Origin: Qipengyuania sp. SS22
GTDB lineage: Bacteria; Pseudomonadota; Alphaproteobacteria; Sphingomonadales; Sphingomonadaceae
Direction of reading: 5' to 3'
Assembly (NCBI RefSeq): GCF_025736935.1
Contig: NZ_CP107048.1
Span: 1,488,001 to 1,552,000, forward strand
DNA: 64,000 bases
Shown here: positions 1 through 64,000 of the stretch, piece by piece
Layout: each line of letters begins with the position of its first letter
Numbering within the stretch: position 1 is the first letter of the stretch
The notes under the pieces: generated by a model
Databases searched by the model: none
What the model was told of the DNA's origin: nothing
Seen by the model: only the letters and a program-made list of their open reading frames with translations
Made by a program: the position numbers and the translations under genes

Positions 1-63
1 ACCGAAGGCGCCGAAACCGCGCCCGAGCTGAACATGCGCTCGGATAGCGACGCCGCGAACTGA
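1..63 (+). CDS. C-terminal tail of an upstream gene, possibly LemA family (partial)
   Basis: An open frame enters the window from the left and ends at TGA 61-63. It encodes an acidic tail (TEGAETAPEL then NMRSDSDAAN). Twenty residues are too few to identify a domain. The LemA guess rests only on context: LemA proteins very often precede TPM-domain proteins like the one starting 11 bases later. The family call is inference; only the open frame and its stop are seen. Confidence 0.4.
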   Translation, partial: TEGAETAPELNMRSDSDAAN

Positions 64-74
64 GCGGCGCTGCG

Positions 75-926
75 ATGCGCACACTCATTCTTCGCCTGAT
101 CCTGCCGCTGGCGGCGGGGCTCGGCCTCCTCGGAGGTCTTGCCCTGCCCGCCGCCGCACAGACTTTTCCCGAGCGCGGGACCGCGCCCGTGGTCGATGCC
201 GCGAATATCATCGACGCGGCTACCGAAGCCGCGCTGACCGAGAAGCTCGATGCGTTCGAGGAGCGTAACCAGCGGCAATTCGTGATCCTCACGCTGCCCG
301 ATCTCGAAGGCTACGACATTGCCGACTACAGCTATCGGTTGGGGCGCGAATGGGCGCTGGGCGATGCCGAGCGCAATGACGGCATCATCCTCGTGGTCGC
401 CCCCAACGAACGCAAGATGCGGGTCGAGGTCGGCTATGGGCTCGAAGGCGTCATCCCCGACGGGCTGGCCTTCGAATATGTCGAGGGGATGAAGCCCTAT
501 TTCCGCGAGGGCGACTATTCGGGCGGGATCGCCTGGGGGGCCGAGGAGATCATCACCCAGCTCGAACTGCCGCCCGAAGAAGCCGCGCGCATCGCACAGG
601 AACGCACGGCAGATCGCGGCAGCGAAGGCGGCTTTCCCGTGGGCGCGCTGATCTGGCTCGGCTTCATATTCTTCTTTTTCATCCTGCCGATGTTCCGTGG
701 CGGACGCAGCCGGCGCTATCGCCGCGGCGGCGTAGGCGGGGTCGTGGGCGACATCATCCTGTGGGAAGCCGGCAAGGCGATTGCCCGCGGCGTCGGCGGC
801 GACGACTGGGGCGGTGGTGGCGGCGGCTGGGGCGGCGGTGGCGGCTTCGGCGGCGGTGGTTTCGGCGGCGGCTTTTCCGGCGGTGGTGGCAGTTTCGGGG
901 GCGGTGGCGCCTCGGGGGGGTGGTAA
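75..926 (+). CDS. TPM domain protein with glycine-rich tail (YgcG family)
   Basis: A 283-residue protein. A signal peptide covers residues 1-29 (hydrophobic run, then ALPAAAQ). A TPM domain (TPM_phosphatase/DUF477) follows at about 35-160, with the typical pattern VVDAANIID...LDAFEERNQRQFVILTLP and the block GIILVVAPNERKMRVEVGYG. One membrane span lies at about 188-206 and includes FIFFFFILP. The tail is almost pure Gly with a few Phe, Trp and Ser. The family is membrane-anchored with the TPM domain outside the cytoplasm; its biochemical role is unsettled, and phosphatase activity is claimed only for plant relatives. The stop TAA 924-926 overlaps the next start by one base, so the two TPM genes are almost certainly cotranscribed. 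Confidence 0.9.
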   Translation: MRTLILRLILPLAAGLGLLGGLALPAAAQTFPERGTAPVVDAANIIDAATEAALTEKLDAFEERNQRQFVILTLPDLEGYDIADYSYRLGREWALGDAERNDGIILVVAPNERKMRVEVGYGLEGVIPDGLAFEYVEGMKPYFREGDYSGGIAWGAEEIITQLELPPEEAARIAQERTADRGSEGGFPVGALIWLGFIFFFFILPMFRGGRSRRYRRGGVGGVVGDIILWEAGKAIARGVGGDDWGGGGGGWGGGGGFGGGGFGGGFSGGGGSFGGGGASGGW

Positions 927-1600
927 TGGGCTATCTTTCGCAAGCCGATCACACGATCGTATCCGGTGCTGTAGCGCAGGCCGAACTCACCACCAGCGGC
1001 GAAATCGTCACCGTGCTGGCCGACCGGAGCGACGGGTACAACGACGTCGTGCTGGTCTGGGCGGCGGCGCTCGCCTTTTCAGCGATGAGCCTGTTTGCGG
1101 TGATCCCCCAGCCTTTCATGGATCTGTGGGATGCGCTGGTCGGCGGCTGGACGCATGAATGGACCACCGGCGAACTGGCCAGCATGACGATTGCGCTGGG
1201 GCTGGTCGCCTTCGTGATCGGCTGGCTGCTGGTGAGCTGGGGCCCGCTGCGCTTCATGCTGACGCCGGGCCCGGTGAAGACCGCGCGCACGCATGCCCGC
1301 GCGATCAAGCATTTCAAGGTCGGCGCCGAACGGCGCACGCATGGCCGCACCGGCGTGCTGCTCTACCTCTCGATGCGCGAACACCGCGCGGAAATCGTCG
1401 CCGACCAGCCGATCGCCGAAATCGTCCCGGCGGAAGTCTGGGGCGCGGCGATGGCGGACATGCTGGCCGAGATCAAACAGGGCCATATCGCCGAAGGGCT
1501 GGCCGCCGGTGTCCGCGATGTCGGCGAGGTGCTGTCCGAGCATTTCCCCCGCGCCGAGGACGACGAGAACGAATTGCCCGATCGCCTGATCGAGGTCTGA
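926..1600 (+). CDS. Second TPM domain membrane protein
   Basis: 224 residues from ATG 926, which shares one base with the stop of the preceding TPM gene. An open frame extends further upstream but only through the other gene's glycine-rich region, so 926 is preferred. The N-terminal part (LTTSGEIVTVLADRSDGY) resembles the beginning of a TPM domain. Two membrane spans follow at about 43-63 and 85-104. The C-terminal half carries the remaining TPM-like motif (RRTHGRTGVLLYLSMREHRAEIVAD). This split arrangement is typical of the second TPM protein in lemA-TPM-TPM operons. Function is unknown; a cell-envelope role is inferred. Confidence 0.85.
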   Translation: MGYLSQADHTIVSGAVAQAELTTSGEIVTVLADRSDGYNDVVLVWAAALAFSAMSLFAVIPQPFMDLWDALVGGWTHEWTTGELASMTIALGLVAFVIGWLLVSWGPLRFMLTPGPVKTARTHARAIKHFKVGAERRTHGRTGVLLYLSMREHRAEIVADQPIAEIVPAEVWGAAMADMLAEIKQGHIAEGLAAGVRDVGEVLSEHFPRAEDDENELPDRLIEV

Positions 1601-1602
1601 CC

Positions 1603-2148
1603 ATGCCCGTCCCCGACCATGATGCAGACGAACAGATCGTCTGGCAGGGCAAGTACATCACCGCCAAGAAACGCGGGCGCTGGGAATATGTCGGCCGCCC
1701 GCGCAATATCCGCGCGGCGGTGATCCTGGCGGTCGACGAACACGACCACGTCCTGCTGGTCGAACAATACCGCGTCCCGCTGGGCTGCCCCTGCATCGAA
1801 CTGCCCGCCGGGCTGATCGGCGACGGGGACGATTTCGCCGACGAGGACCCTCTGGTCGCGGCCGGGCGCGAGCTCGAGGAAGAAACCGGCTATCGCGCCG
1901 CCATTCTCGAAGACCAGGGCTGTTTCTGGTCCTCGCCCGGGATGGTCAGCGAAAGCTTCACCCTCGTCCGCGCGCGCCAGCTGACGAAAATCGGCGAAGG
2001 CGGCGGCGTGGCGGGCGAGAACATCACCGTGCACCGTGTCGCGCTGGCCGACATCCAGAGCTTTATCGCCGCCAAGCGCGCCGATGGTTGCGGGATCGAC
2101 GTGCGCATGCTCTTGCTGCTGGGACAGGGATTACTGGCAGGAGAGTGA
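1603..2148 (+). CDS. Nudix hydrolase, ADP-ribose pyrophosphatase type
   Basis: 181 residues from ATG 1603, two bases after the TPM gene's stop. A complete Nudix box matches G-x5-E-x7-REL-x-EE-x-G: Gly at GDDFADE, then REL and EEETGY. These acidic residues bind the metal that activates water for pyrophosphate cleavage. The upstream ELPAGLI and the VEQYR block are typical of the ADP-ribose/nucleotide-sugar branch of the superfamily. The exact substrate cannot be read from sequence. The protein is probably cytosolic, with no signal peptide. It likely shares a transcript with the TPM genes and the following dehydrogenase, which begins three bases after its stop. Confidence 0.88.
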   Translation: MPVPDHDADEQIVWQGKYITAKKRGRWEYVGRPRNIRAAVILAVDEHDHVLLVEQYRVPLGCPCIELPAGLIGDGDDFADEDPLVAAGRELEEETGYRAAILEDQGCFWSSPGMVSESFTLVRARQLTKIGEGGGVAGENITVHRVALADIQSFIAAKRADGCGIDVRMLLLLGQGLLAGE

Positions 2149-2151
2149 GAG

Positions 2152-2946
2152 ATGGCGAAGGAACGCGAGCCGCGGTGCGCGGGTAAGCTGGCACTGATAA
2201 CGGGTGCGGCACAGGGTCTGGGGCGCGCGCATGCCACCCGGCTGGCCGAAGAAGGCGCGCGCGTGCTGTGCACCGATATCAATGGCGACGGCGCAGCCGA
2301 AACGGCAAAGCTGATCAACGACCAGCTGGGTGCCGGCACCGCCTTTGCGGTCCAGCACGACGTCACCGATCCGCAGGCCTGGGAAGCCGCAGTAGATGCA
2401 GCGCGCGACCAGATGGGCGGACTCAACGTGCTGGTCAACAACGCCGGGATCGGTGTGGCAGGCAATATCGAGACCTGCGATTTCGACGACTGGAAGCGCT
2501 GCTTTGCGATCAATGTCGATTCGATCTTTCACGGGTGCCAGAAGGCGCTGCCGCTGATGCGCGAGCACGCGCCGGGGTCGATCGTGAACATTTCGAGCAT
2601 TGCGGGCCTCATCGCCAGCGACACCATGCCCGCCTATAATGCCAGCAAGGCCTCGGTGTGGATGCTGAGCAAGTCGATCGCGCTGCATTGCGCCAAGAAG
2701 AACATGCAAATCCGCTGCAATTCGATCCACCCGACCTTCGTCGATACGCCGATCCTCGACGGGACGGCGCAGAACCACAATATCGAAAAGGGTGTCCTGC
2801 TCGAAAAGCTGGCGCGGCAGATCCCGCTCAAGTTCGTCGGCGAACCCAATGATATCGCCAATGCGGTGGTCTATCTGGCGAGCGATGAAAGCCGCTTCAT
2901 GACCGGCGCGGAGCTCAAGCTCGACGGCGGCATCTCGGCGATGTGA
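2152..2946 (+). CDS. Short-chain dehydrogenase/reductase (SDR)
   Basis: 264 residues. The start is supported by a GAGAG purine run immediately upstream. Classical SDR features are visible: the nucleotide-binding motif TGAAQGLG at residues 17-24, the NNAG motif near 97-100, the catalytic pair Tyr162 and Lys166 in YNASK with a preceding Ser in NISSIAG, and a C-terminal LDGGIS. Asp at CTDIN after beta-strand 2 suggests NAD rather than NADP preference (inference). The length is normal for a classical SDR. The substrate is unknown; it resembles cyclopentanol/3-hydroxysteroid dehydrogenase-like members. It is the last gene of its operon and is followed by a clear terminator. Confidence 0.9.
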   Translation: MAKEREPRCAGKLALITGAAQGLGRAHATRLAEEGARVLCTDINGDGAAETAKLINDQLGAGTAFAVQHDVTDPQAWEAAVDAARDQMGGLNVLVNNAGIGVAGNIETCDFDDWKRCFAINVDSIFHGCQKALPLMREHAPGSIVNISSIAGLIASDTMPAYNASKASVWMLSKSIALHCAKKNMQIRCNSIHPTFVDTPILDGTAQNHNIEKGVLLEKLARQIPLKFVGEPNDIANAVVYLASDESRFMTGAELKLDGGISAM

Positions 2947-2982
2947 TCCTGTCGGTGATATGATCTATGGCCGGAATCAAGA

Positions 2983-3014
2983 GAGGGGCCGTTTGGCCCC
3001 TCCCGGTTTTCTCA
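2983..3014 (+). terminator. Rho-independent terminator after the SDR gene
   Basis: A perfect 8-bp stem, GAGGGGCC (2983-2990) and GGCCCCTC (2995-3002), with GTTT loop, followed by CCGGTTTTCTC. It sits 37 bases after the dehydrogenase stop. The reverse-strand pspC gene ends 53 bases beyond it, so it may serve both directions. Confidence 0.8.
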
Positions 3015-3066
3015 ATTTTGAGCCACGACCGGCACGAAAACCGGGTCGGTTGGCGCGAGGCCGTGG

Positions 3067-3288
3067 TCAGTCGGCGATCAGCCCGATCGCGAGGTAGATC
3101 AGGATGAAGCTGCCGAAACCGAGCAGTGTGCCTGCGACGAACCCGATACGAACCCAGGTAACGTCGATACCGAAGTAGCGGGCAATGCCGGAGCAGACGC
3201 CCATCAGCTTGCCGCCAGTGCGATCGAGCGCGAAGCTCTTGCTGGGACGGACGGCACGGTCTTCATCGCGGTGCTTCAGCTGGCTCAT
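3067..3288 (-). CDS. PspC domain protein, small inner-membrane protein
   Basis: 73 residues. A basic N-terminal stretch is followed by a PspC domain, recognisable from LDRTGGKLMGVCSGIARYFG and DVTWVRIGF, then one hydrophobic span (FVAGTLLGFGSFILIYLAIGL). PspC proteins sit in the inner membrane and take part in the phage-shock (envelope stress) response. No pspA, pspB or pspF is seen nearby, so this is a stand-alone PspC-domain gene. Its ATG (3286-3288 on the reverse strand) overlaps the stop of a 38-residue microprotein by four bases, so the two are translationally coupled. Confidence 0.9.
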   Translation of the reverse strand: MSQLKHRDEDRAVRPSKSFALDRTGGKLMGVCSGIARYFGIDVTWVRIGFVAGTLLGFGSFILIYLAIGLIAD

Positions 3289-3401
3289 ACGATCACTCCA
3301 TTGGGCGAGGCCGGGAGGATAGCCGTGGCGAAGGCCACTGCCGAGAGTACGAGCGAGAAGGCAGCTGCGAAGAGCTTGTTGCCGTTTTCCGAGTTGAACA
3401 T
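3285..3401 (-). CDS. 38-residue membrane microprotein, second of a tandem pair
   Basis: A short gene beginning MFNSENGNKL and ending PASPNGVIV. It has a polar N-terminus, then a hydrophobic stretch at about 11-30. The ribosome binding site GGAAAGGA lies 4-11 bases before the ATG. The stop TGA overlaps the pspC ATG (ATGA). It is clearly related to the 39-residue product 41 bases upstream: both have N-x-N-K/R, AA-x-F, SAV, A-I-V/L-PASP-x-G-x-I. No known function is recognised. The strong Shine-Dalgarno, stop/start coupling and paralogy make it a real gene. Probably a single-span inner-membrane peptide of a stress operon (inference). Confidence 0.8.
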   Translation of the reverse strand: MFNSENGNKLFAAAFSLVLSAVAFATAILPASPNGVIV

Positions 3402-3442
3402 AATTCCTTTCCTTTCGATGCGAGTGGGTGTGATCGGGACGA

Positions 3443-3562
3443 TCAGGCGATGAAACCGGCGGGGCTGGCGGGGACGATCGCAGCGGCCATGAAGACGGCC
3501 GAGATGCTGAGAGCGAAGATGGCGGCGAGAGCGCGGTTGCTGGCGTTTTCGAAGGTGTTCAT
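3443..3562 (-). CDS. 39-residue membrane microprotein, first of a tandem pair
   Basis: Begins MNTFENASNR and ends PASPAGFIA. A hydrophobic stretch covers about residues 11-30, and there is no recognisable signal-peptidase site. A near-ideal ribosome binding site (AAGGAGA) lies six bases before the ATG. It is first in the reverse-strand operon microprotein-microprotein-pspC and about 50 bases downstream of the predicted sigma-54 transcription start. It is paralogous to the next gene, sharing the SAV and PASPxGxI motifs. Function unknown. A longer open frame extends upstream but has no support, because the Shine-Dalgarno fixes this start. Confidence 0.8.
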   Translation of the reverse strand: MNTFENASNRALAAIFALSISAVFMAAAIVPASPAGFIA

Positions 3563-3623
3563 TGTGGTTCTCCTTGATCCTTGGTTTGTTTGGCCCCGGG
3601 TCATCCGGGATATCCCAATGATT

Positions 3624-3638
3624 GCAACGGGTGTGCCA
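3624..3638 (-). promoter_or_regulatory. Sigma-54 (-24/-12) promoter of the microprotein-pspC operon
   Basis: Reading the reverse strand from 3638 to 3624 gives TGGCACACCCGTTGC, followed by A and preceded by TT. This matches the sigma-54 consensus YTGGCAC-N5-TTGCW, with the invariant GG and GC separated by exactly 10 bases. The predicted start is near 3612, giving a leader of about 50 bases before the first microprotein. Sigma-54 control of psp genes through PspF is established in enterobacteria, which fits the PspC gene in this operon. Confidence 0.8.
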
Positions 3639-3711
3639 AACTCGAAAAACCGCAGATTTCCGCCATTTCTTGCTGAACAGCCCGGCCCCGCCCTGTTCAT
3701 CAATCCGAAAG

Positions 3712-3730
3712 GTTGGGAAATTTCCCCAAC
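3712..3730. promoter_or_regulatory. Imperfect palindrome upstream of the sigma-54 promoter, possible enhancer-binding site
   Basis: GTTGGGAAA and TTTCCCCAAC abut as an inverted repeat with one extra C in the right arm. It lies about 100-118 bases upstream of the predicted sigma-54 start, the usual distance for an activator (bEBP) site. It is also 62 bases before the recF start, so it could serve that gene instead. A second, weaker repeat (GAACAG 3675-3680, CTGTTC 3693-3698) lies between. Functional assignment is inference. Confidence 0.4.
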
Positions 3731-3791
3731 TGTTGGATATTCGCCTTTCGAGTAGCGGGGTCCGCGCGCCCGCGCTATCGCCAGCCGACCC

Positions 3792-4871
3792 ATGGCGCTC
3801 GACCGCATCTCACTTATCGATTTTCGCAACCACGCCGCGACCGAGCTGGGCGAGACCGCGCAGTTCAACCTGCTGGTGGGCGAAAACGGAGCGGGCAAGA
3901 CCAATATACTCGAGGCGCTCTCGCTGCTTGCGCCCGGACGCGGCCTGCGCCGTGCCGCGCTTGGCGACATGATGCGCAAGGGCAGCGGCGCAGGCTTCCG
4001 CGTCGGCGCCGACCTGCGGCAGGAGGATGGGCCGGTGCGCCTCGGCACCTATGCCGACAGCGCCAATCCGGGCCGCCGCCGGGTCCGGATCAATGGTGCA
4101 GAAAGCAGCGCTACGGGGCTTGGCGAATGGCTCGCGGTGACCTGGCTGACACCTGCGATGGATGGCCTGTTCACCGGTCCGGCAGGCGATCGGCGGCGCT
4201 ATATGGACCGGCTGGCGCTGGCGCTCGATCCCGCGCACGCCGGCCATGCCGCGCGCTATGAAGCCGCCTTGCGCGAACGCAACCGCCTGCTGGCCGACCG
4301 GCGCGAGCCCGAAAGCGGCTGGCTCGATGCGATCGAGGCGCAGATGGTCCCGCATGGCGCGGCGCTGATGCGCGGGCGCGCGCGGCTGGTCGAAACGCTG
4401 GCGGTGCGGCTTGCCGAAATGCCTGCCGAACCCTTCGCGCGCCCCGCCCTTACCTATGCGCCGGGCGCCCCCGACCATGCCGACGGCCTGTCGCAGGCGC
4501 TGTTCGACAATCGTGCGCGCGACCGCGCGGCGCAGCGCACGCTGGCGGGGCCGCATCGCGACGAGCTGGAAGTGGTCCATGCCGCCAAGCGTGTGCCCGC
4601 CGCACAAAGCTCGACCGGCGAACAAAAGGCCATGCTGGTGGCGATCACCCTCGCCCATGCCGGGCTGGCCGCGCAGGGACGCGCGGGGCTGCTGCTGCTC
4701 GACGAGGTCGCCGCGCATCTCGACCCGGTCCGTCGTGCGGCGCTGTTCGAACAATTGCGTGGCAGCGGCGCGCAGGTGTGGATGACGGGCACCGAAGCCG
4801 CCCCCTTCAGTACCATCGCGGAAGAAGCCGCAGTGTGGCGTGTCGGCGCGGGCGCGGTCGAACGCGTCTAG
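3792..4871 (+). CDS. recF: DNA replication and repair protein RecF
   Basis: 359 residues, normal RecF length. It begins with the RecF signature LISLIDFRNHA-like block and Walker A GENGAGKT at residues 30-37, followed by ILEALSLLAPGRGLR. The C-terminal part has an ABC-type signature region (AAQSSTGEQKAMLVAI) and Walker B (LLLLDEVAAHLD). RecF is a cytosolic SMC-like ATPase that loads RecA at gaps with RecO and RecR. The gene is not beside dnaN or gyrB here. Its stop TAG and the stop of the convergent esterase gene share the four bases CTAG (4868-4871). Confidence 0.95.
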   Translation: MALDRISLIDFRNHAATELGETAQFNLLVGENGAGKTNILEALSLLAPGRGLRRAALGDMMRKGSGAGFRVGADLRQEDGPVRLGTYADSANPGRRRVRINGAESSATGLGEWLAVTWLTPAMDGLFTGPAGDRRRYMDRLALALDPAHAGHAARYEAALRERNRLLADRREPESGWLDAIEAQMVPHGAALMRGRARLVETLAVRLAEMPAEPFARPALTYAPGAPDHADGLSQALFDNRARDRAAQRTLAGPHRDELEVVHAAKRVPAAQSSTGEQKAMLVAITLAHAGLAAQGRAGLLLLDEVAAHLDPVRRAALFEQLRGSGAQVWMTGTEAAPFSTIAEEAAVWRVGAGAVERV

Positions 4872-5572
4872 GAAGCGGGTGGGAGCGCGCTTTCGACATC
4901 ATCGACCGTATCATCGACCAGCGCCGTAATCCCCGCGGCGGTCGGGTGGATGCGATCGGGCAGGAACATGCTGCGGTCTTCGAAGATGCTGTCGAGCCAG
5001 AACGGCACCAGCGCGGCATCATATTGCTGCGCCAGATCGCCATAGAGGCTGTCGAACTGCTGCTGGTATTCGCTGCCGTAATTGGGCGGCGAGCGCATCC
5101 CCATCAGCAGCACCGGTATGCCGCGCGTGCGCAGCTCCTCGAGCATGGCGGCGAAATTGGCGCGGGTCTGCTCGGGCTGGATCCCGCGCAGCATATCGTT
5201 GCCGCCCAGTTCGAGGATAACCAGATCGGGCGTAGTTGCCTGCGCATCGAGCGTGAAGGCGAGCCGCTGGCGCCCGGCCGCGCTGGTATCGCCCGACACG
5301 CCGGCGTCGACCACCCGCGCATTGATACCGCGTTGGCGCAGGCCCGCCTCGAGCTGCTCGGGATAGCCCTGCTGTTCCTCCAGCCCGTACCCGGCGAACA
5401 GGCTGTCGCCGAATGCGAGGATGCGGCGTTCGGGGCCCTCGACCACTGCATCGGATGCAGCGGCGGGTACCTCGGAAGGCGCGCCTCCGGGTGCTTCGGC
5501 TACCTCTTCCGCATTGCCGCAGGCGGCCAGCCCGAGGGCGAGGAGCATGATCGACAAAGGCCCGAGACGCAT
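4868..5572 (-). CDS. TesA-like GDSL arylesterase/lysophospholipase, lipoprotein
   Basis: 234 residues from the ATG at 5572. The lipobox LAAC (Cys18) follows a short hydrophobic signal, which favours this start over the in-frame one at 5605. SGNH-hydrolase blocks are all present: GDS at 55-57 (nucleophile Ser57), the Gly of GVSGDT, GGND at 123-126, and the catalytic DxxH (Asp206, His209) in DRIHP. The length and blocks match TesA/arylesterase, which hydrolyses acyl esters in the periplasm; here it would be membrane-tethered. It is divergent from a YbbA/YbbP-type ABC transporter, the same neighbour as tesA in Escherichia coli. Confidence 0.9.
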   Translation of the reverse strand: MRLGPLSIMLLALGLAACGNAEEVAEAPGGAPSEVPAAASDAVVEGPERRILAFGDSLFAGYGLEEQQGYPEQLEAGLRQRGINARVVDAGVSGDTSAAGRQRLAFTLDAQATTPDLVILELGGNDMLRGIQPEQTRANFAAMLEELRTRGIPVLLMGMRSPPNYGSEYQQQFDSLYGDLAQQYDAALVPFWLDSIFEDRSMFLPDRIHPTAAGITALVDDTVDDVESALPPAS

Positions 5573-5619
5573 CGGCGAGATTCCTTGTGCAACACTGGGC
5601 CGCATGCCATCGCAGCAAG

Positions 5620-6309
5620 GTGACCAACTCTCAAGCCGCGATTTCCGCCCGCAACCTCACCCTCACCCTCGGCACCAGCGAAGCGCCGGTTGAGATCCTG
5701 CGCGGGATCGACCTCGATATCGCACGCGGATCGACCGTGGCGCTGCTCGGCCCCTCGGGCTCGGGCAAAAGCTCGCTGATGGCGGTGCTGTCGGGCCTCG
5801 AACGCGCCAGCGGCGGCACGCTCCTGGTGGCGGGCGAGGATTTCGCCGCGATGGACGAGGACGCGCTGGCGCATGCCCGCCGCGGACGGATCGGGATCGT
5901 ACTGCAGGCCTTCCACCTGCTGCCGACCATGACCGCGGTCGAAAACGTCGCTACGCCGATGGAACTGGCGGGCGAACCCGATGCGCAGGCACGCGCGCGC
6001 GCCGAACTCGAAGCGGTCGGCCTCGGCCACCGGCTCGACCATTACCCGCAGCAGCTTTCGGGCGGCGAGCAGCAGCGCGTGGCAATCGCCCGCGCCACCG
6101 CCGCGCGGCCCGATTTGATCTTCGCCGACGAACCGACCGGCAATCTCGACGTCGCCACGGGACATGAAATCGTCGAACTGCTGTTCGCGCGGCGCGCCGA
6201 AACAGGGGCCACGCTGCTGGTCATCACGCACGATCCCGAACTCGCCGAACATTGCGAGCGCGTGCTGCAACTCGCCGACGGACGCATTGCCAGCGACACC
6301 GCCGCATGA
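5620..6309 (+). CDS. ABC transporter ATP-binding protein, YbbA/LolD-like
   Basis: 229 residues from GTG 5620; an in-frame GTG at 5587 would add 11 residues and cannot be excluded. Walker A GPSGSGKS lies at 44-51, the signature LSGGE at 146-150, Walker B LIFADEPTGN from about 166, and the H-loop in VITHDPELA. This is the MacB/LolD/YbbA class of ATPase that works with large FtsX-type permeases by mechanotransmission rather than solute import. The TGA stop overlaps the permease ATG by four bases. The divergent TesA-like gene suggests the YbbAP/TesA module, proposed to extract hydrophobic molecules from membranes. Confidence 0.92.
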   Translation: MTNSQAAISARNLTLTLGTSEAPVEILRGIDLDIARGSTVALLGPSGSGKSSLMAVLSGLERASGGTLLVAGEDFAAMDEDALAHARRGRIGIVLQAFHLLPTMTAVENVATPMELAGEPDAQARARAELEAVGLGHRLDHYPQQLSGGEQQRVAIARATAARPDLIFADEPTGNLDVATGHEIVELLFARRAETGATLLVITHDPELAEHCERVLQLADGRIASDTAA

Positions 6310-8813
6310 GCTGGGCGACCGCCTGGCGCATCGCGCGGCGCGATCTCAATGCACGGTTCAAAGGCTTGCGGCTGCTGCTGGTCTGCCTGTTCCTGGGCAC
6401 CGGCGCGCTTGCCGCAATCGGGTCGCTGACGGCCGCGATCGAGGGCGAGATCGAGGCCAATGGCCGCGAATATCTGGGCGGCGACCTCCAGGTCGAATTG
6501 TGGCAGCGCTCGCTCGACGAAGCGGAACGCGCCGCGCTCGAGGACTATGGCGAGGTGTCTGCGGGCACGCGGATGCAGGCGATGGCGCGCTATGACGACC
6601 AGGCCGCCCCGATCGAACTGAAGGCGGTCGACGCAGCCTACCCGCTCTATGGCACGCTGACGCTGGCCGATGGGCGTGCAGTCGGCGCCCCCGCGTCTGG
6701 CGAGGCATGGCTGTCGCAGGGCGCCGCCGACCGGCTTGGCGTGGCTCCGGGTGACAGCATCGCTATCGGGACCGAGACGCTTGGCGTAGGCGGAATCATT
6801 GCCGACGAGCCCGACCGGCTGGGCGAAGGCTTCCAGCTGGGGCCGACCATCATCGTCGCCGAGGAATTGCCCGCGCGCGCAGGGCTGATCGCGCCCGGTT
6901 CGATGTACCAGTCGAAAACCCGCGTCCGCTTCACGCAGGCGCGCGATGCCGCGGATGTCGAGCAGGCGCTGGAAGACCGCTTCCCCGAAGCCGGGTTCGA
7001 TATCGACACCGCCGACCGCGCCGCACCGGGGACCGACCGCTTCGTCGACCGGATGAGCGAATTCCTCACGCTGGTCGGCCTTGCCGCGCTGGTTATTGCG
7101 GGCATCGGTATCGGCGGCGGGGTGACCTCCTATCTCGATGCGCGGCGGCAGGGCATCGCCACGCTCAAGATCCTTGGCGCGTCGAGCGGCGATATCGCGC
7201 GTATTTATGCGCTGCAGATCGTCGCTGCCACGCTGGTCGGGAGCCTTGCTGGGATCGCCGTGGGCGTCGCCGCAGTGCCGCTGCTCGCGCGCGCACTCGA
7301 AGGGTTGCTGCCCGTGTCGAGCGGAGTGGTGATCGATCCCGGCGCGCTGCTGCTCGCGCTGGCCTATGGCATGCTGGTGGCGCTGGTCTTCGCCGCGCCG
7401 CCGCTGCTGCGCGCACGCCATTTCCCCGCCATGGCACTGATGCGCGCACGCGTGGCGCCGCTCGCCCGCGATCCGCAGGCCTTGTTGCTGGTCGGCAGCG
7501 GGCTGGCCGCGATCGTCGCGCTGGCGCTGCTGACCGCGGAGAACCCGCTGCTGTCGGGCGGCTTCCTTGCCGGGGCGGCTGCCGTTCTGGGGCTGCTCGC
7601 ACTGCTGGGTTGGGGTATCCGCAAGATCGCCGCATCGCTCCCGCGCCCGCAAAGCCCGGTCGCGCGCAATGCGCTGGCCAACCTCCACCGGCCCGGTTCA
7701 TCGACCGGCGCGCTGGTCACCGCGCTCGGCTTCGGCCTTGCCGCCTTCGTGCTGCTGGCCGCCGTGCAGAGCGCGATCGATGGCAATATCGCCAAGCGCG
7801 TACCCGACCGCGCGCCTGACTATTTCGTGCTCGATATTCCGCGCGACCAGGTGGGCGAGTTCGAGACACTGGTGCGCGAGGCCTATCCCGACGCCAACTG
7901 GCGCACGGTTCCCGCGCTGCGCGGCGCAGTGCTCGCCTTTGGCCCCGAGGGGGCGATGACCCGTACATCCACGCTGGAGGACATTCCCGATGGGGCCTGG
8001 GCACTACGCGGCGAGCGCGGGCTGACCTATGCCGACGATCTGCCCGAGGGCAATGAACTGACCGAGGGCGATTGGTGGGGACCGTTCTACGACGGTGAGC
8101 CGCTGGTCTCGATCGATGCCGATTTCGCCGAGGCTGCCGGGCTGGAGGTTGGCGACATGCTGACCTTCGGCATCCTCGGGGTCGAACGCACCGCGCGTAT
8201 CGCCAATTTGCGCCGGATCGACTGGGAAAGCCTGGGCTTCAACTATGTCTTCGTGCTCAGCCCCAACGCGATCAGCGATGCGCCGCACAACCTGGCTGCG
8301 ACCGTCGAACTGAGCCCCGGCACGCCCACGGGACCGCTGCTCCAGGCACTGGTCGCGGCGCTGCCCTCAGCCTCGGTCATCGAAGTCGGCGGGGTGCTCG
8401 AACAGGCGCGTACGATCCTCGAACAGGTCGGGCTGGCCACGCTCGCCGCGGCCAGCGTCGCGGTCCTGGCGGGGCTGGCAGTGCTGCTGGGCGCGATTGC
8501 CGCCGCGCGCGCCGCGCGGACTTACGATACCGTCGTCCTGCGCGTGCTGGGTGCCGACCGGCGGCAGATCCTGCTGATGCAGCTCATCGAATACAGCGCG
8601 CTTGCCGCCGCGCTCGCACTGGTCGCGCTGGGCATCGGCAGCCTGGCTGCATGGCTCGTGGTCACGCAATTGTTCGAATTCGACTGGCTGCCTAACTGGA
8701 GCGTGGTGCTCGGCGTGCTGGGTCTTGGCATTGGCGTGGTGCTGGCCTTCGCGCTGGGCGCCTCGCTGCCGCTGCTGCGAGCCAAACCTGCACAGGCGCT
8801 ACGCGCGCTCTAG
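6306..8813 (+). CDS. FtsX-like ABC permease, YbbP family
   Basis: 835 residues; ATG 6306 overlaps the ATPase stop (ATGA). It begins with a membrane span near residues 20-40, followed by a large periplasmic MacB-core-like domain. A three-span FtsX block starts around 255 (FLTLVGLAALVIAGIGIGGGV), with spans in the middle and a second FtsX block at the C-terminus (LATLAAASVAVLAGLAVLLG, then ALALVALGIGSLAAWLVV). Two FtsX domains and about ten spans match YbbP. Its substrate is unknown; lipids or hydrophobic compounds are proposed for relatives. It ends 256 bases before the convergent TonB receptor gene. Confidence 0.9.
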   Translation: MSWATAWRIARRDLNARFKGLRLLLVCLFLGTGALAAIGSLTAAIEGEIEANGREYLGGDLQVELWQRSLDEAERAALEDYGEVSAGTRMQAMARYDDQAAPIELKAVDAAYPLYGTLTLADGRAVGAPASGEAWLSQGAADRLGVAPGDSIAIGTETLGVGGIIADEPDRLGEGFQLGPTIIVAEELPARAGLIAPGSMYQSKTRVRFTQARDAADVEQALEDRFPEAGFDIDTADRAAPGTDRFVDRMSEFLTLVGLAALVIAGIGIGGGVTSYLDARRQGIATLKILGASSGDIARIYALQIVAATLVGSLAGIAVGVAAVPLLARALEGLLPVSSGVVIDPGALLLALAYGMLVALVFAAPPLLRARHFPAMALMRARVAPLARDPQALLLVGSGLAAIVALALLTAENPLLSGGFLAGAAAVLGLLALLGWGIRKIAASLPRPQSPVARNALANLHRPGSSTGALVTALGFGLAAFVLLAAVQSAIDGNIAKRVPDRAPDYFVLDIPRDQVGEFETLVREAYPDANWRTVPALRGAVLAFGPEGAMTRTSTLEDIPDGAWALRGERGLTYADDLPEGNELTEGDWWGPFYDGEPLVSIDADFAEAAGLEVGDMLTFGILGVERTARIANLRRIDWESLGFNYVFVLSPNAISDAPHNLAATVELSPGTPTGPLLQALVAALPSASVIEVGGVLEQARTILEQVGLATLAAASVAVLAGLAVLLGAIAAARAARTYDTVVLRVLGADRRQILLMQLIEYSALAAALALVALGIGSLAAWLVVTQLFEFDWLPNWSVVLGVLGLGIGVVLAFALGASLPLLRAKPAQALRAL

Positions 8814-9021
8814 GCGGCGGCGCTGACCCGTAGCGTAGAAGCGGCAATCTGCGTCCCGGGATCGATGCCGACGGCACGCGTCCCGCATCCCGCGCACCCA
8901 TAGTGCTATAGAACGCGGCGGATTGTGGATCGGCGGCAATGCTCAGGGTTTGTCCGCCGCAGTGCGAATGGTAGCAGCTACGCCATGATCTGCGCCGAGC
9001 CACGCGCTTGAGGCAAACGAA
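8814..9021. other. Intergenic stretch with no recognised element
   Basis: About 208 bases between the permease stop and the TonB-receptor terminator. I see no ribosome binding site with a credible start, no tRNA-like fold and no obvious promoter. Two convergent genes flank it, so none is needed. Confidence 0.5.
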
Positions 9022-9043
9022 AAGGGGGCCCGCAGGCCCCCTT
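9022..9043 (-). terminator. Rho-independent terminator of the TonB receptor gene
   Basis: A perfect 9-bp stem, AAGGGGGCC (9022-9030) and GGCCCCCTT (9035-9043), with a four-base loop. On the reverse strand it is followed by a short T run (CTTTTCG). It lies 26 bases past the receptor's stop codon. It could also stop the converging permease transcript. Confidence 0.85.
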
Positions 9044-9068
9044 CCCCTTGTCCAGATATCGGCCTCGA

Positions 9069-11756
9069 TCAGAAGCGGAACCTTGCAGCTACACCGTAGG
9101 TGCGCGGCTGGTTCGGATAGCCCGAGAGCGCCTGGCCCTGCGCCACTGCCGGGAAGACCGTGGTCAGATAGCGGTCGTCGAGCAGGTTGCGGCCCCACAC
9201 GCTCAGTTCCAGCCCCATGTCGAAGGCATAGGTGAACGAGGCGTTGAGGCTGTTGACCTCGCGCTTGAAGGCAGCGGCCGCGGCGCGGGCCGGACCGAAG
9301 TCGCGTTCACCGGTGGCCGGATCGACCACGATGTAGTTGGTCAGGCCGTCGACCACCTGCACCGGCGATGCATAGGAGAAATCACCCCGCAGGATGACCC
9401 TGTCACCGCGCGAGTTGATTTCCTTGTTGTACTGCGCGCCGAAGACGGCGGACAGTTCGGGCACGCCCGCAACCGGTTTACCCGAAAGATCACCCACGGG
9501 CGAAGCGACGAAGTTGTCGTACTGCGCATCGAGATAGGTCATCGCGACGCTCAGCGTCAGCGCATCGCTGGCGTAGAACTGGCCGTCGAATTCGACCCCG
9601 AAGGTTTCCTGCTTGCCGGCATTTGACAGGATGAAGGACGTACCCGTGAAGGTATTCGCCTGGAAATCCTCGATCGACTGCTGGAAGAAGGTCAGGTTCG
9701 CGGCAGCACGGCTCCAGTTACCCTTGATGCCGAATTCGTAGACTTCCGAATTCTCGGCATTGGCGAAGCGGGTGCCCGGACGCAGGTTGGTGACCGCGAG
9801 GCCCTGCGCCTGCAGCGCGGCGAAATCGGCCGGGAGCGGACGGCTGTCACGCGACAGGTTGAAGCTCGGTGCCTTGTAGCCGGTCGCCCAGCTGGCATAG
9901 ACGTTGAGCGTCGGCGTGACTTCGTAGGCCAGACGGACGTTCCAGCTCCAGTCGTCATCATTGGTCGAGCAGTCCTCGACCGCGTTCGGGCAGTTCTGCA
10001 TCGGCGGCAGGAACTGGAACGGGGTGAGCGCCAGCAGCGGGTTCACCGCGGGGTTGGCTTCATTGGCATCGGCGAAAGCCTGAACGCCTGCGGAAACCTG
10101 GCCGAAGGCGGCCGGGTTGGCACCGGCAAAGGCGCCGATTTCAGCCTGGCTGGCCGGACGGCCGAGGCCCAGCAGCGTACCGACCTGAGTGGCGAGGCCC
10201 TGCGCGAAGATCGCGGTGTTGCCCGAGGCAATCAGATCGACATTCGAGAACACATCGGTGCTCGTCGAGTTGGTGACGATCTGCTTCTTGTCCTTGGTGT
10301 AGTTTGCACCAAGCGTGAGGACGAGGCGATCGGTGATCTCGAAATCGACATTGCCGAAGATCGAGAACGCTTCGTTGTCCTGGACGATGTTGTTGAAGAA
10401 GCCCTGGCCTTCAGCAAAGAACTGGCCGGTGTAATCGGTACCGTTCAGCGCCGAGAGCGTGGCTTCGAGCGTGTTGACATTCTGCGTGCCCCCGGTCGCA
10501 CCCTGCAGCAGCAGGTCGGCGAAGGGGCGGAAGCCCGGACCGTAAACGATCTGGTCCGACGTATCGACACGTTCGTCGAAGTAGTAGCCGCCGATCAGGA
10601 AGTTGAACGGGCCGTCGAAATCCGAGGCAATCCGCAGTTCCTGGGTGAAGGTTTCGATATCCGCATCACCGATATTCGCCCCGCTCACCGCCGGGAGGCT
10701 GGTGAAGTCGACGTCCTGGTCGGCGCCGAGCTTGGTCTTGCGATAGGCGGTGATCGAGGTCAGCCCCAGCGCGCCGAAGTCGTAATCGATCTGGCCCGAG
10801 ATGCCGTAGTTCTCGACGTTGTTGATCGGATCGACATCGGTGAACACGACATCGCCATCGGGATTGTTGCGGAAATCGTTGACCTGGCCGCCGAGCAGCT
10901 GGATCGCACCGATCTCGGGCGAGGAAGCTACATTCAGCACACCGCAGCAGCGCTCTTCGATCTTGTCGTAATCGCCGATTACGCGGACGCGCAGCGGGCC
11001 GCCATTGTCGAACAGCAGCTGGCCGCGGGTGAACCAGCGGTCGCGGTCGTTGATGTCGTCGCCATTGACGCCATTGGTCAGGTAGCCGTCACGCTTGTTG
11101 ATGCCCCCGCCCGCGCTGAAAGCGACCGAATCGCTGATCGGGCCGGTGACGAAACCCTTGACGACCATCGCGTCGTAATTGCCGTAGCTGGCTTCGACCA
11201 TGCCGCCGAAATCGAACTGCGGTTCCTTGGTGACGATCGAGATCACGCCGGCGCTGGCGTTCTTGCCGAACAGGGTCGACTGCGGGCCGCGCAGAACTTC
11301 GACGCGCTGGATGTCGGGAAGATCGGAAATCTGCGACACCGCGCGGCTGCGATAGACGCCGTCGACGAACATCGCGACCGAGGGCTCGAGGCCGATGTTG
11401 TTGCCATCGGTGCCGAAGCCGCGGACCGAATAGCTGGTCGCGAACGAGCTCTGGTTCTGGCTGACGCGCAGCGAGGGGACCAGCGTGGCGAGATCGGCAA
11501 CGTCGCGAATCTGGGCCTGCTCGATGGCTTCGGAAGTGGTCACGCTGACCGCTACGGGGGTTTCCTGCAGCGTCTGCTCGCGCTTGGTCGCGGTGACGAT
11601 GATCACATTGCCGCTGGCGGGAGCGGCGATATCGGTATCGTCGGCGTCGGTGTCGACATCCTGCGCCTGGGCGGCGGCGGGCAGAACCAGCGCGGCAGCG
11701 CCGGCCAGCAGGGCGGTACGAACGGACGCGTGGCGGCCGAAAGTATTGAATTTCAT
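9069..11756 (-). CDS. TonB-dependent outer-membrane receptor
   Basis: 895 residues. A signal peptide ends near residue 32 (AAAQAQD). A TonB-box-like segment (IIVTATKREQTLQETPVAV) opens the plug domain at about 50-165, which contains VRGFGTD and the conserved VEVLRGPQSTLFGKNASAGVI. The rest is a 22-strand-type barrel with many aromatic-ended beta segments, and the last residue is Phe (VAARFRF), as in most outer-membrane barrels. Ribosome binding site GAAGAGGA precedes the ATG. Sphingomonads carry many such receptors for iron chelates, vitamins or organic substrates. The ligand cannot be read here and no transport or degradation gene is adjacent. Confidence 0.93.
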   Translation of the reverse strand: MKFNTFGRHASVRTALLAGAAALVLPAAAQAQDVDTDADDTDIAAPASGNVIIVTATKREQTLQETPVAVSVTTSEAIEQAQIRDVADLATLVPSLRVSQNQSSFATSYSVRGFGTDGNNIGLEPSVAMFVDGVYRSRAVSQISDLPDIQRVEVLRGPQSTLFGKNASAGVISIVTKEPQFDFGGMVEASYGNYDAMVVKGFVTGPISDSVAFSAGGGINKRDGYLTNGVNGDDINDRDRWFTRGQLLFDNGGPLRVRVIGDYDKIEERCCGVLNVASSPEIGAIQLLGGQVNDFRNNPDGDVVFTDVDPINNVENYGISGQIDYDFGALGLTSITAYRKTKLGADQDVDFTSLPAVSGANIGDADIETFTQELRIASDFDGPFNFLIGGYYFDERVDTSDQIVYGPGFRPFADLLLQGATGGTQNVNTLEATLSALNGTDYTGQFFAEGQGFFNNIVQDNEAFSIFGNVDFEITDRLVLTLGANYTKDKKQIVTNSTSTDVFSNVDLIASGNTAIFAQGLATQVGTLLGLGRPASQAEIGAFAGANPAAFGQVSAGVQAFADANEANPAVNPLLALTPFQFLPPMQNCPNAVEDCSTNDDDWSWNVRLAYEVTPTLNVYASWATGYKAPSFNLSRDSRPLPADFAALQAQGLAVTNLRPGTRFANAENSEVYEFGIKGNWSRAAANLTFFQQSIEDFQANTFTGTSFILSNAGKQETFGVEFDGQFYASDALTLSVAMTYLDAQYDNFVASPVGDLSGKPVAGVPELSAVFGAQYNKEINSRGDRVILRGDFSYASPVQVVDGLTNYIVVDPATGERDFGPARAAAAAFKREVNSLNASFTYAFDMGLELSVWGRNLLDDRYLTTVFPAVAQGQALSGYPNQPRTYGVAARFRF

Positions 11757-11964
11757 GAAATGTCCTCTTCTCTCAAGACGTCTTTTTGGTCTGCTGCGCA
11801 GTCCCCAAATAACGCAAGCGAGCGGCGAATTACCAGACTCGCATGGGCTCTCAAGCGTTTAGCCGACGAGTGACGCAGCGGGACCGGCGACTGTGCCTTT
11901 CGCGTTACACCGCAACGTCTTGTCGCAGTGCAGCATCTAAGCTAGGGGCGCGCCCGAAACGCAT

Positions 11965-11995
11965 CGTGCCTCTCGTGCGTTAACGCTACGGCACG
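11965..11995 (+). promoter_or_regulatory. Nested inverted repeat in the typA leader
   Basis: An outer repeat, CGTGCC (11965-11970) and GGCACG (11990-11995), encloses a perfect 10-bp palindrome GCGTTAACGC (11977-11986). It ends 19 bases before the typA ATG. It could be an RNA hairpin in the leader or a protein-binding site. No T run follows, so it is not a standard terminator. Role inferred only from position. Confidence 0.35.
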
Positions 11996-12014
11996 CTAAC
12001 AGAAAGCACATTCC

Positions 12015-13832
12015 ATGTCCCGCGACCTGCGCAACGTGGCGATCATCGCCCACGTCGACCACGGCAAGACAACTCTCGTCGACCAACTTTTTCGTCAATC
12101 CGGCACCTTCCGCGAAAACCAGCGCGTCGAAGAACGCGCGATGGATTCGAACGACCTGGAAAAGGAACGCGGGATCACGATTCTCGCCAAGTGCACCAGC
12201 GTCGAATGGAACGGCACGCGCATCAATATCGTCGATACGCCGGGCCACGCCGACTTCGGCGCCGAGGTGGAACGCATCCTCTCGATGGTCGATGGTGTGA
12301 TCCTGCTGGTCGACAGCGCCGAAGGCCCGATGCCGCAGACCAAGTTCGTCACCGGCAAGGCGCTCGGCCTCGGCCTGCGCCCGATCGTCGTCGTCAACAA
12401 GATCGACCGCGGCGATGCGCGCCCGCAGGCGGTGCTCGACGAAGTGTTCGACCTCTTTGCCAGCCTCGATGCGAATGACGACCAGCTCGACTTCCCCAGC
12501 CTGTGGGCCTCAGGCCGCGACGGTTACGCCAGCGAAGACGAGCATGCGCGCGAAGGCAATCTGGATGCGCTGTTTAAGCTGATCGTCGATCACGTCCCTG
12601 CCCCCGGCCTCGACACCGAAGCGCCGTTCAGCTTCCTCGCGACGCTCCTCGACCGCGACAATTTCATGGGCCGCGTGCTCACCGGCCGCGTCCAGTCGGG
12701 CACGGTCAACATCAACGATCCGATCCACGCGCTCGACGCGCAGGGCACTGTCATCGAAGTCGGCCGCGCGACCAAGCTGCTGAGCTTCGACGGCCTCGAC
12801 CGCGTGCCGGTCGAAAGCGCCGAGGCGGGTGATATCATCGCCATTGCCGGGCTTGAGAAGGCGACCGTTTCGAACACTATCGCCGATCCCCAGATCAAGA
12901 CGCCGATCGAAGCGCAGCCCATCGATCCGCCGACGCTCGCCATGCGTTTTGCGGTCAACGACAGTCCGCTGGCAGGCCGCGAAGGCAGCAAGGTCACCAG
13001 CCGCATGATCCGCGACCGCTTGTACCGCGAAGCGGAAACCAACGTCGCTATCCGCATCACCGAAAGCGACGACAAGGACAGCTTCGAAGTGGCCGGGCGC
13101 GGCGAATTGCAGCTGGGCGTGCTCATCGAAACGATGCGCCGCGAAGGCTTCGAGCTTGGCATCAGCCGTCCGCGCGTGCTGTTCCGTGAAGAAAACGACC
13201 AGCGGATGGAGCCGTTCGAAACGGTTGTCATCGACGTCGATGACGAGCACTCGGGTACGGTTGTCGAGAAGATGCAGCGCCGCAAGGCCGAGCTTACCGA
13301 AATGCGCCCCTCGGGCCAGGGCAAGACCCGGATCACCTTCTCCGCCCCTTCGCGCGGCCTGATCGGCTATCACGGCGAATTCCTGTCCGACACGCGCGGC
13401 ACGGGCATCATGAACCGCATCTACGAGAAGTACGACACCTATCGCGGCAAGATCGAAGGCCGCCAGAACGGCGTGCTGATCTCGATGGTGTCCGGCGAAG
13501 CCGTACCCTACGCGCTCAACATGCTGGAAGAACGCGGCGAGCTGTTCATCGGCGGCGGCGCGAAGATCTACGAAGGCATCATCATCGGCGAAAACGCCAA
13601 GCCGGACGACCTCGAGGTCAACCCGATGAAGTCGAAGCAGCTGACCAACTTCCGTTCGACCGGCAAGGACGATTCGATCCGCCTCACTCCGCCGCGCGTC
13701 ATGACGCTGGAACAGGCCATCGCCTATATCGACGACGACGAGATGGTCGAAGTGACGCCCGAGAACATCCGCCTGCGCAAGGCGATCCTCGATCCGCACG
13801 AGCGCAAGCGGGCGAAGCGTTCGGCCGGGTAA
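12015..13832 (+). CDS. typA: Translational GTPase TypA/BipA
   Basis: 605 residues, full length for the family. GTPase motifs: G1 AHVDHGKTT near residue 14, switch I with RGITI, G3 DTPGHADF and G4 NKID. Domain II, the EF-G-like domains III and V, and the TypA-specific C-terminal domain (RLTPPRVMTLEQAIAYIDDDE) follow. TypA binds ribosomes and helps 50S assembly and growth under stress such as low temperature. The ribosome binding site is weak (AGAAAGCAC). It is monocistronic, followed after 28 bases by a strong terminator. Confidence 0.96.
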   Translation: MSRDLRNVAIIAHVDHGKTTLVDQLFRQSGTFRENQRVEERAMDSNDLEKERGITILAKCTSVEWNGTRINIVDTPGHADFGAEVERILSMVDGVILLVDSAEGPMPQTKFVTGKALGLGLRPIVVVNKIDRGDARPQAVLDEVFDLFASLDANDDQLDFPSLWASGRDGYASEDEHAREGNLDALFKLIVDHVPAPGLDTEAPFSFLATLLDRDNFMGRVLTGRVQSGTVNINDPIHALDAQGTVIEVGRATKLLSFDGLDRVPVESAEAGDIIAIAGLEKATVSNTIADPQIKTPIEAQPIDPPTLAMRFAVNDSPLAGREGSKVTSRMIRDRLYREAETNVAIRITESDDKDSFEVAGRGELQLGVLIETMRREGFELGISRPRVLFREENDQRMEPFETVVIDVDDEHSGTVVEKMQRRKAELTEMRPSGQGKTRITFSAPSRGLIGYHGEFLSDTRGTGIMNRIYEKYDTYRGKIEGRQNGVLISMVSGEAVPYALNMLEERGELFIGGGAKIYEGIIIGENAKPDDLEVNPMKSKQLTNFRSTGKDDSIRLTPPRVMTLEQAIAYIDDDEMVEVTPENIRLRKAILDPHERKRAKRSAG

Positions 13833-13860
13833 TCACCCGCCGATACCTGAGACAATACGT

Positions 13861-13890
13861 AAGGGGCCGGATGATTTCCGGCCCCTTTTT
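13861..13890 (+). terminator. Rho-independent terminator of typA
   Basis: An 11-bp perfect stem, AAGGGGCCGGA (13861-13871) and TCCGGCCCCTT (13877-13887), with a five-base loop, running into TTTTT. This is a textbook intrinsic terminator. Confidence 0.92.
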
Positions 13891-14108
13891 CGTGCCGCGC
13901 CGGGCGGCGAAAGACCCGCGCACCAAAATATACAATCAATCCTCGCCCGCGCGGCATAGTGATGAGCCAACGCAGAACCAGACATAAGAAAACCACCGGA
14001 TCGCTCACCTACGGCAAGCAAGCCCTGCAAACCTGCAGTGCTCGCCGCCGTTATCGATTGGGGGATCGAAACCATGGTTGTCTGCCCGTTATTCATACGG
14101 CTCGCACG
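13891..14108. other. Intergenic leader before the membrane protein/mureinase pair
   Basis: About 218 bases, less GC-rich than the surrounding genes, with an AT-rich patch (AAAATATACAATCAAT, 13925-13940) suitable as a promoter -10 region. An open frame in register with the next gene begins at 13959, but its codons are atypical for this genome (AGA, CAA, CAT, AAA), which argues against translation. A 12-codon frame MVVCPLFIRLAR (14074-14112) with an upstream GGGGG ends in TGA overlapping the GTG at 14109. It may be a coupled leader peptide or chance. Confidence 0.4.
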
Positions 14109-15296
14109 GTGAACGTCGCCGATCTCAAAGCCGGCGATCTCGATTCTGCAGGCCATCCCGTCCTGCATTTCTATTCGCGCAAGCCCCCCGAATATGCGGT
14201 CTACCAGACCAGGGAACGCGCGATGGTTCACTTCGCCGACGCGCCCGATGTTTCCGATGAACAACGCAAGGTGCTGGCGCAGCTCGCCCCCCTGCGCGGC
14301 GAAACCAACGCGCTGATCGACGACTGGCGCGAGAAGCCCGATCGATACCAGACTCTGGGATTTATTCCGCGCAAGAATGGCGCACGCATCCGCCAGCGTG
14401 CCGCACGCTACGATCGCCGGATCGGCGATGCGCTCATCGTCGCGCTGGAAGGCGATCTGACCGGCGCAGGTGCCGTGCTGCAGGAGATAAAGGACGACGT
14501 CATCGAGGAACGCGTCGGATGGTCGCGCTTCGAATATCTGCTCGTCGCCATCACCATCGCGTTTGCATTCATCCTGTTCAGCATCCTGTTTGCCGTGCTG
14601 ACCATCCCGGATGTCGATAATGCTGCCGCGGCCGTCCGCACGCTGGCGGCTGACACGGCTACCGACGCCCCCGCTGCGCGCGCCGGTCGGTGTGATGCTA
14701 CGCTCGACCCACGATGCTTCGCCGACGCCACCAATCTGTGGCGCGGCGCCATGGCTGGCGCCTTGGGAAGCTTCTTCTCGATCGCCCTCGCCATCCGCGG
14801 ACGCACCGTTCTGCCCGACCTCAACAAGGTCAACAACTGGATGGATGCCGGCCTGCGTGTCGCGATCGGCATCATCGCGGGGACCGTGCTGGTCGCGCTG
14901 GTGGTGTCGGACTTCGTCAATTTGCGGATTGGCAACGCTCAGTCAGGCGAACTCAACGAGCTTTACATCGGCATCGTCGGCTTTGTCGGCGGGTTTGCCG
15001 AACGCCTGGTCCCCGACCTGCTGGCGCGGGCTGCCGTGCAGGAGGGCGAAAAGCCCGTGCTGCGCAAACCCGAACCCGATCTCGACGCGGCCGCGGCACC
15101 CGCCGCCACTGCGGTCGGGGCGGCATCGGACGATGATACCCATGAAGACGATGTCGCACACGACGACGAGATCGAAGACGGCTGCGTCGAGGATCTCGAC
15201 ATCGGCGAGGACGACCTCACCCGCGACGAGCACCTGCCCGCTGCATCGGGCGGCGTCGCCCAGCCCGCCGATGGACCCGAGAGGATGAAGGGATGA
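14109..15296 (+). CDS. Membrane protein of unknown function with acidic tail
   Basis: 395 residues from the proposed GTG at 14109. An ATG at 13959/13962 would add about 50 residues with unusual codon use. A soluble N-terminal region, rich in charged residues, covers 1-140. Predicted spans lie at about 143-164 (LLVAITIAFAFILFSILFAVL), 212-229 and 251-270, with a fourth hydrophobic segment near 286-297. The block FVGGFAERLVPDLLARA follows; I recall similar G-F-x-E-R-L-V-P motifs in uncharacterised membrane proteins. The tail (310-395) is very acidic. Its stop overlaps the start of a peptidoglycan hydrolase by four bases, so it probably anchors, exports or regulates that enzyme (inference). Confidence 0.7.
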   Translation: MNVADLKAGDLDSAGHPVLHFYSRKPPEYAVYQTRERAMVHFADAPDVSDEQRKVLAQLAPLRGETNALIDDWREKPDRYQTLGFIPRKNGARIRQRAARYDRRIGDALIVALEGDLTGAGAVLQEIKDDVIEERVGWSRFEYLLVAITIAFAFILFSILFAVLTIPDVDNAAAAVRTLAADTATDAPAARAGRCDATLDPRCFADATNLWRGAMAGALGSFFSIALAIRGRTVLPDLNKVNNWMDAGLRVAIGIIAGTVLVALVVSDFVNLRIGNAQSGELNELYIGIVGFVGGFAERLVPDLLARAAVQEGEKPVLRKPEPDLDAAAAPAATAVGAASDDDTHEDDVAHDDEIEDGCVEDLDIGEDDLTRDEHLPAASGGVAQPADGPERMKG

Positions 15297-16801
15297 GCTA
15301 TTCTTTGACATGGCTGCCCGAAGTGCTCGAGCGCGCGGGCCTCAAAGTCGCCGAGACACCCGACTGGCGCACACGCGGGCGCGGCCACATGGGCCGGGTC
15401 CGCGGGGTGCTGTGCCACCATACCGCCACCCGTGCGGGCGGAAACATGCCCACGCTCGACATGCTGATACATGGGCGGCCGAACCTCAGGGGCCCGCTGT
15501 GCCACCTCGGCCTGGGACGCGACGGGACCTACTACGTCGTGGCCGCGGGTCGTGCCAATCATGCCGGACCCGGCGCTTGGGAAGGGCTCAGGAATACCGG
15601 CAATACGCATCTGATCGGTATCGAGGGCGAGAACGGCGGACGCCCGCATGATGACTGGCCCGAGATCCAGATGGATGCCTATCGCCGCGGCGTCGCCGCC
15701 ATTCTCGCTCATGTGGGCGCCAAGGCGAACATGTGCCTGGGACACAAGGAATGGGCACCGGGGCGCAAGCCCGATCCGTTGTTCGACATGTCGCAGTTCC
15801 GCTCGCAGGTTGCCGAAATCCTCGCCGGCAAGTCGCCCCCGCCGCCAATCGCGGCAAGCGACGACCAAGACCGCCCAACCCTGCGCCGCGGAATGCGCTC
15901 GGACGCGGTCAAGACGGTCCAGGCTCTGCTCGGTCTGCAAGCCGATGGCATTTTCGGCCCGCAGACCGAAGCGGCGATCCGCGCATGGCAGCGCACCAAC
16001 GGGCTGGTGCCCGACGGCATCGTGGGCCCGCGCAGTTGGGAAATGCTCGATCTCCAGCGCAACGCCCCTGACAAGCCCCCGCAGACACCGCCCGCCAAGG
16101 ACGGCAACAAGGCGGGCGACACGGCGATCATCGACCAGATCGATGTCGGTCTGCTCAAGCTCGCCTTCTCCGAGAACACGCCGCAAGAGCTCGCCAAATG
16201 GGTCGAGCCGATCAAGACCGTGTGCCTGCGCTACGGCATCGACACGCGGCGGGAGATTTGCAGCTTCCTCGCCAATATCGCGGTGGAAAGCCGCGGCCTT
16301 ACCCGCATGACCGAAAGCCTCAATTACAGCGTCGACGGCTTGCTGAGGACCTTCGGCCGCCACCGGATAAGCGAGGCGGACGCACGGCGGCTCGGGCGTA
16401 AGCGCGGCGAACGCGGCCTCTCGCTCGCGCGGCAGGAGGAGCTGGCCAATCTGCTCTATGGCGGCGAGTGGGGACGCCGCAATCTGGGCAATACTGAGCC
16501 CGGCGACGGCTGGCGGTTTCGCGGCTATGGGCCCAAGCAGATCACCGGCCGCCACAATTGCACCGAGTTCGGCAAATCCATCGGCATGGCGATCGAGAAA
16601 ATTCCCGATTACCTGCGTACGCGCGAAGGGGGCTGCATGGGCGCAGGCTGGTACTGGAAGTCGCGCAATCTCGACAAGTTCGCCGCAACCCCCGGCCTCG
16701 AGGACGATCGCCGCGCAATCAATGGCGGGCTGCACGGGCTCGATGTGGTGCAGGAACGGTTCGACCGGTTGATGCGCGAACTGGAGCGGCGCGGGGTCTG
16801 A
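15293..16801 (+). CDS. Three-domain peptidoglycan hydrolase: amidase, peptidoglycan-binding, GH19 muramidase
   Basis: 502 residues; ATG overlaps the upstream stop (ATGA). Residues about 35-170 form an Amidase_2 domain: VLCHHTAT (His42/43), NHAGPG, and GHKEWAPGRKPDP with His151 and Asp161 as likely zinc ligands. Residues about 195-255 form a PG_binding_1 repeat (LRRGMRSDAVKTVQALLG, DGIFGPQTEAAIRAWQ). A proline-rich linker leads to a GH19 chitinase/lysozyme-like domain at about 285-490. Its probable catalytic Glu332 lies in VESRG and Glu341 in ESLNYS, with GDGWRFRGYGPKQITGR beyond. There is no signal peptide. The architecture is that of a phage endolysin cutting both the amide and glycan bonds, but no other phage gene is nearby. 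Confidence 0.9.
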   Translation: MSYSLTWLPEVLERAGLKVAETPDWRTRGRGHMGRVRGVLCHHTATRAGGNMPTLDMLIHGRPNLRGPLCHLGLGRDGTYYVVAAGRANHAGPGAWEGLRNTGNTHLIGIEGENGGRPHDDWPEIQMDAYRRGVAAILAHVGAKANMCLGHKEWAPGRKPDPLFDMSQFRSQVAEILAGKSPPPPIAASDDQDRPTLRRGMRSDAVKTVQALLGLQADGIFGPQTEAAIRAWQRTNGLVPDGIVGPRSWEMLDLQRNAPDKPPQTPPAKDGNKAGDTAIIDQIDVGLLKLAFSENTPQELAKWVEPIKTVCLRYGIDTRREICSFLANIAVESRGLTRMTESLNYSVDGLLRTFGRHRISEADARRLGRKRGERGLSLARQEELANLLYGGEWGRRNLGNTEPGDGWRFRGYGPKQITGRHNCTEFGKSIGMAIEKIPDYLRTREGGCMGAGWYWKSRNLDKFAATPGLEDDRRAINGGLHGLDVVQERFDRLMRELERRGV

Positions 16802-16861
16802 TCTGGCTGCGGGTTACGGACAGATGCGAGCCGAGCTGCGCAAACCGCAGTCCCGATACAA

Positions 16862-16890
16862 AAAGGGCGGCCACCATGTGACCGCCCTTT
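16862..16890. terminator. Bidirectional terminator between the mureinase and outer-membrane barrel genes
   Basis: Stem AAAGGGCGG (16862-16870) and CCGCCCTTT (16882-16890), with an 11-base loop. A and T runs flank both sides, and it lies between two converging genes. It probably ends both transcripts. Confidence 0.8.
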
Positions 16891-16911
16891 CCGTTACAGG
16901 ATATCCGACGA

Positions 16912-17757
16912 TCAGAAGCGGAAGTTGAGCGTCGTGCGGATCGAATGGATGTTCAGGTTCGGATCCGAGGGGCGCAGCGCGGTTTCACCCGAATCGAGCA
17001 GGAACGGATTGGTTGCGGGGGCGGTACCGGCACCCACCAGCACATAGGCATCGTCGTCATCATAGCGCGAATAGAGATATTCGAGGCCGAACGAGATGTT
17101 GTCGGTGAGATAGATCTCGCCGCCCGCGCCGATCTGGCCACCCAGCTGCCAATCGTCATCATCCGTCATGGTGAAGGAATTGGCGGTGTTGGTGGTGACG
17201 AAATCGTGGTCGATATCGGCATAGGCAACGCCGCCCGTCACGTAGAGCAGGCCACGGCCACTGCCGGGCGAGACGCCGAGACGGCCACGCAGCGCGACCG
17301 ATTTATCCAGTCCGCGCACGAAGGTGTAGCTGGCCGGAGTCGTGCTGAAGCCGTTCGAATAATCTTCCGATTCCGACAGCGCGCCTTCGACCAACAGGCC
17401 GGCCACTACCGGACCGTCGCCGATGCGCTGGTCGAAGCCGATGCGAACGCCATAACCGAAGCGCGACTTGTCGTCGCTGCAACCGTCACTGGCTTCCGGG
17501 CCATTGGCGGCACCGTTGCAATAACCGGGGCCGAAAGCATTGGCGCCGGTCCTCGTGATGACGCCATCGCCGTATTCACCGTCGCCATCGGTGTCGAAGA
17601 CGATGCCTTCACTACGTTCGTCGTCGATCGCGTCGAGCCCGAAGTGCCCGCCGACGTAGAAGCCGTCGAAGAAGCGGGGTTCAGCATCCTGCGCGAAGGC
17701 AGGCTGAGCGAAAGCGCCCGCGAAAATCGCGGTGGCCAAAAATGTCGATTTTTTCAT
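16912..17757 (-). CDS. Outer-membrane beta-barrel protein
   Basis: 281 residues. A signal peptide ends at residue 22 (QPAFAQ). The mature protein begins with a barrel strand (FDGFYVGGHFGLDA) and ends in an outer-membrane signature with terminal Phe (SIRTTLNFRF). Alternating hydrophobic strands and YSRYDDDDAY-type loops fit an eight-strand OmpA/OmpW-like porin-family barrel (OMP_b-brl). An aspartate-rich loop, FDTDGDGEYGDG, resembles a calcium-binding turn. Two Cys residues (FGPGYCNG and DGCSDD) could form a disulfide in an outer loop. Function unknown; probably a structural or adhesion outer-membrane protein. Confidence 0.85.
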   Translation of the reverse strand: MKKSTFLATAIFAGAFAQPAFAQDAEPRFFDGFYVGGHFGLDAIDDERSEGIVFDTDGDGEYGDGVITRTGANAFGPGYCNGAANGPEASDGCSDDKSRFGYGVRIGFDQRIGDGPVVAGLLVEGALSESEDYSNGFSTTPASYTFVRGLDKSVALRGRLGVSPGSGRGLLYVTGGVAYADIDHDFVTTNTANSFTMTDDDDWQLGGQIGAGGEIYLTDNISFGLEYLYSRYDDDDAYVLVGAGTAPATNPFLLDSGETALRPSDPNLNIHSIRTTLNFRF

Positions 17758-17959
17758 TGGAAATCCTGTTGGTTACGTGGACCCTGTTGCCGGGTTAGAC
17801 GTTCGCGGAGGCAAGGCGTTCCGGGGGTCCTGCGCGAAGAAACGCAGCTGTCGCATATTTGTCACAGCGGCTACTCCGGGAAGCCCGCTGAATGCCGCCT
17901 GAGAGGAGGTTCCGGGCCGCGGTGGTCAGCGCGATATGCATCTGTTAGATGCCTCGCCC

Positions 17960-19441
17960 ATGCAGACCGGCACATATATTTCACTCGCCTTATATTTTGT
18001 TCTGATGATCGCGATCGGCCTGTGGGCGTGGAAGCGCTCGACCGATACCAGCGAGGGTTACCTGCTCGCCGGGCGCAACCTTCCACCCGCGGTTGCCGCG
18101 CTCAGCGCAGGTGCTTCGGACATGAGCGGCTGGCTGCTGCTCGGCCTGCCCGGCGCGCTCTATGCCAGCGGGCTGGTCGAAGCGTGGATCGGGATCGGGC
18201 TGTTCATCGGTGCCTTGGCCAATTGGTTCATCGTCGCCCCGCGGTTGCGCGCGCAGACCGAGAGCTATGGCAATGCGCTGACGATCCCCGAATTCCTCGC
18301 CAACCGCTTCCCCGACAAGGCGGTTGCGCTGCGGGTGATTTCGGCGCTGATCGTGGTGGTGTTCTTCGCGGTCTATACCGCTGCGGGCCTCGTCGGCGGC
18401 GGCAAGCTGTTCGAAACCAGCTTTGCCGGCCTGTTCGGCGGTACCGGCATGAGCGATTACATGGTCGGCATCTGGATCACCGCGCTGGTGGTGCTCGCCT
18501 ATACAATGGTCGGCGGCTTCCTCGCGGTCAGCCTGACCGATTTCGTCCAGGGCCTGATCATGGTCGTCGCGCTGGCGGTGATGCCGCTGGTGGTGATGTT
18601 CGGCGAAGGCGGCAGCGCGGGCGGATCGCTGACCGACGTACCCGTCGAAGGCTTCCTCAGTCTCACGCAGGGGCTCACCCTGCTCGGCTTTGTCAGCGCG
18701 GTGACCTGGGGGCTCGGCTATTTCGGCCAGCCGCATATCATCGTGCGCTTCATGGCGATCGACACGGTCGAGAAGGTCCGTCCGGCGCGCAATATCGGCA
18801 TGACGTGGATGGGCGTCGCGCTGCTCGGTTCGATCGGTATCGGTATTGCCGGCCGCGCCTTTGCCGAACGCAACGGCATCGTCGTGGACGACCCCGAGAC
18901 GATTTTCATCGTGCTCGCCAACCTGTTGTTCCACCCGCTGATCACCGGCTTCCTGCTCGCCGCGTTGCTCGCCGCGATCATGTCGACGATCAGTTCGCAA
19001 CTGCTGGTTGCCTCGAGCTCGCTGACCGAGGATTTCTACAAGCTGTTCTTCCGCCGCCATGCCTCGGAGCGCGAGAGCGTGAATGTCGGGCGGATCTGCG
19101 TCGCGCTGGTGGCGATTGCCGCGATCGTGATCGCGAGCAATCCCGATAGCCAGGTGCTCGGCCTCGTATCCAACGCGTGGGCAGGATTCGGCGCGGCCTT
19201 CGGTCCGCTGATTATCCTCGCGCTGACGTGGAACAGGATGACCGGCGCGGGCGCGGTGGCGGGCCTGGTCACCGGTGCCGCGGTTGTCGTCGCATGGATT
19301 GCGCTGGGCTGGAATGCGGCGCTGCCGGGCATGGACCAGGGCCTTTACGAGATCGTCCCCGGCTTCATCGCTGCCTGGCTCGCCATCTGGCTGGTCAGCA
19401 AGGCGACCGCCGGAACCGCAGAGCGCCCCTTGCCAGCCTGA
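17960..19441 (+). CDS. putP: Sodium/proline symporter PutP
   Basis: 493 residues from ATG 17960, which aligns with the start of known PutP proteins; an in-frame ATG at 17936 would add eight residues. It is a sodium:solute symporter family member with 12-13 hydrophobic spans. Near-diagnostic PutP blocks are YLLAGRNLPP, ALSAGASDMSGWLLLGLPGA and GYFGQPHIIVRFMA. It imports proline with sodium ions across the inner membrane, for nutrition or osmoprotection. No putA is adjacent. The 202-base gap upstream separates it from the divergent outer-membrane barrel and would hold both promoters, though I cannot point to clear -35/-10 boxes. Confidence 0.93.
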   Translation: MQTGTYISLALYFVLMIAIGLWAWKRSTDTSEGYLLAGRNLPPAVAALSAGASDMSGWLLLGLPGALYASGLVEAWIGIGLFIGALANWFIVAPRLRAQTESYGNALTIPEFLANRFPDKAVALRVISALIVVVFFAVYTAAGLVGGGKLFETSFAGLFGGTGMSDYMVGIWITALVVLAYTMVGGFLAVSLTDFVQGLIMVVALAVMPLVVMFGEGGSAGGSLTDVPVEGFLSLTQGLTLLGFVSAVTWGLGYFGQPHIIVRFMAIDTVEKVRPARNIGMTWMGVALLGSIGIGIAGRAFAERNGIVVDDPETIFIVLANLLFHPLITGFLLAALLAAIMSTISSQLLVASSSLTEDFYKLFFRRHASERESVNVGRICVALVAIAAIVIASNPDSQVLGLVSNAWAGFGAAFGPLIILALTWNRMTGAGAVAGLVTGAAVVVAWIALGWNAALPGMDQGLYEIVPGFIAAWLAIWLVSKATAGTAERPLPA

Positions 19442-19481
19442 CGCGCAGTCGTCACACCGTCTCCCGATTGAGGAGACGAAC

Positions 19482-21278
19482 ATGCGAACACTACTGGCGG
19501 GCGTAGCCGCCCTCGCCCTGACTGCCACGCCTGCCACTGCGCAGGAGACGGCCGAACAGCCCGCGATCCAACAGCAGATCGGCGCCGGCGGGCGGCCCGT
19601 GGGCGCAAACTGGGCGCGCAGCCCGGTGATCGCGCAGCACGGCATGGCCGCCACTGCGCACCCGCTCGCCACGCAGATCGCGCTCGACGTGCTCAAGGAC
19701 GGCGGCAGTGCGGTCGATGCGGCCATCGCGGCCAATGCCGCGCTCGGGCTGATGGAGCCCACCGGCAATGGCATCGGCGGCGACCTGTTCGCGATTATCT
19801 ACGACCCCGCGACCGGCAAATTGCACGGCATCAATGGATCGGGCCGCAGCCCGCAGGGCCAGACGCTCGACCAGCTGGTCGACAAGCTCGATGGGGCGGA
19901 TGCCCTACCGCCCTATGGCCCGCTGCCGATCACCGTGCCGGGCACGGTCGATGCGTGGTTCGCCATGCACGAACGCTTCGGCAAGCGGACCATGGCGGCA
20001 AACCTGGCGCCGACCATCAGCTACGCGCGCGAAGGTCATCCGATCGCACCGGTCATCGGCATGTATCTCGCCCGCTCGCTCAAGGCCTATTCGGCACGCG
20101 AGAGCGAGTTCGATTTCGCCAATGCACGCAAGGTGTGGTTCGCCGATGGCACCGCGCCCGCAGTAGGCGAAATCTTCCGCAATCCGGACCTCGCCGATAC
20201 GCTGGAGGCCATCGCCCGCGACGGGCGCGATGCCTACTACGATGGCGATCTGACCGATGTGATCGTCGATTACCTGCAGGCGCAGGGCAGCGCCTTCACG
20301 CGCGAGGATTTTACCGCGCACCGCAGCGAATGGGTCGAGCCCGCCTGCGCCGGCTATAAAGACGGGTACGAGCTGTGCGAACTGCCGCCCAATTCGCAGG
20401 GCTTTGCCGCGCTGCAGATGGTCAATATTCTCAAGAATATCGACCTGTCGCAATGGGAGCGCGGTAGCGCGCAAGCGCTGCACTACATGGTCGAAGCCAA
20501 GCGGCTCGCCTATGCCGATGTCGCACGCTTCTATGCCGATCCCGATTTTTCGCGCTTGCCGAAGGAACTGCTCGGCGAGGAATATGGCGCCGAACGTTTC
20601 AAGCTGATCGATCCGGCAAAAGCGACGCCCGAATTCCAGCCCGGTGAAATCGAAGTCGCGCCCAAGCTCGAAGGTGAAGGCGATACCACCTATCTCACCG
20701 TGGTTGACGGCGACGGCATGATGGTCAGCCTCATCCAGTCGAATTATCGCGGTATGGGCGGCGGGCTGGTCGCGCCGGGGACGGGCTTCATGTTCCAGGA
20801 CCGGGGCGAGCTGTTCAGCCTCGATCCGGCGCATCCCAATGCCTATGAACCCGGCAAGCGGCCCTTCCACACGATCATTCCCGCGTTCGTCAAAAAGGAC
20901 GGCCAGCCCTATATGACGCTGGGCCTGATGGGCGGCGGCATGCAACCGCAGGGCCATGTGCAGGTGCTGGTCAATATCGTCGACTATGGCATGAACCTGC
21001 AGGAAGCAGGCGATGCCGCGCGCTTCAACCATGATGGCGGGCCGCAGCCGACCGAGACACTGGAAGGCCCCGCCGCCGATCCGCTGGGGACATTGTTCGT
21101 CGAACCCGGCATCCCTGCAGAAACCATCGCCACGCTGCGCAGCATGGGCCACAAGGTCGAAGTGGTCGACAACGGCATCATGTTCGGCGGCTACCAGGCC
21201 ATTGCGCGCGATCCCGAGACAGGCGTGCTGACGGGCGCCACCGAAATGCGCAAGGATGGGCAGGCCAGCGGCTATTGA
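19482..21278 (+). CDS. ggt: Gamma-glutamyltransferase
   Basis: 598 residues; ATG 19482 follows a GAGGAG Shine-Dalgarno. A signal peptide ends near residue 21 (ATPATAQ). The proenzyme pattern is clear: the large-subunit N-terminus has AATAHPLATQIALDVLKDGGSAVDAAIAA, and the autocleavage site lies before Thr402 in DTTYLTVVD, the N-terminal nucleophile of the small subunit. Next come SNYRGMGGGLVAPGTGFMFQDRG and MGGGMQPQGHVQ. The enzyme hydrolyses or transfers the gamma-glutamyl group of glutathione in the periplasm. The usual TTHFSVVD here reads TTYLTVVD, a mild divergence. The VOC gene follows after 10 bases. Confidence 0.93.
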   Translation: MRTLLAGVAALALTATPATAQETAEQPAIQQQIGAGGRPVGANWARSPVIAQHGMAATAHPLATQIALDVLKDGGSAVDAAIAANAALGLMEPTGNGIGGDLFAIIYDPATGKLHGINGSGRSPQGQTLDQLVDKLDGADALPPYGPLPITVPGTVDAWFAMHERFGKRTMAANLAPTISYAREGHPIAPVIGMYLARSLKAYSARESEFDFANARKVWFADGTAPAVGEIFRNPDLADTLEAIARDGRDAYYDGDLTDVIVDYLQAQGSAFTREDFTAHRSEWVEPACAGYKDGYELCELPPNSQGFAALQMVNILKNIDLSQWERGSAQALHYMVEAKRLAYADVARFYADPDFSRLPKELLGEEYGAERFKLIDPAKATPEFQPGEIEVAPKLEGEGDTTYLTVVDGDGMMVSLIQSNYRGMGGGLVAPGTGFMFQDRGELFSLDPAHPNAYEPGKRPFHTIIPAFVKKDGQPYMTLGLMGGGMQPQGHVQVLVNIVDYGMNLQEAGDAARFNHDGGPQPTETLEGPAADPLGTLFVEPGIPAETIATLRSMGHKVEVVDNGIMFGGYQAIARDPETGVLTGATEMRKDGQASGY

Positions 21279-21288
21279 GGAGAGCGAC

Positions 21289-21660
21289 ATGGCAAAGGTA
21301 ACCGGACTGGGCGGGGTCTTTTACGTGGTGAAGGACCCTGCCGCCACGCGCGCCTGGTACCGCGACGTGTTGGGCATTGGCGGCGAATACGGGCCGCAGC
21401 TGGAGTGGTCCGAAGAAACGGGCGAAAAACCCTATTCGCTCATCAGCCACTTCAAGGACGATGAGTACATCAAGCCCGGCACCGGCGGCTTCATGATCAA
21501 TCTGCGGGTCGACGATTGCGACGCGATGGTTGCGCAATTGAAGGACAAGGGCGTGGAGGTGCTTGGCCATGTCGACGAAGGCTATGGCAAGTTCGCCTGG
21601 ATACTCGATCCCGACGGGGTCAAGATCGAGCTGTGGGAACAGCTTGCCGCACCCGAATAG
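21289..21660 (+). CDS. VOC (glyoxalase/bleomycin-resistance) family protein
   Basis: 123 residues from ATG 21289 with GAGGAGAG six bases upstream. A single-chain VOC fold is evident from paired beta-alpha-beta-beta-beta units: GLGGVFYVVKDPAATRAWYRDVLGI at the start and GYGKFAWILDPDGVKIELWE at the end. The final Glu of KIELWE is a typical metal ligand. Members include glyoxalase I, dioxygenases and binding proteins; the substrate is not predictable. Its position 10 bases after ggt suggests cotranscription and perhaps a glutathione- or thiol-linked detoxification role (inference). Confidence 0.85.
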   Translation: MAKVTGLGGVFYVVKDPAATRAWYRDVLGIGGEYGPQLEWSEETGEKPYSLISHFKDDEYIKPGTGGFMINLRVDDCDAMVAQLKDKGVEVLGHVDEGYGKFAWILDPDGVKIELWEQLAAPE

Positions 21661-21741
21661 GCGGCGCCTCTCGTCGGAAAACTGCGGCTTCCGACATATC
21701 GTTAGCGAAGAATTAAGGATGATCGGGAGATAAGCGCGGGT

Positions 21742-22410
21742 ATGCGACCGCATCCCGCCTTCTCTCTGCTGTTTCTCCTCAGCCTGGCAGGATGTGGCGT
21801 GGTACCCGGCTCCAAGCCCGCAGAAAGAGTCGCGCGTCAGGCGGGGTCCGTCCCCGTCAGCACTGCGCGACCCGAAACGCGCCAGTGCAATGCCGAACTG
21901 GGTCAGAGCGGCTCGCGCTTCGCTCCGCTGCCCGACAAATTCTACGGCTCCGGCTGTTCGACCACCAACAGCGTCCGGCTCGAACGCGTCGGCGGGGATC
22001 ACAGCGAATTCGCCGTGACCAACCTTGGTGCGGTTGCCTGCCCGCTGGCAAACAGCTTTGCCGGCTGGGCGCGCTACGGAGTCGATCGCGCCGCGCAGCA
22101 GATCCTCGGCAGCCCGCTCCAGCGGATCGAAACCATGGGCAGCTTCGCCTGCCGCAATGTCGCCGGAAGCGGTCGCCGCAGCGCGCATGCGCGCGCGGAG
22201 GCGATCGACGTGGCCGCTTTCGTCCTTGCCGACGGCCGCCGGATCTCGGTTCAGTCGGGGTGGAACGCCTCACGCGACGAGCGCGAGTTTCTGCGCGTCA
22301 TTCACCGCAGCGCCTGCAAGCGGTTCGGCACCGTGCTCGGCCCCGATTACAACCGGGCGCATCACGACCATTTCCATCTCGAATATGGCGATGGGAACTA
22401 CTGCCGCTAA
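21742..22410 (+). CDS. Extensin-like lipoprotein
   Basis: 222 residues with a lipobox LAGC (Cys18). The C-terminal 150 residues match the bacterial extensin-like C-terminal domain (Extensin-like_C), with conserved Cys residues at CNAELG, GCSTTNSV, ACPLANSFAGWA, FACRNVAG, SACKRFG and YCR. The block SAHARAEAIDVAAFVLADGRRISV...GWN and the terminal HHDHFHLEYGD are diagnostic. The conserved His and Asp pattern resembles a zinc-dependent peptidase of the D-Ala-D-Ala carboxypeptidase/MepA type. Peptidoglycan trimming is plausible but unproven. Convergent with the LuxR gene, 12 bases away. Confidence 0.85.
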   Translation: MRPHPAFSLLFLLSLAGCGVVPGSKPAERVARQAGSVPVSTARPETRQCNAELGQSGSRFAPLPDKFYGSGCSTTNSVRLERVGGDHSEFAVTNLGAVACPLANSFAGWARYGVDRAAQQILGSPLQRIETMGSFACRNVAGSGRRSAHARAEAIDVAAFVLADGRRISVQSGWNASRDEREFLRVIHRSACKRFGTVLGPDYNRAHHDHFHLEYGDGNYCR

Positions 22411-22422
22411 ACTTCGGACGCC

Positions 22423-23049
22423 CTACATTGCGAAGGGCGTATCCTCGTCGAGCTTTGCTTCCAGCCGCAGGCGGACCGCCTGCGCGGAATGATCCGTTCC
22501 CAGCTTCGACATCAGGTTTGCGCGGTGGATTTCCACCGTGCGTGGGCTGATCCCCAATTCACGACCGATCATCTTGTTGCTGCAGCCCTCGGCCAGCCAG
22601 TCGAGCACCTCGCGTTCGCGCGGGGACAGCGTGGCGATCTTGTTGCGCGCCTCGACCATTTTCCGGCGCGCCTGGACATGCGCATCGACATCCTTGCCGA
22701 TCCGGCCAAGCGCTTCGGCCAGCCGTTCGGGTTTCAGCGGCAGCGCGACATAATCCAGCGCACCCGCTTTCACCGCATCGACGATGCAGGCCGGCCGGGG
22801 TTCACGCGCGGTGGCGATTACCGGCAACCACACGCCTTTCTGAGCCAGCTCGTTCAGGACCGACGCGACCCCGCCATCGGTGGGATCGTCGCGCGCCAGG
22901 ATCACACCCTGCTCGGGTGGTCGCTGCAAGAATTCGGCCGCGTTAGTATAGGTTTCACAGTGATGGCCAAGTCCAAAACCCAAATGGGCTTGTTCTGCCC
23001 GGCCACGACTTGAGCCTCCTACAATATGGAGAATTTGGCGCTCTTTCAT
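22423..23049 (-). CDS. FixJ/LuxR-type regulator with a degenerate receiver domain
   Basis: 208 residues from the ATG at 23049. The C-terminal LuxR/GerE helix-turn-helix is intact (LSPREREVLDWLAEGCSNKMIGRELGISPRTVEIHRANLMSKL). The N-terminal about 120 residues keep the receiver-domain fold, but the key residues are gone. The acidic pair after the first strand reads LHIVGGSS instead of VDDD, the phospho-acceptor Asp position reads ILARDD with Ala at the site, and the conserved Lys of K-P is Leu in VALPLKP. It therefore cannot use normal Asp phosphorylation and must be an atypical, perhaps protein- or ligand-controlled, regulator. It is transcribed from its own AT-rich promoter region downstream of the Anbu operon. 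Confidence 0.88.
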   Translation of the reverse strand: MKERQILHIVGGSSRGRAEQAHLGFGLGHHCETYTNAAEFLQRPPEQGVILARDDPTDGGVASVLNELAQKGVWLPVIATAREPRPACIVDAVKAGALDYVALPLKPERLAEALGRIGKDVDAHVQARRKMVEARNKIATLSPREREVLDWLAEGCSNKMIGRELGISPRTVEIHRANLMSKLGTDHSAQAVRLRLEAKLDEDTPFAM

Positions 23050-23175
23050 TTGGAGTACCTTACCTCTATGACAAAGCCCCCGCCACAAAATATTAGTTAA
23101 TATAACCGGTCTTATACGAATGCCGACCTAACTACGAACAGTTCTCAATAGCAATTTGTATATTCGCGACAGAAC
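23050..23175 (-). promoter_or_regulatory. AT-rich promoter region of the LuxR regulator gene
   Basis: 126 bases between Anbu and the regulator, much richer in A+T than the rest of the window. The reverse strand contains TATATTAACTAATATT and CGAATATACAAATTGC stretches that could act as -10 regions. Exact promoter boxes are not assignable by eye. It separates the regulator from the Anbu operon, so they are probably independent transcripts. Confidence 0.4.
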
Positions 23176-23925
23176 CTAGTCTTCGCTTCTGTAGAAACTA
23201 TAGTCGGGCAGCGAGTGGAACGCGCTTTTCAGCGCATCGCCCCAACTCGACGAAATTGCCTGGAAATATGGATCGTCATGATTGACCCGGTGTTCGTGCT
23301 TGGGTTCGAAGACATCGCGTTCGATGACCTGCAGGTCGAGCGGCAACCCGACCGAAAGGTTCGCCTTGAGCGTCGAATCGAAGCTGACCATCAGCAATTT
23401 GACCGCATCTTCGAGGCTCATCGTACGGTCGTAACCGCGGATGATGATCGGGCGCCCGTATTTGGTCTCGCCGATCTGGAAGAAGGGCGTGTCGTGGCTG
23501 GCCTCGATGAAGTTGCCTTCGGGATAGACCATGAACAGGCGCGGCTCCATGCCCGCGATCTGGCCCGCGACGATGATCGAGGCGGTGAACCGGCCCCGCC
23601 CCTTTACCCCGTTGGCCTCCTGCCGGTCGGCGATGATGCTCCGCAGCAGCTTGCCGATTTCGGTCACGACCTGGAACATCGTGGGCGATTGCAGGATGAT
23701 GTTGTCGCGCTCGTCGGGTTCTTTCATCCGTTCTTCGAGCTGGCTGATCACCGCCTGCGTACTGGCGAGGTTGCCCGCGGTCATCACCGTGATGATCCGC
23801 TCGCCCGGCACGTTCCAGGTGAACATCTTGCGAAACACGGAAATGTTGTCGACGCCTGAATTGGTGCGCGTATCGCTCATCAAGACGAGGCCGGTGTCGA
23901 GCACCATTCCCACACAATAAGTCAT
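23176..23925 (-). CDS. Anbu, proteasome-like peptidase (ancestral beta subunit)
   Basis: 249 residues from ATG 23925. The N-terminus is MTYCVGMVLDTGLVLMSDTRTN. Removal of Met would expose Thr2 as an N-terminal-nucleophile catalytic Thr, with Asp in SDTRTN and Lys in FRKMF completing the usual proteasome-type triad. The length and the motifs match Anbu, a self-compartmentalising relative of HslV and proteasome beta subunits. It is the last of a four-gene run with transglutaminase, alpha-E and ATP-grasp partners, the known genomic signature of Anbu. The transglutaminase stop is 22 bases upstream. No dedicated ATPase unfoldase is encoded here. Confidence 0.92.
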   Translation of the reverse strand: MTYCVGMVLDTGLVLMSDTRTNSGVDNISVFRKMFTWNVPGERIITVMTAGNLASTQAVISQLEERMKEPDERDNIILQSPTMFQVVTEIGKLLRSIIADRQEANGVKGRGRFTASIIVAGQIAGMEPRLFMVYPEGNFIEASHDTPFFQIGETKYGRPIIIRGYDRTMSLEDAVKLLMVSFDSTLKANLSVGLPLDLQVIERDVFEPKHEHRVNHDDPYFQAISSSWGDALKSAFHSLPDYSFYRSED

Positions 23926-23947
23926 CGTAATCGTCCTCTCGGCAGTT

Positions 23948-24763
23948 CTATTGCTGCACTTGCTGTTGTTCGACCGCGACATCGACTTCGAGTACGGTCG
24001 AGGTAGTCCCGAAACTGATCCCGGTAACCGGCGCGGCATCGCGGTAATCGCGCCCCGTAGCGACGCGCACGTATCTCGCGTCGGGACTTATCCCGTTCGA
24101 GATGTCGAAGCCGACCCAGCCCAGTTCCGCAACATAGGCTTCCGCCCAGGCATGGCCTGCTTCCTGATCCACCCGGTCGTTCATCATCAGGTAGCCGCTG
24201 ACATAACGCGCCGGGATTCCCAGCGAACGGGCAATACCGATAAAGATATGCGCGTGGTCCTGGCAGACGCCATTGGCCGCCGCGAAAGCTTCTTCGGCGA
24301 TGGTCCGTGAATGGGTGGTGCCGGTCTTGTATTCGACCCGATCGAGAATGCCCGCCGACAGGCGGTGGAGCATATCGAGCCGGCTTTCGCCGTCCCGGTC
24401 CATTTCCGCAGCCAGCTTGCGCATGCCCGGGCCGGGCTGTGTCTGATCGGTCTGGCCGAGGAAGCTCCACAGGGGCAGGTGCCCCGCGTGCCGCCCGATG
24501 ACGCCCGCATGGTCATGCGTATCGACGGTCCCGCGACAGGTCACGGTGACATCGCGCGCGCCGGTTTCGACCGCGACCAGCGTCACCGTATTATGATGCT
24601 GGTCTTCATAGGTGAGTTCGGGATACGCATTATCGTATTCCATATCCCACTCGAGGATTTCCTGCCCCTGCGTCTCCTTGGGCGTCAGGCGCAGGCGCTG
24701 GAGACCGTGGATCACCGGAGTGTCGAAGCGATAGCGGGTGGTATGGCGGATCGAGAGGCGCAT
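23948..24763 (-). CDS. Transglutaminase-like cysteine peptidase of the Anbu cluster
   Basis: 271 residues. The N-terminal bacterial transglutaminase-like domain (MRLSIRHTTRYRFD, LRLTPKE) occupies about 1-100. The catalytic core has Cys167 in NGVCQDHAH, His204 in AGHAWAEAY and Asp220 in VGFDISNG: a complete triad. There is no signal peptide, so it acts in the cytosol. The ATG overlaps the alpha-E stop (ATGA). In the published comparative-genomics model this enzyme, an ATP-grasp ligase and alpha-E build or remove peptide-like amide bonds linked to Anbu; the reaction is undetermined. Confidence 0.9.
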   Translation of the reverse strand: MRLSIRHTTRYRFDTPVIHGLQRLRLTPKETQGQEILEWDMEYDNAYPELTYEDQHHNTVTLVAVETGARDVTVTCRGTVDTHDHAGVIGRHAGHLPLWSFLGQTDQTQPGPGMRKLAAEMDRDGESRLDMLHRLSAGILDRVEYKTGTTHSRTIAEEAFAAANGVCQDHAHIFIGIARSLGIPARYVSGYLMMNDRVDQEAGHAWAEAYVAELGWVGFDISNGISPDARYVRVATGRDYRDAAPVTGISFGTTSTVLEVDVAVEQQQVQQ

Positions 24764-25707
24764 CAGGCAAGGAACCGATAGTCTTTGGCGATCGCAACCC
24801 CGATCGCGGCGTTGGAGGCCATGAAATCGACGAGGAACTCGTGCAGGCCCTGGTCGAAGACGTCCTCGATAGTAAGATCGGCGATCCGCGTATCGGCGTC
24901 GCGCATCAGCGTGTTGCTGGCGCCTTCCTGGCCGTGCAGCCGCGCCAGCGCGGCGAGATTGGCGCGCAATTCGGAATGGCAGAAGGCCAGGCTGCGCGGG
25001 AAGCAATCGTCGAGGATCAAGAATTCGCAGATCCCGCGCGCATCGATCTGGCCCGCATTGAGCCAGCGGTAGGCACGGTCGCCCGAGACCGAGCGTAGCA
25101 CCTGGTCCCACTGCCCCGTATCGAGGCTCGACCCGACATAGGAGAGCGAGGGCAGCAGCAGATAGTATTTGATATCGAGGATGCGCGCGATGCTGTCGCC
25201 GCGTTCGATGAAGGTGCCGGCCTGCGCGAAGTGATACCCTTCGTCGCGCAGCATCGAGCCTTCCATCGCGCCATGCGCCAGCGTGCCGGCGCGCCGGATC
25301 GTCGCCACCGTGTCGAGCACGCGGTTCTCGCCGACCGGACGGGACAGTTGCTCCTGCGTCTCCAACCAGTTCTCGTTGATCGCTTCCCACAATTCGCCGC
25401 TGATGGCGTTCCGCGCGAGCCGGGCGTTCTGGCGCACCTGGCCGAACATCGCGAGGATCGAGGAAGCGTTGTCCTTGTCGCGCAGGATATAATTCCACGC
25501 CTGCACGCCGGTATAGCTGGCATGCTTGGCCTCGTAGCCCGCACGCTGCCCGGCGGTGGAAATGACCGAGCGCCATTCCTCTTCCGCCGTGACCAGATCG
25601 CGGGTCAGCGCCATGCGCAGCCCCGCATCGAGCAGGCGCGCGGTGTTCTCCGCCCGCTCGAGATAGCGGAACATCCAGAACAGGCCATTGGCGGTCCGGC
25701 CGAGCAT
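24763..25707 (-). CDS. Alpha-E domain protein (DUF403)
   Basis: 314 residues from the ATG at 25707, which overlaps the ATP-grasp stop by four bases. It opens with MLGRTANGLFWMFRYLERAENTARLLD, the hallmark of the alpha-E family, and is predicted all-helical. Later conserved blocks include HFAQAGTFIERGDSIARILD and WDQVLRSVSGDRAYRW. Alpha-E proteins have no known activity and almost always accompany the circularly permuted ATP-grasp. The many conserved Arg and Glu residues suggest a helical scaffold or partner of the ligase. An open frame continues upstream within the ATP-grasp gene but lacks support. Confidence 0.9.
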   Translation of the reverse strand: MLGRTANGLFWMFRYLERAENTARLLDAGLRMALTRDLVTAEEEWRSVISTAGQRAGYEAKHASYTGVQAWNYILRDKDNASSILAMFGQVRQNARLARNAISGELWEAINENWLETQEQLSRPVGENRVLDTVATIRRAGTLAHGAMEGSMLRDEGYHFAQAGTFIERGDSIARILDIKYYLLLPSLSYVGSSLDTGQWDQVLRSVSGDRAYRWLNAGQIDARGICEFLILDDCFPRSLAFCHSELRANLAALARLHGQEGASNTLMRDADTRIADLTIEDVFDQGLHEFLVDFMASNAAIGVAIAKDYRFLA

Positions 25708-27134
25708 CAGTCCTTGAGCACCCAGGTATCCTTGGTGCCGCCGCCCTGGCTCGAATTGACCACCAGCGAATCCTTCTTGAGCGCAACGCGCGTCAGCCCG
25801 CCGGGGGTAATGTCGATCTTGTTGGGTGAAACCAGCACGAACGGGCGCAGGTCGACATGCCGCGGGGCGAGGCCCTTCTTGGTGAAGATCGGACAGGTCG
25901 ACAGCGCCAGTGTCGGCTGCGCGATGTAGTTCTCGGGCCGCGCGACAAGCTTCTTGCGGAACGCCTCGAGCTCCTTCTTCGAGGCGGCCGGGCCGATCAG
26001 CATGCCGTAGCCGCCCGATCCGTGGACTTCCTTGACCACCAGCTCGGCGAGATTGTCGAGCACGTATTTGCACGATTCCTCATCGGCGCAGCGATGCGTC
26101 TCGACATTGGGCAGCAGCGGTTTTTCGCCGGTATAGAACTCGACGATCTCGGGCATGAAGGAATAGATCGCCTTGTCGTCGGCCACGCCTGTGCCCGGTG
26201 CATTGGCGATGGTCAGGCGGCCCGCGCGATAGACATCCATCAGCCCCGGCACGCCAAGCACGCTGTCTTCGTTGAAGCTCAGCGGATCGAGGAATTCGTC
26301 GTCGACGCGGCGATAGATCACATCGACCGGGTGATAGCCGCGCGTGGTGCGCATCGCCACGCGGCCGTCGATGACGCGCAAATCGCTGCCCTCGACCAGC
26401 TCCGCACCCATCTGGTCGGCGAGGAAAGCGTGTTCGAAATAGGCGGAGTTGTAGATCCCCGGAGTCAGCACCGCGACGGTCGGCTTGCCGCGCGTGCATT
26501 CGGGCGCACAGGCGGCCAGGCTCTTGGCCAGCCGGCGCGGATAATCCGAAACCTGTTCGACCGGGACACGCATGAACAGTTCGGGGAACATGCTCATCAT
26601 GGTTTCGCGGTTCTCGAGCATATAGCTCACGCCAGACGGAGTTCGCGCATTGTCTTCGAGCACGTAGAATTCGTCGGCCCCGGTGCGGACGAGGTCGATC
26701 CCGACGATATGCGTGTAGATCCCGCCGGGCGGCGTGAAGCCCACCATGTTCGGCAGCCAGGCGTTGTTGTTGCGGAACAGGCGTTCGGGAATGCGGCCCG
26801 CGCGGATGATCTCCTGCCGGTGGTAGAGATCGTGCATGAAGGCGTTGAGCGCGGACACGCGCTGTTCGATCCCGCGGGACAGCTTGCGCCATTCGGCGGC
26901 GGTAATCACGCGCGGTACCATGTCGAACGGGATCAGCCGTTCCTCGGCCTCGCCGTCGCCATAGACGTTGAAGGTGATGCCGGTTTTGCGGAAATTGGTC
27001 TCGGCCTCGGCGTGTTTACGCCGCATGAGGCCGTTGTCCTGCCCGTTGAACCAGTCGCAATAGCCTGAGTAGGCCGGACGTACCCCGCCATCGGCCTGGT
27101 ACATTTCATCGAAGTAAGCGGTGTCGCCGGTCAT
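25707..27134 (-). CDS. Circularly permuted ATP-grasp type 2 protein
   Basis: 475 residues. Motifs include YFDEMYQADGGVRPAY near the start, ERLIPFDMVPRVI, HDLYHRQEIIRAG, FYVLEDNARTPSGVSYMLENR (ATP/Mg-binding acidic residues), YRRVDDEFLDPL, VVKEVHGSGGYGMLIGP (nucleotide-binding glycine loop) and SSQGGGTKDTWVL at the C-terminus. These identify the DUF404/DUF407 circularly permuted ATP-grasp family, expected to form an amide or peptide bond at the cost of ATP. It is the first gene of the tightly overlapping ATP-grasp, alpha-E, transglutaminase, Anbu run. Its substrate is unknown. Confidence 0.92.
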   Translation of the reverse strand: MTGDTAYFDEMYQADGGVRPAYSGYCDWFNGQDNGLMRRKHAEAETNFRKTGITFNVYGDGEAEERLIPFDMVPRVITAAEWRKLSRGIEQRVSALNAFMHDLYHRQEIIRAGRIPERLFRNNNAWLPNMVGFTPPGGIYTHIVGIDLVRTGADEFYVLEDNARTPSGVSYMLENRETMMSMFPELFMRVPVEQVSDYPRRLAKSLAACAPECTRGKPTVAVLTPGIYNSAYFEHAFLADQMGAELVEGSDLRVIDGRVAMRTTRGYHPVDVIYRRVDDEFLDPLSFNEDSVLGVPGLMDVYRAGRLTIANAPGTGVADDKAIYSFMPEIVEFYTGEKPLLPNVETHRCADEESCKYVLDNLAELVVKEVHGSGGYGMLIGPAASKKELEAFRKKLVARPENYIAQPTLALSTCPIFTKKGLAPRHVDLRPFVLVSPNKIDITPGGLTRVALKKDSLVVNSSQGGGTKDTWVLKD

Positions 27135-27191
27135 AATCCCCCAGGGGCGCCCGGCACCTCGCGCGCCATGCTCCTACAAGAGAATACGCAT

Positions 27192-27959
27192 TTAACCGCG
27201 ATCCAGTTCCGAAAGCACCGCTTCGACCGCCTCATGGGTCAGCACAAAACCCATGTGCGAACAGCGCAATGCGCGCGCGCGGTCTCGCTCGCCAGGCTTG
27301 CCGCAGGCGGCGCGGGGATGGACGATGCCATCGCGCGGGCTCCACATGGCGACCGTTTCGACCGGCGGCTTTTCATGCACCACGGCGTCGATTTCGGGTT
27401 CGTCGACACGGTGGCCGGCGATCGCCTGGTAGGCCCGCCAACCATTGTTCGCACGCGGGCTGCCCGAAAAGGGGGACCCCATGGTGATGACCTTGGCGAC
27501 CTTGTCGGGATGCGCCTTGGCCAGCTCGCGCGCCATCACTCCGCCCAGGCTCCAGCCGACCAGATGGACCGGCTCACCCGAGCGCTGGTAGATATCGACC
27601 AGCCGCTGCTCGACCTTGCGGAAGCTTTTCTCGGTAGCACCCAGATTGTAGCCGAGGCCCCATTTCTTGGTGTTGTGGCCAGCCTGCTCGAACTTGCGCG
27701 CCATCCACCGCATGCGAATGGGATGCGCGCCGAAACCGGGCAGCAGCATGACGGTTTTGGGACTAGCGGCGGGCGCGATTTCCAGCGGGCGACCGACCAG
27801 CCGCCGCAGCGGCTCGATCGGCCAGAGCAATTCGCGCAGCAGCAATTGCCAGCGCGGACCGCTGATCTCCTCGGGGCACGGCTCGGCCGCGAGCGCCCAG
27901 CGGCGGGCCAGTTCCTCGCGGTCGATAAGACGCGTGTCTTTGAAGGGTAACGTTGCCAT
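27192..27959 (-). CDS. Alpha/beta hydrolase (PGAP1/lipase-like)
   Basis: 255 residues from the ATG at 27959. The alpha/beta-hydrolase fold is shown by the oxyanion strand VMLLPGFGAHP, the nucleophile elbow GWSLGG (Ser within VHLVGWSLGGVMAREL) and a late conserved His in RCSHMGFVLTHEAV. An acid (Asp) is likely in PRDGIVHP. No signal peptide. It is 57 bases upstream of the ATP-grasp gene on the same strand, so it could be read through into the Anbu operon. The substrate is unknown; esterase or lipase activity is likely. Confidence 0.82.
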   Translation of the reverse strand: MATLPFKDTRLIDREELARRWALAAEPCPEEISGPRWQLLLRELLWPIEPLRRLVGRPLEIAPAASPKTVMLLPGFGAHPIRMRWMARKFEQAGHNTKKWGLGYNLGATEKSFRKVEQRLVDIYQRSGEPVHLVGWSLGGVMARELAKAHPDKVAKVITMGSPFSGSPRANNGWRAYQAIAGHRVDEPEIDAVVHEKPPVETVAMWSPRDGIVHPRAACGKPGERDRARALRCSHMGFVLTHEAVEAVLSELDRG

Positions 27960-28014
27960 CGCCCTGTAATAATGCGCGGTGGACCGATTGGCTCCCGAAT
28001 TGATGCCCGGTCGT

Positions 28015-28557
28015 TTAAGCGTCGCAGTCGCCGATCCGCTCCTGCGCACTCGTCATGGTCATCGTCATCGTCCGGCCGTCGGGACCTTCGGCATCGACGG
28101 TCATGGTCATGTCCGATGACGTCTCGTTGCCCGTGCCCTTCATGGTCATCCGGGCCATGCCCTGCCCTTCGGCCTTGCAGTTCATGATCGCATCGATCTG
28201 GCCGCCGGCGGCATCGAATTTCTCGAACGTGCAGTCGTCATTATCCTGCGCCTGCCGCGCCATTTCCTCGAAGCCCTTGTCGGCTTCTTCCTGCGTGAGA
28301 CAATATTCGTGAACCTGCGGTCCCTGATCGAACATGCCGCGCATCATGTCCTGCACCTGCTGCGGCGCGTCGGGGATGTCGATATCGACGAACTCGACCG
28401 TGGCACGGTACTGGCCGGGCTGCGGCCGAACCATGTCGGCCGATTGCGCGGCAGCTTCGGCCATCGAGATCTCGCCATCGCCGTCGGCATCGGTGGACGC
28501 GCCCCCACAGGCGGCAAGGGTCAGGCTGGCGGCGGCAATCAGGGCGGTATGGCGCAT
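28015..28557 (-). CDS. DUF3617 lipoprotein with a single EF-hand-like loop
   Basis: 180 residues with lipobox LAAC (Cys17). Just after the lipidated Cys is DADGDGEISMAE, which fits a canonical EF-hand calcium loop (Asp1, Asp3, Asp5, Gly6, Ile8, Glu12). The remainder matches DUF3617: PGQYRATVEFVDI, the Cys in EYCLTQEEAD and DDCTFEKFD, and repeated TMTMTMT strands. Members are small periplasmic beta proteins of unknown role, common in sphingomonads. It lies 55 bases upstream of the hydrolase gene on the same strand and is divergent from uvrB. Confidence 0.85.
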   Translation of the reverse strand: MRHTALIAAASLTLAACGGASTDADGDGEISMAEAAAQSADMVRPQPGQYRATVEFVDIDIPDAPQQVQDMMRGMFDQGPQVHEYCLTQEEADKGFEEMARQAQDNDDCTFEKFDAAGGQIDAIMNCKAEGQGMARMTMKGTGNETSSDMTMTVDAEGPDGRTMTMTMTSAQERIGDCDA

Positions 28558-28644
28558 GGAAATTTCTCCGAATAGATGTCCACGACGCTAGCAGCCGGGG
28601 CGTGTCAGGCAAGCACCGTTGCACGCGCCGGTGCCGTTCCCCAT

Positions 28645-28656
28645 ATGTGCGCACAT
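28645..28656. promoter_or_regulatory. 12-bp palindrome overlapping the uvrB start codon
   Basis: ATGTGCGCACAT is a perfect palindrome whose last two bases are the A and T of the uvrB ATG (28655-28657). It could be a repressor site or a short RNA hairpin limiting initiation. No alphaproteobacterial LexA box (GTTC-N7-GTTC or GAAC-N7-GTTC) is visible upstream. Confidence 0.3.
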
Positions 28657-30850
28657 GAGCGAACTGATCATTCGGAGAGGATTGGACGAGCCGGACACCA
28701 CTGGCGAGTTCGTCCCCCACAAGCCTGCGCGCCCCGAAAAATCGATGGGCGGCAAGGCCTTCAAGCTGGTCAGCGACTACACCCCCTCGGGTGACCAACC
28801 GACTGCAATCGCCGAATTGAGCGGCGCGGCGAAGGACGGCGACCAGACGCAGGTGCTGCTGGGAGTGACCGGTTCGGGCAAGACCTTCACCATGGCCAAG
28901 GTGATCGAGGAATTGCAGCGCCCCGCGCTGATCCTCGCGCCGAACAAGATCCTTGCCGCGCAGCTGTACGGCGAGTTCAAGAGCTTCTTCCCCGAGAACG
29001 CAGTCGAATATTTCGTCAGCTATTACGACTATTACCAACCCGAAGCCTACGTCCCGCGCAGCGACACCTATATCGAGAAGGAAAGTAGCGTAAACGAGGC
29101 GATCGACCGGATGCGCCACTCGGCCACGCGCGCGCTACTCGAACGCGACGACGTGATCATCGTGGCATCAGTCTCGTGCCTCTACGGGATCGGCTCGGTC
29201 GAAACCTATTCGGCGATGATCTTCGACATCAAGAAGGGCGAAGCGGTCGACCAGCGCGAGCTGATTCGCAAACTCGTCGCGCTGCAATACAAGCGCAACG
29301 ACGCCGGTTTCGCGCGCGGGAACTTCCGCGTCCGCGGCGACAGCCTGGAAATCTTCCCGAGTCATTACGAGGACATGGCCTGGCGGATCAGCTTCTTCGG
29401 CGACGATATCGAAGAAATCAGCGAATTCGATCCGCTCACCGGCAAGAAGGGCGCCAGCCTCGACAAGGTGCGCGTCTATGCCAATTCGCACTATGTGACG
29501 CCCGGCCCGACGATGAAACAGGCCGCCGAAGCGATCAAGTTCGAGCTGACCGAGCGGCTCAAGGAACTGCACGAGGAGGGCCGCCTGCTCGAAGCGCAGC
29601 GGCTCGAACAGCGCACCAATTTCGACCTCGAGATGATCGCCGCCACCGGCAGCTGCGCAGGGATCGAGAATTACAGCCGCTTCCTCACCGGGCGCCTGCC
29701 TGGCGAACCGCCGCCGACATTGTTCGAATACCTGCCCGAAAACGCGCTGCTGTTCGTCGACGAAAGCCACCAGACCGTGCCGCAGATCGGGGCGATGTCG
29801 AAAGGCGACCACCGCCGCAAGATCACGCTGGCCGAGCATGGCTTCCGCCTGCCCTCATGCATCGACAACCGCCCGCTGCGCTTCAACGAATGGGATGCGA
29901 TGCGCCCGCAGACCTTCGCGGTCTCCGCCACGCCGGGCACGTGGGAAATGGAACAGACCGGCGGCGTCTTCGCCGAACAGGTCATTCGCCCCACCGGGCT
30001 GATCGACCCGCCTGTGGGCATCCGCCCGGTCGAGGACCAGGTCCAGGACTGCATCGAGGAATGCAAGAAGACCGCCGCCAAGGGCTATCGCACGCTGGTA
30101 ACCACGCTGACCAAGCGAATGGCGGAGGATCTCACGGAATTCATGCACGAAGCGGGCGTCAAGGTCCGCTACATGCACTCCGACGTCGAGACGCTCGAAC
30201 GTATCGAGCTGATCCGCGACCTGCGGCTGGGCGTTTATGACGTGCTGGTGGGGATCAACCTGCTGCGCGAAGGGCTCGACATTCCCGAATGCGGGCTGGT
30301 CTGCATCCTCGATGCCGACAAGGAAGGCTTCCTGCGCAGCGAAACCAGCCTGATCCAGACGATCGGCCGTGCGGCGCGCAATGTCGATGGCCACGTGATC
30401 CTCTATGCCGACCGCATCACCGGCAGCATGGAACGTGCGATGGCGGAAACCGACCGCCGCCGCGAGAAGCAGAAGGACTATAACGAGGAACACGGCATCA
30501 CGCCGCAGACGATCCGCCGCCAGATCGCCGATATCGTCGCGCATACCGCGTCGCAGGACGGGGTCACGGTGGATACGGGCGACGACGAGCGCAACAATCT
30601 CGTCGGGCACAATCTGCGCGCCTATATCGAAGACCTCGAGAAACGCATGCGCACAGCCGCCGCCGATCTCGAATTCGAGGAAGCCGGTCGCCTGCGCGAC
30701 GAAATCCGCCAGCTGGAGAACGACGAACTCGGCCTCGGCGATAGCGAGAAGAAAGCGCCGCGCGTGGGCCGCAGCGATGCCGGGCGCCCGGGAACGCGCA
30801 AGACCCGCTACGGCAAGACACGCTACAAGCGGATGGGCGGCAAACCGTGA
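28655..30850 (+). CDS. uvrB: Excinuclease ABC subunit B
   Basis: 731 residues from ATG 28655. UvrB hallmarks: Walker A GVTGSGKT, the damage-binding beta-hairpin region with [41 protein letters not shown] box (LFVDESHQT), helicase motifs V and VI ([22 protein letters not shown]), and a C-terminal UVR domain ([24 protein letters not shown]). It loads at DNA lesions with UvrA and recruits UvrC in nucleotide excision repair. The extra N-terminal 30 residues before the usual [14 protein letters not shown] are common in alphaproteobacterial UvrB. No obvious Shine-Dalgarno precedes the start. Confidence 0.97.
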
Positions 30851-30919
30851 TCGACGGGCGTATTTGACCTCGCTCGCCCGGTGGGGTCATAGGATGGCCG
30901 CAAAGGGGGACTGAACCGC

Positions 30920-32428
30920 ATGACATCGAGCCGTATTCTCGCCAGCATCTGTGCCGCCAGCACCATACTGATGGTGCCGTACGCCGCGATTGCGCAGGCC
31001 GACAAAGCAGCCGCGACCGACAAGGCGGGCGATATCGAATCGCAGGTGCGTACGCGGACCATGACCGGCACCTTCGGCGGACAGCGGATCTCCTACCGCG
31101 CGACCATGGCCGAAACGGTGCTCAAGTCGGACAGCGGCAAGCCCGAAGCGGTGGTGGTCACCACCAGCTATGTGAAGGACCCGCGCGATGCCTCGCGCCC
31201 CGTCTTCTTTCTGTTCAACGGCGGGCCCGGATCGGGTTCGGTGTGGCTGCAAATGGGTGCCTTCGGGCCCAAGCGGGTCGCGATCCCCTCCGACGCGCGC
31301 GACGATGGTGCCCCGCCCTATCCGCTGCTCGACAATCCCGACAGCCTGCTCGATGTCGCCGACCTCGTCTTCATCGACCCGCCGGGCACGGGTTTCAGCT
31401 ATCTGACCAAGGATACCAATCCGGCCAAGTATTACGGGCTGGAAGCCGATGCCGAGGCAGTGGCCAAGGTCATCCGCCTGTGGCTCAACGAAAACGGCCG
31501 CTGGAACAGCCCCAAGTATCTCGGCGGCGAGAGCTATGGCACCACGCGCACCGCGATGGTCGCGCGCGAGCTTGAAGGCGGGACTTATAACGATGTCGGC
31601 CTCAACGGGCTGATCCTGATCTCGACCATTCTCGACTTCGCCGGGCGTGAACCGACACCGGGCAACGAAATGGCCTATGTCGTCACGCTGCCCAACATGG
31701 CCGCAGCCGCCTATTACCATGGCAAGGTGCAGGCCCCTTCGGTCGAAGAGATCGTCGACGAAGCGCGCCAGTTTGCCATCGGACCCTTCGCCACTGCGCT
31801 GCTCAAGGGGCAGGACCTGCCCGATGCCGAGCGTGCTGCAGTTCGCGCCGAACTCGCGCGGCTGACCGGCCTGTCCGAACGCTATCTCGACCAGGCCGAC
31901 CTGCGCGTCACCTCGCAACGCTTCTACAAGGAATTGCTGCGCGACCGCGGGCTGACGATCGGGCGGCTCGACGCGCGCTATACCGGGCGCGATTTCGACG
32001 ATGCCGGCGAGACCCCCGATAACGATCCCAGCTTCTACGGGATCGATGCGGGCTATACTGCGGCGATCAACAGCTGGACGCGCGACACGCTGGGCTTCGA
32101 GACGACCCGCGAATACCAGTCGATCGGCCGCGAGCCGGGACGCAATTGGGAATGGTCGGTCGGCAATGGCCGCGGCGCCTATCTCAATGTCGCGCCCTTC
32201 ATCGGCCAGGCGATGCGGCAAAACTCGCAGCTGCGCGTGTTCAATGCGCAGGGCTATTACGATTTCGCCACGCCCTTTTTCGGCGCCGAATATTCGCTCA
32301 AGCGGATGGGGATTCCGCAGGACCGCGTGGAGTTCCAGTATTACGATGCGGGCCACATGATGTATATCCGCGACGAGGACCGCGCCAAGCTGTCACGCGA
32401 CATCCGCGCCTTCATCCGCGCGCGCTGA
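30920..32428 (+). CDS. S10 family serine carboxypeptidase, exported
   Basis: 502 residues. A signal peptide ends around residue 26 (VPYAAIAQA). Catalytic motifs of peptidase S10: oxyanion block FLFNGGPGSGS, substrate-binding DLVFIDPPGTGFSY, nucleophile Ser in GGESYGT, an Asp in GYYDFATPFFG, and His in YDAGHMMYI. The enzyme removes C-terminal amino acids from peptides, here in the periplasm. Preferring a peptide scavenging role is inference. It starts 69 bases after uvrB. The start is supported by an upstream AAAGGGGG run. Confidence 0.93.
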   Translation: MTSSRILASICAASTILMVPYAAIAQADKAAATDKAGDIESQVRTRTMTGTFGGQRISYRATMAETVLKSDSGKPEAVVVTTSYVKDPRDASRPVFFLFNGGPGSGSVWLQMGAFGPKRVAIPSDARDDGAPPYPLLDNPDSLLDVADLVFIDPPGTGFSYLTKDTNPAKYYGLEADAEAVAKVIRLWLNENGRWNSPKYLGGESYGTTRTAMVARELEGGTYNDVGLNGLILISTILDFAGREPTPGNEMAYVVTLPNMAAAAYYHGKVQAPSVEEIVDEARQFAIGPFATALLKGQDLPDAERAAVRAELARLTGLSERYLDQADLRVTSQRFYKELLRDRGLTIGRLDARYTGRDFDDAGETPDNDPSFYGIDAGYTAAINSWTRDTLGFETTREYQSIGREPGRNWEWSVGNGRGAYLNVAPFIGQAMRQNSQLRVFNAQGYYDFATPFFGAEYSLKRMGIPQDRVEFQYYDAGHMMYIRDEDRAKLSRDIRAFIRAR

Positions 32429-32482
32429 GGATAGCGCGGGATGGCCGCTTGAATGCTGTCACGCCTGTGTCATAGCGCGCGC

Positions 32483-33079
32483 ATGCGTCGCGCCTCCCCT
32501 CTCGTACTGCTGGCCGTTCTTGCGGCCTGCAAGCCCCCGGCCTCGGACGATTACGTCGAGCGTACGCGGATCGATACGCCCGTCGAAGGGCCGGCGGAAC
32601 CGATCGATTCCCCCGATACCGAGGGCGCGATCTGGGCACCGGCGGCCGCAGGCGCGCGATTGCTTTACGGCAAGCCGGGCGAACGCCCGCTGTTCGCCGT
32701 GGAATGCCTGAGCGACGGGAGCGAACCGATGCTCGGCTATACCCGCTTCGCCCGCGCCGATGCGGACGCGCAGGCGGTGCTGGCGCTGATCGGCAATGGC
32801 CATGTCGCGCGGCTCAAGATCGATGCAGTGCAAATCGGCGATGTATGGCGCTGGGAAGGCGCGATCGAAGCCGCCGATCAGCGGCTCGACGTACTCACCG
32901 GCAACCGCGAGGTCGAAGCGACCGTGCCCGGGGCAGGCAGCGTGATCCTCAATTCCAGCGCGCTGCCCGGCGAACTCGTCGAGCGGTGCCGCGCATTGGG
33001 CGAGCCGCTGGGCGAGGACGACCCTCTTAGCGAGGGCGAGCCGACGCCCGCGCCTTCTCCACCAGCAGATCCGGCGTAA
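32483..33079 (+). CDS. Lipoprotein of unknown function
   Basis: 198 residues from ATG 32483, chosen because it gives a compact lipoprotein signal (MRRASPLVLLAVLAAC, Cys16); an in-frame ATG at 32453 is possible. The mature part has a central beta-rich region (ARLLYGKPGERPLFAVECL, YTRFARADADAQ) and ends in a Pro/Ala/Glu-rich tail (GEPTPAPSPPADPA). No family is recognised. The last 53 bases run through the 3' end of the convergent DsbD-like gene, a real coding overlap on opposite strands. Confidence 0.75.
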   Translation: MRRASPLVLLAVLAACKPPASDDYVERTRIDTPVEGPAEPIDSPDTEGAIWAPAAAGARLLYGKPGERPLFAVECLSDGSEPMLGYTRFARADADAQAVLALIGNGHVARLKIDAVQIGDVWRWEGAIEAADQRLDVLTGNREVEATVPGAGSVILNSSALPGELVERCRALGEPLGEDDPLSEGEPTPAPSPPADPA

Positions 33080-35117
33080 GCACCTGCGGCAATTGCTCGG
33101 CGTCGCCGCCGGGTTCGTACCACAGATAGAGCGGCACCCCGGCTGCGCCCTGCTGCGTCAGCATGCGCGAGATTTCCGCATCGGGCTGCGTCCAGTCGCC
33201 GCGCAGCGCGATGACCCCGGCGGCATCGAACGCATCGCGGGTCGCGCTGCGTTCGATCGCCACGCTTTCATTGACCTTGCAAGTGACGCACCAGTCGGCG
33301 GTAAACCAGACGAACACCGGGCTCCCCGAACCGCGCGCTTCGGCCAGCGCCGTTTCGCTATAGGCAATCGGATCGAGCAGGCTTGCGCCCGGCGAAGCCT
33401 GCGCCAGCGGACGCGGGAGCAGCGCAGTGCCCAGCCCCAGCACGACCACCAGGCTTACGCCCAGCATCATTGCGCCCGACCGGGACTTGCGCTGGAACAG
33501 CCCCACCAGCGCGAGCCCGCCCAGTGCCAGCGCGCCGAGGATCAGCACCAGAGCGAGATATTCGCCCTCGCCGATCCGCCAGACCAGCCATGCCAGCGCC
33601 AGCGCGGTCAGCCCCATCGGCAGCGCCATCCATTTGCGGAACCGCTCCATCCATGCGCCGGGCTTGGGCAGAAGGCGGCGGATCGCTGGGACGAACCCGA
33701 CCAGCAGGAAGGGCAGCGCCAGCCCCAGCCCCAGTGCAGTGAATACAAGCAAACCGTTGATCGGCTCAATCACCAGCGCCGCGCCCAGCGCGACCGCCAT
33801 GAACGGCCCCGTGCACGGCGTCGCCACGAACGCTGCAAGCAGCCCGGTCGAGAAGGACCCTGTCTGCGAGGGCGAGCCGCCCGAAACCGCCATGCCGGGG
33901 ATCTCGAACAGACCGAGGAAATTGGCCGTGATCGCCAGCGCGAGCAGGAACAGGCTGACGACGACCACGGGCTCCTGCAACTGGAACGCCCAGCCGACCT
34001 GCTCGCCCGCCGCGCGCAGCAGCAGGATCGCCCCGCCCAGCGCCGCACAGGCCACCACCACGCCTGCCGTATAGGCGAGCGCATCGCGCCGCGCCGCGCG
34101 TTCGTCGCCGCCCGCCTTGGCCAGCGCCAGCGCCTTGAGGCTGAGAATGGGGAAGACGCAGGGCATGATATTGAGCAGCACCCCGCCCGCCAGCGCGGCG
34201 AGCAGCAGCCGCCACAGCACCGGCTCGGCGCTGCCGCCCAGCGGCTTGGCACCTTCGAGCGGGACATCGCCCGGAACGGCGGTCAGGCGCACCCCGCGTC
34301 CCTCGCCGAAATCGAGAATGCCCGCGATGGTCTGCGGACGCGGTTCGGCGGCGAGTTCGACACCCGGCGGCACGTCGAATTGCTCGATCGGCATCTCGAC
34401 CACCAGCAAATCCCCTTCACGGATGAAGCGCTGCTGCGCGGCGTAGCTCGGCCGGTCGCCCTCTCCCAATTGCGAGGTACCAAGGTAGAAATGCGGTTCG
34501 CCCAAGGCGGTCGCTGCCGGGACCGGGATGCCGATACGCAAATGCGTCGCGGTGAATTCGAACTGCGCGCCGCTGTCGAGCGGGGGGACCACTGCCGCGC
34601 GCCAGCGGTCGAAACGCGGATCGGCCCCGGCGCGCGCCGGATCGAGCGACAGCGCCGCGCGCTGCGGCACGCAAATCGCATCGGTGCAGGCGAGATAGCT
34701 GGCGGTCACGGCGATCGGCGCGGGCTGTGCGCCTGCCGCGCCCTTGGGCACGGTGATGGGGACCAGCACCGCGTAGTCGCCTTCATAGACATGGTTCATC
34801 AAGCCGCCGATCACCAGCCGCTGCGGCAGCGGATAGAGCGGCTCTCCCGCCCGCCACCCCTCAGGCAGGTCCCAGTCGAGCTGCATGCCCAGCCCCGCAT
34901 CACCGGGGTTCGACCAATAGCCATGCCATTCCGCCGACGAGGGGGTGAAATGCAGCGCAAGCGTCCATGTCTCGCCCGGCTGCGGCGCGCTTTCGGCGAC
35001 CAGTTCGACCGCGATCCGGTCGCTGGTCGCATTCTGCGCCGCCACCGGCGCGGCGAATGCCAGTGCCACCAGCGCCACCAGCGCCGCCAATCGTTCCAAT
35101 ATCCTTGCTTCGATCAC
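33027..35117 (-). CDS. DsbD/ScsB-like thiol:disulfide interchange protein
   Basis: 696 residues from GTG 35117; an ATG at 35144 is also possible and would touch the ubiH-like start. A signal peptide (LVALAFAAPVAAQ) is followed by an N-terminal periplasmic domain with a CTDAIC pair. The DsbD membrane domain follows with about eight spans and its two redox Cys in MPCVFPILSLKA and ATPCTGPFMA. The C-terminal thioredoxin domain has WCVTCK. The protein carries reducing power from the cytosol to the periplasm. The N-terminal domain type and length resemble ScsB rather than classical DsbD. The client protein is unknown. Confidence 0.9.
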   Translation of the reverse strand: MIEARILERLAALVALVALAFAAPVAAQNATSDRIAVELVAESAPQPGETWTLALHFTPSSAEWHGYWSNPGDAGLGMQLDWDLPEGWRAGEPLYPLPQRLVIGGLMNHVYEGDYAVLVPITVPKGAAGAQPAPIAVTASYLACTDAICVPQRAALSLDPARAGADPRFDRWRAAVVPPLDSGAQFEFTATHLRIGIPVPAATALGEPHFYLGTSQLGEGDRPSYAAQQRFIREGDLLVVEMPIEQFDVPPGVELAAEPRPQTIAGILDFGEGRGVRLTAVPGDVPLEGAKPLGGSAEPVLWRLLLAALAGGVLLNIMPCVFPILSLKALALAKAGGDERAARRDALAYTAGVVVACAALGGAILLLRAAGEQVGWAFQLQEPVVVVSLFLLALAITANFLGLFEIPGMAVSGGSPSQTGSFSTGLLAAFVATPCTGPFMAVALGAALVIEPINGLLVFTALGLGLALPFLLVGFVPAIRRLLPKPGAWMERFRKWMALPMGLTALALAWLVWRIGEGEYLALVLILGALALGGLALVGLFQRKSRSGAMMLGVSLVVVLGLGTALLPRPLAQASPGASLLDPIAYSETALAEARGSGSPVFVWFTADWCVTCKVNESVAIERSATRDAFDAAGVIALRGDWTQPDAEISRMLTQQGAAGVPLYLWYEPGGDAEQLPQVLTPDLLVEKARASARPR

Positions 35118-35142
35118 GTCGCTGGCTCTAGGGCTAGGCCCC

Positions 35143-36357
35143 ATGACAGACAAGCGAGACCTGCTGATCCTGGGCGGCGGCCTGGTGGGCATGACCCTGG
35201 CGCTGGCTGCGGCGAAGAAGGGGCTGTCGAGCCACTTGGTCGACCGTGCCGATCCCGCCAGCCTGACCGCCGACGGCTTCGACGGGCGCGCCTCGGCGAT
35301 CTCGACCGCGAGTTGGCGATTGTTCCGCCACATCGGGCTTGAGAGCGTGCTCGAACCGCATGGCTGCGACATTGCCGCGATCGGCGTACTCGACCAGATG
35401 AAGCCGGGCCGCCTCGATTTCCGGCCCGAACCGCATGAAGGCACGCTGGGGCGCATGTTCGCCAATCGCCAGCTGCGCCTCGCGCTGCACGAAGCTGCGA
35501 CGCAGGAACCGCTGATTGCGTGGCATGCCCCGGTCGAAGTGGTCGCGCGCGAACGCGGCGAATTCGGCGTCTCGGCCACGCTGGGTGACGGGCGCACGCT
35601 CGAAGCCGCGCTGATGATCGGCGCCGAAGGGCGCGGTTCGCCATCGCGCGAAGAGGCGGGCTTCAAGATGGCGCAGTGGGATTACAGCCACCGCGCGATG
35701 ATCGCCGGGCTCGACCACGCCAAGCCGCACGAAAACGTCGCATGGGAAATCTTCTATCCCGACGGCCCCTTCGCGCTACTCCCCATGCTCGACGGCCCCG
35801 ATGGCCAGCACCGCAGTGCGTTGGTGTGGACCGTCGACGAGAAGGACGCTGCAGGCGTGCTCAAGCTGTCCGACCGCGCGTTCCTGGCCGAAGTGCTCAA
35901 GCGCATGGGCGACCTGCTCGGCGATCTCACGCTCAACAGCGCGCGTTCGTCCTATCCGCTCAGCTTCCAGCACACCGCCAGGATCGTCGACCACCGGCTC
36001 GCGCTGGTCGGCGACAGCGCGCATGGGATGCACCCGATCGCGGGCCAGGGTCTCAACCTCGGCCTGCGCGATGTCGGGGCGCTGGTAGACGTGCTCGACG
36101 AGGCACTGCGGCTCGGCCTCGACCTTGGGGATACGCAGGTGCTCAAGAAATACGAGGAATGGCGCGCGCTCGATGCGCTGATGGTGATGGGCGCGACCGA
36201 CAGCCTGACGCGGGTCTTCGGCATTCGCGGCAAGACCGCGAGCGCGGTGCGGCGACTGGGCATGGCGGGTATCCAGCGCTCGGGCTGGCTCAAGCGCCTG
36301 TTCATGGACGAGGCGCGCGGCATCTCGGGCAAGCTGCCCGAATTGCTCAAGGCCTAG
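35143..36357 (+). CDS. UbiH/UbiF/VisC-family FAD-dependent hydroxylase
   Basis: 404 residues. An N-terminal dinucleotide-binding motif (LLILGGGLVGMTLALAA) is followed by the family arginine block DGRASAIS, ANRQLRLALHEAA and the FAD-binding VGDSAHGMHPIAGQGLNLGLRDV. This is the aromatic-ring hydroxylase family of ubiquinone biosynthesis. Alphaproteobacteria use variable sets of UbiH, UbiF, UbiL and UbiM, so the hydroxylated carbon is not assigned. It is divergent from the DsbD-like gene (25-base gap or less), and its stop TAG shares CTAG with the convergent Mic60-like gene. Confidence 0.9.
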   Translation: MTDKRDLLILGGGLVGMTLALAAAKKGLSSHLVDRADPASLTADGFDGRASAISTASWRLFRHIGLESVLEPHGCDIAAIGVLDQMKPGRLDFRPEPHEGTLGRMFANRQLRLALHEAATQEPLIAWHAPVEVVARERGEFGVSATLGDGRTLEAALMIGAEGRGSPSREEAGFKMAQWDYSHRAMIAGLDHAKPHENVAWEIFYPDGPFALLPMLDGPDGQHRSALVWTVDEKDAAGVLKLSDRAFLAEVLKRMGDLLGDLTLNSARSSYPLSFQHTARIVDHRLALVGDSAHGMHPIAGQGLNLGLRDVGALVDVLDEALRLGLDLGDTQVLKKYEEWRALDALMVMGATDSLTRVFGIRGKTASAVRRLGMAGIQRSGWLKRLFMDEARGISGKLPELLKA

Positions 36358-37235
36358 TTTTCTTCCGCAGGACTTGGCTGGTCGATCCGGTTGCCCGCCC
36401 CGTCACGCAGGCGCCGCGGTTCGAGCACGGCAGCGGTTTCGATCAGATCGAGCGAGCGCTGGAGCGTGGCATAGCGTTCGGCATCGCGCAGCCAGCCTTC
36501 GGCGTTTTCCGCGCCCGGCAGATTGCGTACTTCGGCAATCGCTGAATCGGTCCGCCCGCTTTCGAGAAACAGCCGCGCGCGATCGAGGCGGCGCTGCGGT
36601 TGCGGCGATGGCGCGCTTTCGCGGCGCACCACGAACAGCTGCGACAGTTCTTCGCCGAACCGCGCGAAACCGTTCTGGCTGCTTGGTTCGGCCAGCTTCG
36701 GCGACAGCCCTTCGAGCCGTGCGATCAGCTGGTCGAGCGTGATCGGATCGCGGCTGGTGCGGATGATCGTGTCCACCGCATTGGGCATGGCATCGCCGAA
36801 GCGCAGTCGCAGCTGGTCCGCCAGATACCCAAGCTCGGCACCCTTTTCGAGCGCGCGGCGCGTGGCGAAGGCGATCAGCAGCCCCTCGGCGCGCGCGGTA
36901 TTGCCCGCGGCGGCCTGCGCCTGCAGGTCGAGCCGCGCGAGGCGCTGTTCGGCAGCGGCGAGCCGCGTGTCGAGCCCGCCCTGCTGTTCGGCCACGCGGT
37001 CGACCGCTTCTTGCGCCGCCTGGCTGGCGCTGGGCGTAGGAGTTGGTTCGGAGGTGGGGCTGGCCAGCGCCTGCGTTTCGACCGGATCCGGCGTGGCGAC
37101 CGGCGCGTCACGATCGGTCAGCGTGTAGACGGCATAGCCCGCAATTGCCCCGCCAAGCAGGAAACTGGCGAGCACGGCGACCATGACCGGCCTTACCGAC
37201 GGCACCTTGCGCCGGGTGCTGGTATAATTGTTCAT
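36354..37235 (-). CDS. Mic60/mitofilin-like inner-membrane protein of the hem operon
   Basis: 293 residues from ATG 37235. One membrane span near residues 17-40 (VMVAVLASFLLGGAIAGYAV) is followed by a Pro/Thr/Ser spacer and a helical, coiled-coil-prone region (AAEQRLARLDLQAQAAAGN). A C-terminal helical domain (LDRARLFLESGRTDSAIAEVRNLPG) contains the mitofilin-like signature. Alphaproteobacteria commonly have such a Mic60 homologue beside hemC and hemD, as here; it is thought to shape inner membranes. The name is by position and architecture; sequence similarity needs a profile search. Confidence 0.7.
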   Translation of the reverse strand: MNNYTSTRRKVPSVRPVMVAVLASFLLGGAIAGYAVYTLTDRDAPVATPDPVETQALASPTSEPTPTPSASQAAQEAVDRVAEQQGGLDTRLAAAEQRLARLDLQAQAAAGNTARAEGLLIAFATRRALEKGAELGYLADQLRLRFGDAMPNAVDTIIRTSRDPITLDQLIARLEGLSPKLAEPSSQNGFARFGEELSQLFVVRRESAPSPQPQRRLDRARLFLESGRTDSAIAEVRNLPGAENAEGWLRDAERYATLQRSLDLIETAAVLEPRRLRDGAGNRIDQPSPAEEN

Positions 37236-37287
37236 CCGATTCCGTTCCGCGACCCCGTTGGCCCTCGTCCTGGGGCCATCCATAACA

Positions 37288-37974
37288 TCAGCTATCGGTC
37301 TGACACAAAGCTTGCGCCAAGGCCAGTAGCTCGCTGTCTCCGGGGGCCTCGGCGATGTGGACCGAACGCCAGCCCGCGCCCGCCATTTCGGCGACCCGAG
37401 GGCCGATCACTGCCAGATCGACCAGATCGCGGGCAAGCCCGTGCCGGTCGAACTCGACCTTGAGCCGTTCCGCCGCCGCCCCCGAATGCAGCACGACCAC
37501 CCCGCCGGTGTGCAGGATCGAGAGATCGTCCTCCGACAAGGCTTCGGGCACCGCGCGGTACAGGATCCGCGTATCGACTTCGAGCTGGTCGGGCACGCGC
37601 AAGGTCACGCGATCTTCCCCCGCCAGCCGCAGCAAGTGGAGCTTGCGGTTGCCGAGTTCGTCGAGCAGGTTCTGCAGCCCCCCGCGCCCCGTCCGTCCAA
37701 CCAGGAAGCCCGCCCTGCGCGCGGCATCGGCGGTCGTATCGCCCACCGCATGGACCGGCAGCTTGGTCAGTTTGCCGAGCTGCTTGCCGCCATGGCGGAA
37801 GACATTGGCGCTACCGACCAGCAGCCCGTCGTAATCCGTCGCCGCGGGCGCATCCCAGGCGACCGGCTCAATGGTGAACAGCGGCCGGCCGTGCACATCG
37901 AGCCCCATCGCCTGCGCGGTCTCCGCGCTGACCGACCAGCCCGGTTCGGGGCGGAGCAGGAATAGCGGTTTCAC
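37288..37974 (-). CDS. hemD: Uroporphyrinogen-III synthase
   Basis: 228 residues. The N-terminal LRPEPGWSVSAETAQAMGLD and the central SANVFRHG, HAVGDTTADAARRAGF match HemD, a poorly conserved family. It cyclises and inverts ring D of hydroxymethylbilane to give uroporphyrinogen III. The identification is strengthened by its ATG overlapping the hemC stop (ATGA). The next gene in the operon is the Mic60-like protein, 52 bases downstream. The product also feeds siroheme synthesis by the cobA-type gene at 60.8-61.6 kb. Confidence 0.9.
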   Translation of the reverse strand: MKPLFLLRPEPGWSVSAETAQAMGLDVHGRPLFTIEPVAWDAPAATDYDGLLVGSANVFRHGGKQLGKLTKLPVHAVGDTTADAARRAGFLVGRTGRGGLQNLLDELGNRKLHLLRLAGEDRVTLRVPDQLEVDTRILYRAVPEALSEDDLSILHTGGVVVLHSGAAAERLKVEFDRHGLARDLVDLAVIGPRVAEMAGAGWRSVHIAEAPGDSELLALAQALCQTDS

Positions 37975-38900
37975 AGCGGCTGGCCGAAATGTTCGGTGAC
38001 TTCGCGCGGCGCGCGGCCGAGCAGGCTGCGCGCCAAAGCCAACGGCGCCTCGTCGTCCCCGGCGGCGAATTCGCTCTCGTCACCGATGCGGACCGTGCCA
38101 TCGGAGCTGAAAATCGCTGCGCTCAGCGCAATGCGGCTCCCGCTGGTACGCGATAGCGCGGCAATCGGGCTGCTGCACGATCCGCCCAGCCCTTCGAGCA
38201 AGCGCCGTTCAGCGGCAATTTCGGCATGGCTTTCCGCGTGATTGATCTCACGCAGCAGGTCGTGCGCGCGCGCATCGTCGCTGCGGCATTCGATCCCGAT
38301 GGCCGCTTGCGCGGGCGCGGGCATCCATACGGCGGGGTCGAGCCGTACGCCCACTGCATCCTCGCCCAGCCGGTCGAGACCGGCAGCGGCAAGAAAGGTC
38401 GCATCGGCGTCGCCCGCTTCGAGCTTGGCCATCCGCGTGGCGACATTGCCGCGAATGCCCACCACCGTCAGATCGGGCCGCAAGTGGAGCAATTGCGCGG
38501 CGCGGCGCGGGGCACTGGTGCCGATCCGCGCACCCGCCGCGATGGCGGCGATCGACTCTGCGCCGAGCAGCCGGTCGGCCTTGTCCGCACGCGGCAGGAT
38601 CGCGGCGATGGCGATGGCTTCGGGGCGCAGCGTCTCGACATCCTTCATCGAATGGACCGCGCCGTCGATTCGCCCTTCGACCAGCCATTGGTCGAGTTCG
38701 CGCGTCCACAGCGCCTTGCCGCCGATCTCGGCGAGCGGACGGTCCTGTATGCGGTCGCCGCTGGCCACCACCGGCACCAGTTCGACCGCCGATTCGTCCC
38801 AGCCATGCGCGGCGCACAGCCGCGCGCGCGCTTCGTGCGCCTGCGCCATGGCAAGCGGAGAGCGACGGGTTCCGAGGCGAATGAGAGGTTGGTCCGGCAT
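37971..38900 (-). CDS. hemC: Porphobilinogen deaminase (hydroxymethylbilane synthase)
   Basis: 309 residues, normal length. Blocks: RLGTRRSPLAMAQA at the N-terminus, GKALWTRELDQWLVEGRIDGAVHSMKDV, IGTSAPRRAAQLL, IRGNVATRMAKL, and the dipyrromethane cofactor Cys in GLGGSCSSPIAA. It joins four porphobilinogen molecules into hydroxymethylbilane in the cytosol. Divergent from tsaD with 45 bases between start codons, an order typical of alphaproteobacteria. Confidence 0.96.
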   Translation of the reverse strand: MPDQPLIRLGTRRSPLAMAQAHEARARLCAAHGWDESAVELVPVVASGDRIQDRPLAEIGGKALWTRELDQWLVEGRIDGAVHSMKDVETLRPEAIAIAAILPRADKADRLLGAESIAAIAAGARIGTSAPRRAAQLLHLRPDLTVVGIRGNVATRMAKLEAGDADATFLAAAGLDRLGEDAVGVRLDPAVWMPAPAQAAIGIECRSDDARAHDLLREINHAESHAEIAAERRLLEGLGGSCSSPIAALSRTSGSRIALSAAIFSSDGTVRIGDESEFAAGDDEAPLALARSLLGRAPREVTEHFGQPL

Positions 38901-38945
38901 AGGGTCGGCTTGCCCTAGCGAGCCATGCCGCTAAGGGAAAGCTAG

Positions 38946-39974
38946 ATGGCACTGGTTCTCGGCATAGAAAGCTCCTGCGACGAAACCGCGGTCGCGCTGG
39001 TCGATAGCCAGCGGCGGATCGTCGCACAGCGGATCGCCTCGCAGGATGCCGAGCACGCCCCCTTTGGCGGGGTGGTCCCCGAGATCGCCGCGCGTGCGCA
39101 CGCCGAACGGCTTGCCCCGATGATTGCGGGCGTGCTGGATGATGCGGGTATCGCCCTGACCGATTGCGATGCCATCGCCGCCACAGCCGGGCCCGGCCTG
39201 ATTGGCGGCGTGATGGTCGGGCTGGTCAGCGCCAAGGCGCTGGCGATGGCGACCGACACGCCATTGATCGCGATCAACCATCTCGAAGGCCACGCGCTGA
39301 GCCCGCGCCTAGCGGACGCGAGCATCGCCTTCCCCTATGCGCTGCTGCTGGTGTCGGGCGGGCACTGCCAGATTCTCCGTGTCGATGGCGTGGGCGAATA
39401 TCGCCGCCTTGCCACCACGATCGACGACGCGCTGGGCGAAGCCTTCGACAAGACCGCCAAGATCCTCGGTCTCGGCTTCCCTGGTGGTCCCGCGGTCGAA
39501 CGCAAGGCACGGGAAGGCGATCCCAGGGCTGTGCCGCTGCCCCGCCCGATGGTCGGCAGCGGCGAACCGCATTTCTCCTTCGCGGGCCTCAAGAGCGCGG
39601 TCCTGCGCGCGCATGACAGCGGACAGTACGAAGTCGCCGATATCGCCGCCAGCTTCCAGCAGGCCGCGGTCGATTGCGTAACCGACCGGTTGCGCATCGC
39701 CCTCGGCGAGATGGACGATGTCGAAACACTGGTGGTCGCGGGCGGGGTGGCGGCCAATGCCACCGTGCGCGCCGCGCTCGAACAGCTTGCCGCCGCGCAT
39801 GGCATGCGCTTTGCCGCGCCGCCGCCCCGGCTGTGCACCGACAATGCCGCGATGATTGCCTGGGCGGGGATCGAACGGCTGGGGCAGGACGACCCGCTCG
39901 ACATTTCGGCGCGGCCGCGCTGGCCGCTCGACCCGCAAGCCGAGCCGGTGCGCGGAGCAGGAGTAAAAGGATGA
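38946..39974 (+). CDS. tsaD: tRNA N6-adenosine threonylcarbamoyltransferase
   Basis: 342 residues. It opens with [14 protein letters not shown], characteristic of TsaD/Kae1, and has the metal-binding histidines in [10 protein letters not shown] and [13 protein letters not shown]. Further ASKHA-fold blocks are [27 protein letters not shown] and [13 protein letters not shown]. With TsaB, TsaE and TsaC it makes the t6A modification of ANN-decoding tRNAs, including the tRNA-Thr in this window. The stop overlaps gpsA by four bases. Confidence 0.97.
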
Positions 39975-40984
39975 CCCTTCGACAGGCTCAGGGCGAGCGG
40001 GTGGGCGTTCTCGGCGCGGGTGCGTGGGGTACCGCGCTGGCGCAAATGCTCGCGAGCGACGGCCGCGACGTGCTCATCTGGGCGCGCGAGAGCGAACTGG
40101 TCGCGGAAATCAATTCCGCGCACACCAATTCGGTTTTCCTCTCTTCCGTCACGCTGGCAAAGACCATCCGCGCGACCGGCGATCTGGCCGATATGGCCGC
40201 GCTGGACACGCTGCTGGTGGTCACGCCTGCACAGCATATGCGCAGCGTGCTCGAAGCCATGCCCTCGCATCCGCGCGATCTCGTGCTGTGTTCCAAGGGG
40301 ATCGAGGCGGGCAGTGGGCGGCTGATGAATCATGTCGCCAAAGCCGCTGCCCCCGATAGCGCGGTGGCGGTCCTCTCCGGGCCAACCTTCGCGCATGAAG
40401 TCGCCGCGGGTCTGCCCACCGCGGTGACGCTCGCCTGCGCCGAGGGCGAAGCGCAATGGGACCGGCTGGCACCCGTGATCGCGCGCCAGACCTTCCGGCC
40501 CTATTATTCCGACGATGTGACCGGTGCCGAAATCGGCGGATCGGTCAAGAACGTGCTCGCGATCGCCTGCGGCGTGGTCGATGGGCTGGGCCTGGGACAG
40601 AATGCGCGCGCGGCGCTGATCGCGCGCGGCTATGCCGAGATGCTGCGGTTCGGCGAAGCGCTGGGCGCACGGGCCGAAACGCTCGCGGGCCTGTGCGGAC
40701 TGGGCGACCTCGTGCTGACCTGCTCGTCCACCTCGAGCCGCAATTTCTCGCTCGGCAAGGCGCTGGGCGAAGGGCAGAAAGCCGAAGATTTGATGGCCGA
40801 CCGCAAGACCGTGGCCGAAGGGGCGCATACTGCCCCTGTGCTGGTCGAACTGGCCGCACGTCACGGCATCGCGATGCCGATCGTCACTGCGGTCTATGGC
40901 CTGCTCAAGGGTGAAGAGCCACGCGCCGTCGTTTCCGGCCTGCTCGCCCGGCCACTGCGCGCCGAACAGGGCCACCCCGGGTGA
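39971..40984 (+). CDS. gpsA: Glycerol-3-phosphate dehydrogenase [NAD(P)+]
   Basis: 337 residues. The NAD-binding loop [16 protein letters not shown] appears from residue 12, followed by LCSKGIEAG, the catalytic Lys in [19 protein letters not shown], and [15 protein letters not shown], all standard for GpsA. It reduces dihydroxyacetone phosphate to sn-glycerol-3-phosphate for phospholipid synthesis. The first ten residues ([10 protein letters not shown]) are odd. They are encoded by a dispersed repeat at 39974-40000 that also supplies the overlap with tsaD. The flippase GTG overlaps the gpsA stop (GTGA). Confidence 0.95.
39974..40000. repeat. Dispersed short repeat (CTTCGACAGGCTCAGG type) inside the gpsA start
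   Basis: The bases ACCCTTCGACAGGCTCAGGG plus CGAGCGG match a short sequence that I recall as scattered in many sphingomonad genomes. It yields peptides like LRQAQGER on one strand and LSLSKG on the other. Here it forms codons 2-10 of gpsA. I see no second copy in this window, so the repeat identity rests on memory of other genomes. Confidence 0.55.
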
Positions 40985-42483
40985 CCGACGCAAAACCGGA
41001 CGAAGACCTTTCCGCACTGGCCAAGGGCGGGAGGCAGAATTTCTTCGGCTTCATCCTGCGGCTGGTCGCGCGGCTGCCGTTCCTGTTCATCGCCGGCCGT
41101 CTTTACGGCCCCGATGCGCTGGGCCGCTTCGCCTCGGCGCTGGTGGTGGTCGAACTGGTCGCGCTGCTATGCGCGATGGGCGAGAAGCGCGGGCTGGCAC
41201 AGCGGATGGCCGAAGGCGACCAAAGCCATCCGGCCAATCTCGTCTATGACGGCATGCTGCTGGCGCTGCTGTTTTCCGCGCTGGCAGCGGCCTTCTTCTG
41301 GTTCGTCCCCGCCCCGCTGTTTCCCAGCGGCGACTATACCGAGCTCGACCGGTTCATCGTGCTGGCGATCCCCGCCTACGCGCTGACCGAAATCGTGCTC
41401 GCCGCGCAGGCTTACAAATACGATATCGCCACCACCGTGCGTGCGCGCGCGGTGATCGAACCGTGGACGATCTCGATCATGGCGGGCGTGTTCTATTTCC
41501 TGCCTGCGGTCAGCGATTCGGGGCTGGCGCTCGCCTATCTGGCGTCGATCTATGCCGGTCTGGCGACCGGGCTCTGGTCCTTCTTCCGCAGCTATGGCCG
41601 CCCGCGCGGCTGGCGCCCGCGCCCGGCCTATATGGGCAGGCTGACGATGCGCGCGCTGCCGCTCGCCACCGCCGATGCGATCGAATGGGGTACGAGGCGC
41701 ATCGATATCTTCATCCTCGGCCTGTTCGCGGCCCCCGCAGCTGTCGGCGTCTATTATATCGCGCAGCAGGTCGCGAGCCTGCCGCAAAAGCTGAAGACCA
41801 GCTTCGAGCCGATCCTCGGCCCGGTCATCACCAAGAACCTCAAGACCAAGAACTACCAGGCGATTGCCAGCCAGATCTGCCAGGTGGGCTTCTGGATCGT
41901 GGCGATGCAGGCGGGCATCGCACTGGCGCTGGGCGTGCCGGGCGAAGCGGTGATGGGCCTTGTCGGGCCCGAATTCGTCGGCGGCACGGGGGCGCTTGCC
42001 TTCCTGCTCGCTGCCGAAGTCGTTGCCGCGACCGCAGTCGTGTCCGAAGCGGTGCTGGTCTATGTGGCGCGCGTTCGCAATCTGTGGATCTCGATCGGCA
42101 CCATCGCGCTTCAGGCGGTACTGACCGTCGTGCTGATCAAGGCAATGGTCGCGGGCGGCTATGGCGAGCCGTACAAGGCCGCCGCCGCCGCGATCGCGCT
42201 GATGCTGGCGCTGGGCACCGCCAGCCTCGTGAAAGCGGTGCTGCTGTCGCGCATTTTGGGCCAGTCGATCAACACCTTCCGCTGGCCGCTGGTGTGGGCG
42301 GTCGCGCCTGCAGTGCTGGTCGGGTGGGCGGCGACGCAACTGCCCGAATGGGCCGAACTGATCGTGGGCATCCCGGCGATCCTCGGCATTTACGGCTACA
42401 TCATCTGGACCCGCGGCTTCGGGCCCGAGGACCGCGTGCTGTTCCGGCGCAATCTGGACAAGGACGAGCCCGGACGAACCTGA
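40981..42483 (+). CDS. Polysaccharide flippase (Wzx/MATE-like oligosaccharide exporter)
   Basis: 500 residues from GTG 40981 (GTGA overlap with gpsA). About 13-14 hydrophobic segments. The N-terminal KGGRQNFFGFILRLVARLPFLFIAGRLYGPDALGRFA is typical of the polysaccharide biosynthesis protein/oligosaccharide flippase superfamily. The central GTRRIDIFILGLFAAPAAVGVYYIAQQVA matches the same family. It would move lipid-linked sugar units across the inner membrane. No glycosyltransferase is adjacent, so the substrate (LPS, exopolysaccharide or another lipid) is unknown. Confidence 0.88.
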   Translation: MTDAKPDEDLSALAKGGRQNFFGFILRLVARLPFLFIAGRLYGPDALGRFASALVVVELVALLCAMGEKRGLAQRMAEGDQSHPANLVYDGMLLALLFSALAAAFFWFVPAPLFPSGDYTELDRFIVLAIPAYALTEIVLAAQAYKYDIATTVRARAVIEPWTISIMAGVFYFLPAVSDSGLALAYLASIYAGLATGLWSFFRSYGRPRGWRPRPAYMGRLTMRALPLATADAIEWGTRRIDIFILGLFAAPAAVGVYYIAQQVASLPQKLKTSFEPILGPVITKNLKTKNYQAIASQICQVGFWIVAMQAGIALALGVPGEAVMGLVGPEFVGGTGALAFLLAAEVVAATAVVSEAVLVYVARVRNLWISIGTIALQAVLTVVLIKAMVAGGYGEPYKAAAAAIALMLALGTASLVKAVLLSRILGQSINTFRWPLVWAVAPAVLVGWAATQLPEWAELIVGIPAILGIYGYIIWTRGFGPEDRVLFRRNLDKDEPGRT

Positions 42484-42572
42484 TCCGTTCGTCGTAAACC
42501 AGACACGTTCAGTAGGTATTCACCCCCCGAGCGGGTAGCGTGGAGCACTCGCAAGGAAGGGGAGGACTGCCC

Positions 42573-44273
42573 ATGCGTTTCGCAAGATTTACCGTTACTT
42601 GTGCAGCAGCTGCGCTGATCGCCGGCTGCGCCACACAGCCCGGTGGCGATACTATCACCACCACCAGCGCCAAGGCCGATCGCACCGAAGCGGGCCGCAC
42701 GCCGCCACCACCACCACCGCCACCACCACCTCCCCCGCCGCCAGCGCATATGGCCGGCCCTTCACCCCTTATCGTCAGCGGGTCCCGAGTTAGTGCCGAC
42801 GCGGCTACCCCATCCACCGAAACATCGGTCATCGAGCCAGGTTATCGCTATTTCCCGCCGGTATTCGTGCCCACACGGCCCAGCCGCGAGCAGTATGACG
42901 GCGAGGAAGTGTCCGCCATCAAGGTGGTCGCCAGCGAACCCGTCTCGACCTTCTCGGTCGATGTCGACACCGGCGCCTATACCAATGCCCGCCGGTTCAT
43001 TTCCGAAGGCCAGATGCCGCCCAAGGGCGCGGTGCGGATCGAGGAATTCATCAATTACTTCCGCTACGACTACGACCGGCCCGACAGTCTCGACCAGCCG
43101 TTCACGGTCAATACCGATGTCGCGGTGAGCCCGTGGAATGCCAACGCGCGCCTGCTGCGCATTGGCCTCGCCGGGTATGAACTGCCCGCGCAGGAACGCC
43201 CTGCCGCCAATCTCGTCTTCCTGCTCGACGTATCCGGGTCGATGGGCAGCCCCGACAAGCTCCCGCTGGTCAAGACCGCGATGCGCCAGCTCGCCGGGCA
43301 GCTGACCGAGCAGGACCGCGTGTCGATCGTCGTCTATGCCGGCGCCGCGGGCCTCGTGCTCGAACCGACCAATGACGAACACACAATCAAGGACGCGCTG
43401 AACCAGCTCAATGCCGGCGGATCGACTGCGGGCGGTGCGGGTATCGAACTCGCCTACCGCGTGGCCGAGGCCAACCGCATCGACGGCGGCGTCAACCGCG
43501 TGATCCTGGCAACCGATGGCGATTTCAACGTTGGCACCTCGAACCGCGAAGCGCTGGTCGAGCTGATCGAGAAGAAGCGCGAAACCGGGGTGACGCTGTC
43601 GGTGCTGGGCTTCGGCCGCGGCAATCTCAACGATGCGATGATGGAGCAGGTCGCCAATAACGGGAACGGCAATTACTCCTACATCGACAGCGCGCTGGAG
43701 GCGCGCAAGGTGCTGGGCGATGAAATGGGCGCGACGCTGTTCACCATCGCCAAGGACGTGAAGATCCAGGTCGAGTTCAACCCCGCGGTGATCAGCCAGT
43801 ATCGGCTCGTCGGCTATGAGAACCGCGTGCTGCGCGAAGAGGATTTCGACAACGACGCAGTCGATGCCGGCGATATCGGCGCAGGCCACCAGGTCACCGC
43901 GCTGTACGAAGTCGTGCCGGTAGGCGCGGACGGCTGGATCAAGGCCCGCCGCTACGCCGACAAGCCCGACGCGCGTGCATCCGAACTGGCCAGCGAAGCC
44001 GCCTATGTGAAGCTGCGCTACAAGCGGCCCGATGGCGACACGTCGCAGCTGCTGACCTATACGCTGCCGGCCTCCGCGCTGGACACCAGTCGCGCACCCG
44101 CTGGCGATTTCGCCTTCGCCGCGGCGGTGGCAGCCTTTGGCCAGAAGCTGCGCGGCGATACCCTCCTGGCGGATATGTCCTACCGCCAGATCGCCGCGCT
44201 GGCGGGCACGCAGACCAGCTTCTGGCGGCAGGAATTCATCGAGCTGGTGAAGACTGCCGAGGGGTTGGAATAA
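42573..44273 (+). CDS. Von Willebrand factor A lipoprotein (YfbK family) with polyproline tract
   Basis: 566 residues from ATG 42573, preceded by GGAAGGGGAGGA. Lipobox IAGC at Cys18. Then comes a run of 14 prolines (about 44-57), followed by an N-terminal YfbK domain (TFSVDVDTGAYTNARRFI, VRIEEFINYFRYDY). The vWA domain (about 210-380) has MIDAS DVSGSMG and later Thr and Asp residues (ATDGDFNVG). The C-terminal DUF3520-type region ends RQIAALAGTQTSFWRQEF. YfbK proteins are periplasmic or surface lipoproteins of unknown role; the MIDAS predicts metal-dependent protein binding. An OmpA-family gene follows after 51 bases. Confidence 0.92.
   Translation: MRFARFTVTCAAAALIAGCATQPGGDTITTTSAKADRTEAGRTPPPPPPPPPPPPPPAHMAGPSPLIVSGSRVSADAATPSTETSVIEPGYRYFPPVFVPTRPSREQYDGEEVSAIKVVASEPVSTFSVDVDTGAYTNARRFISEGQMPPKGAVRIEEFINYFRYDYDRPDSLDQPFTVNTDVAVSPWNANARLLRIGLAGYELPAQERPAANLVFLLDVSGSMGSPDKLPLVKTAMRQLAGQLTEQDRVSIVVYAGAAGLVLEPTNDEHTIKDALNQLNAGGSTAGGAGIELAYRVAEANRIDGGVNRVILATDGDFNVGTSNREALVELIEKKRETGVTLSVLGFGRGNLNDAMMEQVANNGNGNYSYIDSALEARKVLGDEMGATLFTIAKDVKIQVEFNPAVISQYRLVGYENRVLREEDFDNDAVDAGDIGAGHQVTALYEVVPVGADGWIKARRYADKPDARASELASEAAYVKLRYKRPDGDTSQLLTYTLPASALDTSRAPAGDFAFAAAVAAFGQKLRGDTLLADMSYRQIAALAGTQTSFWRQEFIELVKTAEGLE
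42702..42743 (+). repeat. Fourteen-codon polyproline tract
   Basis: Fourteen consecutive proline codons, mostly CCA and CCG, in the spacer between the lipidated Cys and the YfbK domain. Such runs stall ribosomes and need elongation factor P. Slippage-driven length variation is plausible. Confidence 0.9.
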
Positions 44274-44324
44274 GCGTCCGCTGACGCTTGGCAGGCGGGT
44301 CGGGAGGCGGCTAAGAGCCATGCC

Positions 44325-45065
44325 ATGCCGATCCGCCCTTCCCTCGCCATCCTGGCCGGTGCCGTGCTGACGGGCGTCTCCGCCTTTCTGCTCGCCGAAC
44401 CCGTGGCCCCCGACTTCATCCCCCGGATGGAAGTGCAAGCCGCCGAGGCGATCGAGTCGACGGGTGGAACCGGCGTCACCGCGCGTTTTGCCAACGCCAG
44501 CGGGGCGCCCTCGCGTCATCCACTGCTGCGCGGGGGCGAGGCGCTCGATCCCACCACGCGGACGCGGATCGCGCACGCCGTCGACGAGGTGTCCGGGGTC
44601 GGCGGAGTGATCTGGAGCGACGGGACCGCCCGCGCCGAAAGCGGCGAGCCGACCTACCAGCCGCTCCATTGCCAGGAGGACGTCGAAGGCTTGCTCCAGA
44701 CACGCTCGATCCGTTTCGAGGAAGCCAGCAGCGCGCTGCTCCCCGCCAGCCGCATCCTGCTCGACGAGGTTGCCGAGGCGCTGCGCCCGTGCCTCGGTTC
44801 GATCATCGCGATCACCGGCCATACCGATAAATCGGGCACCGAACCCGGCAATCTCGCGCTTAGCATGGACCGCGCGCGCGCCGTTCGCGAAGCCCTTGTC
44901 CGCCGCGGTATCCCGCGCGACGGCCTGCGCGCCACCGGGGTCGGCTCGAGCCGGCCGGTCGCAGGTCTCGCGCCCAGCGATCCCGCCAATCGCCGGATCG
45001 AATTTTCGGTCATCCGCACCGAACCGCTGCGGCCCACTCCCGTCGATACGCCCGAGGCCAGGTAA
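44325..45065 (+). CDS. OmpA-family peptidoglycan-binding protein
   Basis: 246 residues. An N-terminal hydrophobic segment (LAILAGAVLTGVSAFLLAE) serves as signal anchor. The C-terminal about 120 residues form an OmpA domain: RFEEASSALLPASRILLDEVAEAL, ITGHTDKSGTEPGNLALSMDRARAVREALVRRGI, GVGSSRPVA and NRRIEFSV. Asp in GHTD and the Arg of NRRIEF are the diaminopimelate-binding residues. The middle (HPLLRGGEALDPTTRTRIAHAVDEVSGV) looks like a BON-type fold. It would link the inner membrane or periplasm to peptidoglycan. The next gene starts one base after its stop, so it heads a three-gene run. Confidence 0.88.
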   Translation: MPIRPSLAILAGAVLTGVSAFLLAEPVAPDFIPRMEVQAAEAIESTGGTGVTARFANASGAPSRHPLLRGGEALDPTTRTRIAHAVDEVSGVGGVIWSDGTARAESGEPTYQPLHCQEDVEGLLQTRSIRFEEASSALLPASRILLDEVAEALRPCLGSIIAITGHTDKSGTEPGNLALSMDRARAVREALVRRGIPRDGLRATGVGSSRPVAGLAPSDPANRRIEFSVIRTEPLRPTPVDTPEAR

Positions 45066-45066
45066 C

Positions 45067-45171
45067 ATGCCGTTGTGGTTCGAACTCGCTGCGCTGATGA
45101 TCGCCGCCTATGTTGCGGGGATCGGTATCGGCTGGGCCCTGTGGGGCCGCCACGACCAAGAAAAGGAATAG
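45067..45171 (+). CDS. 34-residue single-span membrane protein
   Basis: Begins MPLWFELAAL and ends WGRHDQEKE. Nearly the whole protein is one transmembrane helix (about 5-26), with GIGIGW small-residue packing motifs and a charged cytoplasmic tail. It is wedged between the OmpA-family gene (one-base gap) and the helix-hairpin-helix gene (three-base gap) in the same direction. The tight spacing and composition support a real gene although it is short. Function unknown; it may bridge or stabilise its neighbours in the membrane. Confidence 0.7.
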   Translation: MPLWFELAALMIAAYVAGIGIGWALWGRHDQEKE

Positions 45172-45174
45172 TCC

Positions 45175-45651
45175 ATGAGCGAATTGCTGCAGACCTATTG
45201 GCCCCTGATCGTTGCCGCGCTGGTGCTCGGTCTCGCGGTCGCATGGTATGTCTTCAATGCCTCGCGCAAGACCCGCATTACCGGTACCAGCCGCGATGTG
45301 CTCGACGAAGGCGCCGCTCCGGCAGAGCGGAACAAGGCGCTGATCGACAGCGCCCCCGCGGCTACCCCGATGCAGCCCGCCGCCGGTGTGCCCGCCACCC
45401 CTGCGGCGTCTGGCGACGATCTGACCCGTATCAAGGGTCTTGGCCCCAAGCTCAGCGCCACGCTGCGCGATGCGGGCGTTACATCCTTCGCGCAGATCGC
45501 CGCGTGGGGCGATGCCGATATCGATCGCATCGATGCCCAGCTCGGCCGGTTCCAGGGGCGCATCCGCCGTGACGACTGGGTCGGCCAGGCCAAGTTGTTG
45601 GCGCAAGGCGACGAGAACGGGTTCGCCGAACGATACGGCAAGCTGTCCTAG
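45175..45651 (+). CDS. Membrane-anchored helix-hairpin-helix protein
   Basis: 158 residues; ATG preceded by AAAAGGAATAGTCC. A transmembrane helix lies at about 9-28 (YWPLIVAALVLGLAVAWYVF). After a Pro/Ala-rich linker comes a helix-hairpin-helix domain (DDLTRIKGLGPKLSATLRDAGVTSFAQIAAWGDADIDRID) and a short domain typical of the uncharacterised 'flap endonuclease-like 5' DNA nuclease' annotation. The H-h-H binds DNA or RNA non-specifically in relatives; no nuclease active site is seen. A membrane-tethered helix-hairpin-helix next to an OmpA protein suggests a role at the envelope-nucleoid interface (inference). Confidence 0.85.
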   Translation: MSELLQTYWPLIVAALVLGLAVAWYVFNASRKTRITGTSRDVLDEGAAPAERNKALIDSAPAATPMQPAAGVPATPAASGDDLTRIKGLGPKLSATLRDAGVTSFAQIAAWGDADIDRIDAQLGRFQGRIRRDDWVGQAKLLAQGDENGFAERYGKLS

Positions 45652-45714
45652 GGACCGGAACTAACCTTCGTGTGTGGTATTTATATACTTGGGTCGACAC
45701 ACGAGGAGAGCCTG

Positions 45715-46077
45715 ATGGGCCAGCAGTTACGAGTACTCGTTGCCGAAGACGAACTGATCGTCGGATACGACCTGTGCGATACGGTCGCCGAAGCAGGCTA
45801 TATTGTAGAAGGACCGTTCGACGATTTGTCCTCGGCCATGCTCGCCTACCAGAAGACCAAACCCGATATTGCGATTCTCGACGTCCAGCTGGGCGACGGT
45901 ATCGTCTATCCGCTGGCCGAACGGATGATGGCGGAAAACGTCCAGATTATCTTCCATTCGGGTCACATACGCCCCCACGACGTGACCGCCCGGTTCCCCA
46001 ACGCGCAGGCACTGTTGAAGCCCTGCCCGCCAGCCGATGTCATCCACTCGATCCAGCGCGCCGCTGCCAACGGCTGA
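45715..46077 (+). CDS. Single-domain response regulator
   Basis: 120 residues from ATG 45715 with an ACGAGGAGAG Shine-Dalgarno. A complete receiver domain: acidic residues AEDE, phosphorylatable Asp in ILDVQLGDG, Ser in FHSGH and Lys in LLKPCPP. There is no output domain, so it signals by protein contact, like CheY or single-domain regulators of alphaproteobacterial stress cascades. No histidine kinase is nearby. Confidence 0.9.
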   Translation: MGQQLRVLVAEDELIVGYDLCDTVAEAGYIVEGPFDDLSSAMLAYQKTKPDIAILDVQLGDGIVYPLAERMMAENVQIIFHSGHIRPHDVTARFPNAQALLKPCPPADVIHSIQRAAANG

Positions 46078-46156
46078 CCGCTTTCCGGCGGACTGCCGGA
46101 ACATCGGGACGGCGTGAGCCATTCCTTGGACAAACCCCCAAGGAAAGGAAGATCAC

Positions 46157-46543
46157 ATGTCCCTCCCAAAAATGATCAACGCCCACCCGCAGGTGCAGGA
46201 CGAGACCGAGGAGCTCGTTCTCGCCGCGCGGCATGCGATGCTGTGTTCGCTGTTCTGTACCAGCTGTTCGGACGCCTGCGTGGCCGAAGACACGGACATG
46301 GCGCAGTGCATCCGCACCTGCCTCGATTGCGCCGATGTCTGTGCCGCGACCGCGCGGCTAGCAGTACGCCGGACCGCGCAGAACATCGATGTGCTGCGCG
46401 CCCAGCTCGAGGCCTGCATCACCGCCTGCGAAACCTGCGCCGCCGAATGCGAGAGCCATGACAATCCGCATTGTGCGCTGTGCGCCAAGATGTGCCGCGA
46501 ATGCGCTGATGATTGCCGCAAGGCGCTGCCGCTGGTGAAGTAA
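46157..46543 (+). CDS. Four-helix-bundle copper-binding protein (DUF326, Csp3-like)
   Basis: 128 residues with 17 cysteines, most at helix spacing ([51 protein letters not shown]). This matches the DUF326 copper-storage protein family, in which the bundle's core Cys bind many Cu(I) ions. No signal peptide, so it would be the cytosolic Csp3 type. Ribosome binding site AAGGAAAGGAAGATCAC. Not linked to other copper genes here; a storage or detoxification role is inferred from the family. Confidence 0.9.
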
Positions 46544-46617
46544 GCTTCGGCACCCGCGCGGGCCTTGCCCCGCGCGGGCAACCCTGCCAGTGGCAAGGGT
46601 GGAACAGAGGAGACCAC

Positions 46618-47802
<1,185 letters not shown>

Positions 47803-48010
47803 CTCCTCGCGCGCGAGCGATCCTGTCCTACAGGGCGGCCCTGTGCCACATGGGCGCCATGCCCCACAGCCTTCCCCGCCCCGTTCGTATGCGTACCGCG
47901 CCGCGCGTGAGGGAGGCAGGTTTTTTGCGTTTGGACCGTGTAACATGCGGTCCATGTCGTGGAAGCACCCTCGGCCACTCCAACAAGACCGCAGCCGCAG
48001 GAGCCGCATC
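47803..48010 (+). promoter_or_regulatory. 208-base region upstream of the tyrosine-catabolism pair
   Basis: Lies between the acyl-CoA dehydrogenase stop and the maleylacetoacetate isomerase ATG. It must hold the promoter of the isomerase/fumarylacetoacetase pair unless they are read from the dehydrogenase. Open frames run through it but lack a Shine-Dalgarno. I see no clear operator. Confidence 0.3.
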
Positions 48011-48655
48011 ATGATCCGCCTTCACGGCTACTATCGCAGCTCCACCAGCTACCGCCTGCGCATTGCGCTCGAGCTGAAGGGGCTGGACTATGAATACGTC
48101 CCGGTGAACCTGCTCGAAAGCGAACAGAAGGGCGCCGCCTTCACCAGCCGCAACCCGTTCGGTTCTGTCCCGCTGCTCGAAGCGGGCGGCAAGGACCGCG
48201 TCCAGTCGATGGCGCAGCTCGAATGGCTCGACGAAGCCTATCCCGAGCGTCCGCTGCTCGGCCGCGATATCGAAGACCGCTATGTCACGCGCGAACTCGC
48301 CTATGCCATCGCCACCGAACTGCATGCCCCGCTGAACCTGGCGGTGCTCAAGTATCTCGCGCAGGAATACGGCAAGTCGCAGGACGAAATCGGCGTGTGG
48401 TACCGCCACTGGCTCGCGCGCACGCTCGACCCGCTCGAAGCGCGGCTGGCGCAGCTGGGCACGGGCGACTTCCTGCACGATGCCCCCGGCCTGTTCGAGG
48501 CCTGCCTGCTGCCGCAGGTGTACAATGCCCGGCGCTTCGGCTTCGACTTCGCCGACAAGCCGCACACCACCCGGATCGAGACCGCCTGTCTCGCCCTCCC
48601 CGCGTTCCAGCGCGCGCATCCGGACAACCAACCCGACAATCCCGAGAGGACATAA
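48011..48655 (+). CDS. maiA: Maleylacetoacetate isomerase (zeta-class GST)
   Basis: 214 residues from ATG 48011. The zeta-class motif appears as YYRSSTSYRLRIALELKGLDYE, in which SSTSYR is the SSCxxR-like active-site loop (Ser for Cys here). Then NPFGSVPLLE and a C-terminal GST helical domain (LEARLAQLGTGDFLHDAPGLFEACLLPQVYNA). Isomerises maleylacetoacetate to fumarylacetoacetate using glutathione, in tyrosine and homogentisate breakdown. The next gene, fumarylacetoacetase, begins five bases after its stop. No homogentisate dioxygenase is within the window. Confidence 0.93.
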   Translation: MIRLHGYYRSSTSYRLRIALELKGLDYEYVPVNLLESEQKGAAFTSRNPFGSVPLLEAGGKDRVQSMAQLEWLDEAYPERPLLGRDIEDRYVTRELAYAIATELHAPLNLAVLKYLAQEYGKSQDEIGVWYRHWLARTLDPLEARLAQLGTGDFLHDAPGLFEACLLPQVYNARRFGFDFADKPHTTRIETACLALPAFQRAHPDNQPDNPERT

Positions 48656-48660
48656 CCCCC

Positions 48661-49671
48661 ATGAAGCTCGCAACGATCAAGGACGGAACCCGCGACGGCA
48701 AGCTCGTCGTCGTCTCCAAGGACCTCACCCGCTACTGCGCGGCGGACAACATTGCGCCGACGCTGCAGGCTGCGCTCGACGATTGGGACACAATCGCGCC
48801 CAAGCTGCAAGCGCTCTACACCGATGTCGAGCATGAGGCGGTGCCGTGCGAACGGTTCCACGAACGCGAGGCGCATTCGCCGCTGCCGCGCGCCTATCAG
48901 TGGGCCGATGGCTCGGCCTATATCAACCATGTCGAACTGGTGCGCAAAGCGCGCGGGGCCGAGGTGCCCGAGAGCTTCTATCACGACCCGTTGATGTATC
49001 AGGGCGGCAGCGACAACTTCCTCGCCCCGCGCGACGACATCCCGCTGGGCGACACCAAGTGGGGCTGCGACATGGAAGGCGAGATCGCAGTGATCACCGA
49101 CGATGTGCCGATGGGCGTGTCGAAAGGCGACGCAGCGGACCACATCAAGCTGGTCATGCTGGTCAACGACGTCAGCTTGCGCGGGTTGATCCCGGGCGAA
49201 CTGGCCAAGGGCTTCGGCTTCTTCCAGTCCAAGCCCGCCAGCGCGTTCTCGCCCGTGGCGGTGACGCCCGACGAACTGGGCGATGCCTGGCAGGGCAGCG
49301 TGATCCACCTGCCGCTGATGGTCGATTACAACGGCCAGCCCTTCGGCCGCGCCAATGCGGGCGTCGATGCAACCTTCAGCCTCGCCGAGCTGGTCGCGCA
49401 TGCGGCGAAGACGCGTACGCTGTCTGCGGGCACCATCATCGGGTCGGGTACAGTCTCGAACCAGGGGCCCGACGGCGATCCGGGCAAGCCGGTGGCCGAA
49501 GGGGGCCTTGGCTACAGTTGTATCGCCGAGATCCGCATGATCGAAACCATCGCCAGCGGCGAAGCGAGCACACGCTTCATGGTCCCCGGCGACAGCGTCC
49601 GCGTCGAGATGAAGGACGCCGCAGGCCACTCGATCTTCGGCGCGATCGAACAGAAGGTGGTCGAGGCCTGA
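48661..49671 (+). CDS. Fumarylacetoacetate hydrolase family protein
   Basis: 336 residues. FAH-fold metal and substrate residues appear in SFYHDPLMYQGGSDNFL, GDTKWGCDMEGEIAVITDDVP and VMLVNDVSLRGLIPGEL, with the GSGTVSNQG block near the C-terminus. Hydrolyses fumarylacetoacetate to fumarate and acetoacetate, the last step after maiA. The length is shorter than eukaryotic FAH and typical of the bacterial branch that lacks the N-terminal SH3-like domain. The acetoacetate could be used through the thiolase at 53-54 kb. Confidence 0.92.
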   Translation: MKLATIKDGTRDGKLVVVSKDLTRYCAADNIAPTLQAALDDWDTIAPKLQALYTDVEHEAVPCERFHEREAHSPLPRAYQWADGSAYINHVELVRKARGAEVPESFYHDPLMYQGGSDNFLAPRDDIPLGDTKWGCDMEGEIAVITDDVPMGVSKGDAADHIKLVMLVNDVSLRGLIPGELAKGFGFFQSKPASAFSPVAVTPDELGDAWQGSVIHLPLMVDYNGQPFGRANAGVDATFSLAELVAHAAKTRTLSAGTIIGSGTVSNQGPDGDPGKPVAEGGLGYSCIAEIRMIETIASGEASTRFMVPGDSVRVEMKDAAGHSIFGAIEQKVVEA

Positions 49672-49699
49672 CCCGTTCGCCCTTAGCTGAAGTCGCACC

Positions 49700-50962
49700 A
49701 TGTCCCCGAAACCGCAAAGCGCGCGCCGCTGGAAGCTGGCGCTCGGCCTGATTGCAGCAGCGCTATTGGCGCTCGTGCTGCTGTTCACGGGCAGCCAGCC
49801 ATGGGTCAAGGAAACGCGGCATGCGAGCGCCGAACAGGTCGCGGTCGCACGCGCGCTGGCGAACGAAGCGCGCAAGAGCCGCGCGAGCGGCGAACCGGTC
49901 GCGATCAAGGTCGATGCAGCCGAGCTCGAGGCGATCTCGGCGATGGTAACGCAGGGTTTCGCCCCCAATCGCTTCGACGCTGAGGTCGAGGACGGCGTGC
50001 TCACGCTGACGGGGAGTCGCCCGTTCCTGTTCCGCTGGATCAACATCCGCGCCGAGGCGAGCGGAAGCAGTGCGGGTATCCCCGACTTCGCGGTGCGCAT
50101 CGGGGCGGTCCCGCTGCCGCGCTGGCTGTCGGAATGGGCGCTCGCGCGGATCCAGCAGCGCATGGCGGACCAGGGTGAAACGCTGCCGTCCGTGGACACG
50201 ATCGTCCGCTCCATGACCATAGGGAATGACGGCCTGACCGCGCGCGTGCTTGTGCCGCAGGGCAGCCTGCTAGCGCATGCGCGCGCAACCGGGACACCGC
50301 CGATCGATGAAGATGCGGTCGCGGCGATCTACTGCCGCCTCGCGCGTGCGGACGAAACGCAGCCCGAGCCGCTGCTGGCACGCCAGCTGGGCCGAGCATT
50401 AGCGGCCACCGAACCGACCAGCGAAGGACACAGTGCCGCGCTCGTCGCGCTGGCGCTGTTCGCTGCAGGACCCGAGGCCCGCGAAGTCGCGGGTGATCGC
50501 GTTGCGCTGGGCGATTGCAGCGGCCCTCCTGCACGCCTCACCCTGCAGGGACGCGAGGACTGGGCCAAGCACTGGGCGCTGTCCGCCGCGCTGGAAACCG
50601 CGGCCGGCAGCCGGATCAGCGCGGCGATCGGTGAATGGAAGGAACTCGCCGATACGCTGGCGAAGGGTCCGCTGCTGGCACCCAAGGACCCCAGCGGCTT
50701 CTCCTTCGTCGACCTCGCCGCCGACCGGTCGGGTATCATGACCGCGCAGGCGCTGCTCGATCCGGCGCGGCTCGAAGACAGCCGTGCCCGGTTGTTGCGG
50801 GCCAGCGAAGCCGGTCTACTACCAGCCCGCGTCCTCGAGCTCAGCGATGGGCTGACCGACGCTCAGTTCGCGCGTCGCTATGGCGCGACCGACGACCCGC
50901 GCTTCGCCGCCAAGGTCGAGCAGATCGACGCGATGCTGCGGCGGGGCGGGATCGGCGAATAG
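49700..50962 (+). CDS. Membrane-anchored protein of unknown function
   Basis: 420 residues from ATG 49700. One N-terminal transmembrane helix (about 12-30, LALGLIAAALLALVLLF), then a large soluble region outside. The first part (40-160) looks beta-rich and can be read as a lipid-binding or BON-like fold (VDAAELEAISAMVTQGFAPNRFDAEVEDGVLTLTGS). The rest is helical with two Cys residues (IYCRLA, GDCSGPP). No family is recognised with confidence. It is 28 bases after fumarylacetoacetase and convergent with the acyl-CoA dehydrogenase gene. Confidence 0.8.
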   Translation: MSPKPQSARRWKLALGLIAAALLALVLLFTGSQPWVKETRHASAEQVAVARALANEARKSRASGEPVAIKVDAAELEAISAMVTQGFAPNRFDAEVEDGVLTLTGSRPFLFRWINIRAEASGSSAGIPDFAVRIGAVPLPRWLSEWALARIQQRMADQGETLPSVDTIVRSMTIGNDGLTARVLVPQGSLLAHARATGTPPIDEDAVAAIYCRLARADETQPEPLLARQLGRALAATEPTSEGHSAALVALALFAAGPEAREVAGDRVALGDCSGPPARLTLQGREDWAKHWALSAALETAAGSRISAAIGEWKELADTLAKGPLLAPKDPSGFSFVDLAADRSGIMTAQALLDPARLEDSRARLLRASEAGLLPARVLELSDGLTDAQFARRYGATDDPRFAAKVEQIDAMLRRGGIGE

Positions 50963-50989
50963 CGCCGCCCCGCCCTGCGCGCGAGCCGC

Positions 50990-52153
50990 TTACATCGAGC
51001 GGGCGATGACCATTTTCATCACTTCGTTCGACCCGCCGAAGATGCGGGTGATGCGGCTGTCGCGGAACATGCGCGCGATCGGGTAGTCGTTGATGAAGCC
51101 TGCGCCGCCGTGGAATTGCAGACATTTGTCGACCACTTCGCCCTGCAATTCAGTGACCATGTATTTGGCCATGCAGGCGGTCGGCACGTCGAGCTCGCCC
51201 TTGAGGTGCTTGGCAATACAGTCGTTGACGAACACCCGTGCCGCGGTGCCGCGCGCGTTGAGATCCGCGAGCACGAACTGCGTGTTCTGGAAGTCCCAGA
51301 TCGTCTGGCCGAACGCCTTGCGGTCCTTGACGAACTCCAGGGTGACTTCGAGCGCCTTCTCGATCCCGGTCATCGCGCCCATGGCGATGATCAGGCGTTC
51401 CTGCGGCAGTTCGCCCATCAGCTGGTAGAAGCCCTTGCCTTCCTCGCCGCCGAGCACGTTCGCCGCGGGCACGAAGACATCGTCGAAGAACAGTTCGGAC
51501 GTATCCGCCGCATCCATCCCGACCTTGTCGAGCTTCTTGCCGCGCTGGAAGCCTTCGGCGCCCTCGGTTTCGAGTAGCATGAGCGAAATGCCCTTGGCGC
51601 GCTCGTTGGGATCGGTCTTGGCGACGATGATGATGAAGTCCGCCGTCTGGCCGTTCGAGATATAGGTCTTGGCGCCGTTGATGCGGTAGCCATTACCATC
51701 CTTGAGCGCGGTGGTGGTGATGCTCTGGAGGTCGGAGCCGACGCCCGGTTCGGTCATCGCAATCGCGCTGACCAGTTCGCCGGTGACGAGCTTGGGCAGA
51801 TATTTCTTCTTCTGCTCTTCGGTCCCATGACGCACCAGATAGGGCAGGATCACCGTGTTGTGCAGGCTAGCGGCGAAACCTTCGACGCCGTTCTTCGCCT
51901 GCTGGTCGATCACCACCATGTCATGCCGGAAATCGCCGCCATGGCCGCCATATTCCTCGGGCACCGACACGCCGAGCAGGCCGGCTTCGCCCGCCTCGTT
52001 CCAGAACTCGCGCTCGACCTGGCCGTCCTCGCGCCATTTGAGGATACGCTTTTCAGGGGCGTGCTGCTGGTAGAACTTGCCCACAGCATCGGCGAAGATC
52101 GAAATCTCCTCGTCTTCCATGAACTCGGGCTGCGGTACGTTGATTGCTGGCAT
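50990..52153 (-). CDS. Acyl-CoA dehydrogenase
   Basis: 387 residues from ATG 52153. Motifs: GLLGVSVPEEYGGHGGDF, AIAMTEPGVGSDLQSITTTA, the central RGKKLDKVGMDAADTSELFFDDVFVPAANVLG, GMDA..., QFHGGAGFINDYPIARMFRD, and a C-terminal IFGGSNEVMKMVIAR containing the catalytic Glu. It removes two hydrogens from a fatty or branched acyl-CoA, passing electrons to ETF. The long-chain type is most likely by similarity. It follows the crotonase gene on the same strand after 43 bases. Confidence 0.93.
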   Translation of the reverse strand: MPAINVPQPEFMEDEEISIFADAVGKFYQQHAPEKRILKWREDGQVEREFWNEAGEAGLLGVSVPEEYGGHGGDFRHDMVVIDQQAKNGVEGFAASLHNTVILPYLVRHGTEEQKKKYLPKLVTGELVSAIAMTEPGVGSDLQSITTTALKDGNGYRINGAKTYISNGQTADFIIIVAKTDPNERAKGISLMLLETEGAEGFQRGKKLDKVGMDAADTSELFFDDVFVPAANVLGGEEGKGFYQLMGELPQERLIIAMGAMTGIEKALEVTLEFVKDRKAFGQTIWDFQNTQFVLADLNARGTAARVFVNDCIAKHLKGELDVPTACMAKYMVTELQGEVVDKCLQFHGGAGFINDYPIARMFRDSRITRIFGGSNEVMKMVIARSM

Positions 52154-52196
52154 TCTGGGTATCCTCTCGAATTTGGTCTCGTCGCGCCGAAGGGTC

Positions 52197-52958
52197 TTAC
52201 TTGCCCTTCCAGTTCGGCGCGCGTTTCTCGGCAAAGGCGGCGGCGCCTTCGCGGGCGTCTTCGGAAACGAAGACCGGCGCGATCAGCTGGGTCTGGCGCT
52301 TGTAGCGCTCGTCCATCGGCCAGCCGCGCGATTGCTTGATCACTTGTTTCGACACGCGCACTGCGAGCGGGCCGTTGGCGACGATCCGCGCGGCGAGTTC
52401 CTTGGCCCCGGCCAGCGCATCGCCATCGGTCACGCGGTTGATCAGGCCCAGCTCATAGGCGCGCGGCGCGTCGATGAAATCGCCGGTCAGCGCCAGCTCC
52501 ATCGCGATCCGTTCGGGGATCTGGTCGGGCAGCATCATCACCCCGCCGGCTGCGGCAACGAGGCCGCGCTTCACTTCGGGAATGCCGAACTTGGCGCCCG
52601 CGTTGGCGACTACGAGGTCGCAGGCGATCATCAGTTCGAGCCCGCCCGCCAGCGCATAGCCTTCGACGGCGGCGATGAGCGGCTTTTCGGGCGGCTGCTG
52701 CACCACCCCGCCAAAGCCGCGCCCTTCGACGCTAGGCGATTCGCCGCGCAGGAAACCCTTGAGATCCATGCCCGAACAGAAAGTTCCGCCTGCGCCGGTC
52801 AGGATCCCGACGCGCAGATTGTCGTCGCTGTCGAGCCGGTCCATCGCCGCCGCGATACCCTCGGCCGCGGCCTTGGTCATCGCGTTCTTGGCATCCGGCC
52901 GGTTGATGGTGACGACGAGGATGCCGTCTTCTTCGCTCGTCAGAACTTCCTCGGACAT
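52197..52958 (-). CDS. Crotonase-fold enoyl-CoA hydratase/isomerase
   Basis: 253 residues from ATG 52958. Crotonase core: oxyanion-forming GTFCSGMDLKGF and AAVEGYALAGGLELMIACDLVVANAGAKFGIPEVKRGLVAAAGG. The catalytic position equivalent to Glu164 falls in the PEVKRGL segment (Glu present), while that of Glu144 falls in AGGLELMIACD (Glu present). This supports hydratase activity. It starts the reverse operon crotonase, acyl-CoA dehydrogenase, and is divergent from the thiolase gene across a region with a good palindrome. Confidence 0.92.
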   Translation of the reverse strand: MSEEVLTSEEDGILVVTINRPDAKNAMTKAAAEGIAAAMDRLDSDDNLRVGILTGAGGTFCSGMDLKGFLRGESPSVEGRGFGGVVQQPPEKPLIAAVEGYALAGGLELMIACDLVVANAGAKFGIPEVKRGLVAAAGGVMMLPDQIPERIAMELALTGDFIDAPRAYELGLINRVTDGDALAGAKELAARIVANGPLAVRVSKQVIKQSRGWPMDERYKRQTQLIAPVFVSEDAREGAAAFAEKRAPNWKGK

Positions 52959-53009
52959 AGCCGCTCTCTCCCATTTCAAATCGAAACTTGTCTTGCGCCC
53001 TTGCTGCGC

Positions 53010-53027
53010 GACGTTTACGCAAACGTC
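53010..53027. promoter_or_regulatory. Operator-like inverted repeat between crotonase and thiolase genes
   Basis: GACGTTT (53010-53016) and AAACGTC (53021-53027) form a perfect 7-bp inverted repeat with a four-base spacer (ACGC). It lies midway between divergent starts (52958 and 53076). The sequence resembles sites of MerR-family LiuR-type or TetR-type regulators of acyl-CoA breakdown in proteobacteria. The regulator itself is not in this window. Confidence 0.6.
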
Positions 53028-53075
53028 AACCGGCATTCGCCGCACAAAAAGACAATTCGAGAGGAGTCCCAAGTC

Positions 53076-54344
53076 ATGGCCGAAGCCTATATCATCGACG
53101 CTGTCCGCACCCCGCGCGGGATCGGCAAGCAGGGCAAGGGCGCTCTCGCCCACATGCATCCGCAGCATCTTGCCGCGACCTGTCTCAAGGCGATCAAGGA
53201 CCGCAATCACCTCGATACGGCGACCGTCGACGATGTGATCTGGTCGGTCAGCACGCAGGACGGCATGCAGGCCGGCGACCTGGGCCGGATGGCGGCGCTC
53301 GATGCCGGCTATGACGTTACCTCGAGCGGCACCACGCTCGACCGGTTCTGCGGCGGCGGGATCACCAGCGTCGCGCTGGCCGCGGCGCAGGTGATGAGCG
53401 GCATGGAAGACTGCGTCGTCGCCGGCGGGACCGAGATGATGAGCCTCACCGCGCAGATGTCGAAGGACAAGATGGCCGCGGGCATCAAGCCGCCGATGAT
53501 GGGCAGCCACAACGAACGCCTGATGCGCTCGCATCCGCAAAGCCACCAGGGCGTGTGCGGCGATGCGATTGCCACGATCGAGGGGTTCACCCGCGAAGAG
53601 CTTGACGAGGTCGGCTATCGCAGCCAGCAGCGCGCCGCCGCCGCAATTGCCGAGGGGCGGTTCGACAAATCGCTCGTCCCGGTGACCGACGACGACGGCA
53701 ATGTCGTGCTCGACAAGGAAGAGTTTCCCCGCCCGCAGACGACCCGCGAAGGCCTCGCCCAGCTCGAGCCTGCCTTCACCAAGATCGCCAATGTCCCGCT
53801 CGACAAGAGCGGCACGACCTTCGCCGGGCTGGTGAATGCGAAATATCCCGATGTCGACATCAAGCACTTCCACCATGCGGGCAACAGCTCGGGCGTGGTC
53901 GATGGCGCCGCAGCAGTGCTGGTGGCGAGCAAGGATTACGCACAGAAGCACGGGCTCAAGCCGCGCGCGCGCATCGTCGCCACCGCCAATATGGGTGACG
54001 ATCCCACGCTGATGCTCAACGCGCCGGTCCCCGCGGCCAGGAAAGTGCTCGAAAAGGCTGGCCTGACCAAGGACGACATCGACCTCTACGAAATCAACGA
54101 GGCCTTCGCCGTCGTTGCAGCCAAATTCGTCCGCGATCTCGATCTCGACTGGGACAAGGTCAACGTCAACGGCGGCTCGATCGCGCTTGGTCATCCGATC
54201 GGCGCGACCGGCTCGATCCTGATCGGCACGATGATCGACGAACTCGAACGCCAGAACAAGCGTTACGGCCTCGTCACCATGTGCGCGGCCGGCGGCATGG
54301 CCCCCGCCATCGTCATCGAACGGGTGAGCGATTTCGTCGACTGA
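53076..54344 (+). CDS. Acetyl-CoA C-acyltransferase (thiolase)
   Basis: 422 residues from ATG 53076 with GAGAGGAG upstream. Thiolase active site: Cys in DRFCGGGITSVALAA, His in YEINEAFAVVAAKF, and the second Cys in VTMCAAGGMAPAIVIE, with GGSIALGHPIGATG. Cleaves 3-ketoacyl-CoA or condenses acetyl-CoA. The block MSKDKMAAGIKPPMMG...SHPQSHQGVCGDAIA fits the long FadA/PhaA-intermediate type common in alphaproteobacteria. Divergent to crotonase; the palindrome between them probably controls both. Confidence 0.95.
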   Translation: MAEAYIIDAVRTPRGIGKQGKGALAHMHPQHLAATCLKAIKDRNHLDTATVDDVIWSVSTQDGMQAGDLGRMAALDAGYDVTSSGTTLDRFCGGGITSVALAAAQVMSGMEDCVVAGGTEMMSLTAQMSKDKMAAGIKPPMMGSHNERLMRSHPQSHQGVCGDAIATIEGFTREELDEVGYRSQQRAAAAIAEGRFDKSLVPVTDDDGNVVLDKEEFPRPQTTREGLAQLEPAFTKIANVPLDKSGTTFAGLVNAKYPDVDIKHFHHAGNSSGVVDGAAAVLVASKDYAQKHGLKPRARIVATANMGDDPTLMLNAPVPAARKVLEKAGLTKDDIDLYEINEAFAVVAAKFVRDLDLDWDKVNVNGGSIALGHPIGATGSILIGTMIDELERQNKRYGLVTMCAAGGMAPAIVIERVSDFVD

Positions 54345-54354
54345 TCGCGTGTGA

Positions 54355-55464
<1,110 letters not shown>

Positions 55465-55539
55465 GCGCAAAGCCGCGCTTCGGTCCGGCCAAGCGAAGGC
55501 GGCTTCCGCGCACGACCCGCTTTGGCTAATCGTGCTTCG

Positions 55540-56658
55540 ATGGATTTCGCCGCTCTCTCCGACCTGCGCAAGACGCGCCGCCTGGTCATCAAGGTCGGAT
55601 CGGCCTTGCTGGTGCGGGACGGCGCGCCCCGTGCGGAATGGCTGGCGACGCTCGCTACCGAGATCGCCGAACTGCGGCGCAGCACCGAGATCATCGTCGT
55701 GTCCTCGGGCGCAATCGCGCTGGGCGCTGCCAAGCTCGGGCTTGCCCGCAGCGGCCGCGGGAGCCTCGCCGATGCTCAGGCCGCTGCTTCGGTGGGACAG
55801 GTCGAACTCGCGCGCCTGTGGGCGGATGCGCTCGGCGCGCATGGCATCACTGCCGCGCAAATGCTGGTGACGCTGGGCGATCTCGAGGATCGCCGGCGCT
55901 ATCTCAACGCCTCGGCCACCCTCGCCCGCCTGCTGGAGGCAGGCGCGGTGCCGGTGGTCAATGAGAACGACAGCGTCGCCACCGAGGAAATCCGTTTTGG
56001 CGATAACGACCGGCTTGCCGCGCGCGTCGCGCAGGCCGCCGGGGCCGATGCCGTCCTGCTGCTCTCCGATGTCGACGGCTTGTACGACCGCGATCCGCGC
56101 GAGGCGGGCGCCACGCTGATCGAGCGAGTCGCAGGCGTCACACCCGAGATTATCGCCATGGCCAGCGGCGAATCGACTTCGGGCCTGGGTTCGGGCGGAA
56201 TGCTCGCCAAGCTTCAGGCAGCGCGCATCGCTGGGCGGGCGGGAATAGCGCTCGCTATCGTCAATGGCACGCATGCCGCCCCGATCGGGCGCGCGCTCGA
56301 TCACGAGGTCGGGACGCTGTTCCAACCCCAGTCCGATACCAGCGCGCGCAAGGCGTGGCTCGGCGGCCGTCTTGCCCCCGCAGGCGTGCTCTCGGTCGAC
56401 GCCGGTTGCGCCGCCGCGCTCGACAAGGGCGCGAGCGTACTGGCCGCGGGGCTGACGGCGGTCGAGGGCGAGTTCGGGCGCGGCGACCTCGTCGCGCTTC
56501 ACGGTCCGCAAGGCGAACGGCTTGGCCAGGGCCTGTGCGAATATTCTGCGGCGGAATGCCGCGCGATCCTCGGCCTGAGGGAGGAACAGCAATTGGCGAA
56601 GCTTGGCTACACGCCCCGCGCAGCGGTGATCCACCGCGATCACATGGTGCGGACATGA
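55540..56658 (+). CDS. proB: Glutamate 5-kinase
   Basis: 372 residues from ATG 55540; an upstream in-frame TTG at 55522 would add six residues. N-terminal RRLVIKVGSALLVRDG, VVSSGAIALGAAKLGL, the glutamate-binding MLVTLGDLEDRRRYLNA and VVNENDSVATEEIRFGDNDRLAARVA, and a C-terminal PUA domain (RGDLVALHGPQGERLGQGLCEYSAAEC). It phosphorylates glutamate for proline synthesis; the PUA domain commonly mediates feedback by proline. proA is not adjacent. The stop overlaps the epimerase start by four bases. Confidence 0.96.
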   Translation: MDFAALSDLRKTRRLVIKVGSALLVRDGAPRAEWLATLATEIAELRRSTEIIVVSSGAIALGAAKLGLARSGRGSLADAQAAASVGQVELARLWADALGAHGITAAQMLVTLGDLEDRRRYLNASATLARLLEAGAVPVVNENDSVATEEIRFGDNDRLAARVAQAAGADAVLLLSDVDGLYDRDPREAGATLIERVAGVTPEIIAMASGESTSGLGSGGMLAKLQAARIAGRAGIALAIVNGTHAAPIGRALDHEVGTLFQPQSDTSARKAWLGGRLAPAGVLSVDAGCAAALDKGASVLAAGLTAVEGEFGRGDLVALHGPQGERLGQGLCEYSAAECRAILGLREEQQLAKLGYTPRAAVIHRDHMVRT

Positions 56659-57566
56659 CCATCGCAATGACGGGGGCCACCGGCTTCGTCGGGCAGGCAG
56701 TGCTGGCCGAAGCGCTGCGCTACGAAGAGCCGGTGCGCGCGTTGACCCGGCGGCACAGGTCGCAGCGAGAGGGTGTCGAATGGGTCGAGGGAACACTGGA
56801 CGAGAAGCCCGCGCTCGCCCAGCTGGTCGCGGGCGTAGACGCGGTGATCCATGTCGCGGGGCTGACCAATACGCCCGATCCGGACGCATTTCACCAAGCC
56901 AATGTCGTGGGCACGCAGAACTTGCTGCGCGCCTGCCAGGATGCGCGGGTCAAACGCTTCATCTTCGTATCCTCGCTCTCCGCGCGCGAACCCGAACTGT
57001 CGCGCTATGGCCAATCGAAGGCCGAAGCCGAGAAATGGGTGAGCGCTAGCGGGCTCGACTGGACCATCGTCCGACCGCCAGGTGTCTATGGTCCGCACGA
57101 TGTCGACTATTTCGAAATGTTCCGCAGCGCGCAATTCGGTTTCGTACCGCTACCGCCCGGCGGGGCCAGTTCGATCATCCATGTCGACGATCTTGCGCAG
57201 CTGTTGTTCGCGCTGGTCGACGCCTCTCCCGCGCTGGTGCGCCGCCGCACGTTCGAACCCGATGACGGGCGCGAAGGCGGCTGGTCGCACAAGGAATTGG
57301 CCAAGGTGATCGGCAAGGCGGTGGGGCGCCCGGTATTCGCCCCGCACCTGCCCCGCGCGGTGCTCGAAGCCGCGGCCAAGGTCGATCGCATGCTGCGCGG
57401 CGACAAGGCGCGGCTGACCGCCGACCGCGTGGGGTATATGACCCACCCCAACTGGGTCGCGCGCTCTGCGATGAAGGTACCCGAAGCGGTCTGGTCCCCG
57501 CGCGTACCGGGCGCTGAAGGCCTTGTCTCGACCGCGCGCTGGTATCGCATGGAGGGCTGGCTGTGA
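56655..57566 (+). CDS. NAD(P)-dependent epimerase/dehydratase-like protein
   Basis: 303 residues; ATG overlaps the proB stop (ATGA). Rossmann motif TGATGFVGQAVLAEAL at the N-terminus. Extended-SDR features: DAVIHVAGLTNT, the Ser of VSSLSAREP and YGQSKAEAE (Tyr and Lys of the active site). Most similar in outline to the atypical extended SDRs that resemble complex I NDUFA9 subunits; the C-terminal LTADRVGYMTHPNW is seen in them. The substrate is unknown; a link to proline synthesis is only positional. Confidence 0.85.
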   Translation: MTIAMTGATGFVGQAVLAEALRYEEPVRALTRRHRSQREGVEWVEGTLDEKPALAQLVAGVDAVIHVAGLTNTPDPDAFHQANVVGTQNLLRACQDARVKRFIFVSSLSAREPELSRYGQSKAEAEKWVSASGLDWTIVRPPGVYGPHDVDYFEMFRSAQFGFVPLPPGGASSIIHVDDLAQLLFALVDASPALVRRRTFEPDDGREGGWSHKELAKVIGKAVGRPVFAPHLPRAVLEAAAKVDRMLRGDKARLTADRVGYMTHPNWVARSAMKVPEAVWSPRVPGAEGLVSTARWYRMEGWL

Positions 57567-57614
57567 GGGTCTGGACATTCGCGCCGGTTTGCTTGAAAGG
57601 CGCGCTTTCGGAGT

Positions 57615-57690
57615 GCCGGCTTAGCTCAGTTGGTAGAGCAGTTGATTTGTAATCATCAGGCCGCGGGTTCGATTCCTGCAGCCGGCACCA
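57615..57690 (+). tRNA. tRNA-Thr (anticodon TGT)
   Basis: 76 bases with an encoded CCA end. Acceptor stem GCCGGCT pairs with AGCCGGC, D-arm GCTC/GAGC with AGTTGGTA loop, anticodon arm with loop TTTGTAA (anticodon TGT), T-arm GCGGG/CCTGC with TTCGATT. The anticodon stem GTTGA/TCATC contains one T-T mismatch. Reads ACA and ACG codons. Converges with cysH 17 bases downstream. Confidence 0.97.
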
Positions 57691-57706
57691 TTCACCGCAG
57701 GCGGGC

Positions 57707-58462
57707 TTAGAGGAACGGTTCCTCGCCCGGCTTGTGGATGCCGCATTCGACCTTGTCCCAGCCCGACCAGCGCCCCGCCCGCGCATCTTCGCCCTCGCCG
57801 ACCTGGCGGGTGCAGGGTGAGCAGCCGATGCTGGGAAAACCGCGTTCGATCAGCGGGTGGCGCGGCAGATCGTGGGTTTCGAAATAGGCGGAGATGTCGT
57901 CCGCCGACCAGTCGATCAGCGGATTGATCTTGAGCCGCCCCTGTGCGTCGGAGGTATCGATCTCGAAGCGCGGCAGATTGGCACGTGTCGCCGACTGGAA
58001 CGCCTTGCGACCGGTGAAGCTGGCATCGAAATTGACCAGCACCTTTTCGAGCGGCCGGACCTTGCGCAAGTCGCAGCACCCGTCGGGATCGTAGGACCAG
58101 CGCAGCCCGCTTTCGTCGCGTGTCTCCAGATCGGCGATCTCGGGATAGAGATCGACCCGATTCAAACCGAGGCGATCGGTCAGTTCGTCACGATAGGCGA
58201 GCGTTTCGGGGAAATGCTTGCCCGTTTCGAGAAACAGCACCGGGACGGTCGCATCGGCCTGCGCGATCAGGTGCAACAGCACCGCGCTTTCGGCGCCGAA
58301 GCTCGACACCACCGCCATATCGCCCGCCAGATTGCCCTCGATCACCGCGCGCAGCCATTCCTCGGTCTCGGTCCCGCGGAACATGCGGTTGAGACGGATG
58401 GCATCCTGCTCGGAAAACCGGGGGCCGGTGTCGATACGGTCGATGGCGCGCATGTCGTTCAC
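57707..58462 (-). CDS. cysH: Phosphoadenylyl-/adenylyl-sulfate reductase
   Basis: 251 residues. The PAPS-reductase fold shows SSFGAESAVLLHLIA and FLETGKHFPETLAYRDEL. Two cysteine pairs, GCCDLRKVRPL and GCSPCTRQV, are the ligands of a [4Fe-4S] cluster. The C-terminal catalytic Cys is in VECGIH. The cluster motif marks the adenylyl-sulfate (APS) type of assimilatory reductase that bypasses APS kinase, though dual use is possible. It reduces activated sulfate to sulfite. Its ATG overlaps the DUF934 stop by four bases; it is the last gene of the sulfur operon. Confidence 0.93.
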   Translation of the reverse strand: MNDMRAIDRIDTGPRFSEQDAIRLNRMFRGTETEEWLRAVIEGNLAGDMAVVSSFGAESAVLLHLIAQADATVPVLFLETGKHFPETLAYRDELTDRLGLNRVDLYPEIADLETRDESGLRWSYDPDGCCDLRKVRPLEKVLVNFDASFTGRKAFQSATRANLPRFEIDTSDAQGRLKINPLIDWSADDISAYFETHDLPRHPLIERGFPSIGCSPCTRQVGEGEDARAGRWSGWDKVECGIHKPGEEPFL

Positions 58463-58884
58463 GGGTGCCGCTTGCTCCAGATCGGCGTGCGGGTATCCGC
58501 CGCGTTCTGGTACACTTCGGGCCAGCGCTCGAAGGCCGCAGTCACATCCTCTTTGTCGAGCTGCTGGTCGGGCTCGAAGGCATCGAAACCGCAGCGGCGC
58601 ATATAGGCGAGCTGGTCGACCAGCACATCACCCACCGCGCGCAGTTCGCCTTCGTAACCCGCCTCTCGCAGGATACGCGCCGAGGAATAGCCGCGCCCGT
58701 CGCCAAAGGCGGGAAAGTTGACCTCGACCAGCGCCAGCCGGCCCAGATGCGGCAGGAGCTCGCGGGCATCGTCGCCCGGTTCGATCCGCACCGCGGCTGC
58801 ATTCGACTGATCGACGAAGGAATCGACGGTCACCGCCGGATGGTCGACGGGTTCGTCATCGCGATAGCGCAGCATCTCAGCCAT
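58459..58884 (-). CDS. DUF934 protein of the sulfur-assimilation operon
   Basis: 141 residues. The DUF934 core is recognised by FPAFGDGRGYSSARILREAGYEGELRAVGDVLVDQLAYMRRCGFDAFE. Almost always found between sulfite reductase and cysH in alpha- and betaproteobacteria, and thought to assist sulfite reductase; no enzymatic activity is known. It overlaps the sulfite reductase 3' end by eight bases and the cysH start by four. Confidence 0.92.
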   Translation of the reverse strand: MAEMLRYRDDEPVDHPAVTVDSFVDQSNAAAVRIEPGDDARELLPHLGRLALVEVNFPAFGDGRGYSSARILREAGYEGELRAVGDVLVDQLAYMRRCGFDAFEPDQQLDKEDVTAAFERWPEVYQNAADTRTPIWSKRHP

Positions 58885-60511
58885 AGAGCGCCTCCTTGAA
58901 GGGGTTCATGCCGATGCGGCGGTAGGTATCGAGGAAACGCTCGCCATCCTGGCGCTCGCTTTCGTAAACATTGGTCACGGTTTCGACCGCATCGATGATG
59001 CCATTCTCGTCGAAACCGGGGCCGGTGATCTTGGCGAGGCTGACATCTTCCGCCTCGCTGCCGCCGAGCAGAAGCTGGTAATTTTCCACCCCTTTCCGGT
59101 CGACGCCGAGAATGCCGATGTGACCCGCATGGTGATGCCCGCAGGCATTGATGCAGCCCGAAATCTTGAGCTTGAGTTCGCCCAGCGTGCCGGTTTTGCC
59201 ATTAGCGGCGAAACGTTCCGAAATACGCTGCGCGATCGGGATCGAGCGGGCGTTGGCGAGGCTGCAATAGTCTAGCCCGGGACATGCGATGATATCTTCG
59301 ACCGTGTCGAGATTGGGACTGCCCAGCCCGGCTTCCTCGAGCGCGGTCCACAGCGCGTGCAGATCGGCTTTGCGCACATGCGGCAGGACGATGTTCTGCG
59401 TATGCATCACGCGCAGTTCGTCGAAGCTGTAATCGCGCGCCAGATCGGCCATCAGCCGCATCTGTTCGGCGGTCGCATCGCCGGGAATGCCGCCTACCGG
59501 CTTGAGGCTGATCACCGCCGAAACATAGCCCGCTTCCTTGTGCGCGATCGTATTGCAATCGACCCACACCGCGAAATCGGGATCCGAACGATCGAGTTCG
59601 GTAGCCGCACCCGCTTCGAACAGCGGATCGGTGAAATATTCCTTGATCCGTTCGAGCTCGGCAAGCGGCGGCTCGACGCCCTGCTCGAGCAGATACGCGA
59701 ATTCGGCATCGACCTGACGGGTATATTCCTCAGCGCCGAGTTCATGGACGAGGATCTTGATCCGCGCCTTGAACTTGTTGTCGCGCCGGCCATGGCGGTT
59801 GTAGACGCGCAGGCAAGCCTCCGAATAGGTCACCAGCTGGTCGAGCGGCACGAAGGGATTGATGCAGGGCGCGACCATCGGCGTGCGGCCCATGCCGCCA
59901 CCGACATAGAAAGCGGCCCCCAGCTCGCCCGCATCATTGCGGACGATGTTGATGCCGATATCGTGCAAGCGCATCGCGGCGCGGTCATGCTCGCTGGCAA
60001 TCACCGCGATCTTGAACTTGCGCGGCAAATAGCTGAATTCCGGATGGAAGCTCGACCACTGGCGCAACAATTCGGCATAGGGGCGCGGATCGACCAACTC
60101 GTCGGCGGCAGCGCCGGCAAAATGGTCGGACGAGATATTGCGGATGCAATTGCCGCTGGTCTGGATGGCGTGCATCTCGACCTTGGCGAGATCGGCGAGG
60201 ATATCGGCCGCATCCTCCAGCTTGATCCAGTTGTACTGGATGTTCTGGCGCGTGGTGAAGTGGCCATAGCCGCGGTCGTATTTATCCGCGATATCCGCCA
60301 GCGCGTGCATCTGCTGGCCGTTGAGCGTGCCATAGGGAACGGCAACCCGCAGCATATAGGCGTGCAACTGGAGATAGAGCCCGTTCATCAACCGGAGCGG
60401 CTTGAACTGGTCTTCGGTGAGCTTGCCTTCGAGGCGGCGGCGCGCCTGGTCGCGGAATTCCTCGACGCGGGCATCGACCATCGCCTGGTCGTAATGATCG
60501 TATTTATACAT
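58877..60511 (-). CDS. Sulfite reductase (nitrite/sulfite reductase family)
   Basis: 544 residues from ATG 60511. Siroheme/4Fe-4S ligands are CPGLDYC and SGCINACGHHHAGHIG. N-terminal KPLRLMNGLYLQLHAYMLRVAVPYG and GHFTTRQNIQYNWIKLED are ferredoxin-reductase-type half-repeats. With siroheme it reduces sulfite to sulfide by six electrons; the operon context with cysH and a siroheme methyltransferase makes sulfite rather than nitrite the substrate. The start overlaps the DUF2849 stop by four bases. Confidence 0.94.
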   Translation of the reverse strand: MYKYDHYDQAMVDARVEEFRDQARRRLEGKLTEDQFKPLRLMNGLYLQLHAYMLRVAVPYGTLNGQQMHALADIADKYDRGYGHFTTRQNIQYNWIKLEDAADILADLAKVEMHAIQTSGNCIRNISSDHFAGAAADELVDPRPYAELLRQWSSFHPEFSYLPRKFKIAVIASEHDRAAMRLHDIGINIVRNDAGELGAAFYVGGGMGRTPMVAPCINPFVPLDQLVTYSEACLRVYNRHGRRDNKFKARIKILVHELGAEEYTRQVDAEFAYLLEQGVEPPLAELERIKEYFTDPLFEAGAATELDRSDPDFAVWVDCNTIAHKEAGYVSAVISLKPVGGIPGDATAEQMRLMADLARDYSFDELRVMHTQNIVLPHVRKADLHALWTALEEAGLGSPNLDTVEDIIACPGLDYCSLANARSIPIAQRISERFAANGKTGTLGELKLKISGCINACGHHHAGHIGILGVDRKGVENYQLLLGGSEAEDVSLAKITGPGFDENGIIDAVETVTNVYESERQDGERFLDTYRRIGMNPFKEALYG

Positions 60512-60807
60512 CAGATCACCCAATTGCCGATTTCGGGATCGGCGGGCTTGAGGGTCAGGTCGGGGCGAACGGTGGGACCGAGCGCGCGGACGCGCTCCTT
60601 GATATGCGATGGCCGGGGGCTGCCGTCATGCAGTTCGGCATCGATCGGATAGGGCGAATTGACGCGGCGAGCGGCCTCCTCGCGGCGCGCGATCTCGTCT
60701 TCACCGCCGTCGACATCGGCGGCATCCTCGACATGGATCGACCAATCGCTGCCGGTCCACCAGGTGACCGCTCCGGTCAGCAAATCGTTTCCGGTCAGCA
60801 GTCTCAT
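60511..60807 (-). CDS. DUF2849 protein of the sulfur-assimilation operon
   Basis: 98 residues. Contains the DUF2849 pattern LTGNDLLTGAVTWWTGSDWSIHVEDA and a C-terminal VRPDLTLKPADPEIGNWVI. This small family sits between the siroheme methyltransferase and sulfite reductase genes in alphaproteobacteria. Its role is unknown; it may help assemble or load siroheme. ATG overlaps the methyltransferase stop by four bases, and its own stop overlaps the sulfite reductase start. Confidence 0.92.
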   Translation of the reverse strand: MRLLTGNDLLTGAVTWWTGSDWSIHVEDAADVDGGEDEIARREEAARRVNSPYPIDAELHDGSPRPSHIKERVRALGPTVRPDLTLKPADPEIGNWVI

Positions 60808-61565
60808 CGCGCTGCCTCCTGCGCAGCTTCGGCGAGCAGAACGGCGTCCGCACGCGCGGTAACTTCACCGATCACGATGAGCGCCGGACTGACCACGGCT
60901 TCACGCGCGACCAGATCGGGCAGGCCTGCAAGCACCCCGCGCAGCACACGCATATCGGGGCGTGTGCCGTTTTCGATCACTGCCACGGGCATGTCGGGGG
61001 CCAGCCCGTCGGCCATCAGCTTCTCGGCGATCTGCGGCGCGGTCTTCACGCCCATGTAGATGACCAGCGTCCGCCCCTTGCCTGCAAGCCCGGCCCAGTC
61101 CTGATCCTTGAGGCCCTTGCACTGGCCGGCAACAAAGCTGACGATGCTGGCGGCGTCGCGATGGGTCAGCGCGATCTGCGCCGCCGCTGCGGCGCCGTTG
61201 GCGGCACTGATACCGGGGACGACTTCGACGGGGACGCCCGCAGCGCGGGCCACTTCGACCTCTTCGCCGCCGCGTCCGAAGATGAAGGGGTCGCCGCCCT
61301 TGAGCCGCACGACATCCTCACCGGCACGCGCGAGGCGGACCAGCAGGTCGCTGATCTCTTCCTGCGGGAGCGTGTGGTGCGAACGGCGCTTGGCCACCGA
61401 GATGAGCACCGCGTCGGCGCTCGCGGTCGCGAGGATCGCCGGGTCGACGAGACCGTCGTGGACGATGGTGTGGGCGCGCTCGATCAGCCGAGCCGCGCGG
61501 ATCGTCAGGAGGTCGGGGTCGCCCGGTCCTGCGCCGACGAGATAGATGGTTCCGGTTTCTGCCAT
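60804..61565 (-). CDS. cobA: Uroporphyrinogen-III C-methyltransferase
   Basis: 253 residues from ATG 61565. SUMT motifs: YLVGAGPGDPDLLTIRAARLI, HHTLPQEEI, VRLKGGDPFIFGRGGEE, VEVVPGISAANGAAAAA and the C-terminal VIGEVTAR. It adds two methyl groups from S-adenosylmethionine to uroporphyrinogen III, giving precorrin-2 for siroheme. The dehydrogenase/ferrochelatase half of CysG is absent, so another enzyme must finish the siroheme. It heads the sulfur operon. Confidence 0.94.
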   Translation of the reverse strand: MAETGTIYLVGAGPGDPDLLTIRAARLIERAHTIVHDGLVDPAILATASADAVLISVAKRRSHHTLPQEEISDLLVRLARAGEDVVRLKGGDPFIFGRGGEEVEVARAAGVPVEVVPGISAANGAAAAAQIALTHRDAASIVSFVAGQCKGLKDQDWAGLAGKGRTLVIYMGVKTAPQIAEKLMADGLAPDMPVAVIENGTRPDMRVLRGVLAGLPDLVAREAVVSPALIVIGEVTARADAVLLAEAAQEAAR

Positions 61566-61662
61566 GGTCGCAAGATGCGGCGCACGGCCGATCCGCGCCA
61601 ATCAGAATGCGTGTCCGGCGGGGAAGGCGATATTTTAAAACCCGCGCTGTGCGCGCGGCAAC

Positions 61663-62730
<1,068 letters not shown>

Positions 62731-62732
62731 AT

Positions 62733-63944
62733 CTATCCTTCGGTTAGCGCCGCGAACCCGCTGGCGAGATCGGCGATCAGATCATTCTGGTCTTCCAGCC
62801 CGATCGATAGCCGGATGGCATGGCGATCCTCAACCCCCCATCCCGCTTTGGGCCATGGCATCGTATCGCGAACCGGTTCGACATCGAAGGGCAGCGCGAG
62901 GCTTTCGAACCCGCCCCAGCTATAGCCGATGCCGAACAGCGCAAGCGCATCGACGAGCCGGCAGCGCGCGGCATCGTCCCCGCCCTTGAGCACGAAGCTG
63001 AACAGGCCGCAGCCGCCCGAAAAATCGCGCTGCCACAGTTCGTGGCCGGGTGCGCCGGGGAGCATTGGCGCGAGAACATGCGCGACCTCGTCGCGGCCCG
63101 CGAGCCATTCGGCAACCGCCAGCGCGGTGGCGCTCTGTTTCTCCAGCCGGACGCCCATGGTGCGTAATCCGCGCAGCACGAGCGCGGCATCGTCAGGCGA
63201 AACGACATGGCCGAGCTGCTGCGCGCCCAGCCGCAGGCGGCGGTACCAGCGATCGCCCGCGCTCGCCGAACCCATCATCACATCCGAATGGCCGCCGACA
63301 TGCTTGGTCAGCGCGGTAATCGCGATATCGCAGCCATGCTCGAGCGCAGGGAAGCCAAGCGAGGTCGCCCAGGTGTTGTCGATTAGGCTGACCGCACCCT
63401 TGGCGCGCGCGATCCGGGCGAGCGCGGGAATATCACACACTTCCATCGTCAGGCTGCCCGGCACTTCGAGCATGACCGCACGTGTGCGGTTGCAGAAGGC
63501 GGCCTCATAGGCGTCGAGGTCGAGCGGGTCGAAGAAGCGGTGCTCGATCCCGAACCCCGCGAGCAATCCGGTCGCGGTGTTGCGCGTCGGATCATAGGCA
63601 TTGTCCGCCACCAGCAGCACATCGCCGCTGCGCAGCACGGTCAGCAGCGCTCCGACCAGCGCCGCCAGCCCGCTGGGGTAGAGCACGGTTCCGGCGGCCC
63701 CCGGTTCGAGTGCGGTCAGGGCCTCGGCCAGCGCCCATTGCGTCGGCGCACCGCGGCGTCCGTAGAAGAACTGCCCGTCGCGATTGGCCGCCTTGCGCGA
63801 ACGCAAATCGGCACAATTCTCATAGAGATGCGTACTCGCGCGCCACACCGGCGGATTGACTACGTCGTGCGCGAAATCGCCCGACCGTCCGCCGGTGACC
63901 AGCCGCGTGGCCGGCCGGTATTTGCTGTCGTCGTCTCCAGCCAT
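62733..63944 (-). CDS. metC: Trans-sulfuration PLP enzyme, probably cystathionine beta-lyase
   Basis: 403 residues from ATG 63944. Cys/Met metabolism PLP domain: VNPPVWRASTHLYE, FFYGRRGAPTQWALAEALTALEPGA, the PLP-binding LIDNTWATSLGFPALEHGCDIAITALTKHVGGHSDVMMG (Lys in ALTKH), and GGCGLFSFVL. The FYGRRGAPTQ block is typical of MetC cystathionine beta-lyase, which makes homocysteine from cystathionine. Other family members (metB, metZ) cannot be fully excluded. Its proximity to the sulfur operon fits. Confidence 0.87.
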   Translation of the reverse strand: MAGDDDSKYRPATRLVTGGRSGDFAHDVVNPPVWRASTHLYENCADLRSRKAANRDGQFFYGRRGAPTQWALAEALTALEPGAAGTVLYPSGLAALVGALLTVLRSGDVLLVADNAYDPTRNTATGLLAGFGIEHRFFDPLDLDAYEAAFCNRTRAVMLEVPGSLTMEVCDIPALARIARAKGAVSLIDNTWATSLGFPALEHGCDIAITALTKHVGGHSDVMMGSASAGDRWYRRLRLGAQQLGHVVSPDDAALVLRGLRTMGVRLEKQSATALAVAEWLAGRDEVAHVLAPMLPGAPGHELWQRDFSGGCGLFSFVLKGGDDAARCRLVDALALFGIGYSWGGFESLALPFDVEPVRDTMPWPKAGWGVEDRHAIRLSIGLEDQNDLIADLASGFAALTEG

Positions 63945-63946
63945 CG

Positions 63947-64000
63947 CTAGCGTGCCGCTCCCTGTTCTTTTGGCGTTTCCGGATCGCTGCCCCATTCGAG
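63947..64000 (-). CDS. C-terminal end of an unidentified upstream gene (partial)
   Basis: The reverse strand entering from the right edge reads LEWGSDPETPKEQGAAR and stops at TAG (63947-63949), two bases before the metC-type ATG. The codon composition and tight spacing suggest a real gene end, cotranscribed with metC. Seventeen residues give no family. Confidence 0.45.
   Translation of the reverse strand, partial: LEWGSDPETPKEQGAAR

Follow-up and report, generated by a model that had tools for sequence, protein, structure and literature searches.

Very few targets of PspF are known; in E. coli they are given as the psp operon and pspG only (according to the text of PMC9239133), with two UASs at pspA and one at pspG (as stated in PMC3709507). 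According to PMC3068692, E. coli PspC binds both PspB and PspG, with residue G48 mattering for PspG; a PspC 1-68 fragment fails to bind PspA, for which the leucine-zipper region that follows is needed; and PspC made in excess reduces the proton-motive force except when PspB accompanies it. The pspG gene has a second, unlinked PspF/sigma-54 promoter and encodes a small inner-membrane protein of 80 residues, an arrangement that the locus described here would resemble; directly behind it, the sRNA gene pspH is annotated in E. coli K-12 (L301:1140-1250). The word stems 'sphingomon' and 'erythrobacter' are missing from the main text of two comparative Psp studies (PMC9239133, PMC11237479). The present analysis concerns Erythrobacter-related marine bacteria, in which PspF, the membrane-damage regulator, appears to turn on a small operon.

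The operon lies on the minus strand of a 64,000-nucleotide stretch of Qipengyuania sp. SS22 DNA, the window of this study, where a sigma-54 site, the microprotein genes MP1 and MP2 and a gene for a PspC-domain protein follow one another between positions 3638 and 3067:

3713-3729, no strand assigned: candidate PspF UAS TTGGGGAAATTTCCCAA with the dyad TTGG-N9-CCAA, conserved in spacing and common to the psp locus
3639-3667, minus strand: conserved proximal element AATGGCGGAAATCTGCGGTTTTTCGAGTT, directly 5' of the -24 box, from the consensus of 56 genus promoters
3638-3624, minus strand: predicted sigma-54 -24/-12 promoter TGGCAC-N5-TTGC, TGGCACACCCGTTGC, an exact match to the pattern, with the element present at 59/60 genus loci
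3562-3443, minus strand: MP1, predicted membrane microprotein of 39 residues, MNTFENASNRALAAIFALSISAVFMAAAIVPASPAGFIA, supported by conservation and dN/dS
3401-3285, minus strand: MP2, MP1 paralogue of 38 residues, MFNSENGNKLFAAAFSLVLSAVAFATAILPASPNGVIV, with a stop overlapping the PspC start, supported by conservation and dN/dS
3288-3067, minus strand: short PspC-domain membrane protein of 73 residues, without the PspC C-terminal region, identified by PF04024

With two paralogues and a PspC-domain gene, this arrangement differs from that of E. coli pspG, and the 38-39-residue microproteins are, by eye, unlike PspG. A preliminary description made from the window alone had read a sigma-54 site with a 10-base GG/GC spacing, two microproteins of 39 and 38 residues sharing SAV and PASPxGxI motifs, and an overlap of the MP2 stop with the start of a PspC gene, and each of these readings stands: the spacing in TGGCACACCCGTTGC is 10 bases, both motifs are present in both peptides, and the ATGA joining MP2 to the PspC-domain gene lies at 3288-3285. 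Furthermore, RBS-like AAGGAG and AAAGGA sequences precede MP1 and MP2, respectively.

The naming of the third gene as a PspC protein holds for the domain (PF04024, E 1.6e-17, 63.5 bits, above the gathering cut-off of 25) and not for the full length, as the product consists of the PspC domain only and does not reach the cut-off set for TIGR02978, the PspC equivalog model (57.3 bits vs 104, over model positions 6-59 of 121). Aligned with E. coli PspC, the short protein runs no further than the second hydrophobic segment; the domain is thus common to both, whereas the C-terminal half is missing from the short PspC. Its best named relative, 99% identical, belongs to Qipengyuania citrea strain H150; a structure model of the short PspC is poor (mean pLDDT 57) and was set aside, and a sequence search of the PDB returned no relative. 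An Rfam search of the window found one tRNA and nothing else.

Sigma-54 promoter, upstream palindrome and the psp locus

Taken alone, the sigma-54 motif is weak evidence, since TGGCAC-N5-TTGC has 11 exact matches genome-wide vs 3 for the reversed control; within the window it occurs once, against an expectation of 0.21 and at least one occurrence in 21 of 100 shuffles. The motif by itself was therefore dropped as proof of a promoter. In our sequence comparison it is conservation, not the bare motif, that is decisive in setting the predicted promoter above chance: the -24/-12 element, whose conservation the preliminary description had proposed to check, was found at 59/60 genus loci ([TC]TGC at 51 of them, a different base ahead of TGC at the other 8), the missing case (L073) being a locus that ends at a contig edge. 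The genome carries a single rpoN copy, away from the psp locus (PF04552, E 1.4e-67). Directly upstream of the -24 box, positions 3639-3667 and their equivalents hold a GGCNGAATTCNGCC-like inverted repeat and a T-tract in the microprotein promoters, partly common to psp promoters.

A second element, absent from the preliminary description, is the palindromic 17-mer TTGGGGAAATTTCCCAA, which starts 91 bp upstream of the T of TGGCAC. With up to two mismatches it occurs at two places in the 2.68-Mb genome, the MP operon and the psp operon beside pspF, at distances of 75 bp and 74 bp from TGGCAC, respectively; at the other 9 exact TGGCAC-N5-TTGC sites of the genome, the best palindrome match is 10/17. 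Among the 50 scorable of the 51 genus loci retrieved with the first promoter pattern, TTGG-N9-CCAA is perfect at exactly -91 in 40, carries one mismatch in 8 and has no match in 2. The 8 genus loci retrieved with a looser pattern, which itself required no more than three palindrome mismatches, were tallied by eye: six are free of mismatches, a seventh carries a single one and the last carries two. In named genomes, 58 of the 64 loci holding relatives of the short PspC have the promoter, and the 6 that do not (L224-L229) are the sole non-sphingomonad records of the set. The palindrome is present with at most two mismatches, as the best of nine offsets, in 56 of these 58 promoter-bearing loci (52 at exactly -91, two at -90 and two at -92), its region being cut off or masked in the remaining two. 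The 64-locus and genus counts are not independent, because some genomes sit in both sets. The palindrome was also considered as a promoter element of recF (named by eye), a reading that we dropped because it lies at an equal distance from sigma-54 sites near ruvC/yebC-like genes (likewise named by eye) and beside pspF.

In E. coli, the best UAS-like 17-mers, selected as the top matches with no control for chance, comprise two 13/17 sites at pspA (-101 and -81, a spacing of 20 bp) and one site at pspG (-68), as compared with -91 in the MP operon; they fit the two UASs at pspA and one at pspG given in the text of PMC3709507.

The pspF gene and a divergent pspA-pspB-pspC operon of the same genome, all scoring above their NCBIfam cut-offs (PspF against TIGR02974, 464.6 bits, cut-off 443.55), lie approximately 80 kb from the MP operon and outside the window, and the genome thus encodes a separate full PspC besides the short one. 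The earlier statement that no pspA or pspF lies nearby is accordingly true of the window and untrue of the genome. The psp operon likewise combines a -91 palindrome, a sigma-54 site, a microprotein gene at its head and an ATGA overlap, and differs in its other products, which are PspA, PspB, the full PspC and additional small membrane proteins. Its head gene, MP3, which goes beyond the preliminary description, encodes a 50-residue microprotein whose stop overlaps the next start; at approximately 30% identity to MP1 and MP2, its sequence is suggestive of homology with them. A microprotein-type head gene was listed by script in 24 of 30 psp loci examined, drawn from 57 genus genomes with a psp match. 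Within the genus, the left half of the -91 site at psp is degenerate (ATAG, not TTGG) and is followed by TTGGCAA...ACCAA at -71.

Behind pspC of this genome's own psp locus (L011:4674-6491) we observed six tandem ORFs of 80-113 residues, mutually alike, with hydrophobic N-termini and charged tails, one of which gives a weak PspB match below cut-off.

The microproteins and their distribution

A DNA search returned matches in all 60 genus genomes, and the synteny check by tblastn proposed at the outset bears out the arrangement, with MP1, MP2 and the PspC-domain gene occurring together in 60/60 (50 by an ATGA-anchored script and 10 by tblastn, which recovered all three genes at loci where PspC had escaped the script's motif). 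Over 50 loci, Nei-Gojobori dN/dS for moderately close pairs is 0.37 for MP1, 0.30 for MP2 and 0.27 for PspC, while out-of-frame pN/pS is 1.1 and 1.7 for MP1, 1.4 and 1.6 for MP2 and ranges from 1.1 to 1.7 over the operon genes. Together, dN/dS and the off-frame controls exclude the microproteins as spurious ORFs. Mean orthologue identity over the 50 loci (64% for MP1 and 68% for MP2) exceeds that between MP1 and MP2 within one genome (47%), so the duplication, as judged from these sequences, probably predates the genus.

With E allowed up to 1, no model of Pfam or NCBIfam is matched by either microprotein, nor is a PHROGs family at 0.1, and searches of open-access literature brought up no paper that we recognised as a description of them. 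The arrangement itself is common in Erythrobacteraceae. In the AlphaFold model of MP2 (mean pLDDT 74.6), a single helix spans residues 4-28 and the tail is extended; across 50 loci the final residue of the microproteins is A in 92/100 and V in 8/100.

Copy number varies from one to three per operon. Three genomes (G009, G018 and G033) hold a second locus with the palindrome, a sigma-54 site and two microproteins of the 36-residue class; no PspC gene was found within the stretch read at these loci (L083, L084 and L085), and genes that by eye resemble ruvC/yebC adjoin them. In one further genome (G178, L289-L292), two contigs each carry near-identical microprotein genes at either end, which probably reflects a repeat or an overlap where the assembly breaks.

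These data bear on whether MP1 and MP2 might be merely leader ORFs that set PspC translation, with peptides lacking a function of their own, as their position at the head of the operon and the ATGA coupling of MP2 to PspC could be taken to indicate. We find this quite improbable: the amino acid sequence itself is under purifying selection, MP1 is uncoupled, copies number one to three per operon, and the second loci, where microprotein pairs without PspC stand behind their own palindrome and sigma-54 promoter, argue against a mere leader role.

To follow the promoter architecture beyond the genus, we combined both elements into one composite pattern (TTGG-N9-CCAA, 72-76 bp, TGGCAY-N5-YTGC), which finds 65 sites in 58/249 genomes of the family, as compared with 0 for the reversed pattern. 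It finds no psp promoter within the genus itself, because of the degenerate left half of the palindrome there. Sixty of the 65 sites were examined, the other five being within the genus and covered elsewhere in the analysis. By script, 22 have a divergent sigma-54 activator gene, 23 a microprotein and PspC, 5 a microprotein only, 4 PspC only and 6 other genes. Revised by hand from the ORF lists, with checks of doubtful sites, the same 60 divide into 25 psp-type sites (the script's 22 plus L254, L276 and the second L271 site, each then followed by a pspA-like gene), 27 with a microprotein and PspC, 2 with a microprotein only (L247, L262), 4 with a PspC-like gene and no microprotein seen, and 2 without assignment (L270, L279); 33/60 sites thus head microprotein and/or PspC-domain operons. 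In the four PspC-like cases, the match is above the Pfam cut-off at L273 and L280, rests on a motif at L275 and is a remnant below cut-off at L263. At this last locus (G172:C1:3800-6300), two short ORFs behind the composite divide the PspC domain between them, through either decay to a remnant or a sequencing error.

At least 16 of the psp-type sites adjoin a TIGR02974 (PspF) match, among the matches listed. A microprotein gene follows the psp-type site in 8/22 cases by script, and in three more, from other genera (L241, L271 and L283), the psp head gene fuses a microprotein-like hydrophobic N-terminus to a TonB-type C-terminal domain (PF13103 above cut-off in 3/3, PF03544 in 2/3). In appearance the products of these genes resemble MP1 and MP2, which may point to homology.

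The TonB-type fusions and the short conserved tail behind the helix, with its near-invariant last residue (A 92/100, V 8/100), would also accord with the microproteins being precursors cleaved near VPA-SP, which by the usual signal-peptide rule we take to be the cleavage site, to release a short periplasmic stress signal or ligand. A standard cleavage site is not clear by eye in many members, and we regard such processing as unlikely.

Matches to a microprotein model, a few of them weak, occur in 64/249 family genomes, a count that may be slightly high because weak matches inside long ORFs (as at G000:C1:261054) are probably due to chance. PspF is above cut-off in 231/249 family genomes, and microprotein and composite site are both absent from all 15 genomes without a clear PspF (best E above 1e-90); the hypergeometric p values for co-occurrence with PspF, which ignore phylogeny, are 0.010 and 0.016, and 4e-4 for the union. 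One genome (G124) holds both microprotein and composite despite an intermediate PspF match (E 1.7e-123), its best, which we take to be below cut-off.

Class-wide, the composite is found in 5/385 genomes, two of them of the same family, and at the three other places no microprotein or PspC gene is found among ORFs starting within 300 bases downstream. The microprotein model likewise matches in 5/385 genomes, again two of them of the same family, and two of the three non-family matches lie inside ORFs of 373 and 479 residues. With these counts, a spread beyond the family was dropped.

The enhancer-binding protein at the palindrome could in principle be one other than PspF, with the promoter still sigma-54 dependent, as the genome encodes further Sigma54_activat proteins (9 matches in total, two of them weak). 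This is very unlikely in view of the composite adjoining a listed PspF gene in at least 16 genomes, its absence from the 15 genomes without a clear PspF, and the fact that the genome's sole other good palindrome match is the psp locus itself. We infer that PspF is the protein bound at the palindrome.

A model for the operon

Comparison across genomes shows that the MP and PspC-domain genes are conserved and under coding selection, and that palindrome and putative promoter stand at fixed spacing. The sigma-54 control proposed from the window for the microproteins and PspC is supported by conservation in the family and by a palindrome common to the pspF-pspA region, and dependence of the operon on both sigma-54 and PspF is what these sequences predict. 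Because the palindrome-sigma-54 composite also heads psp operons beside pspF in other genera, we consider it likely that the MP operon is a second, unlinked PspF/sigma-54 (phage-shock) operon encoding two microproteins and a short PspC.

In such a model, damage to the inner membrane would free PspF from PspA, whereupon PspF would bind the palindromic UAS at -91 and activate sigma-54 polymerase at TGGCAC-N5-TTGC, jointly with the psp operon. The transcript would give rise to two single-span membrane microproteins, probably with the N-terminus inside and a short hydrophobic C-terminal tail outside, and to a PspC-domain-only protein made by translational coupling to MP2. Stress induction, membrane insertion and topology of the products are all put forward here as features we infer; the N-in/C-out orientation is suggested by analogy, since psp head genes carry a TonB-type C-terminal domain after the hydrophobic stretch.

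Contact with PspA depends in E. coli on a C-terminal part of PspC that is missing from the short PspC, which would therefore be unable to relay a signal to PspA. With low certainty, we propose that the short PspC may act instead as a signalling-deficient membrane effector and that MP1 and MP2, made first from the same message, may partner it across the membrane in the way that PspB and PspG partner E. coli PspC. In alignment, E. coli G48 corresponds to G57 of the short PspC and to a serine in the genome's full PspC.

The microproteins might instead depolarise the membrane and so slow the cell during stress. Their short, hydrophobic, single-helix form and predicted stress control would suit such a role, and E. 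coli PspC lowers the proton-motive force when overproduced (as described in PMC3068692). This reading is hardly probable given their predicted co-transcription with envelope-protecting genes and the retention of two copies in 60/60 genus genomes.

Returning to the model of a PspF-controlled operon with membrane partners for PspC, we suggest more tentatively, and with rather less than even confidence, that the microprotein family is the usual head gene of PspF operons in Sphingomonadaceae, has spread by duplication and serves as tuners or neutralisers of PspC, a layer without counterpart in E. coli. If this is true, the family would head the psp operon in many genomes, sometimes as a TonB fusion, and duplicates would have spread to palindrome/sigma-54 operons of their own, some of which include a signalling-deficient PspC and some of which do not.

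A single element at fixed spacing predicts a wider PspF regulon across a whole bacterial family, made up of microproteins for which Pfam and NCBIfam hold no model, and the composite offers a ready pattern for finding PspF targets. The short PspC would provide a natural test of the PspC domain without its PspA-contacting part, and a known stress response would be extended by a new and so far unnamed family of membrane microproteins.
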